48,117 bases of DNA from a virus. The stretch's first letter is position 1. Each line of letters opens with the position of its first letter. The notes under the pieces were generated by a model. That model did no database searches, had not been told where the DNA came from, and was given only the letters and a program-made list of their open reading frames with translations. Both the position numbers and the translations under genes were made by a program. Positions 1-48,117 of this stretch are shown piece after piece. The stretch is taken from positions 1 through 48,117 of IMG/VR virus record IMGVR_UViG_3300032677_000051; one strand, given 5' to 3'.

Positions 1-159
1 CATGTACGTTACACCAGATTCATATACACAGTTTAATCAACAGTTACACTTTATTGTGCAACAACCGATGGCTGATATTATGACAGCACAAGCTATCCCT
101 GATTTCCCTACTGAATGGATGAACGTCCTTGTATGGAATCTTGCTGATCAGCTAGCTAT
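1..159. repeat. terminal redundancy, left copy
   Basis: Bases 1-159 match bases 47959-48117 at an offset of 47958, with mismatches at positions 2 (a/c), 7 (c/t) and 33 (t/c). This closes the sequence into a circle of about 47958 bp. The repeat lies inside a gene, so it is more likely an assembly overlap of a circular or permuted genome than a biological terminal repeat. The mismatches suggest population variants. Confidence 0.9.
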
Positions 160-313
160 TGAATACAGTGTGCCAGGTAATCATCGTCAAGAGATTGCTT
201 TGCGTGCTAAGATTTACAAAGAAGAATTAGAAGGATGGGATGTTGAGACTTACTCTACATTTTTCCAACCTGACATGAGAATGGGAAGACCTTCTTCTAA
301 CAACCTACCATAA
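2..313 (+). CDS. head-completion (P22 gp4-like) protein, C-terminal part
   Basis: This is the 3' end of the gene that begins at 47522. The apparent ATG at base 2 aligns with a CTG codon in the right-hand copy, so it is an internal codon and not a start. Joined across the circle the protein is about 249 aa. The joined product resembles the tail accessory factor (P22 gp4-like) that extends the portal ring and begins tail assembly. Position directly upstream of the gp10-like stabilisation protein supports this. The family call is from overall sequence character and order, not a database hit. Confidence 0.75.
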   Translation: MYVTPDSYTQFNQQLHFIVQQPMADIMTAQAIPDFPTEWMNVLVWNLADQLAIEYSVPGNHRQEIALRAKIYKEELEGWDVETYSTFFQPDMRMGRPSSNNLP

Positions 314-322
314 CAGGATACT

Positions 323-2371
323 ATGCCAATTGCAAGACTACCTTTAGCACAACCAATAGAGACTCGTGATGGTACCTTGGCAAAGGATTCTAAGTGTGTC
401 AATGGTTACTTTGAGACTGTTGGACAGAAGCGAGAGTTTATTAAACGCCCAGGTATAAAAGATACCGGTGCAACACTTGCCAATGCACAGGGACAAGGAT
501 TATATAACTTTAATGGTTCGTTATTTGCTGTGGTGAATAATGTTCTATATAAGATTAATCCTACAACTTATGCTGTAACTACTATTGGTACTATGACTGG
601 TACTATAGGTGGTATAGTACAGCAGTGTTATTTTAATAGCACACTTAACAACACATACTTGTTTGTACAGAACCAAGTAAATGGTTACACATACAATCCA
701 GCTACTGGTGTCTTTGCTAAAGTAGTAGATGATGGTATTACTGTAACTACTGTTACTACTGGTGGTACTCATTATGCTAATCCAATAGTAACATTCTCAG
801 CCCCATCTGGTGGTGGAACAACTGCTATAGGTACTGTACAGTCTACAAGTGGTATTGTTACTGGTGTTACTGTTACTAATCCAGGAAGTGGTTATACATC
901 AAGCGATACATTAGTTGTAACTATAGGTGATTCAGCAGGTACTGCTTGGTCAGCTGGTTTAACTGTAGCTGCAGGAGATGTGTATTGGACTGGTACTGAT
1001 TTATATACTGTAACAATTTCTGGAATTACTGGAACAACTGCACCAACGTTTACAGGACCCACACCACAGGCTGATGGTAGTGCTACAGCACAATGGTTAA
1101 CCGCAAACTCACCGGCTTGGGTGGCCTCAACTCCTGTAGCAGTTGATTATACTTATTGGACCGGAACTAATTTATATACTGTTACTGTTGCTGGTACAAC
1201 AGGATCTACTGCTCCTACATTTACAAGTGGTACTGGATCCGATGGAACAGCAACTGTTAAATGGGTAAGTGCTCAAGGTACAGTTGGATCAGGTGCCTAT
1301 GTAACAGCTTTGTTAAACGGATTCCCTGCTGGCCCTTATGCTACAGGTGCTGTTTACTTAGATACTTATACTGTTATTGGTGGGACTAATGGTGAGATAT
1401 ATACATCTGAACCGAATAACCCAACAATATGGAATGCACTTAATTATATAACTGCAGAAGCAGAACCAGATGGGTTAGTTGGTATTGTTAAACATCTTAA
1501 CTATGTACTAGCATTTGGTCAGTGGTCAACAGACTTCTACTATGATACTGGCTCATACCCAGGTTCCCCCCTAGCTATTGCCACACCATATCACATTGAA
1601 TTAGGGTGTGCTAGCGGAGATTCTATCTGTTCGTTTGAACAAACAACAGTCTGGCTTGGCACTGCAAAGGAACAAGGACCCTCGGTATACTCTATCATGG
1701 GTGTATCACCATCAAAGATATCAACACCATTCATTGATCGTATTCTAAACAATAGTACTCTTACAGATGTGATTGCATATCCATTACGAATTAATGGACA
1801 TACCTTTTACATACTCACATTAGCAGATCTTAATCAAACACTTGTGTATGATCTTAATGAGAAGCAATGGTATCAGTGGACTATGTGGGCTATTGGTGAT
1901 AGTGATTCTGGTGTTCCTGGTATCTATGCAGAACAGTATTTCCGACCTAGTTACTTTGCTGGTGTTGGGGAAACATACTTCTTGTTAGATGATGACAATG
2001 GTAAGTTGTACACATTATCCGATACATATTACAATGATGCTGGTGCTCCAATCTATTATAGAGCAGTAACACCTATCATGGATAGTGGAACTACTAAACG
2101 TAAGTTTTATCATAGCGTTGAGATTGTGGGAGATAAGATTCCTGCTACAATGAATATAAGACATACTAGTGATGACTATAAAACATGGTCAAACTATAGA
2201 CAAGTAAACCTTAATAATGAACGTCCACAAGTACATCAAGCAGGCGCAAGCCGTCGACGTGCTTGGGAGTTTTTATGTACTGACAACCAACCAATACGAC
2301 TTGAAGCTGCTGAGATAGACTTTGATATTGGTGAGTTAGAGAATGTAGGACAACCAGCACAGCAAGGGTAA
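323..2371 (+). CDS. packaged-DNA stabilisation protein (P22 gp10-like tail accessory factor)
   Basis: The protein is 682 aa, with an AGGA ribosome binding site just upstream. The N-terminus (PLAQPIETRDGTL, KRPGIKD) and the C-terminal beta-rich part match the P22 gp10 type of head-tail plug that caps the portal after packaging and links it to the tail needle and spike. P22 gp10 is about 470 aa. The extra length is a Gly/Ser/Thr-rich insert at about residues 135-325. It contains two related 40-residue units (about 218-258 and 277-314) that share YWTGT-LYTVT and TAPTF motifs. These look like surface-exposed beta decorations. It follows the gp4-like gene and precedes a GNAT gene in the late unit. 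Confidence 0.85.
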   Translation: MPIARLPLAQPIETRDGTLAKDSKCVNGYFETVGQKREFIKRPGIKDTGATLANAQGQGLYNFNGSLFAVVNNVLYKINPTTYAVTTIGTMTGTIGGIVQQCYFNSTLNNTYLFVQNQVNGYTYNPATGVFAKVVDDGITVTTVTTGGTHYANPIVTFSAPSGGGTTAIGTVQSTSGIVTGVTVTNPGSGYTSSDTLVVTIGDSAGTAWSAGLTVAAGDVYWTGTDLYTVTISGITGTTAPTFTGPTPQADGSATAQWLTANSPAWVASTPVAVDYTYWTGTNLYTVTVAGTTGSTAPTFTSGTGSDGTATVKWVSAQGTVGSGAYVTALLNGFPAGPYATGAVYLDTYTVIGGTNGEIYTSEPNNPTIWNALNYITAEAEPDGLVGIVKHLNYVLAFGQWSTDFYYDTGSYPGSPLAIATPYHIELGCASGDSICSFEQTTVWLGTAKEQGPSVYSIMGVSPSKISTPFIDRILNNSTLTDVIAYPLRINGHTFYILTLADLNQTLVYDLNEKQWYQWTMWAIGDSDSGVPGIYAEQYFRPSYFAGVGETYFLLDDDNGKLYTLSDTYYNDAGAPIYYRAVTPIMDSGTTKRKFYHSVEIVGDKIPATMNIRHTSDDYKTWSNYRQVNLNNERPQVHQAGASRRRAWEFLCTDNQPIRLEAAEIDFDIGELENVGQPAQQG

Positions 2372-2376
2372 GGTAG

Positions 2377-2829
2377 ATGGTAACATATCAAGTAGAGTTA
2401 TACTCTGATGTTCTTCCAGAGCTACGGGTTATATACCCAGAGCACTATAAAGAAATAGAGCAAGAGGTTAGTGGTGGTTATGAACTAGACCCAGACTGGA
2501 CTCAGTACTTTGCTCTTGAACAAGCCGGTATGTTACACGTTATTACTTGTCGCAAAGACGATAAGCTTATTGGTTACATGTTCTACATTGTTAGTAAACA
2601 CTTACATGTAAAGTCATGCGTTACAGCCTACGAAGATATATATTTCCTTCGTAAGGAATACAGAAAAGGACGGACTGGTATTCGTATGTTTCAGTTTGCT
2701 GAACAACATATGAAGTCTATCGGTGTGAATAAAATGCTAGGCACTACTAAGGTACATATAGATAACTCAAAGTTATTTGAATACCTTGGATATCAGTTTG
2801 TAGAAAAACTCTTCAGTAAATATATATAA
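2377..2829 (+). CDS. GNAT-family N-acetyltransferase
   Basis: This 150-aa protein has the shape of a GNAT domain: a central beta strand (KLIGYMFYIV), an acetyl-CoA loop region (FLRKEYRKGRTGIRMFQFAE), and a C-terminal N-KLFEYLGYQFVE motif typical of the family. It is predicted to transfer an acyl group from CoA to an amine. The substrate is unknown. It sits five bases after the gp10-like gene, within the virion assembly block, so it may modify a virion protein or a host component late in infection. Phages with P22-like heads often carry a GNAT gene here, but no role has been shown. Confidence 0.85.
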   Translation: MVTYQVELYSDVLPELRVIYPEHYKEIEQEVSGGYELDPDWTQYFALEQAGMLHVITCRKDDKLIGYMFYIVSKHLHVKSCVTAYEDIYFLRKEYRKGRTGIRMFQFAEQHMKSIGVNKMLGTTKVHIDNSKLFEYLGYQFVEKLFSKYI

Positions 2830-2841
2830 AAAGGAATTAAT

Positions 2842-3423
2842 ATGGGTGGCGTAGTCAATGCAATCTTTGGTGGCGGTAGTTCTAGTACTGCTTCACCAGC
2901 TCCATTACCACAAAGTCAAACAGATCCGTACGGTGCAATTGGCGGTCGTACTCAGGCTGGTAATCAGTTAATGAATTTAGTTAATAACCCAAGCAGTGCA
3001 TTAAGCTCAGCTGGTTATCAACAACAACTACAACAAGGGGTAGCAGCTCAACAAGCAGCTGGTGCTGCTGGTGGTACTCTTCAATCTGGTGCACAAGCTA
3101 ATGCTCTTCAGAGTATGGGTCAGAATACATTTAGCAGTTATTATCAACAGATGATTGGTAATCTTGGAGCATTGTCTGGTGCTACTACCCAAACACCTTC
3201 TGGTGCAGCTAATGCACAAACACAGAGTGCACAGATGGCTTACAACGCACAGAATCAGAATGCTCAATCAGGTCTTGGTTTAGTTGGTATGGCTCTTGGT
3301 GGTGCTAATTCTGCTGGTTTGTTTAGTGGCGGTGGTGCTGCAGCTGGTGGTGTTGATTTAGTTGGTAGTTCAATGGGTGGTGGTGGTACTGCAGAAGCTC
3401 TTGCAATGTTAGCAACACTTTAA
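2842..3423 (+). CDS. internal virion / DNA ejection protein (P22 gp7-like), putative
   Basis: This 193-aa, Gly/Ala/Gln-rich protein has low complexity and alternates small residues with QQ and NAQ runs. It has glycine-rich stretches at both ends (FGGGSSS; GGGG near residue 178). Such composition and its place between the tail accessory genes and two other ejection candidates fit the small ejection protein of the P22 group. That protein leaves the capsid with the DNA and helps build a channel through the envelope. An AAGGA site lies upstream of the start. The assignment is by context and composition. Confidence 0.65.
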   Translation: MGGVVNAIFGGGSSSTASPAPLPQSQTDPYGAIGGRTQAGNQLMNLVNNPSSALSSAGYQQQLQQGVAAQQAAGAAGGTLQSGAQANALQSMGQNTFSSYYQQMIGNLGALSGATTQTPSGAANAQTQSAQMAYNAQNQNAQSGLGLVGMALGGANSAGLFSGGGAAAGGVDLVGSSMGGGGTAEALAMLATL

Positions 3424-3433
3424 AGGATAATAT

Positions 3434-4384
3434 ATGGCAAACTTAGCGCAAGCCTTTGCAGGTGGATTTGAAAGTGGTCAAGCTATAGGCGATACTATTG
3501 TTGCCGATCGTGATCTTAAACAGGCTCAAGCTGAATCAGGTCCTGGTGCTGATCTATTTACTACCTACCAGAAGGCTGGTCAGATGGCTATGCAATCTGG
3601 TAACACTCGAGTAGCAGATAAGTTTCTTAAGCAAGCTAATGAATATAAAGGCGATGCTCTTAAAACTAAATTAGCTGAGATGACTGTTCATCATGCAGAA
3701 GTATCTGACTTTGAACGGACTATTCGTGCTAACGATAATCCTGATTCTCTTAAAGCTGCTATCTCTTCTTCTGATAAATTAAATCCACAAGAGAAATTAG
3801 AGTACACTGGTCTTGTAGACAAAGCACAAAAGAGTGGTAAGTGGGATGAGTTTCATAAAGCTATTGGTCAGTCCACTGAAACATATAAAGAACAACAAGC
3901 TACACAAATTGCAATACTTAAAGAACAATTAGCTGAACAAAAAGTTCTCTTTGATATGAATTATAAATCAGAGAAGCTACGTATTGATGCTGGTAAATCT
4001 GCAGGTAAACCATCACCAGCAGAAAAACGTGCTAGTGCTATGGAAGATTGGAAAACTAAACGTGGTATTGTTCAAGAAGAAGCAATTGAAGGTAGGCGAG
4101 CTACTGCTTTAAAAGAACTAAAAACAAAACCATACTTTGGTAAGAAGTCTATGGATGAGCGTGAGACAGAGATTAATGAAATCTATGATGCTCAAATTGA
4201 TGCTAATATGAAAAAGTATCTTCCTAAAGAAGACGAAGATAAACCTATTAACGCTCCTAAAGATAAATCTAAAGATACTACTAAATCCCCTAAAAAGGGT
4301 GATGTTAAAAAAGCAAAGGATGGTACATCTTGGAAATATAAAGGTGGAGATCCTTCTAAAGAAACTAGTTGGGAGAAAGTTTAA
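3434..4384 (+). CDS. putative second ejection / internal virion protein
   Basis: The product is 316 aa and strongly helical, with long charged stretches and a Lys-rich tail (about residues 270-310). The N-terminus (LAQAFAGGFESGQAIGD) resembles the start of many podovirus internal virion proteins. It lies between the Gly-rich ejection candidate and the 1135-aa ejection candidate, and its TAA stop overlaps the next ATG. Role by context: a virion protein injected with DNA. No catalytic motif is visible. An alternative is a tail-associated scaffold. Confidence 0.65.
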   Translation: MANLAQAFAGGFESGQAIGDTIVADRDLKQAQAESGPGADLFTTYQKAGQMAMQSGNTRVADKFLKQANEYKGDALKTKLAEMTVHHAEVSDFERTIRANDNPDSLKAAISSSDKLNPQEKLEYTGLVDKAQKSGKWDEFHKAIGQSTETYKEQQATQIAILKEQLAEQKVLFDMNYKSEKLRIDAGKSAGKPSPAEKRASAMEDWKTKRGIVQEEAIEGRRATALKELKTKPYFGKKSMDERETEINEIYDAQIDANMKKYLPKEDEDKPINAPKDKSKDTTKSPKKGDVKKAKDGTSWKYKGGDPSKETSWEKV

Positions 4385-7300
4385 TGGCTGGACCATGGGA
4401 AGATTATAAGGCTGCACCTGCTGAAGCAGCGCCTTCATCGGGACCGTGGTCAGACTATAAACAAGAAGCACCTGTCGAGTCTAAAGGATCAGAAGGTCCT
4501 TGGGCTGAGTACAAAGAACCTACTCCTAAAGCAGATAAACTAGGCCGCTATAAGGCTAAAGTATCTGTTGAAGCTGCTCCAGAGGGCTTTGAGAAACTAC
4601 AGAAAGATATTGCTGCACTTCCTGGGGATATGAAAGCTGGAGTTAAGGCTGCTATAGAAGGCATTCCAGGGGCTGCGGGAGCTGTTGCTGGGGCTGAGGG
4701 TGGCCTAGCCTTAGGCGCTATGACATCGCCTGTTACAGGCCCTATAGGGCCTATTGTAGGGGCTATTGGTGGTGCTCTTGTAGGTGGATATCTTGGACAT
4801 AAGACTGGTGAGTCTCTTAAAGGCATGGTACCTGAAGAAACTTTGTCTGCTGCTGGCTTTGGAAAAGGCCAACGAGAGGTTGAAAAGATACAACATCCTA
4901 AGGCATCATTTGCTGGTGAGTTAGCTTCATCATTACCGTTCTTTGGTCCGGGTAAAGTTGGATTGTTATCTCGTGGTTTTGGTGCTGTAGTTGGTGGTGG
5001 TATGGAGGCCGGTACGGAACTTGCTACTGAAGGTAAGATTGATCCTGGTAAGGTGGCAGCTGCTGCTACATTCCAAGGTGTCTTTGCTAAGCCTACTGCA
5101 ATTACTAAAGCCATCTCTGACAAGTTAGGTAACACTGCTCGTATGGCTGCAGCTGAGGCTGCTAGAGATCCTGCTGCTTCTGAAACCACTAAACGTGATA
5201 CAACAATTAAAAGTACTCTTGATCAGTTTGAAGCGGAAGCTAAGGCTGATATGGATACAAAAACAGCTCCATTAGTTGAAGCTGCAATTCGTGATAAGAA
5301 GACTGGTGCTGTTGAACGCATGGGTCCTAAGCATGATGAAGCCCGGAAAGCTGAAACTAAAGACACACATGAACAAGGTTTTCTTGATGGTGCTGGTAAC
5401 TTTCTTGAGCGTAAAGAAGCTCTTAAACGTGCACGAGAAACAGAACAACTTGCTAAAGGAAAGAAGCTAGACTTCCCAGATGAGGGATTGCATAGTGGTG
5501 ACCTGCGTGATTCAGGTGATCCTGCGTTTCAACTTGATAAACCTCGACAACCAAAAGAGGTTAAGACTAAACTTGATCGTGAGAAAGAGTCTTGGTCTAA
5601 AGAAGATAAACCAAAGAAAGCTCCCAAACCTAAACCTGAGAGTACTGATCCAATGGATACTGCTGGGCGCACTGATGTTGGTGAGCCTGGTGCTGTTGAA
5701 CCAAAAGTTAAAGATGTCAAAACTAAAGGTCCGAAAGATGAATCAAAAATCCATGCTTCTATAGCACGAAAGATTTATCATACAAAAGGACTGGAAGCTG
5801 CAAAGTCTTATCTTGAAACAGTTACTCCACATGCTTCTGTAGTTGTGGAAGATATTAAAGATCGTATTGGTATTAACCTTAATAACGTTGATGCTAATCA
5901 ACGCTTAACTAATATCTTTAAATCTGATATTATTAAACTTGTTCCTGATGCAGCTGAACGCAGTGCTTTACCTGCTGCTATTGAACATGGGCTACCGCTT
6001 GAAGGTGATGCGGCTAAGGCTGCGAATCTTTACAAGATAAAGATGGATCAGATTGGTAAGATGGCAGAGAAAGCACAAGTCATCCGTGGCTTGGTTGAGA
6101 ATTACGTAACACGTATGGCCCGTAAAGCTGGTATGAAAGCAGAAGAAGAGGTTGGTTTTATTCAATCAATACTTAAATCTCCTGGAGTACAAGAAGGACT
6201 TAAACCTGGTTCTCAATTTGGTAAAGAACGTAAAATAGAATCGCTTGAACAAGCCCGTGAAGCTATGGCTAAGCAAGGCATTGAACTTGAGTCTGATCTT
6301 GCTGAGATTGCACATGGTTATATGACCGATATGTACAAAGCAATTGAAGATAAGAATCTATTTAATAAACTTAAAGTAACTAAGATTGATGACAAGTACG
6401 CTATTGTAGATCCAAGATCTAAAGAAGATCATTATGGCTACAAAGTAATTGATCATGGTCCATTTGCTGGTTGGTTTGTACACCCAGATATTAAGTCTGC
6501 TCTTAACTTTGTGTTAGGTGCTTCGGAGCCAGGTCCTTGGATGAAGTCTATTCTTACTGTTAACAACGCAATTAAACGGTCTAACATTAGTGCATCACTG
6601 TTCCACGCTAAATCGCTTGCTGAAGCTTTTGTTATGGCCCGCCCATACTTAGGTGAAAAGGTTGGTCAAGGCAGTCTTAGTAGTGTCCTTAAGATACTAC
6701 GTGAAGGTGGTATGGGAGATGTAGCTGACTTAGCTATCCGTGAGGGTGGTGTTAAGCTTGGTATGTCAAGTGTTGAGGACGTAAGCCACACTGCAATCGA
6801 AGAGATTGGTAAAATGGCTGATAAACTTCTTGGAGCTTATTCAGATAAGAAGATAATTCAATCTGCATTAGGTAGGGCTGAGAAAGAAACTCTTGGTCGT
6901 ATTGATAGTTTTACTTGGGACTATGTACACGATGGTCTTAAATTACTTACATTCTCAAAGTTACTAGATCAAGCCGTACATGATCATCCTAATGTTCCTA
7001 AAGAAGTGCATGCTAAAGAGATTGGTCGTTTTGTTAACAATAGTTTTGGTGGATTGAACTGGTATGATATTGCTAGACAGTCAAGCAGTAAGTTTGAAGA
7101 GTCCATGAAAATGGCATCGTATTCCCCCGAAGGAAGGCGTGTTCTTCAAGCAGTTATCTTTGCTCCTGACTGGACAGTATCAACCTTACGTTCATTTACA
7201 ACAGCTCTACCTAAGAATTTACTCTCACCTGATATTGTTGGTGGTGCTAAGGGGTTGTTAAAACCGAAAACTCAAGGTGATTTTGCTAGACTTTATCAAA

Positions 7301-7791
7301 TGAAGTTTGCATTGTTGTACCTTACAGCCCTTAATGGTGTTAACATGATTACCTCTGGTCATCCTATTTGGGATAACAAAGATAAGACAAGAGTTGAATT
7401 TAAGGATGGAACTACTATGCAAGCTACTAAGCATGCTATGGAGTTTATTCATTTTGCTAGCGATACTGATAAGTTTATTTCAGATAAACTAGGGTTCTTA
7501 CCAAAAGCCTTTGTTATTTCTACAACAGGATTAGAATATGCTGGACCAGGTGCACCGAAGCTTGAGGATTCTTCTCTTGTTGGTCGGGCTAAAGCAGTTG
7601 GCAAATCTGCATTACCATTTAACGTACAAGCTTGGCAAGGTGCTCCTCAAGGAGAACAACTTCAACGTATGTTACTTGGAACATTAGGTATGCCAATCTA
7701 TGGTAAGACTAAAATGCAGCAAGCAAAAGATAACTACGAAAAACGTAGACGTATGATGGAACGTAAAATGAAAGACGCACAGGACGAATAA
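4384..7791 (+). CDS. large internal virion / DNA ejection protein (P22 gp16-like position)
   Basis: I place the start at the ATG at 4384 (TAATG overlap, GGAGAA upstream) rather than the ATG at 4369. The 1135-aa protein begins with three spaced copies of a GPW-x-(D/E)YK motif within its first 50 residues. A long Gly/Ala zipper-like hydrophobic stretch follows at about residues 85-145 and could insert in a membrane. The middle (about 260-460) is charged and probably disordered. The C-terminal half is helical. No lytic transglycosylase motif was found. Its size, its place after two smaller ejection candidates and its membrane-active segment fit the large ejection protein that crosses the host envelope. 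Confidence 0.75.
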   Translation: MAGPWEDYKAAPAEAAPSSGPWSDYKQEAPVESKGSEGPWAEYKEPTPKADKLGRYKAKVSVEAAPEGFEKLQKDIAALPGDMKAGVKAAIEGIPGAAGAVAGAEGGLALGAMTSPVTGPIGPIVGAIGGALVGGYLGHKTGESLKGMVPEETLSAAGFGKGQREVEKIQHPKASFAGELASSLPFFGPGKVGLLSRGFGAVVGGGMEAGTELATEGKIDPGKVAAAATFQGVFAKPTAITKAISDKLGNTARMAAAEAARDPAASETTKRDTTIKSTLDQFEAEAKADMDTKTAPLVEAAIRDKKTGAVERMGPKHDEARKAETKDTHEQGFLDGAGNFLERKEALKRARETEQLAKGKKLDFPDEGLHSGDLRDSGDPAFQLDKPRQPKEVKTKLDREKESWSKEDKPKKAPKPKPESTDPMDTAGRTDVGEPGAVEPKVKDVKTKGPKDESKIHASIARKIYHTKGLEAAKSYLETVTPHASVVVEDIKDRIGINLNNVDANQRLTNIFKSDIIKLVPDAAERSALPAAIEHGLPLEGDAAKAANLYKIKMDQIGKMAEKAQVIRGLVENYVTRMARKAGMKAEEEVGFIQSILKSPGVQEGLKPGSQFGKERKIESLEQAREAMAKQGIELESDLAEIAHGYMTDMYKAIEDKNLFNKLKVTKIDDKYAIVDPRSKEDHYGYKVIDHGPFAGWFVHPDIKSALNFVLGASEPGPWMKSILTVNNAIKRSNISASLFHAKSLAEAFVMARPYLGEKVGQGSLSSVLKILREGGMGDVADLAIREGGVKLGMSSVEDVSHTAIEEIGKMADKLLGAYSDKKIIQSALGRAEKETLGRIDSFTWDYVHDGLKLLTFSKLLDQAVHDHPNVPKEVHAKEIGRFVNNSFGGLNWYDIARQSSSKFEESMKMASYSPEGRRVLQAVIFAPDWTVSTLRSFTTALPKNLLSPDIVGGAKGLLKPKTQGDFARLYQMKFALLYLTALNGVNMITSGHPIWDNKDKTRVEFKDGTTMQATKHAMEFIHFASDTDKFISDKLGFLPKAFVISTTGLEYAGPGAPKLEDSSLVGRAKAVGKSALPFNVQAWQGAPQGEQLQRMLLGTLGMPIYGKTKMQQAKDNYEKRRRMMERKMKDAQDE

Positions 7792-9119
7792 TGAAGATAC
7801 TAATCATCGATGCATCGGGCGTATGCCTAGACTTTGCTTTACGATGCCAGAACTATGGTCATCAAGTAAAGTGTTTTATTAGACACAATAAGGATGGCAG
7901 TCGCTCGATGGTCGGTGATGGTGGACTCATTGAAAGAGTCTCTGAGTGGGAGAAGTATATGAACTGGGCAGATCTAATCTTCTGTACAGATAATATCTTT
8001 TACATTCATGGCTTGGAACGTTATCGTGATAAAGGTTATCCAATTATTGGTCCATCTATTGATACCAATCGTTGGGAACAAGACCGCATGCACGGTGCAG
8101 ATGTGATGGAGAAGGCTGGTATTACAACCATCCCATCCACAGTATTCAAGAATTACGATGAGGCTATTAAACACGTAATGGATAATCCAAAGCGTTACGT
8201 TAGTAAGCCTATCGGTGATGGAGCCAAGGAACTATCTTACGTTGCTAAATCAGCAGCCGATATGGTCTTTATGCTACAGAAGTGGAAGAAGAGTAACGCA
8301 TACAAAGGCGATTTTATCCTCCAAGAGTTCCACGGTGGTGTTGAATTTGGCGTAGGTGGCTGGTTCGGACCTGGTGGTTTCAACAAGCAGTTTTGTGAGA
8401 GCTGGGAATTTAAGAAGTTAATGAATGATGATCTTGGTGTCGCCACTGGCGAGCAAGGTACTATCGTTCGCTATACCTCCGAATCTTACTTGGCAGACCA
8501 AGTTCTCAAACCGCTTGAAGACTTTCTTCATGGCTTAGCATATACAGGTTATATTGATGTTAATTGTATCATTGACAAAGATGGCTTTCCTTGGCCTCTT
8601 GAGTTTACTATGCGACCAGGCTGGCCGCTCTTTCAGATTCAACAAGCGTTGCATAATGGCGACCCCGCTCAGTGGATGCTCGACCTTATCAACGGTGAGG
8701 ACACACTACGTACCAGCAAGGCAATTGCTTGTGGCGTTGTTATTGCTATCCCTGATTATCCTTATTGCAAGATAAGCAAGAAAGATAACTCCGGTTATCC
8801 TTTGTTTGGCTTGACAGAAGAGGACGTAGTCAACGATGTTCATTGTGCTGAAGTCATGTGGGGTAAAGCCCCAAGCATGTGTGACGGTGAAGTTAAAATG
8901 AACACACCTATGTTTGTTACAGCAGGTGATTACATTTGTACTGTATCAGGCAAGGGTGCTACTGTAACTGATGCTCGTGAGAAGTGTTATAGCACTATCA
9001 AGAAGAAGATTGAGATTCCTAACTCCATTATGTATCGTACTGATATTGGGTGTCGTCTAGAGAAACAACTTGATGTACTGCATGAGTTTGGTTATGCTAC
9101 TGATTGTGATTGGGAGTAA
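7791..9119 (+). CDS. PurD-like ATP-grasp ligase (phosphoribosylamine-glycine ligase family)
   Basis: This 442-aa protein has the GARS/PurD layout: an N-terminal Rossmann-like domain (MKILIIDASG), an ATP-grasp domain (about 100-330; VSKPIGDGAKELSYV, ILQEFHGGVEFGVGG, GYIDVNCIIDKDGFPWPLEF) and a C-terminal GARS_C-like domain ending near YRTDIGCRLE. PurD joins glycine to phosphoribosylamine in purine synthesis. No other purine gene is visible here, and the gene sits in the late unit between ejection and tail genes, overlapping the former as TAATG. The real substrate may therefore differ, for example another carboxylate-amine ligation linked to the amidoligase cluster. The family call is strong; the substrate is unknown. 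Confidence 0.8.
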   Translation: MKILIIDASGVCLDFALRCQNYGHQVKCFIRHNKDGSRSMVGDGGLIERVSEWEKYMNWADLIFCTDNIFYIHGLERYRDKGYPIIGPSIDTNRWEQDRMHGADVMEKAGITTIPSTVFKNYDEAIKHVMDNPKRYVSKPIGDGAKELSYVAKSAADMVFMLQKWKKSNAYKGDFILQEFHGGVEFGVGGWFGPGGFNKQFCESWEFKKLMNDDLGVATGEQGTIVRYTSESYLADQVLKPLEDFLHGLAYTGYIDVNCIIDKDGFPWPLEFTMRPGWPLFQIQQALHNGDPAQWMLDLINGEDTLRTSKAIACGVVIAIPDYPYCKISKKDNSGYPLFGLTEEDVVNDVHCAEVMWGKAPSMCDGEVKMNTPMFVTAGDYICTVSGKGATVTDAREKCYSTIKKKIEIPNSIMYRTDIGCRLEKQLDVLHEFGYATDCDWE

Positions 9120-9121
9120 TT

Positions 9122-9505
9122 ATGGCTAATAATCTGCTCCCCCCAATACCACAGACACCAATTGGTGAAGAGTTTTCTTGGCGTGATTGGTTTAGAAACC
9201 TTGGTAACTATATTCAAGTAGCACAGACTGGTGGATCACCTTGGACTATTGTGCAAGGTGGTACAGGTTCTAATACTGCTGCTGGTGCTAGGAGTAATCT
9301 TGGTCTTGGTACTATGGCTACAGAGAATAGTAACAACGTAGCTATTACAGGTGGTAGTATAACTGGTACTACTATATCAGGAACTATAGTACCTACTGGT
9401 GGTATTACTAGAACAATTACTACTGCTAAATTAACTACATTAGGTTCTACTGGTAGTATGACTTTTGTTAATGGTATTCTAACAGCACAAACACAAGCGA
9501 CATGA
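9122..9505 (+). CDS. tail fibre-like structural protein
   Basis: The start is set at 9122 because GGGAG lies five bases upstream; an in-frame ATG at 9110 would lie inside the previous gene. The 127-aa product has a Trp-containing N-terminus (FSWRDWFRNLGNY), then a VQGGTGSNTAAGARSNLGLGT motif region of the type common in phage tail fibres, and Gly/Thr-rich repeats. It is probably a small virion or fibre adaptor. It overlaps the lysozyme gene by four bases, so the two are translationally coupled. Confidence 0.7.
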   Translation: MANNLLPPIPQTPIGEEFSWRDWFRNLGNYIQVAQTGGSPWTIVQGGTGSNTAAGARSNLGLGTMATENSNNVAITGGSITGTTISGTIVPTGGITRTITTAKLTTLGSTGSMTFVNGILTAQTQAT

Positions 9506-9954
9506 TGAAGACATCACAACAAGGCATTGAACAACTTAAGACATTTGAAGGCTTTAGAAGCATGCCTTACTTAGATACAGCTGGTAAATGGACTGTTGGA
9601 TATGGACACCTGATGGTGTCTGGAGATGGATTGGTACAAGGTAGTCCAATCACTATGGGACAAGCAACTACCCTGCTTACGCAGGACGTTGGGACAGCTG
9701 AGCGTTGTATAAATGATACAGGTATTGATGTAACTCAGAATGAGTTTGATGCGTTAGTGTCGTTTACATACAACTTAGGTGTTGGTTCTTTACAACGGTC
9801 TACGTTGCTTAAGCTTATTAAAGCTGGCAACAAGCCAGCAGCAGCTCTTGAGTTTCCTAAATGGAGTATTGTAGCTGGTGGTCATAGCGACAGCATACTA
9901 AAACGTAGGTTAAAAGAACAAGCTTGTTTTAAAGATGGAGTATACGTATCATGA
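9502..9954 (+). CDS. endolysin, GH24 lysozyme family
   Basis: The 150-aa protein carries the T4/P22 lysozyme catalytic triad arrangement: E16 (TFEGFRS), D25 (YLDTAGKW) and T31 (TVGYGH), with spacing E-8-D-5-T. It cleaves the N-acetylmuramic acid to N-acetylglucosamine bond of peptidoglycan. No signal peptide or signal-anchor segment is present, so it needs a holin to reach the wall. It is followed by a membrane protein gene overlapping as ATGA, which together make the lysis cassette. Confidence 0.95.
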   Translation: MMKTSQQGIEQLKTFEGFRSMPYLDTAGKWTVGYGHLMVSGDGLVQGSPITMGQATTLLTQDVGTAERCINDTGIDVTQNEFDALVSFTYNLGVGSLQRSTLLKLIKAGNKPAAALEFPKWSIVAGGHSDSILKRRLKEQACFKDGVYVS

Positions 9955-10448
9955 ATTGGTTAATGCAGATTGCTCCTACCATTGCTACATGCCTTGGTGG
10001 CCCCCTTGCAGGACTGGCTACAGCAGCTTTATCTAAGCTGTTTGGTGTGTCAGGTGATCAAGTACAGTCAATGATCAACGATAATAAACTATCAGCTGAT
10101 CAAATCGCTCTTGTACAACAAGAAGAGATTAAGTTTAAAGAGCAGACACAAGCACTTGGTCTTAACTTTGAGCAATTGGCTGTTGAAGATCGCAAGTCAG
10201 CTAGAGACATGCAGACTGAAACAAAGTCTATGGTTCCAGCTGTTTTGTCATATGGTATTACTATTGGTTTCTTTGGAATCTTATTTTCTATTATGATGGG
10301 TTATGCACAAGACAATAACCAACCACTTTTGATTATGCTTGGTTCTCTTGGAACTGCGTGGGTTAGCGTTGTAGCCTTTTGGTTTGGATCTACCAATGGT
10401 AGCCAGAAGAAAGACCAGATGCTGTATAACTCAACTCCAAATCAATAG
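9951..10448 (+). CDS. putative holin / lysis membrane protein
   Basis: The 165-aa protein has a short hydrophobic N-terminal segment (about 5-30), a charged helical middle (about 45-90) and two hydrophobic helices near the C-terminus (about 95-115 and 128-148), then a polar tail. It overlaps the endolysin gene by four bases and is the last gene before the terminator. Location and membrane topology suggest a holin that releases the endolysin at the end of infection. No recognised spanin pair was found nearby. Confidence 0.7.
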   Translation: MNWLMQIAPTIATCLGGPLAGLATAALSKLFGVSGDQVQSMINDNKLSADQIALVQQEEIKFKEQTQALGLNFEQLAVEDRKSARDMQTETKSMVPAVLSYGITIGFFGILFSIMMGYAQDNNQPLLIMLGSLGTAWVSVVAFWFGSTNGSQKKDQMLYNSTPNQ

Positions 10449-10591
10449 TCAAGACGGCTAGAGGGTATCAAGAACATAGGGATTTTCCGTCTTTCTAACT
10501 ATGGTATCAACGAATTGGCAGGCGTAGCTTGTACTCCCTTATCCATTACATGCAATAAAAAAGCCACCCTTATGAGGTGGCTTCTTCATTT
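10449..10591. other. gap between convergent transcription units
   Basis: This stretch separates the last rightward gene from the last leftward gene. It holds a possible long-range stem (AAGACGG at 10452-10458 with CCGTCTT at 10488-10494) and ends in the bidirectional terminator. No open reading frame or tRNA fold could be supported. Confidence 0.5.
10561..10583. terminator. bidirectional intrinsic terminator
   Basis: An 8-bp perfect stem, AAGCCACC (10561-10568) with GGTGGCTT (10576-10583), surrounds a 7-base loop. It is preceded by an A-run and followed by a T-rich stretch, so it can act in both directions. It sits exactly where the rightward late unit and the leftward early unit meet. Confidence 0.85.
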
Positions 10592-10762
10592 CTACTTCTT
10601 GGTTTCTTCGTGTTGGTTAGTACCACGAATGACTTCACAAGGATAACTGTCTTCCGTCTTTTTAGCTTTAAAGATCTGATCCCAATTGTTGTCAAACGTC
10701 TCTTGGTCTTGCGGGGCAATAGGCTTGTCGCCTTTGCCACCGTCATGTCTACTTCTACGCAT
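10592..10762 (-). CDS. small hypothetical protein (56 aa)
   Basis: The gene begins MRRSRHDGGK and ends in a Lys-rich tail. The start overlaps the stop of the upstream gene as TAATG, and GGAGA lies seven bases before the ATG. The product is charged and has no membrane segment or known motif. It is the last gene of the leftward unit, just before the terminator. Confidence 0.65.
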   Translation of the reverse strand: MRRSRHDGGKGDKPIAPQDQETFDNNWDQIFKAKKTEDSYPCEVIRGTNQHEETKK

Positions 10763-10905
10763 TACTTCTCCGTCATAAATATTACTCTAATAAAGATTAG
10801 ATGAAAGATAACAATGGTGTACATTTTATTATCTTCGTCATAGTCATCAATGTATTCAAAGCCTGCTACCAGGCCTCGAATAAAGTCAAATGATACCTCA
10901 CACAT
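10762..10905 (-). CDS. small hypothetical protein (47 aa)
   Basis: The ATG lies within the end of the ribonucleotide reductase gene (ATGTGTGA overlap), consistent with translational coupling. The product has an acidic middle (YIDDYDEDN) followed by a hydrophobic helix (about residues 30-44), so it may associate with the membrane. Function unknown. Confidence 0.6.
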   Translation of the reverse strand: MCEVSFDFIRGLVAGFEYIDDYDEDNKMYTIVIFHLIFIRVIFMTEK

Positions 10906-12775
10906 ACTCACAAGCTCCATTTACACAAGCTAATTCATGGTGATTGATTGTAGAGTCGTCTTCTTCAAATGCATTAAATTCTTCCCAACTAATTGCTGGG
11001 AATAAGGCTTTAGCAGCTTCGTAGACTTCTTTGGTACAATCTTGATATGGTGCTTGTTGATAAGAGTGATCATTGAATGGTAGGAAACTGACCCCCCCTA
11101 CATCATCAAAGTTCTTGTAAACCCAGGCACCGACTTCCATCCACTCCTCTTCACGTACATATACTGTAATAGAGGGATTGTGTTCACACCAGAATTGTTT
11201 GAACTTAAGGTAATGCTCAAGCTGTTCTACAGCTGACCATTGCTTACGTAAGACTGAACCTTCAGGAGCTTTTTGTGGGAATGAGAACACAAGGTTACTC
11301 TCATTCATTACATCAACTTCTACGGGTACACCCTTTTCTTTAAGGAAGATAGCAAGTGGATCTTTTATATCTGCACGTACAGTGCGAATGTAATAATCAC
11401 TATGTCTAGGATGAATACCACTAGCCGAGTCAACCAACTGACTAACTGTACCGCTAGGCTTAACAGTAGTAATAGCAGCAGACTGTGGAATGCCAAGTTT
11501 AGTGGACCACTCTTTGTTAGTTTCAACACAAACATCTTTAAGGTGTTTGAGAGCTGTTTCACTTACTTGCTGCCCAAACAAGACATTGTCGAGGATTCCT
11601 GTGAGGCTAACCCCAAGGAGCCGTTCTTCTTCTGCGTTTCTTTGCCAGATTTTGCGAATGTACTTGAAATCGGTGAGAGTCGACTGAAAAGTCCCAAGGA
11701 TTGTAGCAATGCGAACCTTTCTAGATACGTCTTCGATAGTGTCGCTTGCTCGTATAACAGCCTCAGTAAGGTTGCAGAATCCGCATGGTCTGAGAATGAT
11801 TTCACCGCAAGGGTTTGTTCCAAATTCGTAATCAGCTTCTCTGCGTCCTGTAGCTGCAGCTTGCAATTGTGCAGATACTCGGTTAAAGATGCCACGTTCT
11901 CCAGATTTTGATTCATATAGTGATTGCCACTCTTTCATAAAGATGCCGATGTCCGGCTTTTCAGTGTAAGCTACTGAGTTGTTAGCTAATGCTCGTTGTT
12001 TTTCATCTTCCCACCAAGCGCCATTCTTGGCGTTACGCATACGCTCATCCGTCAGATTTGACAAGGAGATCAGAGCACTGCGTCGTACACCTCCCACTAC
12101 TACAATCTGAGCAATCTTGCATACTAAGTCATGGCATTCTACAGAGGATAACCTACGCCCCGCCGCTTTTTGGAAGAGTTCAATTGCGAATTGGAACAGG
12201 TCTTGGAGAGGCCTAGGTCCACTAGCCCTTCCTCCAAAAGTTTTAAGTCTTGCTCCAGCAGGTCTGACCTTGCTGTAATCAATCTCTGGGATAAGACCAG
12301 TGTAAAGTAAGCCAAGCAATTCTCGTAAGGCAGTTGCCCAACCCTGTTTCGAGTCCGCCACTGTAATCGTTGTATTGGTAAGAGAGAACTCACTTGCAAT
12401 CGTTGGCAACTTTTGGACATATTGTCTTTCTACAGAGAAACCTAAGCCTGTACCATTCATGAGAATGAACATAGCTTCGTCAAAGGCACGAACATCATCA
12501 ATAGGTAAGTAAGAGCAGTTATAACCTGCAATGTTATCACGTTCTAGAGCTGGTCCTGCTGTCATAAGGGCACGCATGGATGGCATTAGATCTAGATTAT
12601 AGATTGCATCGTATACTTCTTTGTATGGGAATGTCTCAGGGAAGCGTTTAGCCCAGAAATCACAGTAACGTGTAACTGTTTCCCCCCAATTCTCACGTCT
12701 ACCTTGATCAGGGATCCAACGAGCGTAGCGTGATTTGTGAATGTATTGCTGATAGTCGGTTAAGTTGTTACTCAT
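10898..12775 (-). CDS. adenosylcobalamin-dependent (class II) ribonucleoside-triphosphate reductase
   Basis: The start is the ATG at 12775; an adjacent TTG could add one residue. The protein is about 625 aa, shorter than the roughly 740 aa of the Lactobacillus monomeric enzyme. Visible features are NGTGLGFSVERQ, GRASGPRPLQDLF, GGVRRSALISLSNL, the active-site NPCGEIILRPCGFCNL and GTVSQLVDSASG. The C-terminal CVNGAC-EYV supplies the redox cysteine pair. It reduces ribonucleotides to deoxyribonucleotides with a B12-generated thiyl radical, needing no second subunit or oxygen. It supplies DNA precursors for the replication genes upstream in the same unit. Confidence 0.92.
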   Translation of the reverse strand: MSNNLTDYQQYIHKSRYARWIPDQGRRENWGETVTRYCDFWAKRFPETFPYKEVYDAIYNLDLMPSMRALMTAGPALERDNIAGYNCSYLPIDDVRAFDEAMFILMNGTGLGFSVERQYVQKLPTIASEFSLTNTTITVADSKQGWATALRELLGLLYTGLIPEIDYSKVRPAGARLKTFGGRASGPRPLQDLFQFAIELFQKAAGRRLSSVECHDLVCKIAQIVVVGGVRRSALISLSNLTDERMRNAKNGAWWEDEKQRALANNSVAYTEKPDIGIFMKEWQSLYESKSGERGIFNRVSAQLQAAATGRREADYEFGTNPCGEIILRPCGFCNLTEAVIRASDTIEDVSRKVRIATILGTFQSTLTDFKYIRKIWQRNAEEERLLGVSLTGILDNVLFGQQVSETALKHLKDVCVETNKEWSTKLGIPQSAAITTVKPSGTVSQLVDSASGIHPRHSDYYIRTVRADIKDPLAIFLKEKGVPVEVDVMNESNLVFSFPQKAPEGSVLRKQWSAVEQLEHYLKFKQFWCEHNPSITVYVREEEWMEVGAWVYKNFDDVGGVSFLPFNDHSYQQAPYQDCTKEVYEAAKALFPAISWEEFNAFEEDDSTINHHELACVNGACEYV

Positions 12776-12938
12776 CAAATGGTTCTTCGTCCAGTTCTTT
12801 TTCTAATTCATCAGCGAGTTCTTCGATTAGATCTTGGAATCGCTCTACAATATCCTCACTAGTGATTTTAAGGATCTCTAGTAAGGATACTTCATCTATA
12901 CGACGTAAACGGTCGAATATATCTACTAAGGTTAGCAT
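12768..12938 (-). CDS. small acidic helical protein (56 aa)
   Basis: The ATG at 12938 overlaps the end of the upstream gene as ATGCTAA, and the stop overlaps the start of the reductase gene. The product is almost entirely helical and very acidic (ELADELEKELDEE near the C-terminus) with a heptad-like pattern, so a short coiled coil is likely. Function unknown. The dense overlaps on both sides support it as a real gene. Confidence 0.65.
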   Translation of the reverse strand: MLTLVDIFDRLRRIDEVSLLEILKITSEDIVERFQDLIEELADELEKELDEEPFDE

Positions 12939-13360
12939 TTATACCGATCATCTAGGTCTGGTCGTGTTTTGGTCATGTTAGATAGAAACATCCAGCAACA
13001 GCCAAGATGATCAATATGTGGAAGGCCACTTTCTGCGTCAATGTCTTCGCCTCTTTGTAAAGCAGCGAGGTGGCGGAGCATAGCAGCAGTGAGACGACTA
13101 TAACTAATACCATTTCTCCAATTATGCTCGTCATACTTCTTAGCTCCAAAAGTTAATACCTTGGCAAGACCCTCTAGAGCATCGAAGTCTAGGAGATCCA
13201 TTCTAGGTTTGTCGTTATCATATTTGAGCCCCCCTTCGGGGATCATGTCTTTAATGTCGTTTTCTGTGATCATTTGTGTTGGTAATATGCCACTCCTAGC
13301 AGCATTAACCCTACTATTAGTAGCATACATTTCCTCAATTTGCTTGTCTAATCGTGGCAT
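12932..13360 (-). CDS. dATP/dGTP diphosphohydrolase-like protein (DUF5664 type)
   Basis: The C-terminal 100 residues match the phage family with a GGLKYDNDKPRMDLL motif and a following FGAKKYDEHNWRNG motif, ending with HIDHLGCCWMFLSN. These proteins are annotated as dNTP hydrolase N-terminal-like; the metal-binding residues are likely the Glu/Asp/His set in the helical core. The start is uncertain: ATG 13360 (142 aa) or ATG 13330, right after the stop of the upstream gene. A longer open frame to 13630 would overlap the exonuclease deeply and was not chosen. A role in nucleotide pool control fits the neighbouring reductase. Confidence 0.75.
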   Translation of the reverse strand: MPRLDKQIEEMYATNSRVNAARSGILPTQMITENDIKDMIPEGGLKYDNDKPRMDLLDFDALEGLAKVLTFGAKKYDEHNWRNGISYSRLTAAMLRHLAALQRGEDIDAESGLPHIDHLGCCWMFLSNMTKTRPDLDDRYKC

Positions 13361-14078
13361 TAGCCACGTCTGTTTTAGTTGATCTGCTCCAAGTACCGCA
13401 GTTAGTGCACTGATATCTCTGATAAGACCCGCTGATTGTTCTTGCGGTGCCTCGTCGTTGAATAGCTTTTGATCCACAGTTTGGGCATACATGTTCATCT
13501 TGTCCATCGTATACATTCCTATTAGGATGTGATTTAATCCAAGGAAGCACTTTGTGATATACCTTTTCAAGTAACACAACGTCTTGCTTGTTATATTTCT
13601 CCATGATTTTCCATGCAGTGGGATCGCCATTCATACAGCGTACCCAAAGACTATGACCTTCATGACTTGTTTTAGAGCCAAGGCCGAGGCGTTGCGCTAC
13701 GTAATCAAGTTTGTTAGAAGGGAAGCGGAAGTTACTGCGCATGGTTCGCAAGAGATCAATTTGCTTATATGGAGCTGGTGGTAACATATCGTTTAACAAG
13801 AACTCTTTGTTGAGGGTTGGCATGTCAAACTTAGTGCCATTGTAGTGAACAACAGCATCTGCTTCGTTAATCATTGTGTAAATCCGCTTAAGCATTTTCT
13901 TATCGCTGGATTGATGCACTGAATCGAAGAAGATTTCTTTTTCACCTAACCATTTAGCAGCCCAGCACATTACGTACGAAGACTCTTGTAGTTGGTTAAT
14001 AGAGACGTTCTGTTGCCATAGCCCCCATACGTGAGCTGTATTGGGACTTGTTTCTATATCTAGTAATAATATCTTCAT
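13335..14078 (-). CDS. RNase H-fold 3'-5' exonuclease with C-terminal zinc ribbon
   Basis: The 247-aa protein begins MKILLLDIETSPN, the DxE motif of DnaQ/PolB-type exonucleases. It carries the second motif in VVHYNGTKFDMPTLN and the third around YNKQDVVLLEKVY. The last 50 residues hold a zinc ribbon (CPNCG and CTNCG). Proteins of this kind occur next to phage replication genes and probably trim single-stranded DNA or RNA ends. The start overlaps the upstream stop as TAATG. The zinc ribbon suggests nucleic acid or partner binding. Confidence 0.85.
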   Translation of the reverse strand: MKILLLDIETSPNTAHVWGLWQQNVSINQLQESSYVMCWAAKWLGEKEIFFDSVHQSSDKKMLKRIYTMINEADAVVHYNGTKFDMPTLNKEFLLNDMLPPAPYKQIDLLRTMRSNFRFPSNKLDYVAQRLGLGSKTSHEGHSLWVRCMNGDPTAWKIMEKYNKQDVVLLEKVYHKVLPWIKSHPNRNVYDGQDEHVCPNCGSKAIQRRGTARTISGSYQRYQCTNCGTWSRSTKTDVANATIRQAN

Positions 14079-14539
14079 TATGCTATTGGTTTAATCCAAG
14101 TTATTGGTTCTTTTCTATCTAGTGAATATACTTTGACTGGTTCATGACTCATAAGGTCAACCTGACATGCCCAGTATACAGCGTCTTCTGCGGTACCACC
14201 AGCACGCATTATTGCTTCAGCTGCATGGATACCACTACCAATTGCCATAAAGGTACGCACAGGTTCCCATTCAATACCATCGTCACTTACCTGTAAACCT
14301 TCGTCAGTTAATATCATGAACGAGTTGTCATTGTTTTTTAACTTAGGAGGTACTTTACTTTTAGTACGTAGGTATTGTAGGACTTTTTCACAGTCACCAA
14401 AGTGACCAGCACCAGCAAACCAACCATCAGGAATTCGTGAACATTTTTCATCGAAGTACTTTGTGTTAGTATCTGTGTCTGAATACTGGCTATCTGTGAC
14501 AATGACTTTACGTCTCCAGTCACCTACAATCGTTGTCAT
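14078..14539 (-). CDS. HslV/proteasome-like Ntn hydrolase
   Basis: I set the start at ATG 14539, one base after the stop of the upstream gene. This gives 153 aa beginning MTTIVGDWRR. After Met removal the N-terminal Thr would be the nucleophile, as in HslV (TTIV). A conserved Asp lies in VIVTDSQ and a Lys in DEKCSRI, matching the Asp17 and Lys33 positions. WFAGAGHFGD and FMAIGSGIHAAEAIMRAG match the GFAGG and AIGSGG segments of HslV. A longer open frame to 14590 would bury the Thr and is not favoured. It should be a threonine peptidase, perhaps working with host HslU. No phage HslU is visible. It is shorter than HslV (about 175 aa). Confidence 0.8.
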   Translation of the reverse strand: MTTIVGDWRRKVIVTDSQYSDTDTNTKYFDEKCSRIPDGWFAGAGHFGDCEKVLQYLRTKSKVPPKLKNNDNSFMILTDEGLQVSDDGIEWEPVRTFMAIGSGIHAAEAIMRAGGTAEDAVYWACQVDLMSHEPVKVYSLDRKEPITWIKPIA

Positions 14540-14540
14540 G

Positions 14541-14807
14541 TTATTGAGTAGCGATTGGTGATGGAGCTGTTTCTTTCTTTGGACGACCACGAGTTAGCAT
14601 AGCGTCTGCATTAGCCCAACAAGCGTCAAATTGAACAGTAGATGGATTTTGGTTTTTGTCTAGTAACGCATCAAGGAATGTATTAGCAAATAAGCTACGC
14701 TGACTTACTGATACACCCTCTTTGAAGCCTTCTAAGAATGCACTCCGTAAGGCGTTGTTCATATCTTGATCTGTTACACGTTGTTCGTGTAGTGTGGCAA
14801 TTGCCAT
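14541..14807 (-). CDS. hypothetical protein (88 aa)
   Basis: The product is mostly helical, begins MAIATLHEQRV and contains a GRPKK basic patch near the C-terminus. The start is two bases after the upstream stop, and the stop is one base from the HslV-like start, so it may be co-translated with that gene. It might be a partner or inhibitor of the Ntn hydrolase, which is speculation from position only. Confidence 0.7.
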   Translation of the reverse strand: MAIATLHEQRVTDQDMNNALRSAFLEGFKEGVSVSQRSLFANTFLDALLDKNQNPSTVQFDACWANADAMLTRGRPKKETAPSPIATQ

Positions 14808-14808
14808 A

Positions 14809-14988
14809 TTATTGCATCCCTTCTGGTCCTTCGACTACAACAACGCTACGTGTGTCAACGAGTTGTACTCCGTTATTAATTAAGATATCCATAGCCATCT
14901 CTAGTAACAGATGTACTTGATTTGTGCTAAGGTTGGCATGGAAGTCTACGCTCCCATCAGCCATTTCGATTATCTGATGTATTTTCAT
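14809..14988 (-). CDS. hypothetical protein (59 aa)
   Basis: ATG 14988 overlaps the stop of the endonuclease gene as ATGA. An ATG three codons earlier (14997) is also possible. The sequence (MKIHQIIEMADGSVDFHANL) reads as a small alpha-beta protein with a hydrophobic central helix. Function unknown. Confidence 0.65.
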   Translation of the reverse strand: MKIHQIIEMADGSVDFHANLSTNQVHLLLEMAMDILINNGVQLVDTRSVVVVEGPEGMQ

Positions 14989-15392
14989 GTGAGCCATTCT
15001 GGCGGCAGACCATCACGCAAATCCGACCACATAAAGCCAGCCTTAGTTGCCCAGTCTCCGTAAGAAGTTTTAGATCCTTTTCTTAATTTAACTCGTGCAT
15101 TCTGGAAGAAGATATAGAAGGTATGGTCAGGATATTGTTCCTTGACCCATATCATCTTCTTTCTATCTTCAACAGTCAGCTTACCTTTAGTTTCAATGTA
15201 AACCTTGTCTTTTACTTTCCAGTCAGGAATGTAAGTTCTTATGGCTTCAGGTTGCTTGAACTTTAGGCGGTCCGGTTCGTACGTCACTGAGTCCGGGATC
15301 AGAGTTCTGAACTTCGCTTCGAACTTTGACTTGTAGGCTTGGAGGAACCCAGAGTTCTCCTTGACTTCTTTGGATATAGAGGAGCGCCCCAT
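14985..15392 (-). CDS. endonuclease I-like Holliday junction resolvase (T7 gp3 family)
   Basis: The 135-aa protein has the T7 endonuclease I pattern: YIPDW with the metal-binding Asp, VYIETKGK with catalytic Glu and Lys, then DRKKMIWVKEQYPD, a KGSKTSYGDWATKAG motif and LPPEWL at the end. It cuts branched DNA and can help break down host DNA or resolve replication intermediates. Its first 49 codons overlap the exonuclease gene in another frame. The N-terminus aligns in length with T7 gp3, so this start is kept although no clear ribosome binding site is seen. Confidence 0.88.
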   Translation of the reverse strand: MGRSSISKEVKENSGFLQAYKSKFEAKFRTLIPDSVTYEPDRLKFKQPEAIRTYIPDWKVKDKVYIETKGKLTVEDRKKMIWVKEQYPDHTFYIFFQNARVKLRKGSKTSYGDWATKAGFMWSDLRDGLPPEWLT

Positions 15393-16029
15393 TTAAGTTA
15401 ATGTCGTGTGCTTCATTTGTGTAAATCTCTTTCACATAGTTGAACATGTCAACAGCATTAGAGCAATAATCAATTGCATCATGATGGTGTTGCATGAACT
15501 TAGGCCATTTCTGTCTTGCTTTGCCGTCATAACCTGGTATATTGTCTGATACGTCTCCTAAGATTAATTGCTTGTAAAAGCTTTTTAATCCTTCAATGGG
15601 AGTTACGAACGATCGTTCTTTGGTTACAAAGTTAAAATGATGACCAGAGATCATCTTTAAGTCTTTGTCAATAGAACAGACAACAAAGGACATTGGGTCC
15701 TCACAGTCTGTGGCAGCGATACCGATAAGATCGTCTGCTTCACAGCCTTCTGAGATAACCGCATTCCATGTTTTGACAAGGTAATCCCTGCACGCCTGTA
15801 GATGTACAGGCTTGGGCTTGTCTTTACGATTGGCTTTGTACTCTGGATAGATGTCATAACGGAAGTTATCTTTGCCTGTTAAAAAGCAACGGTATTCGTT
15901 ACTTTCTGACTCACGCAGGATATCACGCATCATGTTTTCTATCCGAAGTACAGCAATCTCTTCAGGTTCATGTTCGGCACTAGCAGAACAGCGATATGCA
16001 ACGATATCACCGTCTATTAGTGCTTGCAT
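15247..16029 (-). CDS. 5'-3' exonuclease (T7 gp6 / FEN-like)
   Basis: The start is ATG 16029, overlapping the stop of the upstream gene as TGATG. The 260-aa protein has the 5' nuclease acidic motifs: ALIDGDIVAYR, SEGCEADDLIGIAA, VCSIDKDLKMI and LGDVSDNIPGYDG. It degrades one strand of duplex DNA from the 5' end, for host DNA breakdown, primer removal and recombination. After the usual end of the family (GELWVPP) about 35 further residues are read in a different frame from endonuclease I. Confidence 0.9.
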   Translation of the reverse strand: MQALIDGDIVAYRCSASAEHEPEEIAVLRIENMMRDILRESESNEYRCFLTGKDNFRYDIYPEYKANRKDKPKPVHLQACRDYLVKTWNAVISEGCEADDLIGIAATDCEDPMSFVVCSIDKDLKMISGHHFNFVTKERSFVTPIEGLKSFYKQLILGDVSDNIPGYDGKARQKWPKFMQHHHDAIDYCSNAVDMFNYVKEIYTNEAHDINLNGALLYIQRSQGELWVPPSLQVKVRSEVQNSDPGLSDVRTGPPKVQAT

Positions 16030-16544
16030 CACTCTACAGTAGGCATATCAAACTCTACCATTTCGCTTTCTATTTCTTCGATTGTTGTTTTCTTTTTACC
16101 GAAGACGAAGTCCTCAAGTTCTTTTGCGGTGGCAATGACGTCGGATACTTTGAGCGACTTAGCACCCACAGAAAGAATTGCTGTAGCGTTGCTAAGAGAC
16201 GACTGACGAATGATGTAGACTTGACGTGCTGCACGTTCTTCTGGGGTCTCGTACGTACTACGTGGGGTTGGGCTTGCTGCCTTGCTTCCAGCACTACTTG
16301 CTGAGGCTGCTTGACTGCCGTCGGCTTTCTTGGCACTGACGAACTCGTCGTACCCTTTGTCGTTTTTGGCTTCTGTGACTTCAAATGTTTCTCCTGCTTG
16401 TGCTTTAGATAAGATTGGGTATACAAACTTCTTGCTAGATACTACGTTACGTGTTGATGTTTTACCATCGCCAGTAAAGTTAATTTTAGCAATTTGGAAT
16501 GATCCACGATCATCAATAATAACACCGTTAACTGTAATTAACAT
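16029..16544 (-). CDS. putative single-stranded DNA-binding protein
   Basis: The 171-aa protein has a beta-rich N-terminal half (about 1-75), a Ser/Ala linker (about 76-95) and a helical region with AARQVYIIRQSSLSNATAI and a final acidic tail (EEIESEMVEFDMP). A beta barrel plus acidic tail fits phage SSB proteins. RQ..I.RQS.L..A is a recurring motif in SSB-like proteins encoded beside PolA in phages, from memory. AAGGAAAG precedes the start. It lies between the polymerase and the exonuclease, which supports a replication role. Confidence 0.6.
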   Translation of the reverse strand: MLITVNGVIIDDRGSFQIAKINFTGDGKTSTRNVVSSKKFVYPILSKAQAGETFEVTEAKNDKGYDEFVSAKKADGSQAASASSAGSKAASPTPRSTYETPEERAARQVYIIRQSSLSNATAILSVGAKSLKVSDVIATAKELEDFVFGKKKTTIEEIESEMVEFDMPTVE

Positions 16545-16556
16545 ACTTTCCTTTTT

Positions 16557-17255
16557 CTAATGATTCATTGTGGGGCCATAGTGGCACTCACATGCTAATG
16601 GTATATTTGGTTTAACTCCGAACATCCTCTCAAAGTTTGTCGGCATGTCCGCAAAGCTATCCTCAAATAACTTAATAGTTTTTTCTACTTCTACATCGTC
16701 TACATCTACGAGGATACTGTCATGGATAGTTCCAATAAGACGTCCTCTAATTCCTGCTCGCTTAAACCTTTTCGCAAAGCATACTCTGATAATTGCCATG
16801 ATGTCATGACCAGTTCCTTGTACAGGGTGATTTGTTAGTGTTGTCCATGGGATGGCTAGGTTGCCTTTGAAATCACGAACCAAGTCGAAGTACCATTCCC
16901 GTCCCTGAGGCCCAATGATAGGGAGACGTTGGCTGACCAATCGTGCCCAGGATTTGTGAGTAGTATCCAGTCCCTTGTATTTGGTGAAGAACTTATCTCC
17001 AATAGATTCCCAAAACTTAACCGTGCTGTTTGTTGCGGCAAATTCGGGGTCTTTGGAAAAGGCGTAAGCACTTCCACGATAGATAGTGCGGAAGAGATAT
17101 TTCTTTGCGATAAGTCGGCTAGGAAGGCCGAAAGCTCTTTCATTCTCGCTATGTAAGTCTCGTCCTTCAAGAATCTCCTCCATCCCTATGGGATCTTGTG
17201 ATAACCAAACTGCTGTCCACCATTCCAGGGCTTTTGCGTCTGCTTGTATAATCAT
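16557..17255 (-). CDS. DNA polymerase A, C-terminal (palm/fingers) part of split gene
   Basis: The 232-aa product starts exactly at polymerase motif A (MIIQADAKALEW). It continues with motif B-like RLIAKKYLFRTIYRGSAY and motif C with the catalytic Asp in GTIHDSILVDV. It lacks the exonuclease and thumb, which are encoded by the gene at 17388-18587. The two parts are in the same reading frame but separated by a small gene in another frame. The start overlaps that gene's stop as ATGA. It would have to assemble with the N-terminal part to form a working replicase. Confidence 0.88.
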   Translation of the reverse strand: MIIQADAKALEWWTAVWLSQDPIGMEEILEGRDLHSENERAFGLPSRLIAKKYLFRTIYRGSAYAFSKDPEFAATNSTVKFWESIGDKFFTKYKGLDTTHKSWARLVSQRLPIIGPQGREWYFDLVRDFKGNLAIPWTTLTNHPVQGTGHDIMAIIRVCFAKRFKRAGIRGRLIGTIHDSILVDVDDVEVEKTIKLFEDSFADMPTNFERMFGVKPNIPLACECHYGPTMNH

Positions 17256-17473
17256 TTCTTACAAGTAAGAGCACATGTTGGATGTGCTTCTTTAGGATGA
17301 AATAGTTTGTCATACACATCACGATTAAACATCATTAGAGCATCTTTAAAGTCTGAAGCTCCATGAATAGCGATGTATTCACTAAGATTAGACATGACAG
17401 TGTGTTCCCAAGACTCCGCTGCTACTAGCGCTAGCTCTTCTGAGATGATCATTGCTTGTTTCAGCTTGCCCAT
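17252..17473 (-). CDS. small gene inserted in the DNA polymerase (73 aa)
   Basis: The ATG at 17473 has a perfect AAGGAG five bases upstream, which lies within the polymerase N-terminal coding frame. The product (MGKLKQAMIISEELALVAAE) is helical and ends with two cysteines (HPTCALTC). Its stop overlaps the start of the polymerase C-terminal part as ATGA. I do not recognise the protein. It has no HNH, LAGLIDADG or GIY-YIG motif, so it is not an evident homing endonuclease. Good initiation signals and coupling suggest it is translated. Confidence 0.7.
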   Translation of the reverse strand: MGKLKQAMIISEELALVAAESWEHTVMSNLSEYIAIHGASDFKDALMMFNRDVYDKLFHPKEAHPTCALTCKK

Positions 17474-18587
17474 ATTCACTCCTTACAAAGTTCTGCATCT
17501 CCGGAGGCATATTCTGGAGATTTGGTTTGGTAGATGATAGTCTACCTGTCCATGTTGTTACTTGATTGAACTGCCCATGGATTTTGTTTTTAGGCCAATG
17601 CATTTCTTCATTGATCTTGATGAAACCTTGATAGAATTCATTGACTTTGGTTAGTTGTGCTAATTTAAGAAGTAGCGGCACTACACCAGTCTTGTCTTTG
17701 AGTTTACGAAGTGTGTCTTCATTGGTGGACCAAAGTCCGTCTTTCTTTAATTCGGTACCTTTAATAGGTTTAACGAGTCCATCCAAGTGATGAGTTTGTC
17801 GATCAATTGAATAGCGAGGCTGTCCGAGCTTTCCCCCTGACTTATATAATCCTGCCAGGACACGTCTTTCTTCCTCAATAGTGCCTCCATAGAGATAGGC
17901 ACTAAGGTGATCAGTGCTATTGAAGTTAACAGGTATATGAGGATATCTAGACCCAAGTTCCGAAGCGATTTTACTGATTTCTTCAGAAAGCTCGTTACTT
18001 GCTTCAAGAATTGCGTCAAGGTCGACTGGGATGCCATTGTATTCCATTTCTTCTAAAGTTAGTAAGTCTTCACAACAGAGATGTATTAGACGCCATTGTT
18101 GTGGTTTTAAGATACTTAGTTGTTTGTAGTATAATAACAACGTTGTTTTAACGTCATTGATGTTGTATTCCGATAAGATGTCCCAAGGAACAGCATCGGT
18201 ATCAATACCCTTTTCCCAGTATTCAGTCTTGACTACATCTGTTTTTTGTGGGAGTTCATACTTTTCCAAGCAAGTAGCGAGGCTAGGATACTTAGTACGC
18301 TGACGGCTAATAACATACTCAGCAACTTGACAATCAAAGACTCGCTTGACCAAGGTATCAATGCCGTAGCGACGCAACCAATGAAGGTCGAACTTAATGT
18401 TAAATCCAATAAGTAGCTCTGCACTGTTAATGGCTTGTTGTAGTAGTCGTAATCCCTCACTATTGGGATGCACACAATTATGTGTAGTGCCATCAGTCCA
18501 AGCAACAGAAACAAGTTTGTTAGTAACATCAAATGGGTTTCCTTTGTTAGAAGTTGTACACTCTATGTCAATTGACAGTAGTTTCAT
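17388..18587 (-). CDS. DNA polymerase A, N-terminal (exonuclease and thumb) part of split gene
   Basis: The 399-aa product carries an intact 3'-5' proofreading domain: Exo I LLSIDIECT, Exo II LIGFNIKFDLHWL and Exo III around YNINDVKTT. Then comes the start of the polymerase domain up to TWTGRLSSTKPNLQNMPPEM and NFVRSEY. The homologous part stops there. The last 27 or so residues (after SEY) are read out of frame through the inserted small gene and end in HCHV. Motifs A, B and C are on the separate gene downstream. T7-type polymerases normally carry all of this on one chain. Confidence 0.88.
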   Translation of the reverse strand: MKLLSIDIECTTSNKGNPFDVTNKLVSVAWTDGTTHNCVHPNSEGLRLLQQAINSAELLIGFNIKFDLHWLRRYGIDTLVKRVFDCQVAEYVISRQRTKYPSLATCLEKYELPQKTDVVKTEYWEKGIDTDAVPWDILSEYNINDVKTTLLLYYKQLSILKPQQWRLIHLCCEDLLTLEEMEYNGIPVDLDAILEASNELSEEISKIASELGSRYPHIPVNFNSTDHLSAYLYGGTIEEERRVLAGLYKSGGKLGQPRYSIDRQTHHLDGLVKPIKGTELKKDGLWSTNEDTLRKLKDKTGVVPLLLKLAQLTKVNEFYQGFIKINEEMHWPKNKIHGQFNQVTTWTGRLSSTKPNLQNMPPEMQNFVRSEYGQAETSNDHLRRASASSSGVLGTHCHV

Positions 18588-18801
18588 GGGTTTCTTTTTG
18601 TATATTCATTAGTTTGTCCCATGTTTTATCATATATTTTTGTATGTTTTTTAGACATTGTACCGGTCATCCAGGCGTAGTCGGCTGGGCTCATAGATACA
18701 CCATCTGACAGATAAACACCTTCATATCCACATTGATCATTCCAATAGTAGTCATTTAAGTCATTTATGATGTTCCATAATTTATTTTCTGTTGTTTTCA
18801 T
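18568..18801 (-). CDS. hypothetical protein (77 aa)
   Basis: The ATG at 18801 overlaps the stop of the upstream gene as TAATG. The product is rich in Trp and Tyr (NDLNDYYWNDQCGYEG) and has a charged helical C-terminal half. Its 3' end overlaps the start of the polymerase gene by 20 bases. Function unknown. Confidence 0.7.
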   Translation of the reverse strand: MKTTENKLWNIINDLNDYYWNDQCGYEGVYLSDGVSMSPADYAWMTGTMSKKHTKIYDKTWDKLMNIQKETHETTVN

Positions 18802-18959
18802 TATCGACCTGTTTGGATTGGATTATAGATTGTAGCAGGTGCTTGTCCGAATGTCATTGCGCTACCTGCAGATTCGCCTGTGGCTATATAGAAGAATGTT
18901 AGTGAGTCAGCAAATGTTGTTGTGCTGATTAGTAGGAGTGTAAAGATGAGTAGTTTCAT
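18801..18959 (-). CDS. small secreted protein with signal peptide (52 aa)
   Basis: The gene starts with an ATGA overlap at 18959 and ends in a TAATG overlap, so it is well embedded in the unit. The N-terminus, MKLLIFTLLLISTTTFADS, is a clear Sec signal peptide with a likely cut after TFA. The mature part is about 34 residues with Gly, Ser and Thr and no cysteine. A secreted or periplasmic peptide of this size could alter the envelope or block superinfection. That role is inferred only from location signals. Confidence 0.7.
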   Translation of the reverse strand: MKLLIFTLLLISTTTFADSLTFFYIATGESAGSAMTFGQAPATIYNPIQTGR

Positions 18960-19174
18960 ACATCCGCCTGAAAAGTACTGGTTTGGATTTCAGCATATAG
19001 ACGTTCATTCTGTGTGTCTTTATAAATTGAGTTACATTTCTCACAGAACACATCAGCATCTTGTAGGCTTTCAAAGACACCAAGTACATGACCATCTAGT
19101 TGAGTTGTGTCTGCCCCTTTATCGAGAGCAAATCTCATTACTACAAAGCATGATGTAAAGCGTTTTTTTGTCAT
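18956..19174 (-). CDS. hypothetical protein (72 aa)
   Basis: The gene overlaps the helicase stop as ATGA and is followed by another ATGA overlap. The protein begins MTKKRFTSCFVVMRF, contains a CEKC pair (FCEKCNSI) and is of mixed alpha-beta character. Function unknown; a small metal-binding protein is possible but two cysteines alone are weak evidence. Confidence 0.7.
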   Translation of the reverse strand: MTKKRFTSCFVVMRFALDKGADTTQLDGHVLGVFESLQDADVFCEKCNSIYKDTQNERLYAEIQTSTFQADV

Positions 19175-20391
19175 GATGGCATATCCACGTAACGGGCAAT
19201 GCCCGGATTGATTTGGACTTCAATGCGTCCATGTCTCATTTCTGGTAATGTGTCAATATCACCAGTGAGCTTATTTTTAGAGATGTTTAGGAATCTGACA
19301 TAGTCCCAGCCTTCATCGTAGATCTTACCGATGCCTAGAATCCAGTCAGCTTCAGCTTGTTTGGATGTTTTTGCATTAGCAACGTTATTCATGGTGAGCC
19401 ACCGCTGGCCGTCACCCGAACCGTCTGCTTGCGTAACACCGATAACAGGACCATATTGTTTGGCTAGTTCACGAGCCCACACGTAGATCTCACCTAATCG
19501 GAGATCTTCACGGTCATTCTTGAATCCACGGATTTTATCGATCTGATCAAGGATGATAAGCTCAGGATCAAGTTGGGCACAGAGACGTTCGATGTCGGTA
19601 GCTGACATAGATACCCCGTCAACCATCTTAAAACGGTCACCAAGGCGTTTATCGAACTCAGCCTTGGCATGTGGTATATCTCGGAACAACTCTACGTGTG
19701 TGAGCCCTAAGGCAGCTTGGTAACAACGTACCATAACCTTGTCACACTGCTCTTCGTTGTTAATCCACAAGACAGTACGCTTGGCTTGTTGAGCCATGCG
19801 AGTAGCTTCTGAAGCTAGGAAGGTAGTTTTACCTGTTTCAGGTCTCGCAAAGATGAAACCAAAGTCACCTTTACGAAGGGAACCAAGAGATTTGTTAAGG
19901 GAATCTAGTCGCCATCGCAGCCCAGGCGTGGCGTATGTTTGTTGATGTAGCGTAGCTAAGTCTGTAGTTGTGAACTCAAACTCATCAGGATCAACCATTT
20001 CTTCGGAAGTTTCTAACTGTTTAACAAGCTTGTTAACGTCTTCCATGCCTCTACGTCCTTCACTAGCATCGTAAGATACCAGAGCTAGCTGCGACAATAC
20101 AGTTTTCTGCTTATACGCTTTAAGCAGATCCGCAACTAACTCCGGTCTTACATGGCAGGACCTAATAGTCTCGAGAACAGCTCTGTGTGTTTTGTCAATC
20201 TTTCCAGATGTTTCACAGATGATCTCGAATTCCTCGACAGTAATGTCGGTATCATGTTTGGCATGATAGTTGTCAAGGATGGACAAGAGAGTTGATAGTT
20301 CTCGTGTAAGTTGCTTTGGAGCAACATATTTACGATAATCTATCCAAGTTTGTTTAACAAGTAGAGACTTCAATACCTGAAGTTCTATCAA
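19171..20391 (-). CDS. replicative DNA helicase (DnaB / T7 gp4 C-terminal type)
   Basis: The start is a TTG at 20391 with GGAG five bases upstream. It overlaps the upstream stop as TTGATAG. The 406-aa protein has a helical N-terminal part (about 1-150), then a RecA-like motor with Walker A ARPETGKTT (182-190), Walker B PELIILDQID (about 276-285) and a downstream VIGVTQADGSG motif. It unwinds DNA ahead of the polymerase as a hexamer. The primase is a separate gene upstream, unlike the T7 fusion protein. Confidence 0.9.
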   Translation of the reverse strand: MIELQVLKSLLVKQTWIDYRKYVAPKQLTRELSTLLSILDNYHAKHDTDITVEEFEIICETSGKIDKTHRAVLETIRSCHVRPELVADLLKAYKQKTVLSQLALVSYDASEGRRGMEDVNKLVKQLETSEEMVDPDEFEFTTTDLATLHQQTYATPGLRWRLDSLNKSLGSLRKGDFGFIFARPETGKTTFLASEATRMAQQAKRTVLWINNEEQCDKVMVRCYQAALGLTHVELFRDIPHAKAEFDKRLGDRFKMVDGVSMSATDIERLCAQLDPELIILDQIDKIRGFKNDREDLRLGEIYVWARELAKQYGPVIGVTQADGSGDGQRWLTMNNVANAKTSKQAEADWILGIGKIYDEGWDYVRFLNISKNKLTGDIDTLPEMRHGRIEVQINPGIARYVDMPS

Positions 20392-20753
20392 GAGTTCTCC
20401 TCTAGATATTTAATGGCTTTTGTTAAGAGTGTTTTATCGTCTTTTAGCAAACCAATAGCAACATTGCAAGCATCACAAAGAAGTCCCCTTACTTTGTTAG
20501 TTGTATGGCAATGATCAATACATAGTTTAGTAAGTAATTCAGATTCAGGTGTGTTACATAGCGCACAAGAATTATTGTGTTTTATATGTAGATTATCATA
20601 ATCTTCTAGTGTTATACCAAACTTTGTTTTTAATCTTGATTTAAGGATAGAGCGTTGTCCTTGGTGTGACAAACGCCATGCTTGTTGAGTAGCTTTATAT
20701 TTATCGGTTTGCCTATAACGTCTGATTGTTGCATTCGTTTTAGGTTCTATCAT
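20388..20753 (-). CDS. HNH nuclease of the endonuclease VII family
   Basis: The 121-aa protein has the endonuclease VII zinc-HNH core: C63 and C66 (CALC), DHCH at 80-83, KVRGLLCDACN with C93 and C96, and a following Asn. Such proteins either resolve branched DNA or act as free-standing homing nucleases. It lies between primase and helicase in an AT-rich setting, with a 69-bp spacer upstream, where most neighbours overlap. This suggests a mobile insertion. Its stop overlaps the helicase start. Confidence 0.88.
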   Translation of the reverse strand: MIEPKTNATIRRYRQTDKYKATQQAWRLSHQGQRSILKSRLKTKFGITLEDYDNLHIKHNNSCALCNTPESELLTKLCIDHCHTTNKVRGLLCDACNVAIGLLKDDKTLLTKAIKYLEENS

Positions 20754-20822
20754 ATTAAGCTTTATTATTATGTTATTAATATATTATTAATTATTATATG
20801 TAAATATTATAACATGTATTTT

Positions 20823-21518
20823 TTAGTTTGTCAAGAAGTATTTGATCTTTTCATCAGTATATTCTTTTGGATCTAAGTTAGTGAATACACACATAGCTTT
20901 GAGTCCAATTGATTGACTTCGGTTGACAATATCATGTGCGTTTTTCCACTTGTCTGAGTCTAACCAGACTAGGATACCTCCACAAATACCTTTTAAACGC
21001 ATCAGAAGGGGTGTAGAAGCCTCTGAACCCCATAAGGGCATGGCGTAGCCTTGCCGTGCTATTTTAATGGCACTAAGGAGGTCTTCTGTAAGAATTAGAA
21101 CATTCTGTTTTTTACCCAAAGGATATAATAAATCATGGATTTTACCCTGTGATTTGTATTTGCTATGAGCATTTGTAGCAAAATTACGACCTTGATAGGC
21201 CATTAATTCTTCACCTTTGTACAATGGATAGATAAGTTGTTCTTTGGAAGGCGACCACAACATTCGATAAAGCATTCGTTCGGTCGGGGTAATTCCGTAC
21301 TTATCAAGCCAGTTTACAGCGATGTGTGGTAAATTAGCAACACAGTCATGTGGTAATTTAACAACAGTTGTATCAATAGTGTTGTTTTTTGGCACATAAT
21401 ACTTAGAACCTGTTGTATATCCGCAACCAAAACAGTAAGCGGAGCCGTCGTCATAGACGCCAAGGTTGTCTTTAGAGCCACATTTTGGACATCCCTCGTG
21501 TTTAACGAAGGTTGCCAT
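20823..21518 (-). CDS. DNA primase (zinc ribbon plus Toprim)
   Basis: The 231-aa protein opens with a four-cysteine zinc ribbon (C10, C13, C29, C32; CPKCG and CFGCG) as in the N-terminal half of T7 gp4. It carries Toprim-type acidic motifs in VLILTEDLLSA and in GILVWLDSDKW. It would make RNA primers on the lagging strand and pair with the separate helicase downstream. The C-terminal end (DEKIKYFLTN) is followed by an AT-rich spacer and an HNH gene. Confidence 0.88.
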   Translation of the reverse strand: MATFVKHEGCPKCGSKDNLGVYDDGSAYCFGCGYTTGSKYYVPKNNTIDTTVVKLPHDCVANLPHIAVNWLDKYGITPTERMLYRMLWSPSKEQLIYPLYKGEELMAYQGRNFATNAHSKYKSQGKIHDLLYPLGKKQNVLILTEDLLSAIKIARQGYAMPLWGSEASTPLLMRLKGICGGILVWLDSDKWKNAHDIVNRSQSIGLKAMCVFTNLDPKEYTDEKIKYFLTN

Positions 21519-21557
21519 TAGTAAATATGTTTACGGATAGGTGATGGGAAGTAGACT

Positions 21558-21740
21558 TTAGTAGTCTGAGCCTTCTGCTTTTTCGTCGTACGCATTTAAG
21601 TCATCTCTTTCTGTATATTCAATATCTTCAGCAATTGTAAGGAAACATTTGTTACACATGTCAATGTAGTCACCTGTTACAACAGCTTTACGAGTTGCCT
21701 CGAAGTCAGTTAATACGCAATTACAAGATAGACATCTCAT
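21558..21740 (-). CDS. small zinc-binding protein (60 aa)
   Basis: ATG 21740 overlaps the upstream stop as ATGA and has a GAGG site just before it; an in-frame codon at 21761 would lie inside the previous gene. The product MRCLSCNCVLTDFEATRK has a CxxC pair followed later by CNKC, forming a four-cysteine zinc knuckle. Similar MRCLSCN proteins occur near primases in T7-like phages, from memory. Function unknown. Confidence 0.75.
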   Translation of the reverse strand: MRCLSCNCVLTDFEATRKAVVTGDYIDMCNKCFLTIAEDIEYTERDDLNAYDEKAEGSDY

Positions 21741-21937
21741 ACTACCTCTACTTCTGTCCATGCTGCAAAGTAATAACGTTCTCCATCACTGCCTTTACAA
21801 GGAGCATACATACCATCAACGTGTGTGTAGGTATATGTTATAGTTGCATCAGGTACAGGTGCATCTGGGGGGATGTGTACATTTAGATTAGTAATAATAA
21901 ATTTATCACCATGTTTTAAGTTGTATAGTTCACTCAT
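21737..21937 (-). CDS. hypothetical protein (66 aa)
   Basis: The gene begins with MSELYNLKHGDKFIITN and contains a beta-rich stretch with HVDGMYAPCKGSDGERYYFAAW. The YAPCK segment also appears in the 29646-30119 protein (HMYAPCKVQW), so both may carry the same small beta fold. The ATG shares a base with the previous stop. Function unknown. Confidence 0.7.
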   Translation of the reverse strand: MSELYNLKHGDKFIITNLNVHIPPDAPVPDATITYTYTHVDGMYAPCKGSDGERYYFAAWTEVEVV

Positions 21938-22509
21938 TAGTTTTTGTCCTTTACTTGATGATGCTTAACAAAGTCTACTGCGTCCCAGAAGCCGTTCTCG
22001 TAATCTGTTGAGTTAATGCCTGTCATGGTAATGTCTTGATACCAGACAATCATCTTTTTTAGGTGCGCTAATTGGTCTTGCATTTTCTTTAGCTCATCAC
22101 ACGGCATGGCGACTACGTTGTTTGGCCTCGCCATCATACCGTCTGCGTAGCCCAGTGCTTTACCCTGTTCTATTGCGTCTAAGACATGTTGCTCCTCTTT
22201 GTGTTGGGGTATGCGGCCGCTCATAGATTCTGCAAACCATATCATGCCGTCAATAAGCCTATCACTTTCTCCTCCTATGTAAAACCGAAGAGTTCCGAAT
22301 TTAGACTTTACTTGTACTACCTCAATCTGTGGTTTATTGTTGCCGTCAATGTAGCTTTGGATGGTGCCGCAAAGCTCGTCAATTAAGTCAAACCAGCCAT
22401 CTCCACACTCAAACCCCCAGCACATACAAGTCTCTGTCATTGGTAGATTTCTTTGTGCAAATAGTTTTGGGTACTTACTACATAGTAGTTCGTCTAGTTC
22501 TTGTTTCAT
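21937..22509 (-). CDS. conserved phage hypothetical protein (190 aa)
   Basis: I choose ATG 22509, with AGAGAA just upstream, over an earlier codon at 22593 that would overlap a small membrane-protein gene. The N-terminal half (CMCWGFECGDGWFDLIDELC, then KSKFGTLRFYIGG) is a pattern I associate with phage proteins of unknown function. The C-terminal half is helical with YENGFWDAVDFVKHH. Function unknown. Confidence 0.75.
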   Translation of the reverse strand: MKQELDELLCSKYPKLFAQRNLPMTETCMCWGFECGDGWFDLIDELCGTIQSYIDGNNKPQIEVVQVKSKFGTLRFYIGGESDRLIDGMIWFAESMSGRIPQHKEEQHVLDAIEQGKALGYADGMMARPNNVVAMPCDELKKMQDQLAHLKKMIVWYQDITMTGINSTDYENGFWDAVDFVKHHQVKDKN

Positions 22510-22525
22510 TTCTCTTGTGCCTTTC

Positions 22526-22615
22526 TTAAATAAATCTAGCAATGATATAAACAATAACCGCACCAAGTAACCACCATTTAAAACTGCCATCAAATACCCA
22601 GTTTATAAAGTTCAT
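22526..22615 (-). CDS. tiny single-pass membrane protein (29 aa)
   Basis: The ATG at 22615 overlaps the stop of the upstream gene as ATGA. The product begins MNFINWVFDG and is then a single hydrophobic helix (WWLLGAVIVYIIARFI). It ends 17 bases before the next start. Codon structure and coupling support translation. A membrane-acting early peptide is likely; function unknown. Confidence 0.65.
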   Translation of the reverse strand: MNFINWVFDGSFKWWLLGAVIVYIIARFI

Positions 22616-22869
22616 TTTATAGTCCCGTTCAATTCAATGATGCGATAAAGTCTTTCTATTTCATGTTTTAATGTTTCTACATTTTCTGGCACATTTAAAA
22701 CTTCTGAAATTCCAGCTGCACCACCACATTTATGGCAACACAGCTTCAACGCTTCTATCTCAGCTTGTTGCTGGCATAGCATTTCAATAGCTTGTTTAAC
22801 TGCTGGTAAATACCCAACAGAAAGCATCTTTTCAAACTCCTTTAAATCAGCCAGTTTATTTGCGTTCAT
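22612..22869 (-). CDS. hypothetical coiled-coil protein (85 aa)
   Basis: The product is helical, with a likely coiled coil (QQQAEIEALKLCCHKCGG, then ETLKHEIERLYRIIE). A CCHKC cluster in the middle may bind a metal. The start overlaps the upstream stop as ATGA. The 24 bases around its start are nearly identical to those around the start at 22509. Function unknown. Confidence 0.7.
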   Translation of the reverse strand: MNANKLADLKEFEKMLSVGYLPAVKQAIEMLCQQQAEIEALKLCCHKCGGAAGISEVLNVPENVETLKHEIERLYRIIELNGTIK

Positions 22870-23117
22870 TTCTCTTGTGTCTTTCTTAGTATTGCTTTAG
22901 CAAATAAAGGTAACTCAGCATTTAGCATAACAACCGCTGGATGCGTTTCATTCCAACATTTAAGTATTTCCTTATCTGTTAGTGTCTTTGCTGGGTGTAG
23001 GTAGAGTGGTAAGTACTCATTGGCTACTTTGTCCATCCTAATTGGCTCGTTAGTTTGCACATAACCTATCCCTGAATCCCTATTCTTTACCATCCATGCT
23101 ACTGGTTCATTGTTCAT
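22866..23117 (-). CDS. hypothetical protein of the NEPVAW type (83 aa)
   Basis: The sequence begins MNNEPVAWMVKN and contains YLPLYLHPAKTLTDKEI. This N-terminal pattern, an EPVAW motif followed by PLY-HP, recurs in many small phage proteins of unknown function. The start overlaps the upstream stop as ATGA. The C-terminal half is helical. Confidence 0.75.
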   Translation of the reverse strand: MNNEPVAWMVKNRDSGIGYVQTNEPIRMDKVANEYLPLYLHPAKTLTDKEILKCWNETHPAVVMLNAELPLFAKAILRKTQEK

Positions 23118-23245
23118 TTTCTCACCTGTAAAAGTATTGGCCCGAATCTATAAACATAGTATAAATCGCCACCATTAAAGCGCACTGAGTTCCACTGTAA
23201 TGGCTCGCCTTTAAACCACGGTGCTTTGTAAAATCGGATGTTCAT
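23114..23245 (-). CDS. small hypothetical protein (43 aa)
   Basis: The ATG at 23245 overlaps the stop of the GcvH-like gene as ATGA, and its own stop overlaps the next gene in the same way. The product (MNIRFYKAPWFKGEPLQWN) is aromatic and basic and looks like a short beta hairpin protein. Function unknown. The perfect chain of ATGA couplings is the main evidence. Confidence 0.65.
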   Translation of the reverse strand: MNIRFYKAPWFKGEPLQWNSVRFNGGDLYYVYRFGPILLQVRK

Positions 23246-23526
23246 GCGGCTTCTGCATAGAATAGTGGTGTTGATGTGGTCATTTCATCCGGACGTTCAA
23301 TAGCATCACCGTTGAATGAGATTTTGTTGACAGGAAACTCGATGTTAAGACATCCCATACCATCGGAGCCCTCAATAGCGACGATTTGATCACCTTCTTT
23401 GAAGTTACGTTTACGATCACTGGAGGGGATAATAGCCCACAGTTGACCGAATGTTTCGAGAGCTTCTGCTGTTAAGCCTACAAGGATACGATCATCTACT
23501 TGTTGTTGCCAGAATAAGTTAGACAT
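23242..23526 (-). CDS. GcvH-like (lipoyl-domain fold) protein lacking the lipoyl lysine
   Basis: The 94-aa protein reads like the core of glycine cleavage H protein: DDRILVGLTAEALETFGQLW matches the VGIT..A...LGD segment, FKEGDQIVAIEGSDG matches the .AG...AVVES.K segment, and the end STPLFYAEA matches the final strand. The lysine that carries lipoate in H protein (ESVKAA) appears replaced by Gly/Asp (EGSDGMG), so lipoylation is unlikely. It is directly downstream of an ATP-grasp ligase (ATGTCTAA overlap) at the end of the amidoligase cluster. It could be a carrier or adaptor for the product. Confidence covers the fold; the function is inference. Confidence 0.65.
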   Translation of the reverse strand: MSNLFWQQQVDDRILVGLTAEALETFGQLWAIIPSSDRKRNFKEGDQIVAIEGSDGMGCLNIEFPVNKISFNGDAIERPDEMTTSTPLFYAEAA

Positions 23527-24310
23527 ATGCTTCCTTTATGATTGCTTTACTGTATGATTCTAAGGTAGTACCTTCTAAACCTGGTGCTGTATTCACTTCT
23601 AGTGCGTAACACTTGTCATAGTGTGCGTTGTAGATAATGTCAACAGCACCAAAGTCTAGACCGAGGGCAGCCACTGCCGAAAGAGCTGTTGTTCTGAGAT
23701 CGGTTGGCTCGATAATGTCATCACGACAAAATACAAAGCCATTAGCATGATTGCGAATGAGGAAATCGCTATCAGGTGAATTAGTACTACGTCTTTTTTC
23801 TTGTAGATCGATGACTTGATTTCTGAATACATGGACACGGAATTCTTTCTTCTTTTTAATATATTTAGTATATAATGGTGCGTCTACTAGTTCTTCAGGT
23901 GATCGTGCAATAACAATACCAAGACCACTATGAGCACGAGTAAGGGTCCGAGCAAAGACCTTATGTCCACTATCCAACCATTCCAATGCAGTATCATAAT
24001 CTGTAGTCCATTCTGGGCACGAGACTTCAAAGCGACGCCACTGGCTAAAAGTAAGCAACTTATCACTAGCAAGGCGTACGTTATCAGGATCATTGTAAAT
24101 ACGACAATTTGGTATGTTACGAAAAGCACTGCTACTACCCCAATTAATAAGTACTCGAGAACGTTTGAGAAAAGGGACACGATCATCTCTAATGGAGAGT
24201 ACATTCTTCTGTAATTTCTCGGAAAGGAACATCTGTAAAGTCCTTGCGGATCGACTCCCTGCCTTGTATTTCATGACCGCTATTTTGCTGCTTAGGCGAT
24301 GTTGCTTCAT
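23519..24310 (-). CDS. ATP-grasp peptide ligase (RimK-like)
   Basis: The ATG at 24310 has a full GGAGG seven bases upstream, so I use it although it overlaps the amidotransferase gene by 122 bases. The 263-aa protein shows MKYKAGSRSARTLQ, then HKVFARTLTRAHSGLGIVI (nucleotide-binding loop), KKKEFRVHVFRNQVID and FGAVDII with ALEVNTAPGLEGTTLESY, which supplies the Asp, Glu and Asn that bind Mg-ATP. Such enzymes activate a carboxylate as acyl phosphate and join it to an amine. It is part of a cluster of peptide-bond-forming enzymes and amide-handling enzymes. Confidence 0.9.
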   Translation of the reverse strand: MKQHRLSSKIAVMKYKAGSRSARTLQMFLSEKLQKNVLSIRDDRVPFLKRSRVLINWGSSSAFRNIPNCRIYNDPDNVRLASDKLLTFSQWRRFEVSCPEWTTDYDTALEWLDSGHKVFARTLTRAHSGLGIVIARSPEELVDAPLYTKYIKKKKEFRVHVFRNQVIDLQEKRRSTNSPDSDFLIRNHANGFVFCRDDIIEPTDLRTTALSAVAALGLDFGAVDIIYNAHYDKCYALEVNTAPGLEGTTLESYSKAIIKEAYV

Positions 24311-25532
24311 CTAATGCCTCCGTTACACAATCAGCACATACAATACGATACTGATTAGGTTTGTTTTTGTACTTGAATGATGTTAAGCATGCTTGGTTTT
24401 CTTTAAGAGCACCACCACACTTATCACATTCATTATGTTGTACAACGTTTTTCCACAATGCTTCTGGTATTTTAACATTGTTGTACATGTCAACAGTTTC
24501 TGCTGGTCTAACGTCACCCAACCAAAGAGAATGACCACAGTTTGTTGAGTAGGTAGAGCGAACGACACCGGTAGCATATCCAGATTTAATTAATGTATGG
24601 ATATCATCAATGTTTACTTTCTGAGCTGCAATGCCTACAAAGTCAATGCCACCAGTAGGCCATACTGTTTTACCACGAACACGAATCATATTATTAGATT
24701 GTACTTCGATAAGTTCTGTGATTCTAATTAATGGTTCATCATTAAACTTAAAAGCATTCGGGCCATGAATCGTAGTTGAGGTATTCGGGATATGTTGTGT
24801 CTTGGGGGAAGTATGCACTACTACCCCCGATGGCTTTGGGCGATAAGCCTCATAGCTTTCTGTCTCTTCTGCACCTTTAAGACCATATGAATAGATTTTA
24901 TTGGTGTCAAAGAGTTTAGCAGTTTGGAATTTGTTTGTTTTACGATTAACTAACCATTCAATCATACCACCTTCAGAGGCTATGTAGATCATATCACTAG
25001 TTTCAATGTATGCTAGTGGTCGCTCACTATTACGAGTAATGTTGAGTTTGCCTGTCTCACGATCATACCAGATGAATGCAAAGGCACCATTGATTTGACT
25101 GAGAACTTCTTTAGCAGGCTTTTCATTGAATGCGTGAGCGATAGCATGGCTATCAACCTCGACTTCTTTGTTGAAGTCTTTTTGATTATGTAATGTGCCG
25201 TTGTGTACAAGACAGATCTTACCTTCAGCAAATGGATGAGCATTCTCTGTGTTCACAGCGCCACGAGTTGCATAGCGGTTGTGACCAACAAGAACATTCA
25301 TGCTGTTGATTGCTTTGGTACGGAAGTCGCCCCACTCATCACAGCGAAACATCAGCTGTGGTTCTACGGCTTGTTTAAGGATACGTGCTTGTTTATTTTT
25401 ATAGATACCAAACACACCTGTTGAGTCTTCGCCACGAATACTATCAGATACTAACATGCTTTGAAACATGTCAAGATCTGAGTGTACGAATCCTGATGGT
25501 GATTTGGATATCATTGCGACAATCCCACACAT
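24189..25532 (-). CDS. class II glutamine amidotransferase with C-terminal zinc ribbon
   Basis: The 447-aa protein begins MCGIVAM, so Cys2 becomes the N-terminal nucleophile after Met removal. GHNRYATRG, LVHNGTLHN and EVDSHAIAHAF complete the Ntn glutaminase signature seen in GlmS, PurF and AsnB. The domain covers about residues 1-200. No synthetase or isomerase domain follows. The rest includes CDKCGG and CADC, which look like a zinc ribbon near residues 375-420. It would release ammonia from glutamine, or transfer the amide, for the neighbouring ligases. Confidence 0.9.
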   Translation of the reverse strand: MCGIVAMISKSPSGFVHSDLDMFQSMLVSDSIRGEDSTGVFGIYKNKQARILKQAVEPQLMFRCDEWGDFRTKAINSMNVLVGHNRYATRGAVNTENAHPFAEGKICLVHNGTLHNQKDFNKEVEVDSHAIAHAFNEKPAKEVLSQINGAFAFIWYDRETGKLNITRNSERPLAYIETSDMIYIASEGGMIEWLVNRKTNKFQTAKLFDTNKIYSYGLKGAEETESYEAYRPKPSGVVVHTSPKTQHIPNTSTTIHGPNAFKFNDEPLIRITELIEVQSNNMIRVRGKTVWPTGGIDFVGIAAQKVNIDDIHTLIKSGYATGVVRSTYSTNCGHSLWLGDVRPAETVDMYNNVKIPEALWKNVVQHNECDKCGGALKENQACLTSFKYKNKPNQYRIVCADCVTEALDEATSPKQQNSGHEIQGRESIRKDFTDVPFREITEECTLH

Positions 25533-25534
25533 AA

Positions 25535-26476
25535 TTAAATCCTTCCGTCCATTATACTTTTGGTACTGTTATTAATAAATAACTTGCTAATTGCAAAGTC
25601 TTCTTGCATTTTCTTTTCAAAGTTTAGTGATTGTAACAACGTAAAGTACTCACCAAAGACCATATTGCCGAAGTTACTGTAGTTACCGTTTTGACTAATA
25701 GCTTTAATGCGTGTTTCAAGTTCTTCCGATTCTAGTGTAGTTGCATAACGATATAGACGATACAAGAGATGCAACCAAGTAAAAACAACGTTACGATCTT
25801 TAGTACCACGAAGATGACGAAACTCAATTGTTCCATATTCGTTAAGTGGTTTAACATTTAAACCTGTGTATTTAGACCAAAACTTGTAAAGATCACCACT
25901 GTGCATAAGGCCTTTGAAGCCGTTGTAATATTGTGTATTACCAATAGGAACACAGAAGATAGATTTTTTACGTTCACTACCTGCGAAGTCATACAATAGA
26001 TCTTCAAAGCATTGATACAATATAACAATATTATATATTTGTTTAAGGGTTAATTCACGACAGTTTAAATGAACATGAACACTGGTACGTGGACTGAAGT
26101 GAACTTTGGCTGGTAATTCAGCGTAGAGATGGTTAATAGCTGCTTCAATTTGATGTGGTGTGCTAGGAGATGAGATAAACTCACGACCTGCATTCCGTAA
26201 TGAACCATCGCTTGCTACACTCCAAGAGTGGGTAAGTTTAAATTCAGTGTCGTCTAGATTCTCAACTTCAACTTCAATACCAGTAAGTGGGCCATTGTAT
26301 TGTGAAAACTGTTGATTATCAGTAAGCAGTTCGTTTTTATTAACTTTCAAGCTAGGAAAGTCACGGAGTTCACATAATTTCACGTTCGGATTCCCGTTCA
26401 AAGTCTGGGGCTGTGATCTGCCCAGATTTCGTAATATGTCCGATAGCACCGTATCTGTACCAGAGGATATAGTCAT
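25535..26476 (-). CDS. amidoligase, glutamine-synthetase-like fold
   Basis: The 313-aa protein carries the amidoligase pattern: GPLTGIEVEVENL (the first acidic Mg-ATP site), GSLRNAGREFISSP, TSVHVHLNCREL with the His-x-His motif, and YGTIEFRHLRGT with the second glutamate and Arg. These enzymes form an amide bond using ATP. The first ATG has AAGGA seven bases upstream but lies 107 bases inside the preceding gene. A GTG at 26383 would overlap by only 14 bases and is the main alternative. It follows the 199-aa unknown protein of the cluster. Confidence 0.85.
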   Translation of the reverse strand: MTISSGTDTVLSDILRNLGRSQPQTLNGNPNVKLCELRDFPSLKVNKNELLTDNQQFSQYNGPLTGIEVEVENLDDTEFKLTHSWSVASDGSLRNAGREFISSPSTPHQIEAAINHLYAELPAKVHFSPRTSVHVHLNCRELTLKQIYNIVILYQCFEDLLYDFAGSERKKSIFCVPIGNTQYYNGFKGLMHSGDLYKFWSKYTGLNVKPLNEYGTIEFRHLRGTKDRNVVFTWLHLLYRLYRYATTLESEELETRIKAISQNGNYSNFGNMVFGEYFTLLQSLNFEKKMQEDFAISKLFINNSTKSIMDGRI

Positions 26477-26969
26477 CTTTCTTTCCTTGTGATAGTGCCA
26501 TGTTACGGCTTAGTGCTACTGATTGATAGTTTTTGTTATTAAGTAAGTCAAGGGCTTCTTTTAAGCTGTGATACTTTGGATCAAAAGCCTCTCTAATCTT
26601 TTCAAAACAAGGTAAGTTATCACGTCCTTGTAATGATAGATACTGAGTCATTGGAACATCAAATTGACAATTGTTTTGATGAATGCCACGTTTCCATTGA
26701 CGCTCAGGCCTACGACTAAAGAACATAGCACGATCTTTGTGTTGAATGTATCCTGTTTTAGGAATACGAAAGAAGATCTTAGCCTGTGTGTTATAGTTAA
26801 GGATGATAGTACCAAGAGTATCAGACTGTAGTTCAAGCTCAGGGAACTTTTTACCAAGTGTACGCATACGTTGGAATTGGAAGATACCTGTGGTTTTACC
26901 CATTACAACTTGCACAAAACTTCCTTGATACTTGCGTTCGAAGTCTTCAAAGATTTGATTTGGATTCAT
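26370..26969 (-). CDS. uncharacterised protein of the amidoligase cluster (199 aa)
   Basis: I do not recognise this protein. It begins MNPNQIFEDFERKYQGSFV, has a beta-rich N-terminal half with KTGYIQHKDRAMFF and RPERQWKRGIHQNNC, and a helical C-terminal half ending DFERESEREIM. It sits between two glutamine-synthetase-fold ligases with overlaps on both sides, so it is probably part of the same pathway. It could be the substrate protein, a carrier or a regulatory subunit. No catalytic motif is obvious. Confidence 0.8.
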   Translation of the reverse strand: MNPNQIFEDFERKYQGSFVQVVMGKTTGIFQFQRMRTLGKKFPELELQSDTLGTIILNYNTQAKIFFRIPKTGYIQHKDRAMFFSRRPERQWKRGIHQNNCQFDVPMTQYLSLQGRDNLPCFEKIREAFDPKYHSLKEALDLLNNKNYQSVALSRNMALSQGKKDDYILWYRYGAIGHITKSGQITAPDFERESEREIM

Positions 26970-27742
26970 ACTAGTCTCGGTAATACCTCATTGATGCGAG
27001 CTAACAAAGACTCGTCAGAGTTATTGATACAGTCTTGGATCATAGATCCTACCTCGTCAGGGATTGTGTGTCCATCACGAACAAACTGTACAGCTTTTTG
27101 TGTTTGATTGAATGCCCATTCTTTGAGTTCATCGCTTTGTAACCAAGCGTTAGAAGCTGTGCGATACTCAACACCATAAGATTTAGGACGGTAAGCACCA
27201 GCTTTGCCATACAAACTGCGACGCTGTGTGTCTTTGTCAAATGCAACCATTTGAGCACCAACAAAGAGATCCATAGCTTTGATTAGATCAATTTTGTCTA
27301 ATTCAGGAGCTTCAATGTGGATGTGTCCACCAGCAGATCGCAGTTTAGCATCTTTAGCCCTAGGTCGAGGATTAGGAGTGCCAAAGTTCCAAGCGTTAAA
27401 GTCAGGCTCACATCCAAAAGTCTGCGCAGCTTCTGTTCTGAGTTGATTGCTAGCAAATCTAGCAGAAGGGGTATGAACAACATTAAGTCCCAACTCACTA
27501 GCACGGTTAGTAATCCAGCTAAGATTGTAATTAATGACACGGACGAACTCCTTTACATCGTTGGTTGGTGGTGTGTTGAATTCAACGGTTACGTTGTCTT
27601 CTTGAACAGAGCAACCCTCACCAATCGGCATTGGTTCATCTTTGCTGCCACCGATGAGACCAACAGATGAGATGAACTCACCAGTTTTAGATTGAAGGAA
27701 TGTTTCAGGATCGCTACCTACACGTACATATTGGTTCCACAT
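26966..27742 (-). CDS. COOH-NH2 ligase, phiEco32-like type 2
   Basis: The 258-aa protein resembles the phage COOH.NH2 ligase family with the glutamine synthetase fold: VRVGSDPETFLQ, SVQEDNVTVEFNTPP, SAGGHIHIEAPEL (His-x-His with Glu) and YGVEYRTASNAWL. These acidic and His residues form the Mg-ATP and substrate site. The enzyme is predicted to join a carboxylate with an amine, in peptide synthesis or protein modification. It lies next to the class I amidotransferase, which could supply ammonia or process its product. Confidence 0.87.
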   Translation of the reverse strand: MWNQYVRVGSDPETFLQSKTGEFISSVGLIGGSKDEPMPIGEGCSVQEDNVTVEFNTPPTNDVKEFVRVINYNLSWITNRASELGLNVVHTPSARFASNQLRTEAAQTFGCEPDFNAWNFGTPNPRPRAKDAKLRSAGGHIHIEAPELDKIDLIKAMDLFVGAQMVAFDKDTQRRSLYGKAGAYRPKSYGVEYRTASNAWLQSDELKEWAFNQTQKAVQFVRDGHTIPDEVGSMIQDCINNSDESLLARINEVLPRLV

Positions 27743-27744
27743 AA

Positions 27745-28377
27745 TTAATGATTCCTTTTCATTTTATGTTTAATCTGATTGACAGTAAATTCTATTTCAC
27801 CTGTTGAGCAAGCCCACTCAGGATGCCACTGAAAGCCTAACGCATTGATTTGAGGAAAGTATACAGCCTCTGGCTCAACTCTAACCAAGGTTGGGTCCAC
27901 CCCATCCCCAAGATAGTGATTACTAAGAGGATGATGACTCCAAGCCAATAGATCATGTTCGATTTCCCAAGGATACATTTGTTGATGATGTACAGATGTG
28001 GTATCAAAATGCATACCTTCTTTGCTTTCTACTGCATGACCACGACCATTTGCATGGTTGGTTACATCTTGAACTAATTTGCCACCAGCGAATGCACAAG
28101 CTAGTTGAGCACCACGACAACTACCAATGATCAGAGCTTTTTGAGCAATGGCTTCAGTGATTGCTAGTTGCTCAACCATATCCCGACTGGAGAGTGTATC
28201 ACCAACATGGCTATGTGTGTTTTTACTACGATAAAGGCTAGGATGGATATCACCACCACCTTCAAAGTGTATAGCATCATAAGAAGCTCCAGGTTTCCAA
28301 GTGATTACGTTATTGAAAAGATCACAGATTTCATCTGCAACGCCAGTACCCATTCTAACAAGTGCTAATGTGCTCAT
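27745..28377 (-). CDS. class I glutamine amidotransferase / gamma-glutamyl hydrolase-like protein
   Basis: The 210-aa protein has the triad of the class I family: Cys87 in LIIGSCRGAQL, His185 and Glu187 in GFQWHPEW. FEGGGDIHPSLY is the oxyanion-loop region. DVTNHANGRGHAV and TSVHHQQMY resemble the PuuD/gamma-glutamyl hydrolase branch, which cleaves gamma-glutamyl amide bonds. It is the first gene of the amidoligase cluster and overlaps the upstream gene as ATGA. It may hydrolyse a gamma-glutamyl intermediate or feed ammonia to the next ligase. Confidence 0.9.
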   Translation of the reverse strand: MSTLALVRMGTGVADEICDLFNNVITWKPGASYDAIHFEGGGDIHPSLYRSKNTHSHVGDTLSSRDMVEQLAITEAIAQKALIIGSCRGAQLACAFAGGKLVQDVTNHANGRGHAVESKEGMHFDTTSVHHQQMYPWEIEHDLLAWSHHPLSNHYLGDGVDPTLVRVEPEAVYFPQINALGFQWHPEWACSTGEIEFTVNQIKHKMKRNH

Positions 28378-28649
28378 ACTGGTAACAACTCCCCTTCAGA
28401 TGTGTATTTTTTGGTTACAACAGGTGCATTACCTGTTTCTACGACACTATCAACTGCGAAAATACCATATGGTTTCATTGGATTTTCACGAGCAATGCGT
28501 TCAGCAGCTTGTTTAGCAGACCGTTCATCAACGAAGAATTCAGTTGGAGCGTGTTTACGTTGGAATGATTGTCCGCCAAAAACACCGCCCCCACCATTGA
28601 TAACATCAAGGTCAAGACAGCTGACTAACCAGATTTTACGTATTGCCAT
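28374..28649 (-). CDS. hypothetical protein (91 aa)
   Basis: The ATG at 28649 has GGAG six bases upstream and overlaps the preceding gene by 14 bases. The sequence MAIRKIWLVSCLDLD, then NGGGGVFGGQSFQRKH, then a helix RSAKQAAERIARENP suggests a small alpha-beta protein. It is coupled to the class I amidotransferase by ATGA and could be part of the same pathway. Function unknown. Confidence 0.72.
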   Translation of the reverse strand: MAIRKIWLVSCLDLDVINGGGGVFGGQSFQRKHAPTEFFVDERSAKQAAERIARENPMKPYGIFAVDSVVETGNAPVVTKKYTSEGELLPV

Positions 28650-29238
28650 GTAAGACTCCTAATAGAGTATCTAATCGTTGTTGTAACATTGCACGAGTAG
28701 CACGCTTTGCTTTTGGTGGTTGGCAAGGACGTACAAGCCCTTTAATCATGTTACCACTGTTAGGGTTGAACGTTTCAGGTGAATTGTCAACAAATCCATT
28801 ACGAATAAATGCTTTAAGGATGCGATCATGTTGATAAGAAGAACTTTTACTACGTGATCTGTAGAAATACGCTTGCATTACACCTTTAGCAAACTTATAA
28901 CGAGCACAGCTAGCAATCATTTTGATCATAAGATCTTCAATTTCATGTGGTACGTCAAATGGACAATAGAAGCTACCAAGCTGCCATACACCACAACAAT
29001 ATGTTGTATATGCTTGGTGAATACGTTGTAATACTCTTGTTTGACGGTCATAAGTACCGTTTGGATGTTCATATATAGACCACATACCTGATCCCTGGTC
29101 ATATGAGATGCTATATGTTATGTTGTTTAGAACAATTTTGTGACCTGTTGTGTTACCTGTTCTATTTATTACGCCAACATCAGGATTAGAATTGTAGAAT
29201 TTTTCTGTTTTAGCAGCTGTAAATATACTATAGGCCAT
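28636..29238 (-). CDS. hypothetical protein (200 aa)
   Basis: I do not recognise this protein. The N-terminal part (about 1-100) is beta-rich (NRTGNTTGHKIVLNNITYS). The C-terminal part is basic and helical (YFYRSRSKSSSYQHDRILKA, PPKAKRATRAMLQQ), which could bind nucleic acid. It lies upstream of the amidoligase cluster in the same transcript. Function unknown. Confidence 0.75.
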   Translation of the reverse strand: MAYSIFTAAKTEKFYNSNPDVGVINRTGNTTGHKIVLNNITYSISYDQGSGMWSIYEHPNGTYDRQTRVLQRIHQAYTTYCCGVWQLGSFYCPFDVPHEIEDLMIKMIASCARYKFAKGVMQAYFYRSRSKSSSYQHDRILKAFIRNGFVDNSPETFNPNSGNMIKGLVRPCQPPKAKRATRAMLQQRLDTLLGVLHGNT

Positions 29239-29404
29239 TGTTGATTACCTCTTTAATTAATTTGGTATAAAGATGGCTAGGCATTGACGCCCCCTTAACA
29301 AGTTTAAGATGATTCTTATTACGCTCAAAACGAGCCCATAAGTCCCATCCAATATCAGAAAAGCACACATCGTATGTGTATTTGTTCAGCTTTTTAATGA
29401 TCAT
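29228..29404 (-). CDS. small basic protein (58 aa)
   Basis: The ATG at 29404 is preceded by AAGAGA and lies 12 bases after the previous stop. The product begins MIIKKLNKYTYDVCF and contains DLWARFERNKNHLKLVKG, so it is basic and partly helical. Its stop overlaps the start of the next gene. Function unknown. Confidence 0.65.
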   Translation of the reverse strand: MIIKKLNKYTYDVCFSDIGWDLWARFERNKNHLKLVKGASMPSHLYTKLIKEVINNGL

Positions 29405-29416
29405 TTGTATCTCTTT

Positions 29417-29644
29417 TCAGTCAAATATTTGCGAAGGTTCAAGGAAATTACAGAGCAGATCAAAGTCTTTTGACGATAATCCTTTTTTACTAAGTATTAC
29501 TGGGTTACTACCAAAGCGTTCACGGAATGATTCAAAGAAAGGCATGAATCCATTATTCATGTCTACTGCTAATACTAAACCACGTCCTTTATTTAATTCA
29601 GATATGTAGAAGAAACGATAGTCATCATATTCTTGGTCTTCCAT
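29417..29644 (-). CDS. hypothetical protein (75 aa)
   Basis: The start has GGAGA nine bases upstream, inside the end of the previous gene. The product is acidic at its N-terminus (MEDQEYDDYRFFYI) and has a mixed alpha-beta pattern with PFFESFRERFG. Function unknown. Confidence 0.7.
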   Translation of the reverse strand: MEDQEYDDYRFFYISELNKGRGLVLAVDMNNGFMPFFESFRERFGSNPVILSKKGLSSKDFDLLCNFLEPSQIFD

Positions 29645-29645
29645 A

Positions 29646-30119
29646 CTATTCTCCAGACTTAATCATATCAAGATCAGCACTGTCAGGTGCTGGGTGAGTC
29701 ATAATCAATTCATCAGGCCAGCAATAGGTAGTAGCACCGTTTGAGACCCATTGAACTTTACAAGGAGCATACATATGATCTTGGTAATGATATTCCCAGA
29801 CTTGTGTATCTAATATAATGCCCCAGTTGATTGGATTGACTCGCTGGAACGCATTAGCAGCCCTAGGAACGACTACAGTGCCTTTGGTGAAGCCTTGGTA
29901 GCTTGCTTCTTTCTCTGCAGCAACACGGGCTTCATATGGCATGTTGTAGCCTCTGATTTCTGGTTCTGGTTCGCTTTCGAACAGGTCTTCGGCAACTGGA
30001 AGTTCAACCTCGACGTAGAGATCACAGTCTCTATTTTTTGGTTGAATGCCCTGTTCAGGTTCAGCAGGTAACACGATAGGAGCGTCTTCATCTAGTAAGT
30101 CTTCCTTTAAATCAAGCAC
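29646..30119 (-). CDS. hypothetical acidic protein (157 aa)
   Basis: I place the start at a GTG (30119) because GAGG lies six bases upstream and the overlap with the previous gene is then only eight bases. The ATG at 30137 has no visible site. The first half is acidic and Pro-rich (DEDAPIVLPAEPEQG, EDLFESEPEPE) and probably disordered. The second half has aromatic beta strands with QDHMYAPCKVQWVSNG, similar to a segment of the 66-aa protein at 21737. Function unknown. Confidence 0.7.
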   Translation of the reverse strand: MLDLKEDLLDEDAPIVLPAEPEQGIQPKNRDCDLYVEVELPVAEDLFESEPEPEIRGYNMPYEARVAAEKEASYQGFTKGTVVVPRAANAFQRVNPINWGIILDTQVWEYHYQDHMYAPCKVQWVSNGATTYCWPDELIMTHPAPDSADLDMIKSGE

Positions 30120-30303
30120 GTAATACCTCAATTCCATTGCGAATTAGGCATAGTGGGTTGTTTGGGAACTCTATAACTAGTGCGTTTTGTAATCTTTTAC
30201 CACGAATTACGGCACGTTCGTAGGTTTTAGATGTTTTACCCACAATACTAGTGTGTTCAACACCAAATTCATCTGTTTCTATTTTATGGAGATAGTAACG
30301 CAT
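30112..30303 (-). CDS. hypothetical protein (63 aa)
   Basis: The ATG at 30303 follows the upstream stop by one base and has AAGGTG upstream. In-frame codons up to 30369 would overlap the preceding gene and are not used. The product MRYYLHKIETDEFGVEHTS is a small beta-rich protein with a basic helix (YERAVIRGKRLQNA). Function unknown. Confidence 0.7.
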   Translation of the reverse strand: MRYYLHKIETDEFGVEHTSIVGKTSKTYERAVIRGKRLQNALVIEFPNNPLCLIRNGIEVLRA

Positions 30304-30304
30304 A

Positions 30305-30541
30305 TTATTCACCTTCAACGTAAATGATACCACCACGAATACGATAGGGATATTCTTTTTGACGATCAAAGCAATATCCTATCCCGTTTTTTACTGCATA
30401 AAACCCTTCAGTCTTAGAAGTATCAGTGCATTTTCCATTTGCCATTTCATTTTGATGGTATTTGATGATACTTATTCCTGTGTCTACACATGAAGTTACA
30501 GCAAAGATCAAAAGTAACAAAATCTCAAAGTTTATCTTCAA
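30305..30541 (-). CDS. putative small lipoprotein (78 aa)
   Basis: Translation probably starts at a TTG (30541) with AGGGGGG about nine bases upstream. The N-terminus MKINFEILLLLIFAVTSC is a lipoprotein-type signal with a lipobox VTSC, so Cys18 would be lipidated after cleavage. The mature part is about 60 aa with one further Cys pair (KCTD, GYCFD). Early phage lipoproteins often act in superinfection exclusion; an outer-membrane spanin is less likely away from the lysis genes. If the TTG is not used, an internal ATG would give a short non-secreted product. Confidence 0.6.
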   Translation of the reverse strand: MKINFEILLLLIFAVTSCVDTGISIIKYHQNEMANGKCTDTSKTEGFYAVKNGIGYCFDRQKEYPYRIRGGIIYVEGE

Positions 30542-30730
30542 AATTTGGCGCCCCCCTACGCAAGTGGTTTGGTTGGTTTGTTTTGTTTTTGGGTTTAGCT
30601 GTAGTTGTCATGTTTTTGAATTATAGCGAACGTAAGTGAGCTCACGAGTTTTTAGGTTTTGGAAGTGTTGTTTTTTTACAACAAAGGTGATTGGTGAGCA
30701 GTTTTACATCATGCTCAGGATGTTTATTTC
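30542..30730. other. gene-poor spacer with hairpins and one 18-bp dyad
   Basis: This spacer holds a TGTTGT-N6-ACAACA dyad (30666-30683), a perfect hairpin TGAGCA/TGCTCA (30694-30716), a GTGAGCTCAC palindrome (30637-30646) and a TATAAT on the minus strand (30626-30631) without a good -35 box. An open frame from ATG 30611 (minus strand, 28 aa) has no ribosome binding site and I do not call it. Confidence 0.45.
30666..30683. promoter_or_regulatory. 18-bp dyad TGTTGT-N6-ACAACA, copy 1
   Basis: A perfect inverted repeat with a six-T centre lies downstream of the third leftward gene. It shares arms and spacing with copies at 32501, 32543, 32617 and 33177. Operator or RNA hairpin are both possible. 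Confidence 0.5.
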
Positions 30731-31048
30731 TTAGTAGATGGTTACTTCAGCTACTGCTGAATCGAAGACTGGTTTGTCAGCGATCTGAGCTGGTTTGCCT
30801 TCTGGTGTTTGGCGTTGTGCTTTGGCTGAGATGGCTTTCCATTCTGTACGGAGAGTTTCTGTCTCGTCAGCAAGGTCGATTAACTGTTGAGCTAACGGAT
30901 TGCGATAGCGGAAGGCGGTAGTTGCAATGTCAGATAACATCTGTTGGACTAGGAATAACTTGAGTCCAGCGTTTGCACCTTTCATAACGGCATTGTATGC
31001 TTCAAAATCGAAATCTTTGCGTGGTGTGTTATTTGTTAAAGTTGCCAT
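30731..31048 (-). CDS. early hypothetical helical protein (105 aa)
   Basis: The protein begins MATLTNNTPRKDFDFEAYN and is almost wholly helical (MKGANAGLKLFLVQQML, then LAQQLIDLADETETLRTEW). AAGGA precedes the start. It is one of the first genes of the leftward unit and is bounded by structured spacers on both sides, so it may be processed as its own message. Function unknown; it could be an early host-takeover protein. Confidence 0.75.
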   Translation of the reverse strand: MATLTNNTPRKDFDFEAYNAVMKGANAGLKLFLVQQMLSDIATTAFRYRNPLAQQLIDLADETETLRTEWKAISAKAQRQTPEGKPAQIADKPVFDSAVAEVTIY

Positions 31049-31086
31049 GATATTTAATTCCTTTTAGATGATATTTAAATTGAAAT

Positions 31087-31128
31087 CGAGAACGTACCGC
31101 CCTCGCAAGAGGGGGCGGACGGCTCTCG
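31087..31128 (-). terminator. strong GC-rich stem-loop between early genes
   Basis: CCGCCCTC (31097-31104) pairs with GAGGGGGCGG (31109-31118) across a GCAA loop, with an outer CGAGA/TCTCG pairing. No long U-run follows on either strand, so it may be an attenuator, an RNA processing site or a mRNA-end stabiliser rather than a full terminator. Confidence 0.5.
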
Positions 31129-31134
31129 TAGGTA

Positions 31135-31599
31135 CTAGCAATCGTAGCTTGGTGAATCTCTGTGGGCTTGATAGCTTTCGATGAATGGATTAGGGTCATT
31201 GTACTTAGCATCTTCTGCTTTGATTTCAGCGAATGATCTCCATTCAGGAGTGCCTAGAACTGATTCAAGCTCTTCATGTTCTACAGGGTCAGATAGCAGT
31301 ACATCGTTCATCCAGCTATCTTCGTCACCTTCTTCTGCATTACCGACATCTTCAACGAATGGTGAGAAGCGAGGATCATCCACAAGCAGTGTGGTTTCAC
31401 CGCTTTGCATTGCATCGTATAAATACATGTTCCATTCCCATGTCTCACGACGCATGATAGACTTGGCGATGCGTGTTTCGGGCTGTGCTGGAATAAGTAC
31501 TCTCCAGCCAAGTTCGTATGCCTCATCGCTGAGACCCTCATTTGCATCAATTGCTATGACCTGCTTTAAAGCTCTGTTGTTTAGGATGTTAAATAACAT
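31135..31599 (-). CDS. early acidic protein (154 aa)
   Basis: The protein starts MLFNILNNRALKQVIAID. It is strongly acidic in its middle (about 85-125; DVGNAEEGDEDSW, DPVEHEELESV) and contains aromatic residues near RRETWEWNMYLYD. It is the second gene of the leftward unit. Acidic early proteins can act as DNA mimics or bind host RNA polymerase, but no specific motif supports this here. Function unknown. Confidence 0.75.
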   Translation of the reverse strand: MLFNILNNRALKQVIAIDANEGLSDEAYELGWRVLIPAQPETRIAKSIMRRETWEWNMYLYDAMQSGETTLLVDDPRFSPFVEDVGNAEEGDEDSWMNDVLLSDPVEHEELESVLGTPEWRSFAEIKAEDAKYNDPNPFIESYQAHRDSPSYDC

Positions 31600-31671
31600 G
31601 ATATGTATTTCTTTCTATGAAATAATTGAATAAGGCGGTGTCGCCCAAAGCGACGACACCCGCTGGAGGTA

Positions 31672-31761
31672 TTACAGATAATGAATGTTGGTTAAGTGCC
31701 AGATAGCTAAGCAAATGGCGAAAAATACTACAGTGATAAGAATTGCTTTAAGGTTTGTCAT
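31672..31761 (-). CDS. tiny early membrane protein (29 aa)
   Basis: The first open frame of the leftward unit starts at ATG 31761 with GAAAGG seven bases upstream. The product begins MTNLKAILIT and is one hydrophobic helix (about 4-22) with a short polar tail. Its stop lies just before a GC-rich hairpin (GTGTCG and CGAC/GACAC around 31638-31660). A membrane-acting early peptide is likely. Confidence 0.6.
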   Translation of the reverse strand: MTNLKAILITVVFFAICLAIWHLTNIHYL

Positions 31762-32500
31762 GGTGTTGCCTTTCGTTTTTGAATTTAAAGAAGTTAGACT
31801 ATGATGTATGTCTTTTCAATCACACATCAGTGAAGAACTATCGTAAGTCTCGAAGAGACCGGAACAAGCATGCGACGAAGGAGCAGTTAATGCTTGTGTA
31901 GTCCAACGCAGGGATGATAAGCAATAGGAGCGAAGCGACTAGTTATTGCGTGGTTCGTCGATATTACGAGGCCTCCAAGCTTTAGCTTGGTATAGGCTCG
32001 TTATGTCTAGACGACACCTATTATCACGGAGTGATTATGATAGTTAATCAAGGTGGCTAGCGATTAGGAGAGCAAGCAAAGCGAAGTCTCGACTGTTTTT
32101 GAGCTAGACATAGCTAAGGGCCAACAGGCCCGCTTGGAGCTTTAGCTCTATTACTTGTGGCTGAAAACTGTGTGTGTAGCCACTAAGCCCGCTCAGGGCG
32201 TGTAGTGAAGTGCCGACGGACAGGAGGCTAGTTTACGAACGGGTCAACCCGCAGGGTTTAGGTTTGGTGTTAGTTGGCTTATGCGAGAGTCGAGCGCCTT
32301 CTTGGGGCGTGAGACCTTGAGTATGTTTCAAGGAAACGCACATATGGATAATTGAATCCAGAATGTTTTGACTAGGACTTCCTGACTTTAATCGTATCGA
32401 GTTATGATATGATTGTTACGGGGATATAGTATGCTAAGTGATTGATGTTGTTGGTGTGTGCTAACACACATGTAAATCAAGCATCGGGGAATAGAATAAC

Positions 32501-32518
32501 TGTTGTATTTATACAACA
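32501..32518. promoter_or_regulatory. 18-bp dyad, copy 2 (perfect)
   Basis: TGTTGTAT-TT-ATACAACA is a perfect inverted repeat with 8-bp arms. The flanks AAC and CTT are shared with the copy at 32617. Its identity to the other copies suggests binding of one protein or one repeated RNA hairpin. Confidence 0.6.
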
Positions 32519-32542
32519 CTTATTTACTACTACTACTCAATG

Positions 32543-32560
32543 TGTTGTATTTATACCACA
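32543..32560. promoter_or_regulatory. 18-bp dyad, copy 3
   Basis: TGTTGTATTTATACCACA differs from copy 2 by one base in the right arm. The palindrome extends outward by one further base pair (GTGTTG/ACCACAC). It begins 42 bases after the start of copy 2. Confidence 0.55.
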
Positions 32561-32616
32561 CTATAGGATAGCTACAGAGTAATGTGTATGGTTGGACGAT
32601 GCGTAGCATCTACAAC

Positions 32617-32634
32617 TGTTGTTTTTATACAACA
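32617..32634. promoter_or_regulatory. 18-bp dyad, copy 4
   Basis: TGTTGTTTTTATACAACA differs from copy 2 by one base. The following CTT and a TACTACTAC tract are also shared with copy 2, which suggests a duplicated unit. Confidence 0.55.
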
Positions 32635-33075
32635 CTTGTACTACTACAGTGTGGGCATAGCTATGGGGTAGGGGTAGGTGTGGGGGTATACCTAGGTAGT
32701 ATAGGGGTGGGTGGGGCAAAAGGAACTCTATCTGAATTTCATTTATGTCACCATCCTATAATTTATATAGTTTTCTAAACTAAGGGGGGTATAAGGCGAT
32801 TAGAGCTGTTTTCATTAAAGATGAGGGCTAGGTATCAGATAGGTACCTGGAAGGGCTTGTAGGTACCTTTAAACGCTTTTAAAGGGCTATGCTCGCCTGT
32901 AGGGCTCGCGACTTAGTACAGCTCTTGTTAGAGCTAGACAAAGGGGATATTGTTATATTAAAAGGCTTATGCCTCCCCTTGGGGGTCGGCGTTAAGCTTA
33001 CTCTCGTATATTATATATATTATATATAAAACATATATATTAAAAACAATATATATTATATATTATATAAATCTT

Positions 33076-33104
33076 ATTATATACTATTCTTGTTCTAAAG
33101 TCAA
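33076..33104 (-). promoter_or_regulatory. leftward sigma70 promoter for the early unit
   Basis: On the minus strand TTGACT (33104-33099) and TATAAT (33081-33076) are separated by exactly 17 bases. It lies upstream of the structured region and faces the leftward unit. The -10 box is consensus and the -35 differs at one base, so host RNA polymerase could use it directly. Confidence 0.7.
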
Positions 33105-33140
33105 CCCCTACTTGTAAATATATTTATTTTGTGTTACCTA

Positions 33141-33169
33141 TTGACAAATCAATAAATATGTGGTATAAT
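33141..33169 (+). promoter_or_regulatory. rightward consensus sigma70 promoter for the late unit
   Basis: TTGACA (33141-33146) and TATAAT (33164-33169) are both perfect and spaced by 17 bases. The start of transcription would fall at about 33176, immediately before the dyad at 33177-33194. It is 49 bases upstream of the small terminase start. Confidence 0.82.
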
Positions 33170-33176
33170 ATAAGGG

Positions 33177-33194
33177 TGTTGTAAAAAAGCAACA
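33177..33194. promoter_or_regulatory. 18-bp dyad, copy 5, at the late transcription start
   Basis: TGTTGT-AAAAAA-GCAACA overlaps the predicted start of the rightward transcript. One base differs from the perfect dyad. A repressor bound here would block the late promoter, so it is a candidate operator for the early-to-late switch. No regulator gene was identified. Confidence 0.55.
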
Positions 33195-33217
33195 TATAGT
33201 TAAAGGATCCTTGTTAC

Positions 33218-33850
33218 ATGAAACGAACAGACAAACCATTTGGTAAAGCGTCGTTGGCCTTGTTGTCCAACGCCCCTAAGCGCCGCCGGTCTACTAAGCC
33301 CGGTACACCCAACAAAGCCTGGGCACAGTCCCAGAAGATAGAATGCGTCCTTACCTACATAGCCACAGGCTCTGAAGTTAAGACAGCGGCTGCCACAGGC
33401 ATCCCAAAGAACACCATCCACATCTGGCGTTATCAGCCTTGGTGGAAAGAGTTAACCCAACAGATCAGGGACGAGGAAGACGACAAGCTGTCGGCTGACC
33501 TTGGTAAGATCGTAGAGAAGGCCATGACCACTGTTGAGGATCGCCTTGTTAATGGAGACTTTGGATTTAACCAGAAGACTGGTGAGATCTTTCGTAAGCC
33601 TGTTAACCTGAAAGACGCCCATAAGGTTGCTGTTGATATGATTGATCAGAAACTTAAAGTTGAAGGACGTGCCGTCCAACAAGTTGAGAAGCTTGATACA
33701 ATGAACCAGCTAGAATTCCTAGCCAAGAAATTTGCAGAGTTTGCTACTATGTCTAAGACAGACCTGAAGCAAGCCATTAACCAAGATGAAGTAATAGACA
33801 TAGATGTCTCTTGTGATGAGGGATTTGTGGAGCCAGATAGTGCTAGTTAA
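33218..33850 (+). CDS. terminase small subunit, putative
   Basis: The 210-aa protein is the first gene after the rightward promoter and directly precedes the large terminase. It has a basic N-terminus (KRRRSTKPGTP) and a helix-turn-helix-like segment (about 52-75; KTAAATGIPKNTIHIWRYQPWW), then helical regions. This is the usual plan of TerS, which binds the packaging site and directs the large subunit. AAAGGA lies about ten bases upstream of the ATG. The identity rests on the HTH and position. Confidence 0.78.
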   Translation: MKRTDKPFGKASLALLSNAPKRRRSTKPGTPNKAWAQSQKIECVLTYIATGSEVKTAAATGIPKNTIHIWRYQPWWKELTQQIRDEEDDKLSADLGKIVEKAMTTVEDRLVNGDFGFNQKTGEIFRKPVNLKDAHKVAVDMIDQKLKVEGRAVQQVEKLDTMNQLEFLAKKFAEFATMSKTDLKQAINQDEVIDIDVSCDEGFVEPDSAS

Positions 33851-35357
33851 CCGAGACACCATTGCGGGGTTTATGGGTAGCGTACTGTCTTCCAGCCTAG
33901 GTGATGCTGTTAGCACACCAGCCTGTCACCTAGAGTGGTGGGATCTATGTTGTTCACCAGATAAGTTTGTAGCTATATCCGCCCCACGAGGTCATGCGAA
34001 ATCTACTGCAGTCACGATGGGATACGGATTGGCTACGCTCTTATTTCGAGAGCGTAAGTTCATGCTGATGGTATCAGACACGGAGTCACAAGCTTCGTTG
34101 TTTCTAGGATCCATTAAGCAACAGCTACAAGAAAATGAAACTCTTATATCCCTATTTGGGATTAAAAGGGATGAGAAGGGTCTGGTCAAGTTCCTCAAGG
34201 AAACTGAGTCAGACATCATTGTCGAGTTTGATAATGGCGATAAGTTCCGTATCATTGCTAAGGGCGCAGAGCAAAAGCTTCGTGGTCTTATTTGGAACGG
34301 TTCCCGCCCAGACATCATCCTATGTGATGATATGGAGAACGATGAGGCTGTTATGAATAGCGAACGTCGTAAGAAATTTAGAAGGTGGTTCTATGGTGCT
34401 CTCTTGCCTTGTCGTAGCGATAGCGGGATTATCCGAATGGTTGGAACTATTCTACACATGGATTCGCTCCTTGAATCTTTAATGCCACGAGACAGTGACA
34501 AGAAAACAATTACAGAAGGACTCAAGACCTATTCAATTGGTCGTTCCTTATGGAAATCAGTTAAGTACAAAGCACACAACCCAGACTTCACAGAGATCCT
34601 GTGGCCTGAAAAGAAGAGTGCTGAAGAACTTAAAGCATTACGTGAAGAGTATATCCGCCAGGGTATGCCTGACGTTTACTCACAAGAGTACCTTAACGTA
34701 CCTCTTGATGAAGCGAATTCCTATTTCAAAAAGCCTGACTTTGCCGCATTGACGGTTGATGATCAGACTGCCCGTATTAACTACTACATCACTGCTGACT
34801 TAGCTATTTCACAATCCCAACAAGCTGACTACTCTGTATTCGTTGTTGCTGGTGTGGATGAGAACAAGCGTATTCAGATCCGTGATGTAATACGAGACCG
34901 GCTAGATGGCCGGGAGATCGTAGACACTATTCTTGCTCTCCAAAGACTATACAAGCCAGAGGCCTTTGGTATTGAGGAGATGCAAGTCTCAAAAGCTATT
35001 GGACCTTTCCTTCGGGAAGAGATGCACAAGACTAATACCTACCTTAACCTAGTTCCACTGAAGCATGGTGGTAAAGATAAGATAGCCAGAGGACGTAGTA
35101 TCCAAGCTAGGATGCGTGCCAAGGGAGTTCGGTTCGATAAGAATGCTGACTGGTATCAGATACTTGAAGATGAGATGATGAGGTTCCCTAGAGACAAGCA
35201 TGATGACCAAGTAGACTGTATGGCTTATCTGGGTATGATGCTTGATAAACTTATTGAAGCCCCAACCAATGATGAGGTTGAGGACGAAGAATACCGAGAT
35301 GCTATGCATGAGTTCGGATACGACAGACGAGGCGCTAACGCCGTAACGGGATATTAA
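33840..35357 (+). CDS. terminase large subunit
   Basis: I set the start at GTG 33840, which has GGAG seven bases upstream. ATG codons at 33804 and 33816 have no site. The protein is about 505 aa. The ATPase domain has a Walker A-like SAPRGHAKSTAV and Walker B DIILCDDME, followed by a coupling motif region (MVGTILH). The nuclease domain has ITADLAISQ, FGIEEMQVS and KHDDQVDCMAYLG. It packages DNA into the prohead and cuts it. It overlaps the small terminase by 11 bases and the portal gene as TAATG. Confidence 0.95.
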   Translation: MLVNRDTIAGFMGSVLSSSLGDAVSTPACHLEWWDLCCSPDKFVAISAPRGHAKSTAVTMGYGLATLLFRERKFMLMVSDTESQASLFLGSIKQQLQENETLISLFGIKRDEKGLVKFLKETESDIIVEFDNGDKFRIIAKGAEQKLRGLIWNGSRPDIILCDDMENDEAVMNSERRKKFRRWFYGALLPCRSDSGIIRMVGTILHMDSLLESLMPRDSDKKTITEGLKTYSIGRSLWKSVKYKAHNPDFTEILWPEKKSAEELKALREEYIRQGMPDVYSQEYLNVPLDEANSYFKKPDFAALTVDDQTARINYYITADLAISQSQQADYSVFVVAGVDENKRIQIRDVIRDRLDGREIVDTILALQRLYKPEAFGIEEMQVSKAIGPFLREEMHKTNTYLNLVPLKHGGKDKIARGRSIQARMRAKGVRFDKNADWYQILEDEMMRFPRDKHDDQVDCMAYLGMMLDKLIEAPTNDEVEDEEYRDAMHEFGYDRRGANAVTGY

Positions 35358-37381
35358 TGAATAAACTAGAAGCTAAACTAAAACTTGAGGACGTGGTTGT
35401 ATGTCCTAATATCGCAGAGCTTCTGGATAAAGATGATCTGCAGAAGATTGGTCGTGATGTATACGAAGAGTTTAATGCCGATCTAATGTCTAGATCAGCT
35501 TGGGAGAAGCGGACTGAGGAGTCCATGAAGCTAGCTCTACAGGTTGCCGAAGCTAAGTCCTTTCCATGGCCTAATGCGTCTAACGTTAAGTTCCCTCTAA
35601 TTACTATTGCAGCTTTGCAGTACCATGCTAGAGCATATCCTGTTCTGGTTAATGGTGATACTCCAGTACGTTGTAGGGTCATTGGTGATGATCCAGATGG
35701 TATGAAGGAACGCCGAGCTGAGCGAATTGAGAATCATATGTCTTACCAGATCCTTGAAGTTGATGAGGACTGGGAAGAGGATACTGATAGGGTCTTGATC
35801 ACACAACCGATTGTAGGTTGTGCCTTTAAGAAAACCTACTACCATCCTACAAAACGTAGACCACAATCAGATTACATTCTTGCAAGAGACTTGGTAGTTA
35901 ACTACTGGACTAAGTCCCTTGAACAGGCACCACGTGTTACCCACGTGCAGTACATGACCAAGAATGAGATCTATGAGCGAGTGGCTCGTGGATTGTTCTG
36001 TGAGATGACTGAAGTAACTCCAGTCTCGATTCCACAATCGAACTTGCAGTTAACACAAAACAAAGCTCAGGGTATGGAGGCTCCACAGTCTACAGACTCT
36101 AGCACACCGTACGAAATCCTTGAGACACACAAGTTCATTGACTTTGACCAAGACGGTTACGCCGAACCATACATTGTATGGGTACGTCGTGATACCAAAC
36201 AAGTCCTACGTATTGTAGCCCGGTTCTTTGACCAGTCTATTGAACGTAATGACTCTGGTAAAATCTTAAGTATTAAAGCTGAACAGTACTTTACTAAGTA
36301 TCCTTTTATCCCCTCACCTGATGGCGGTTTTTATGACTTGGGATTTGGAGTACTACTGGGACCCCTTAATCAAAGCATCGATACAATCATTAACCAACTG
36401 GTTGATGCTGGTACGATGTCTAACACAGCAGGTGGGTTCCTAAGCCGTGGCATTAAGATGCGTGGTGGTAATTATAACTTTGCACCTTTAGAATGGAAAC
36501 ACGTTGATTCAACTGGTGATGATTTACGTAAAGGCATTGTGCCTCTTCCTGTTAGGGAGCCTTCTCAAGTTCTGTTTACATTGCTTGGAATGCTTATCAA
36601 CTACGGTGAGCGTATTGGTGGATCAGTTGATATTCTGGTTGGACAAAATCCGGGACAGAATACAGCAGCTGAGACAACAAGAACAATGGCTGAGCAAGGA
36701 ATGAAGATCTTCTCTGGTATCTTTAAACGTACTTACAGAAGCCTTAAGCAAGAGTTCCGCAAGCTATACAGACTTAACCAATTGTATCTCGAAGATGAAG
36801 TTGACTTCCAATCCGATAAGGGTGAATTCAATATCTCTGCCGATGACTACAATGGTCCAGTAAGTGATATCAGTCCTAGTGCAGATCCTAACATCATTAG
36901 TGATAGTCAGAAGATGCAACAGGCACAAGCAATCCTACAGTTAGCTACTACGACTCCTGGCGTTAACATTCGTCAAGCGCAGATCATGTATGCTAAAGCC
37001 TGGAAGGTTGCTGAGTTAGAATCATTGCTGCCGGATCCAAAAGGTCCTAATGCAATTAAACCTCCTGTTCCTGAGAAGTTACAGGTTGAGCAAATGAAGT
37101 CCCAGATCAAACAAGCGGACCAACAGTTGCAGATGAAACTTGGTGTATTGAAGCTTATGGATACAGCTAAGCTAAACGAAGCTAAGATTCACAAGTTAGA
37201 GGCAGAAGCTTTACTGGCATTAGAAGAAGCTGGTGGTGTTCGTACAGGACAAGAAATCCAGTTAATCAATTCCCAGATTGCTGCAATGAAAGCAAAGAAC
37301 GAAGGCATCATGTCTTCAATTGAGCTTATGATGAAGTTAACGGAAGGTGAAGACACACCGTCGGAACCAACAGGAGAGTAA
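35357..37381 (+). CDS. portal protein (P22 type)
   Basis: The 674-aa protein is the size of P22 gp1 (725 aa) and begins with a helical acidic region. The core has KSFPWPNASNVKFPLITIAALQ, then RAERIENHMSYQILEVD and GCAFKKTYYHP, and a clip/stem region with FGVLLGPLNQSIDTIINQLVDAGT. The C-terminal 100 residues form long Gln/Lys-rich helices, as in the P22 barrel. It forms the ring through which DNA enters and leaves the head. Confidence 0.93.
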   Translation: MNKLEAKLKLEDVVVCPNIAELLDKDDLQKIGRDVYEEFNADLMSRSAWEKRTEESMKLALQVAEAKSFPWPNASNVKFPLITIAALQYHARAYPVLVNGDTPVRCRVIGDDPDGMKERRAERIENHMSYQILEVDEDWEEDTDRVLITQPIVGCAFKKTYYHPTKRRPQSDYILARDLVVNYWTKSLEQAPRVTHVQYMTKNEIYERVARGLFCEMTEVTPVSIPQSNLQLTQNKAQGMEAPQSTDSSTPYEILETHKFIDFDQDGYAEPYIVWVRRDTKQVLRIVARFFDQSIERNDSGKILSIKAEQYFTKYPFIPSPDGGFYDLGFGVLLGPLNQSIDTIINQLVDAGTMSNTAGGFLSRGIKMRGGNYNFAPLEWKHVDSTGDDLRKGIVPLPVREPSQVLFTLLGMLINYGERIGGSVDILVGQNPGQNTAAETTRTMAEQGMKIFSGIFKRTYRSLKQEFRKLYRLNQLYLEDEVDFQSDKGEFNISADDYNGPVSDISPSADPNIISDSQKMQQAQAILQLATTTPGVNIRQAQIMYAKAWKVAELESLLPDPKGPNAIKPPVPEKLQVEQMKSQIKQADQQLQMKLGVLKLMDTAKLNEAKIHKLEAEALLALEEAGGVRTGQEIQLINSQIAAMKAKNEGIMSSIELMMKLTEGEDTPSEPTGE

Positions 37382-37382
37382 T

Positions 37383-37601
37383 TTGAGCGTTGTAACAGAA
37401 CCGGAATTCCTGGACTGGAAACAACATCCGATCACGGGGGCCTTCATGAAGGCTCTCTTCAATGATAGAGAGTATTTAAAAGAGATGCTAGTAGGTGGTA
37501 CAGACGACGACAGTAATGTTCGTGGTCGTATTGCAGCTGTTGGTATGATCCTTGCTCTTGACTATGAAGGTCTGATGGAAAGTTTAAGGGGAGATAGATG
37601 A
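37383..37601 (+). CDS. small hypothetical protein (72 aa)
   Basis: The start is taken as TTG 37383, because AGGAG lies about six bases upstream and an ATG at 37347 would overlap the portal gene. The product has EFLDWKQHPITGAFMKALFNDREYL, a pattern seen in small phage proteins next to portal genes. The stop overlaps the next ATG as ATGA. Function unknown; perhaps a portal or head-assembly helper. Confidence 0.72.
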   Translation: MSVVTEPEFLDWKQHPITGAFMKALFNDREYLKEMLVGGTDDDSNVRGRIAAVGMILALDYEGLMESLRGDR

Positions 37602-37951
37602 GTAATACTACAGGGATAACACCCTTATTAAATCGAGTACTGATTAAGCCAATGATTGTAGTTAATCAAACAGCAAGCGGTATCATAGTCTCTACAGAGG
37701 GTATGAGTGAACGTGAGCAGTTAGGTAATACAACTGGTGAGGTCGTAGCTGTTGGTCCAGAAGCCTTTAGTGGCTATGCTGAGTGTCCTGTTAAACAGGG
37801 TGACAAAGTAATCATGGCTAAGTATGCAGGTTTAATGTACGTCGGTAAAGACGGCGCTAAGTATAGAATGATTAACGATGATGACTTGACTGGTATCTTA
37901 GATCCAGACATGGACTTAGTTGATCCACATTTAAGTAAGGGAATAAGATGA
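37598..37951 (+). CDS. GroES-like co-chaperonin
   Basis: The 117-aa protein has the Cpn10 fold pattern: ITPLLNRVLIKPM at the N-terminus, a mobile-loop region (NQTASGIIVSTEGMSERE), then GEVVAVGPEAFSG, VKQGDKVIMAKYAGLMY and a final DLTGIL. It would cap host GroEL, probably to fold the coat protein, as phage T4 gp31 does. It lies between portal and scaffold genes, overlapping both neighbours as ATGA, which supports a role in head assembly. Confidence 0.88.
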   Translation: MSNTTGITPLLNRVLIKPMIVVNQTASGIIVSTEGMSEREQLGNTTGEVVAVGPEAFSGYAECPVKQGDKVIMAKYAGLMYVGKDGAKYRMINDDDLTGILDPDMDLVDPHLSKGIR

Positions 37952-38811
37952 GTGATGATGTAATTGACAATCAACAAGAGCCTAACAACGTTGAACCACA
38001 ACAGATTCCAAACACACCTGACTATGCTGCTGAAGCTGGCGCACAGGGTTGGGTTGCTAAAGAAGACTATCGTGGTAATGAATCTGATTGGGTAGATGCT
38101 GAAACCTTTGTCCGTCGTGGCAAAGAGATTATGCCTATCCTTAGGAAGAACAACGAGAAGCTGCTCAAGGAACTTAAAGAGGCACGTAGTATTGCTGAAG
38201 AAGCAAGATCTACTGCACGTGAGTTCCAGAAGTTCCAAAAGGAACAGTATGAACGTAAGGCAAAAGAACTGGAAGGTCAGTTAGTTCAATTGAAACAAGC
38301 AAAGCGTGATGCAGTCTCCAGTGGAGATGGCGATCGTGTTGTTGAGATTGATGATGCCATGGACTTGATTAAACAGGATGTAGTTGAGGCCCGTGCCGAA
38401 GCTACTCGTGAACCAACACCAGCAGTACAGTCACCACCACAGCCAGATGAGAATCTACAAGCGTGGTTAGATCGTAATGATTGGTTTGGTCAAGACAAAC
38501 GAATTACAGACATCACAAATACAATTGGTAAGTCTATTACCGAAGAGTTCCCTACCCTTAAAGGTAAGGCATTCCTAGACAAGTTAGATGAAGAATTAGC
38601 TACCACGTTCCCAGAACGCTTTGGTAAAAAGAAACGATCTAATCCTATGGATGGATCTGCTGCTACGACAACCTCTGGTCGCCCTAGCTCTGCTAAGAAA
38701 TCATACGAGAACCTACCTACAGAAGCTAAGGCCGCTTGCGACCGCTTTCTTAAGCAGGGTTTAATTAAGAGTAAAGAAGCCTATGTCGCTGAATACGACT
38801 GGTCAGAATAA
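37948..38811 (+). CDS. scaffolding protein, putative
   Basis: The 287-aa protein is acidic at its N-terminus and has a long charged coiled coil (about 62-115; KNNEKLLKELKEARSIAEEA) and a basic C-terminal region. This is the normal form of a phage scaffold, which directs coat assembly and then leaves the head. It lies directly upstream of the head-protein genes. No protease domain is visible. Confidence 0.82.
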   Translation: MSDDVIDNQQEPNNVEPQQIPNTPDYAAEAGAQGWVAKEDYRGNESDWVDAETFVRRGKEIMPILRKNNEKLLKELKEARSIAEEARSTAREFQKFQKEQYERKAKELEGQLVQLKQAKRDAVSSGDGDRVVEIDDAMDLIKQDVVEARAEATREPTPAVQSPPQPDENLQAWLDRNDWFGQDKRITDITNTIGKSITEEFPTLKGKAFLDKLDEELATTFPERFGKKKRSNPMDGSAATTTSGRPSSAKKSYENLPTEAKAACDRFLKQGLIKSKEAYVAEYDWSE

Positions 38812-38830
38812 ACAAGAGAGAAAGACAATC

Positions 38831-39346
38831 ATGGCAACAGATAAAAAACTAGCAGTCGGTGAGTTTATTAATCCAAATACAACCACTGTTAAGGAACAAC
38901 AAGAAGAAGTCAAGACACCCACTGTGTCTAATGAGAAACCGGTACGTCGCAATCGTGGGGCGTTTAACGGGACACGTGGTAAGTTGCAAGTAGGAAATCT
39001 TATTACAGGATATCACTTGTACTTCTTTAATGATGAGCCGGGTCGCATTCAAGCGGCTCTTGACGCTGGCTGGGAATTTGTCTCTCCCTCAGAGGTAGGA
39101 TATGCTGCATCGAACGTTACAAATACAAACGTCGATCTTGGAGATAGAGTAAGTGTTATTGGTAGTAAGAATGATATGGGTCAACCAGTCAAACAGATCT
39201 TGTTAAAGATTAAAGAAGAATGGTGGGACGAAGATCAAGCTGATATCCAATCACGCAATGACAAAACAGATGCTTCCATTCGTAGAGGTAAAGGTGGTTC
39301 AGGAGTTGATACCACTGGATTCTATAATGCAGGCATTAAATATTAA
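38831..39346 (+). CDS. conserved head-region protein (171 aa)
   Basis: The start is ATG 38831 with AGAGAAAG upstream; an earlier ATG at 38783 would overlap the scaffold gene. The product has a disordered N-terminus, a basic patch (PVRRNRGAFNGTRGK) and a segment GYHLYFFNDEPGRIQAALDAG, which is known to me from other phages as a protein of unknown function near the coat gene. A minor head or scaffold-linked role is likely. Confidence 0.75.
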   Translation: MATDKKLAVGEFINPNTTTVKEQQEEVKTPTVSNEKPVRRNRGAFNGTRGKLQVGNLITGYHLYFFNDEPGRIQAALDAGWEFVSPSEVGYAASNVTNTNVDLGDRVSVIGSKNDMGQPVKQILLKIKEEWWDEDQADIQSRNDKTDASIRRGKGGSGVDTTGFYNAGIKY

Positions 39347-39371
39347 TACTAATCTTATTGAAAGACTTTAA

Positions 39372-39995
39372 ATGGCAAATACAAACGCCCCTCGTGGTCT
39401 AAGCCCAATCGGTACTATTACCGGTGGAACTTGGAACCAACAAGGCCAGACTTTCGCTATCGCTAACGATGCTTCTAACAGCTACGCCATTGGCGATGTT
39501 GTAAAGCTTGCTGGTGGTTCCGACACGAACGGCACTGCATACGTAACTAAAGCTGCTACTACTGATATCCCTGTTGGCGTTATCGTTGGTTTCCGTGTAG
39601 CTAATTACGGTGTATCACTCCAAGGTACAACCCTTGCTTTGAACCAAATCTACTATCCAGTAAGTTCTGGTTTACAATATGCTGTTGTAGTAACAGATCC
39701 TAACATCATCTTTGAAATTGAAACTGATGCTACTGGTGCTTCAGCTGCTAACGTAGGTTCTAATGCACCTATGTCTATTACAGCTAACCAAACCACTTTG
39801 TCACAATCTAGCCCACTATCAAGCACTGTCTTGAATAGCTCTGGTATTATTGCTCAGGGTACAACTGGTTCTTTGGCATTGCCTCTGACTATCATTGGCG
39901 TATCGCAACGTCCTGATAACGCAGTTGGTGCATATGATAACGTTCAAGTTATCTTTAATCGTCACCAATACAAGCAAGCCCAAGGCACAGCTTAA
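39372..39995 (+). CDS. head decoration-like structural protein
   Basis: The 207-aa protein begins MANTNAPRGLSPIGTITGG and is Ser/Thr/Gly-rich with many beta strands, ending in NVQVIFNRHQYKQAQ. This fits the decoration or cement proteins that bind the outside of the capsid. It lies immediately upstream of the coat gene. The identity is by composition and order. Confidence 0.72.
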   Translation: MANTNAPRGLSPIGTITGGTWNQQGQTFAIANDASNSYAIGDVVKLAGGSDTNGTAYVTKAATTDIPVGVIVGFRVANYGVSLQGTTLALNQIYYPVSSGLQYAVVVTDPNIIFEIETDATGASAANVGSNAPMSITANQTTLSQSSPLSSTVLNSSGIIAQGTTGSLALPLTIIGVSQRPDNAVGAYDNVQVIFNRHQYKQAQGTA

Positions 39996-40014
39996 TAACT
40001 AAAGGAATAAAAAC

Positions 40015-40941
40015 ATGGCAGGCGTAATCACAACCGGTACCCATCCTAAGGCCCTATGGCCTGGTATTAAAGCTTGGTGGGGCCAAGTCTACGAAGAGCA
40101 TCCAGAAGAATATTCTTCACTCTTTGATAAAGAATCATCACATCAAAACTACGAAGAAGATGTCCAGTTAACTGGCTTCGGACTCGTTCCACAAAAAGCT
40201 GAAGGCGCTGGTACTACTTACGATTCAGAGATTCAAGGTTTCACAACCCGCTACACACACATTGCATACGCTCTTGGTTACATCGTAACTAAAGAAGAGT
40301 TGGATGACAATTTGTATGAGCAAGTCTCTAAGAAGCGTTCTGGTGCATTAGCAATGTCTTTCCGTCAAACGAAAGAAAACGTTGCTGCTAACATTTACAA
40401 CCGTGCATTTACTACAGGTACCAACCTACAGTATGCTGGTGGTGATGGCGTAGCTCTTTGCTCCACAGCACATCCTAATACTTCTGGCGGTACATTCGCT
40501 AACAAGTTAACAGTTGATGCTGACCTCTCCGAAGCTTCTTTGGAAGATGCAACAATCGCTTTGATGGGTTTCCAGGATGACCGAGGCCTCTTGATCAATG
40601 TAATGCCTAAATCATTACACATTGCTCGTCAAGAGATCTACAATGCTGGACGTATCCTTAAATCAACTAACCAACCTACCAACGGCAACAACGATTTAAA
40701 CATCTTGCGTGCTAACAATGTATTCCCAGGTGGTGCAGTTGTTAACCATTACTTCACATCTCCTCATGCTTGGTTCATCCGTACTAACGTACGTGATGGT
40801 ATGAAGTATTATGAGCGTGTTGGTGTACAGTTCGATCAAGATAATGATTTCGATACCATGAATGCTAAGGCAAAAGGTTACGAGCGTTATTCATTCGGCT
40901 GGACCGATCCACGTGCTATCTTCGGCTCTAACGGCCCTTGA
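40015..40941 (+). CDS. major capsid protein (HK97 fold)
   Basis: The 308-aa protein shows the coat pattern: an N-terminal arm with HPKALWPGIKAWWGQVYEE, an E-loop-like region (GAGTTYDSEIQGFTTRYTHI), a spine helix (YEQVSKKRSGALAMSFRQTK) and a C-terminal domain with AWFIRTNVRDGMKYYERV. It is highly likely the main head subunit because it follows scaffold and decoration genes, carries strong AAAGGA initiation signals and is followed by a terminator. Confidence 0.92.
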   Translation: MAGVITTGTHPKALWPGIKAWWGQVYEEHPEEYSSLFDKESSHQNYEEDVQLTGFGLVPQKAEGAGTTYDSEIQGFTTRYTHIAYALGYIVTKEELDDNLYEQVSKKRSGALAMSFRQTKENVAANIYNRAFTTGTNLQYAGGDGVALCSTAHPNTSGGTFANKLTVDADLSEASLEDATIALMGFQDDRGLLINVMPKSLHIARQEIYNAGRILKSTNQPTNGNNDLNILRANNVFPGGAVVNHYFTSPHAWFIRTNVRDGMKYYERVGVQFDQDNDFDTMNAKAKGYERYSFGWTDPRAIFGSNGP

Positions 40942-40952
40942 TTTTTTAAGAT

Positions 40953-40973
40953 GAGGGGGTCAAAAGCCCCCTC
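40953..40973 (+). terminator. intrinsic terminator after the coat gene
   Basis: GAGGGGG (40953-40959) pairs with CCCCCTC (40967-40973) around a seven-base loop, followed by TTCTAGTTT. The stem is strong but the U-tract is weak, so partial termination is likely. It would let the head genes outpace the tail genes. Confidence 0.75.
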
Positions 40974-41013
40974 TTCTAGTTTCACCCCACAATATTAATT
41001 AAAAGGATTTATA

Positions 41014-41364
41014 ATGGCCTCTTTATTTCGTGATACAAAACTAGGACTAGTTAAAACTGTTCAAGTAGATTCTACAATGTCTGGTTACACAGAGATTGCT
41101 AAAATCCCTAAAAATTCCCGCATCCTTGGTTTCATTGTCAATGGTGCACCAATTGCTTCCGCAACGTTATCGTTGGGTAGCACAGCTACTGCTACAGAAT
41201 ATGTTAACGCATATAGCTTAGCAAGTGGTTATGCAAACTTTGTTAATGATGTAGATAGCACTGCCCTCGGCACTGTAACAACTACTGACTCTTCTGTATA
41301 CGCTATTGTTAGCGCAACTTCAGGTGTTTGGCAAGTTTCTATTCTATTCTCAGCAACTTACTAA
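41014..41364 (+). CDS. small structural protein (116 aa)
   Basis: The product begins MASLFRDTKLGLVKTVQVD and is beta-rich with many Ser and Thr. It has AAAAGGA upstream and lies just after the coat terminator. Its form fits a head-tail or decoration protein. No firm family match. Confidence 0.7.
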   Translation: MASLFRDTKLGLVKTVQVDSTMSGYTEIAKIPKNSRILGFIVNGAPIASATLSLGSTATATEYVNAYSLASGYANFVNDVDSTALGTVTTTDSSVYAIVSATSGVWQVSILFSATY

Positions 41365-41377
41365 TTAGGAGGTTAAC

Positions 41378-42004
41378 ATGGCTAACGTCGTTAACACTCA
41401 AATTATTATGGATGGCAATCGAAATGCCGTCGTTAAAGTTACTGGAGTATTAGATACATCTAACGTAGCTGCTTCTGGCACATTAGGCACTGCTTCATCT
41501 GGTGCTACTACTATTAACTCTAAAGTTATTACATTCACCGCTGGTGGTTTAACACCAACTGTTGGTCAGGGTGTTACAGGTACTGGAATACCTGCGAATG
41601 CTTATGTTGCTGTTGTAAACAGTACAACACAAGTAACAATGAACGTAGCTGCTACAGCAACTGGTAGTTCATTAACTTTCTCATTAGTAGCTGGTAGTAT
41701 TATTATTGTTGATCCAATTAACTATGCTTTGATTCCTACAGGATTTAGAATTGATCATCTTGATTATTCTATTTCTGATCCACTAGAAGTTAGATTGCTT
41801 TGGGATGGTAGTACTCAAGTAGATATTATCCCTGTAGCTGGTCGAGGTAAGATGAGCTTCTGGAACTTTGGTGGTTTACAAAACAATGCACCTAGTCCTA
41901 CTGGTCGTATTGCTTTAACAACTACTGGATATAATACTACATTAGGAACAACACCTTTGGTGTTCTCCGTAGTACTTGAACTGGTTAAACAAGGCGTTCA
42001 GTAA
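41378..42004 (+). CDS. structural protein (208 aa)
   Basis: The product is beta-rich. It opens MANVVNTQIIMDGNRNAVVK, has an inserted Gly/Thr segment (about 35-105) resembling phage surface beta domains, and a C-terminal region with VDIIPVAGRGKMSFWNFGG. A strong AGGAGG precedes the start. Similar proteins lie after the coat gene in P22-like aquatic phages, from memory. The exact role is unknown. Confidence 0.72.
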   Translation: MANVVNTQIIMDGNRNAVVKVTGVLDTSNVAASGTLGTASSGATTINSKVITFTAGGLTPTVGQGVTGTGIPANAYVAVVNSTTQVTMNVAATATGSSLTFSLVAGSIIIVDPINYALIPTGFRIDHLDYSISDPLEVRLLWDGSTQVDIIPVAGRGKMSFWNFGGLQNNAPSPTGRIALTTTGYNTTLGTTPLVFSVVLELVKQGVQ

Positions 42005-42159
42005 TGCAGGTTGCAAATAGCAACGCTAAAGAACTACACCTATCCGCTACGGTTATCCGTGCGGATGGTACTGTAGTTGAATTAGGCGTTATAGATTATT
42101 GGCACAAAAACCCAATCAAACGTTTTATTTGGAGAATTAAAAAATGGCTACACTCTTAG
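42004..42159 (+). CDS. small basic protein (51 aa)
   Basis: The ATG overlaps the previous stop as TAATG with AAGG upstream. The product runs MQVANSNAKELHLSATVIR to NPIKRFIWRIKKWLHS, so the C-terminus is a basic aromatic helix that could bind membrane or nucleic acid. It overlaps the next gene by 16 bases. Function unknown. Confidence 0.65.
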   Translation: MQVANSNAKELHLSATVIRADGTVVELGVIDYWHKNPIKRFIWRIKKWLHS

Positions 42160-42509
42160 TTAATACAGGACGTGCTATCGTTACTAGCCGCCTTAATAGT
42201 GGTGGTACCACTCCCAGCTATGTTGCTTGGGGAACTGGTGCCGGTACGACTGGTGCAACTGATACGACTTTGTTTACAGAGGTAACACCACGTGTTAGTG
42301 GAACCACCTCTCAAGTTACAACATCCACAACAAACGACACATTCCAAGTTGTAGGTACACAGACTGCTGGTACAAGTGAGACAATCACTAATGCTGGTTT
42401 GTTTGATGCTTCAACCTCTGGCAATTTATTTATTAAAGGTGACTTTACAGGCATTCCATTGAATACTAGCGATTCAATTCAGTTTACATTTAAAGTTCAG
42501 TTTAGTTAA
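42144..42509 (+). CDS. structural protein (121 aa)
   Basis: The protein is Thr/Gly/Ser-rich and beta-dominated (MATLLVNTGRAIVTSRLN, VAWGTGAGTTGATDT, ETITNAGLFDASTSG). Proteins of this kind are common virion components around the tail genes. The stop overlaps the next start. A role in the head or tail surface is inferred from order. Confidence 0.7.
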   Translation: MATLLVNTGRAIVTSRLNSGGTTPSYVAWGTGAGTTGATDTTLFTEVTPRVSGTTSQVTTSTTNDTFQVVGTQTAGTSETITNAGLFDASTSGNLFIKGDFTGIPLNTSDSIQFTFKVQFS

Positions 42510-43627
42510 TGTCAATAAATGGTTCTAGTATAGATAGAGTAGCAATTGATGCAAGCGATAACATTACGTTAACGCCTACATTGATAGTTACTTCTACTAG
42601 CACTAGCATTATAACTAAAGTATTAGCGTTGCTAAGAACACTTAGTTACGCAGTAACGTCGACAGTAACAATTAATAAGCTTCAAAGTTTGTTTAGAACT
42701 TTAACTTATGCTGTTACTTCGACAGTTACTATAAAAAGAGCTATTGCGGTAATTAAGACAATCTTGTCTACATCTACTGCGACAATTACTAAGAGTGCTG
42801 CAAAGACACTGACTTATTTGTCTAGCAGTTTAGCAACAATAAAAGAGTTAGTATCTAGGTTCAGAACTTTGACTGTAACTTCTACGAGTACAGCAAGCAT
42901 TATCAAGTCAGCAACAAAACTATTAAGTGTTATTTCTACATCTGTAGCTACATTGGTTAAACTACCAATTAAGCTTTTAGCTGTAACAGTTAATAGCCTT
43001 GTGACTATTGGCAAAGCAATAAGTAAGATTATGACTACTGTTGTTGAGCACATTATTGTGGTGCTTAGCGATATAGCAATACACTTAGTAGCTTTATCAA
43101 GAACAGTAGTGAGCTCAATAACCATTGGTAGGGCAATTAGCCGTACCTACTCAACTCTGATTACTTCAACAGCTAGTCTGTTTAAGTTAATACCTAAGAC
43201 ATTATCTGTAGCAGTAAGTAACTTAGTTACTGTCCTTAAACAAATAGGTAAAAGAGTTATAACTAGTATTTCAAGTACAGTTGTTATTGTTGTACAGTTT
43301 TTCTTTTACAAGACTTTACAAACTGTAGTTAGCTCTACGACTAGTCTAACTAAAGCAATGTTAAAACTGTTAAGTGTTGTTTCTACACACACTGCAACTC
43401 TTTCTCGATTAATAGAAAAGTTATTGTCTGTAGTTAATCATATAACAGTTAAACTATATCCAGCATTTGTCCAGAAGTTTGGCGCAGTTGCTAAGTTTAC
43501 TTTTATTGTTGGGCCTAAGAAGCTTATGATAATGGTAATTAAAGACAGAGATATTTTAGTCGACAAGGCTGAAAAGACTTTGATTTTTGTTAAAAATCGT
43601 GTTATAATGTTATATCGGAAACTTTAA
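42509..43627 (+). CDS. repeat-rich amphipathic protein (372 aa)
   Basis: About eleven degenerate repeats of 20-30 residues fill residues 15-310. Each has the form K-LL-V-TSTATI-K, for example RTLSYAVTSTVTINKLQSL then RTLTYAVTSTVTIKRAIAV. Each repeat joins a Ser/Thr/Val strand to a Lys/Leu-rich helix or turn. The C-terminal 60 residues are different (FGAVAKFTFIVGPKKLMIMV). The protein has almost no Trp, Cys or Gly in the repeats. It is in the late unit among structural genes, overlapping both neighbours. It may form a fibre or internal structure; function unknown. Confidence 0.78.
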   Translation: MSINGSSIDRVAIDASDNITLTPTLIVTSTSTSIITKVLALLRTLSYAVTSTVTINKLQSLFRTLTYAVTSTVTIKRAIAVIKTILSTSTATITKSAAKTLTYLSSSLATIKELVSRFRTLTVTSTSTASIIKSATKLLSVISTSVATLVKLPIKLLAVTVNSLVTIGKAISKIMTTVVEHIIVVLSDIAIHLVALSRTVVSSITIGRAISRTYSTLITSTASLFKLIPKTLSVAVSNLVTVLKQIGKRVITSISSTVVIVVQFFFYKTLQTVVSSTTSLTKAMLKLLSVVSTHTATLSRLIEKLLSVVNHITVKLYPAFVQKFGAVAKFTFIVGPKKLMIMVIKDRDILVDKAEKTLIFVKNRVIMLYRKL

Positions 43628-43938
43628 TGGCTGAGTCATTTTCTTACAAGATTACTACTGAGAGTGAATTATTCACTTTTGATTTTACTCAAGTTCTTGC
43701 ACCTAATGAGACTATTCTAACGGCAGATTGTTCCGTTATTGTTATGGACGGTGTAGACCCTAACCCATCAGCAATCCTTCAGGCTACTCCTATTATTGCT
43801 AATAAGACAGCGTCTCAGAGAATTATTGGTGGACTAACTGAAGTAACTTATCGTCTAGAAATGACGATTACTACTTCATTAACTAATACCTATGTAGGTG
43901 TTGGTGATCTCCCAGTCTACGCTTCTAATCTGGTATAA
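43627..43938 (+). CDS. structural protein (103 aa)
   Basis: The product MAESFSYKITTESELFTFDF is beta-rich with VIVMDGVDPNPSAIL. Such short proteins of beta-sandwich type occur in head-tail modules of aquatic phages. The start overlaps the stop of the repeat protein. Function unknown. Confidence 0.7.
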   Translation: MAESFSYKITTESELFTFDFTQVLAPNETILTADCSVIVMDGVDPNPSAILQATPIIANKTASQRIIGGLTEVTYRLEMTITTSLTNTYVGVGDLPVYASNLV

Positions 43939-43941
43939 CCT

Positions 43942-44220
43942 ATGAGTTATCAATCAAACTATGTCAGAGGTCTTTGGAAATGTCTTTGTGAGTCGTGTGG
44001 TCGTGTAGTTAAGAATACAGAGCTTCGTCAACGCTGGGATGGTTTTATGGTTGATGAACGCTGCTGGGAACCAAGACAACCACAGGATTTTGTACGAGGT
44101 GTTGCAGACTACCAAGCACCTCCATGGACAAGACCAGAGCCTCAGAATCAATTCATTAAAGTCTATAGCTCTAACAGGTTAGTTAATGGCTTCCTAGTAA
44201 ACACTATTACAGTAGGATAA
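43942..44220 (+). CDS. small zinc-finger-like protein (92 aa)
   Basis: The N-terminal part has CLCESCGRVVKN followed by LRQRWDGFMVDERCWEPRQPQDF, then DYQAPPWTRPEP. The cysteines (CxCxxCG and CW) can form a metal site, and RWDG with PQDF is a pattern I know from conserved phage structural-region proteins of unknown function. It lies before the tail fibre genes and may be an adaptor. Confidence 0.76.
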   Translation: MSYQSNYVRGLWKCLCESCGRVVKNTELRQRWDGFMVDERCWEPRQPQDFVRGVADYQAPPWTRPEPQNQFIKVYSSNRLVNGFLVNTITVG

Positions 44221-44224
44221 TTCA

Positions 44225-44779
44225 ATGTCACGTCCTTTATTTACAAACAATGCTTCTACCGCACTAGCTAGAGCTATTACGCCTCCCGATACTATTCTAC
44301 AACTTACTGCAGGAACAGGTCAGTACTTCCCACAGCCTACTGGTGGTAACTATTTTATGTTAACACTAATTCAGATTAATAATCCTGAAATAGCTGAAAT
44401 TGTACAATGTACGGCACGTGTTGGAGATGTTTTAACTATTGTAAGAGGACAAGAAGGAACGCAACCACAAATATTTAATATTAGTGATAATGTTGAATTA
44501 CGGATTACTGCTGGTAGTTTAAATTTATTTGCTTCTAGTAAAGATACTGTTACTATATTTCAAGAATATCAAGTAGCCACACAAGCACAAACAATATTTA
44601 CTCTATCTTCTTTTACTTATTTAGTAGGGTATAATGCACTATCCGTTTTTGTAAACGGTAGTAAACAAATTATAGGTTTCAATTATATAGAAACATCTAC
44701 ATCTATTATTACATTTAATTCTGGTTTAAACGCTGGTGATGTTGTTGAATTTATTTTTGTAGAAAATATATATGCCTAA
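44225..44779 (+). CDS. tail fibre or adaptor protein, paralogue 1
   Basis: The 184-aa protein opens MSRPLFTNNASTALARAITP, has an IVRGQEGTQ motif near residue 80 and SLNLFASS near residue 100. These match the LFANN, IVRGQDGT and SLNDF points in the next protein, so the first 100 residues are a duplicated domain. The rest has a beta pattern with LSVFVNGSKQIIGFNYIE. It is probably part of the tail or spike base. Confidence 0.74.
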   Translation: MSRPLFTNNASTALARAITPPDTILQLTAGTGQYFPQPTGGNYFMLTLIQINNPEIAEIVQCTARVGDVLTIVRGQEGTQPQIFNISDNVELRITAGSLNLFASSKDTVTIFQEYQVATQAQTIFTLSSFTYLVGYNALSVFVNGSKQIIGFNYIETSTSIITFNSGLNAGDVVEFIFVENIYA

Positions 44780-45695
44780 TATGCTCTTCGCTAACAATTG
44801 TAACACCACTTTAAGTAGTAGTCTTACTAACGTAGCTACAACTATGTCAGTTACGTCTGCGACAGGCTTTCCAGTTCCTACAGGCTCACAATATTTTTAT
44901 TGCACATTAGCTGATGCTGCTACTCAAACAACTATTGAGATTGTTAAAGTAACTGCAGTTTCAGGAACTACATTTACTATTGTTCGTGGGCAAGATGGAA
45001 CAGCAGGAACTGCATTTTCTTCAGGTGCAGTAGTATCTCTTCGTTTAGTTGCTGCTTCTTTAAATGATTTTCCAAAACTAGATGAAGTAAATACATTTAG
45101 CCAAGCACAAACATTTAGTGTTGCCCCAATTACAAGCACATTAACTGGCTTTGTTTATGGTAATGGAGCATCTGCTCAAACAGTAGCTACTAACGCTCAA
45201 CTATTGACTTTATTGGGAACTCTTCCAGTAGCTAATGGTGGCACAGGCTTAACAAGCCTTACTGCTGGTTATATTCCTTATGGTAATGGAACAGGAGCAT
45301 TTAGTTCTAGTTCTGGTTTAAGTTTTGATGGTACTAATTTATTAGTTGGCACTACAAGCACTTCTGGTTCTATATCAAATAATGCTGTAATTTCGGCTGG
45401 TAAATTTTCATCAGCTAATGGTTCTATTTCTGTTGCAAACGCAACGGCAGGTACTATTTTTACTTTGCCAGGAACAACATTAGGGTCTTACATTGTTACT
45501 GCTGATATTAATTCTTCCGCTCCATTAAATTACAGCGCAGTAGCATTAGTAACTACAGATGGCGGTGTTGCTAGACTAACAACCTTACAAGCAGCAACAA
45601 ATAACACTATTAGCATTTCAGGATTAAATGTTCAAGTTACACAAACATCAGGGGCAACTAATACAGTCTTATGGAGTGTAATAAGATTATCTTAA
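44772..45695 (+). CDS. tail fibre protein, paralogue 2
   Basis: The 307-aa protein shares its first 100 residues with the preceding protein and continues with LPVANGGTGLTSLTAGYIPY, a fibre motif found in many phages, and long Ser/Thr/Gly-rich beta segments. It overlaps the upstream gene by eight bases. It is probably a fibre that links the tail to the spike below. Confidence 0.78.
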   Translation: MPNMLFANNCNTTLSSSLTNVATTMSVTSATGFPVPTGSQYFYCTLADAATQTTIEIVKVTAVSGTTFTIVRGQDGTAGTAFSSGAVVSLRLVAASLNDFPKLDEVNTFSQAQTFSVAPITSTLTGFVYGNGASAQTVATNAQLLTLLGTLPVANGGTGLTSLTAGYIPYGNGTGAFSSSSGLSFDGTNLLVGTTSTSGSISNNAVISAGKFSSANGSISVANATAGTIFTLPGTTLGSYIVTADINSSAPLNYSAVALVTTDGGVARLTTLQAATNNTISISGLNVQVTQTSGATNTVLWSVIRLS

Positions 45696-45713
45696 TTACT
45701 AAACAGGCAAAAA

Positions 45714-47012
45714 ATGACAACTTTAATACCAAAATATGATTTAATGAATGGCGGTTCTACGCCAACAGGCGTAATTAATAGACCAATTAATCAAAAATTA
45801 TCTGAAACTGTTAGCGTTAAAGATTTTGGTGCTATTGGCGATGGCGTAACAGACGATACTGTTGCTTTAGCTGCTGCTAGAGCATATATTGCATCACAAT
45901 CAATCCCTTCTATTTTATTGTTTCCTGCTGGTACTTATGTGTATAGCACTAGCCCAAATTGGGCTATTCAAAATGCAGTTATTCAATCTGAAGGAGAAGT
46001 TATTCTTCAATACACAGGAACTGGTAATGCTGTTATTTTGGATGCTGGTAATTCAGCCCTTATTTACAATGTAACAATGGGTGACTTTATTGTTAATTGC
46101 CCATCAACAGCTAATAATGGTGTATTTTTAAGGTCAGTTCATCACAGCAATTTAACTTTTAACATTAAAGGTGCTGGTACAACCTATGCAGGGTTTTATA
46201 CTCAATTTTCAGTTGCTTCTGTATTTAATATTACTGTATCTGTAAACGAAAGCGGTTGGTATTTAGGTGCAAAACCAGCTATCGGCATTAATTTAGGACA
46301 AAGAAATGCAGGAGAAACTACTAGCTATTGTACGTTTATAAATCCAGTTGTTGAAGGCCCTTCTATTGGAATACAACTTTCTAATACTTTGGGAAATATA
46401 TTTTTAGGTGGAACTTCTGAAGGATGTTCAAGCTATGGTGTTTATGGCTTAACCGACTGTAGTGCGGATTTATTTATGGGTACAGATTTTGAAGTAAATA
46501 CCATAGCAGACGTTTATATTTTAGGTTCTAATGTTGAATTAAGAAAATGTGATTCATCAAGTATTGTTAATTTTGGAACCAGCTCTAGTAATTGTGTTCT
46601 TGATGGTGGTAGTCATCAAACCATTATTTTAGATACAAATTCTAAAAACAATACCGCTATAAATGCAAGATACAATAGATTGCAAACTTCTGGTTATTTT
46701 AATGATGCTGGAGTAAATTCTTATGTATCAAACATAGTAAGCGTAGCTACAAATCTTAGATATTTAACTGGTACTTTGTCTTATTCTCCTGGAACTATAG
46801 CTGGGGGAACAACATCAACAGCAACAGTTACAGTACCTGGAGCAAAACTTGGCGATGTTTGTTCATCTTCATTTAGCGTAAACGCATCAGGAATTGCTTT
46901 AACGTCTATTGTTGTTTCTGCAAATACTGTAAACGTATATTTTCAAAACATTACTGGAGCACCTGTTACATTGGGTTCAGGTACTGTGAAATCAATAATA
47001 TTTAGAGGGTAA
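45714..47012 (+). CDS. tailspike, pectate-lyase-type beta-helix
   Basis: The 432-aa protein has an N-terminal attachment part and the typical head of spike beta-helices, VSVKDFGAIGDGVTDDTVAL (residues about 33-52), followed by repeating beta-helix coils (about 60-330) and a beta C-terminal domain (about 340-432). Such spikes bind and often cut surface polysaccharide and so set host range. The DNA looks more A/T-rich than the coat gene (estimated by eye), which fits a recently swapped receptor module. Confidence 0.85.
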   Translation: MTTLIPKYDLMNGGSTPTGVINRPINQKLSETVSVKDFGAIGDGVTDDTVALAAARAYIASQSIPSILLFPAGTYVYSTSPNWAIQNAVIQSEGEVILQYTGTGNAVILDAGNSALIYNVTMGDFIVNCPSTANNGVFLRSVHHSNLTFNIKGAGTTYAGFYTQFSVASVFNITVSVNESGWYLGAKPAIGINLGQRNAGETTSYCTFINPVVEGPSIGIQLSNTLGNIFLGGTSEGCSSYGVYGLTDCSADLFMGTDFEVNTIADVYILGSNVELRKCDSSSIVNFGTSSSNCVLDGGSHQTIILDTNSKNNTAINARYNRLQTSGYFNDAGVNSYVSNIVSVATNLRYLTGTLSYSPGTIAGGTTSTATVTVPGAKLGDVCSSSFSVNASGIALTSIVVSANTVNVYFQNITGAPVTLGSGTVKSIIFRG

Positions 47013-47014
47013 TT

Positions 47015-47140
47015 ATGACAAATATTTATACATGGGTAATAGATTCATTAGATTGTATTCCTTCAATTGATGGCCAAAATAATGTAATTTCTTGTATTCA
47101 TTGGCGAGTTAACGCCGTTAGTAACCAAGGAAAAATATGA
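47015..47140 (+). CDS. small conserved protein (41 aa)
   Basis: The ATG has AGAGGG upstream, and the stop overlaps the next start as ATGA. The product MTNIYTWVIDSLDCIPSIDG then VISCIHWRVNAVS matches the N-terminus of a small virion-associated protein type that I associate with tailspike neighbours. It seems cut short after about 40 residues. Function unknown. Confidence 0.62.
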   Translation: MTNIYTWVIDSLDCIPSIDGQNNVISCIHWRVNAVSNQGKI

Positions 47141-47289
47141 AAACATTTACATTAGAAGACCAAGAAGCAGCATTTATTCTCCGTGTAGTAGGACAGCTAC
47201 CTACTGAATCAGGAGCATATCCATTGCTACAAAAACTACAACAACAGTTTGCTTTAATTATTGAAGAACCTACTCAACTACAAGAATAA
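47137..47289 (+). CDS. small hypothetical protein (50 aa)
   Basis: The gene starts in an ATGA overlap with AAGGAAAA upstream. The product MKTFTLEDQEAAFILRVVGQ continues with LPTESGAYPLLQKLQQQF. It is mostly helical and acidic. This sequence type is common after spike genes in aquatic phages, from memory; function unknown. Confidence 0.65.
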   Translation: MKTFTLEDQEAAFILRVVGQLPTESGAYPLLQKLQQQFALIIEEPTQLQE

Positions 47290-47293
47290 TCTT

Positions 47294-47521
47294 ATGTCCG
47301 ACCAACTAGAAAATAGAGTAGTACGTCTTGAGATTAAAGCAGACAACCATGAAGATGATATTAAAGAGCTTCGTAAATCAGCTAATGATCTATCCAAAGC
47401 CATGGCCAGTATAGAAAAGAATCTAGCACAGATTAAGTATATTGCCATTGGTGCCCTTGCTGTTGTAGTAACACAGTCCCTTGGACTTGATCGTGCAATT
47501 AAACTATTATTTGGAGGCTAG
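47294..47521 (+). CDS. XhlA-like coiled-coil membrane protein (75 aa)
   Basis: The start is ATG 47294; an in-frame ATG at 47261 would overlap the previous gene. Residues 1-45 form a charged coiled coil (ENRVVRLEIKADNHEDDIKE) and residues about 48-72 a hydrophobic helix (YIAIGALAVVVTQSLG). This is the plan of XhlA-type proteins, which work with holins. It lies far from the endolysin gene, so a virion or injection role is also possible. Confidence 0.7.
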   Translation: MSDQLENRVVRLEIKADNHEDDIKELRKSANDLSKAMASIEKNLAQIKYIAIGALAVVVTQSLGLDRAIKLLFGG

Positions 47522-48117
47522 ATGTCTACAACCTTTACAGTAAGCCGTGATCAGATTATCCAGTTAGCATTACGCAAGCTTGGTGTATTGGAACTTGGCG
47601 ACACTCCTGATGCAGCTACAGTATCTAATGCATCACTAGCTCTTAACCTATTTATTAAACAGATGGCAACATCTGGTTTAAAGTTATGGAAAGTTAATGA
47701 GTTAGTATTACCCCTTGTTGCTGGACAGACTGAGTATGTTATTGGCCCAGCTAGTACTGGTACGGTAGATCTGAATACAGATAAACCACTTAAAGTAATA
47801 CAAGCTTGGTTACGTAATATAACTGTAACACCATCTACGGATGATGTACAGATTCAGTTGCTAAGCAAACAAGAATACAATATGTTAGGTTCAAAGTTTA
47901 GTACTGGAACACCTAACTCCTTATACATGGATGTACGTAATATTACAAGTAATGTATACCTGTATGTTACACCAGATTCATATACACAGTCTAATCAACA
48001 GTTACACTTTATTGTGCAACAACCGATGGCTGATATTATGACAGCACAAGCTATCCCTGATTTCCCTACTGAATGGATGAACGTCCTTGTATGGAATCTT
48101 GCTGATCAGCTAGCTAT
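47522..48117 (+). CDS. head-completion protein (P22 gp4-like), N-terminal part
   Basis: The gene starts at ATG 47522, right after the previous TAG, and is cut by the window end. It continues at base 2. The visible 198 residues begin MSTTFTVSRDQIIQLALRKL and include helices with NASLALNLFIKQMATSGLKLW. P22 gp4-type adaptors are about 160-250 aa and all helical. The full product would be about 249 aa. It extends the portal and lies just before the gp10-like gene after closing the circle. Confidence 0.78.
   Translation, partial: MSTTFTVSRDQIIQLALRKLGVLELGDTPDAATVSNASLALNLFIKQMATSGLKLWKVNELVLPLVAGQTEYVIGPASTGTVDLNTDKPLKVIQAWLRNITVTPSTDDVQIQLLSKQEYNMLGSKFSTGTPNSLYMDVRNITSNVYLYVTPDSYTQSNQQLHFIVQQPMADIMTAQAIPDFPTEWMNVLVWNLADQLA
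47959..48117. repeat. terminal redundancy, right copy
   Basis: This is the second copy of the 159-base overlap described for bases 1-159. Differences are at 47960, 47965 and 47991. The one at 47960 turns the apparent start codon at base 2 into CTG, which shows that the ORF there is internal. Confidence 0.9.

Follow-up and report, generated by a model that had tools for sequence, protein, structure and literature searches.

A seven-gene amidoligase module on a phage contig, possibly encoding the synthesis of a small gamma-glutamyl peptide-like compound

The window, meaning the whole stretch of DNA that was analyzed, is a virus contig of 48,117 bases with an exact terminal repeat of 126 bases. 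Its genes include those for portal, terminase, head, and tail proteins, for a ribonucleotide reductase, and for a polymerase of family A. The cluster and its seven genes are listed in the order in which they are read.

23242-28377, minus strand: seven-gene cluster, read from 28377 down to 23242
27745..28377, minus strand: GAT1, Peptidase C26/PuuD-type enzyme with Cys87, His185, and Glu187 (Pfam C26)
26966..27742, minus strand: COOH-NH2 ligase type 2 (PF14395), glutamine-synthetase (GS)/GCS-type (Pfam 4.4e-10, PHROG 3815 4.8e-70)
26370..26969, minus strand: UNK (PHROG 11055), 199 aa, at a conserved position between the two GS-type ligases
25535..26476, minus strand: Amidoligase_2 (PF12224), second GS-type ligase (Pfam 2.6e-7, PHROG 7469 2e-43)
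24189..25532, minus strand: GAT-II, class II (Ntn) glutamine amidotransferase with Cys2 (GATase_6 6.5e-20)
23519..24310, minus strand: RimK-like ATP-grasp carboxylate-amine ligase (PHROG 2599 1.3e-74)
23242..23526, minus strand: GcvH-like protein, 94 aa (family match to GCV_H, Asp at the lipoyl-lysine site)

The ORFs were present exactly at the coordinates and lengths of the original prediction, measuring 210, 258, 199, 313, 447, 263, and 94 aa in cluster order. All seven are encoded on the minus strand with neighbors adjacent or overlapping. The longest-ORF overlaps reach 122 nt between GAT-II and the ATP-grasp gene and 107 nt between the 199-aa ORF and the amidoligase, whose true start could lie further in than the longest-ORF start. 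Shine-Dalgarno-like sequences were read upstream of nearly all seven ORFs, with GGAGG preceding the ATP-grasp ATG at 24310. The dN/dS ratios of divergent pairs, for genes where they were computable, ranged from 0.06 to 0.31, well below 1, which indicates that all seven genes are real, in use, and under purifying selection. As the same genes also recur together in 102 fetched loci, counted by the presence of both GS-type ligases, GAT-II, and ATP-grasp, their grouping is not due to chance. None of the seven proteins was matched by the PADLOC anti-phage defence models, and no adenylation, condensation, or carrier domains of a multidomain NRPS were found in them with Pfam.

The COOH-NH2 ligase and the amidoligase both exceeded the Pfam cut-offs of the families they had been predicted to belong to. 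Residues D11, E13, D49, E54, H140, H142, E192, and R194 of the COOH-NH2 ligase were kept in 98-100% of 51 sequences, while G66-x-E68-x-E70, H134, H136, N207, E218, and R220 of the amidoligase were found in 100% of 48. Both families are assigned to one superfamily in the literature; no profile homology between the two was detected by hhalign.

The call of a class II Ntn amidotransferase was equally borne out, as GAT-II matched GATase_6, carries Cys2, and found GlmS (3.5e-18) and PurF among solved structures. Among 49 sequences, C2 was conserved in 90%, R86, N111, and G112 in 96%, and D127 in 100%. Since Cys2 and the glutamine-site residues Arg86, Asn111-Gly112, and Asp127 are kept as in GlmS/PurF, GAT-II would be expected to release ammonia. 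Its C-terminal region spans about 240 aa and holds a Cys-rich motif in the alignment of many relatives. The conserved C-terminal end was considered as a peptide substrate and rejected: in near relatives it lies within the overlap with the ATP-grasp gene, so its conservation is explicable by the other frame.

By tblastn, the COOH-NH2 ligase was found in 311 phage records and the amidoligase in 314, and 468 contigs were confirmed when IMG/VR was scanned with profile guidance. Among 84,980 prokaryote genomes, the yield was just 12 loci, all on metagenome-assembled contigs and several with the surrounding module; the module is therefore essentially viral and nearly absent from cellular genomes. 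Its carriers include Bruynoghevirus, Kuravirus, Zobellviridae, Grimontviridae, and crAss-like phages. Gene neighborhoods, a comparison proposed with the original prediction, showed the four core enzymes together in 102 loci, and the order COOH-NH2 ligase, UNK, amidoligase was retained in 85 of them. That the module is carried by phages with widely differing hosts, one of them a crAss-like phage of the gut, argues against a modification of the cell envelope that blocks superinfection, as does the result that none of the seven proteins matched a membrane or cell-wall family in Pfam or NCBIfam. Bacterial ligases of these superfamilies do act on peptidoglycan peptides, which would suit such a role. 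Envelope modification was suggested for phiEco32 by Iyer and colleagues, as cited in PMC10580990 and PMC11318856, and is considered improbable for the module.

GAT1 had been predicted as a class I amidotransferase with Cys87, His185, and Glu187. The triad was predicted exactly and shows no variation across 38 of 38 sequences, and a GATase match was obtained (2.8e-6), but the protein resembles C26/PuuD-type gamma-glutamyl hydrolases more closely than synthase-coupled enzymes. Peptidase_C26 matched at 2e-16 (60.9 bits, cut-off 20.5), and the nearest solved chains were Lin1909 (5e-23) and PuuD (3e-11), accompanied by entries 7D4R-7D53, which we take to be probable SpuA-type enzymes. Among NCBIfam models, gamma-glutamyl-CDP-amidate hydrolase (3e-5) and PuuD (1.2e-4) both scored far under their cut-offs, so that GAT1 was placed in neither of these named equivalogs. 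Pfam recognized no fused synthase domain in GAT1, and a partner enzyme may lie within the cluster. Judged from sequence, GAT1 is more likely a gamma-glutamyl hydrolase than an amidotransferase.

A putative C26 enzyme or gamma-glutamyl cyclotransferase (GGCT) was present in 98 of the 102 modules, with C26 only in 71, GGCT only in 11, both in 16, and neither in 4. The last group consists of GAP52, whose cyclotransferase gp044 sits just beyond the fetched locus, and three contigs truncated close to the upstream edge. Because other phages replace or supplement C26 with GGCT, the modules point to gamma-glutamyl chemistry.

The ATP-grasp ligase, likewise predicted correctly, matched PHROG 2599, named "S6 glutaminyl transferase", and found RimK/S6-glutamate ligase structures as nearest solved relatives (4e-11); RimK in Pfam stayed just under the cut-off (6.8e-4). 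Together with GAT-II, a RimK-like enzyme is thus part of the cluster. Among 50 sequences, K84, E156, R158, K172, D224, and N240 were conserved in 100% and E238 in 98%. In the alignments, the GS-type ligases and the ATP-grasp enzyme retain their acidic, histidine, arginine, and lysine residues, and active-site residues of the families are kept across about 50 diverse phages. An assignment to unrelated families or a loss of catalytic residues, named at the outset as refuting outcomes, was found neither with profiles nor in alignments.

As the nearest solved relatives of the ATP-grasp ligase are RimK enzymes, the main rival to the synthesis of a small compound is protein tagging, in which the ligases would attach glutamate or a short peptide to a protein of the host or phage, e.g., ribosomal protein S6 or RNA polymerase, and C26 or GGCT would edit the tag. 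The substrate that RimK itself modifies is a protein, and the ATP-grasp relatives therefore fit tagging equally well; C26 and GGCT would also suit the trimming of a protein-bound glutamate chain. Protein modification has been proposed for phage R2K ATP-grasp enzymes by Aravind and colleagues (PMC4431377), and expression in the middle phase, as described below for a relative, suits host takeover (PMC4707531). However, one ligase would be enough for tagging, while three different ligases and a glutamine amidotransferase suggest a multi-step synthesis, and no acceptor protein was identified. Tagging is held to be rather unlikely.

A tag-and-degrade system resembling pupylation was also considered, with an HslV-like gene at 14078-14590 as a candidate part, and was rejected. 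A proteasome-type peptidase does not travel with the module, as HslV-like genes occur in only 6 of 42 module-bearing records (some fragments). A Gly-Gly-Glu/Gln tag ending is absent from UNK, which ends in EREIM, and from the GcvH-like protein, which ends in YAEAA.

The 199-aa ORF had been listed as an unknown, and it did remain free of functional matches. It is nevertheless a core part of the module, with the two GS-type ligases on either side of it in 85 of 102 cases. Its AlphaFold2 model was confident (pLDDT 91.9). No fold in the PDB matched the model at E<=0.001, and the significant matches were phage proteins of its own family only, including the homologue CW02 gp8 in BFVD. UNK is thus a conserved phage protein family and a core module component without a solved relative. 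In two further modules, an ORF of about 230 aa that the UNK profile did not recognize occupies the UNK slot. The remaining 15 of 102 modules, including crAss-like cr108_1, had no recognizable UNK and a different gene order, and their amidoligase is extended at the N-terminus by about 190 aa. Fusion of UNK into the amidoligase as this extension was unsupported, with a profile comparison probability of only 0.5%; the extension model was weak (pLDDT 72.6) and matched solely its own amidoligase relatives.

The 94-aa protein is a true GcvH homologue, as predicted, but lacks the lipoylated lysine. The window protein alone had no Pfam match, while 9 of 11 family members matched GCV_H (best 2.5e-5) and the family profile matched solved GcvH chains at 3.3e-5. 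At the lipoyl position in the hammerhead turn, lysine occurred in none of the 21 members, which carry D in 16 cases and E, R, L, A, and Y in one each. Going by this absence in 21 of 21, the protein cannot bear lipoate in the known way, and the best guess is a docking or structural role. All 21 ORFs belong to the lineage of this phage, to Alcaligenes phage QDWS535, or to one metagenome contig, and they are located directly downstream of the ATP-grasp gene. In amino-carrier pathways, LysW serves as the carrier. A viral pathway of that type has a low probability; in it, the ligases would build a peptide on UNK, a phage-specific, LysW-like carrier or acceptor, and the lysine-less GcvH would be repurposed to serve the ATP-grasp enzyme as a carrier or delivery subunit.

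The module lies within a long leftward transcription unit that also contains helicase, primase, polymerase, and exonuclease genes. Two divergent sigma-70-like promoter candidates were found at 33.1 kb, one perfect and one with 11/12 positions, the latter facing the module unit.

33076..33104, minus strand: candidate sigma-70-type promoter TTGACT-17-TATAAT of the leftward module unit, an 11/12 consensus match only

As sigma-70-like matches in the region were not above chance (22 found, 29 expected), this promoter is a candidate only. The DNA polymerase is split, and Rfam gave no match to a group I intron in it. In the phages compared, primase/helicase and DNA polymerase genes usually follow immediately downstream of the module. 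Such a position would be in keeping with a product that protects phage DNA or RNA from host nucleases by modifying it, but no hydroxymethylase or base-specific kinase was recognized among the window proteins scanned, and nucleic-acid modification is regarded as very improbable.

The placement in an early/middle unit holds by its counterpart in PaP3, where ORF42-48 represent the same module and are middle genes with an expression peak at 10-30 min (PMC4707531); the timing is thus taken from relatives and not from this phage. In SU10, the ATP-grasp enzyme, the amidotransferase (GAT-II), GGCT, and a 23.3-kDa hypothetical protein were detected by mass spectrometry in a sample of PEG-concentrated, not gradient-purified phage, so that detection is uninformative on virion association (PMC4281155). 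The mass of the hypothetical protein equals that of the UNK homologue, and its identification as UNK is tentative because the CDS number is off by one compared to RefSeq.

About 50 phages have kept three distinct ATP-dependent carboxylate-amine ligases together with a glutamine amidotransferase, their active sites intact. With three ligases, a glutaminase, and a gamma-glutamyl-cutting enzyme, the multi-step synthesis of a small compound fits best. The preferred reading, to which we give slightly less than an even chance, is that the set forms a complete phage pathway which, midway through infection, produces a small peptide-like compound by way of gamma-glutamyl intermediates. Following the biochemistry of its family, GAT-II would hydrolyze glutamine and supply ammonia. 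The ligase families form amide bonds through acyl phosphates, and both GS-type ligases as well as the RimK-like ATP-grasp enzyme would activate carboxylates with ATP and build successive amide bonds, most likely with glutamate. Judged by position only, UNK would most likely serve the second ligase as an obligate subunit or as its acceptor, and the ATP-grasp enzyme would most likely have the lysine-less GcvH domain as a docking subunit. Gamma-glutamyl groups would be stripped by the C26 enzyme (elsewhere GGCT), releasing or recycling the product as PuuD does after PuuA.

That these enzymes use glutamine and ammonia would also agree with an auxiliary nitrogen metabolism, in which the genes help the host to assimilate nitrogen into glutamate and related amino acids. 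This role was proposed for Planctomycetes phage ZRK32, which bears the same module in a LUZ24-like order and which, when added, reportedly led to higher growth in the presence of nitrate or ammonium; in the accessible part of that report, however, the growth effect was not linked to the module genes by mutation (PMC10945688). UNK, the two GS-type ligases, and the tight linkage are ill-suited to a simple boost of assimilation, and this explanation is rated as quite improbable, slightly below envelope modification.

Phage amidoligase modules have been known since 2009 (Iyer), and the predicted link to that work and to phiEco32 stands, as the cluster is the same module as in phiEco32/LUZ24-type phages. 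The idea, put forward with the original prediction, that the product alters host proteins, the host surface, or the virion would still be a conjecture, as none of the results favored any of the three. The lineage-specific GcvH-like addition, the corrected hydrolase label, and UNK as a core component are new here. This pathway takes up 5-7 kb in the genomes of hundreds of phages, which range from Pseudomonas podoviruses to crAss-like phages of the gut. A literature search for experimental work on module function found none, and the guesses offered are superinfection block, nitrogen metabolism, and host-protein modification. The question is narrowed by a five-protein core including the structurally uncharacterized UNK, a near-constant gamma-glutamyl-cutting enzyme, middle-phase expression in the relative PaP3, and a GcvH homologue that dropped its cofactor lysine. 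With these points in hand, it can be put to the test in laboratory phages, for example LUZ24/PaP3 or phiEco32.

Among known systems, the phiEco32/LUZ24/PaP3-type module shares five genes with the window in the same local order (COOH-NH2 ligase, a protein of about 190 aa, amidoligase, GAT-II, and ATP-grasp) and with intact catalytic residues. In LUZ24, PaP3, and phiEco32, a gamma-glutamyl cyclotransferase takes the place of C26 and a GcvH-like gene is missing, whereas the reverse applies to the window cluster. The Zobellviridae module (PA11, CW02, and CVT22) has the C26 enzyme and all core genes like the window, but its GAT-II is located upstream of the COOH-NH2 ligase and a GcvH-like gene was not found there. 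GcvH itself shares domain-wide sequence-profile homology with the GcvH-like protein, which lacks both the lipoyl-lysine and the glycine-cleavage operon of GcvH. In the gamma-glutamylpolyamine pathway, PuuD acts after PuuA in gamma-glutamyl handling. This pairing of a GS-type ligase with a C26 hydrolase is likewise found in the cluster and is a functional analogy, as the cluster ligases belong to other families of the superfamily and neither a polyamine oxidase nor an aldehyde dehydrogenase is present in the cluster. The closest named phage is Alcaligenes phage vB_Af_QDWS535, which unlike the window has an additional gamma-glutamyl cyclotransferase. It carries the same seven genes in the same order, including a lysine-less GcvH-like ORF that is unannotated in its record, and its proteins are about 33-55% identical to those of the window where aligned by BLAST.

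Among the module-bearing phages, Poriferisphaera phage ZRK32 has been credited with AMGs for nitrogen metabolism (PMC10945688). These genes are the standard amidoligase module, arranged in a LUZ24-like order with the conserved protein of PHROG 11055 (UNK) included, and the "glutathione synthase" of that account is presumably the RimK-like ATP-grasp enzyme. A second architecture without recognisable UNK was found in L078, L080, L085, L087, L091, L096, L050, and similar loci; its amidoligase carries an N-terminal extension of 150-200 aa and its class II amidotransferase is often bigger (420-870 aa). A second COOH-NH2 ligase adjoins the main module in L037 and a second ATP-grasp gene does so in L040, a hint that pathways may have been duplicated or have diversified.

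Outside the module, the following features were identified in the window:

34-159 and 47992-48117, exact direct terminal repeat of 126 bases
14078-14590 (-), HslV/proteasome-type Ntn-hydrolase gene (PHROG 1040, 4.5e-26)
16557-17255 and 17388-18587 (-), Family A DNA polymerase in two ORFs
33076-33169, back-to-back candidate sigma-70-like promoters in the stretch that separates the leftward transcription unit from the rightward one

The exact terminal repeat makes it probable that the contig represents a complete genome. One of the promoter candidates is perfect, with an extended -10. The HslV-like gene likely starts at the ATG at 14539, with a predicted N-terminus of Met-Thr-Thr, and 6 of the 42 other records with the module also have a match to PHROG 1040. 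The split polymerase contains an insertion of ~130-170 bases immediately ahead of the conserved polymerase block, in which Rfam gave no intron; intron-like material has been reported between the parts of the UFV-P2 polymerase (PMC3890496).

Two module-bearing phages also encode a nicotinamide/nicotinate phosphoribosyltransferase paired with a PRPP synthetase:

L126 41877-44395, pair in GAP52
L047 1982-4263, pair in Slicky01

This pairing resembles that of NAD-restoring counter-defence pathways.
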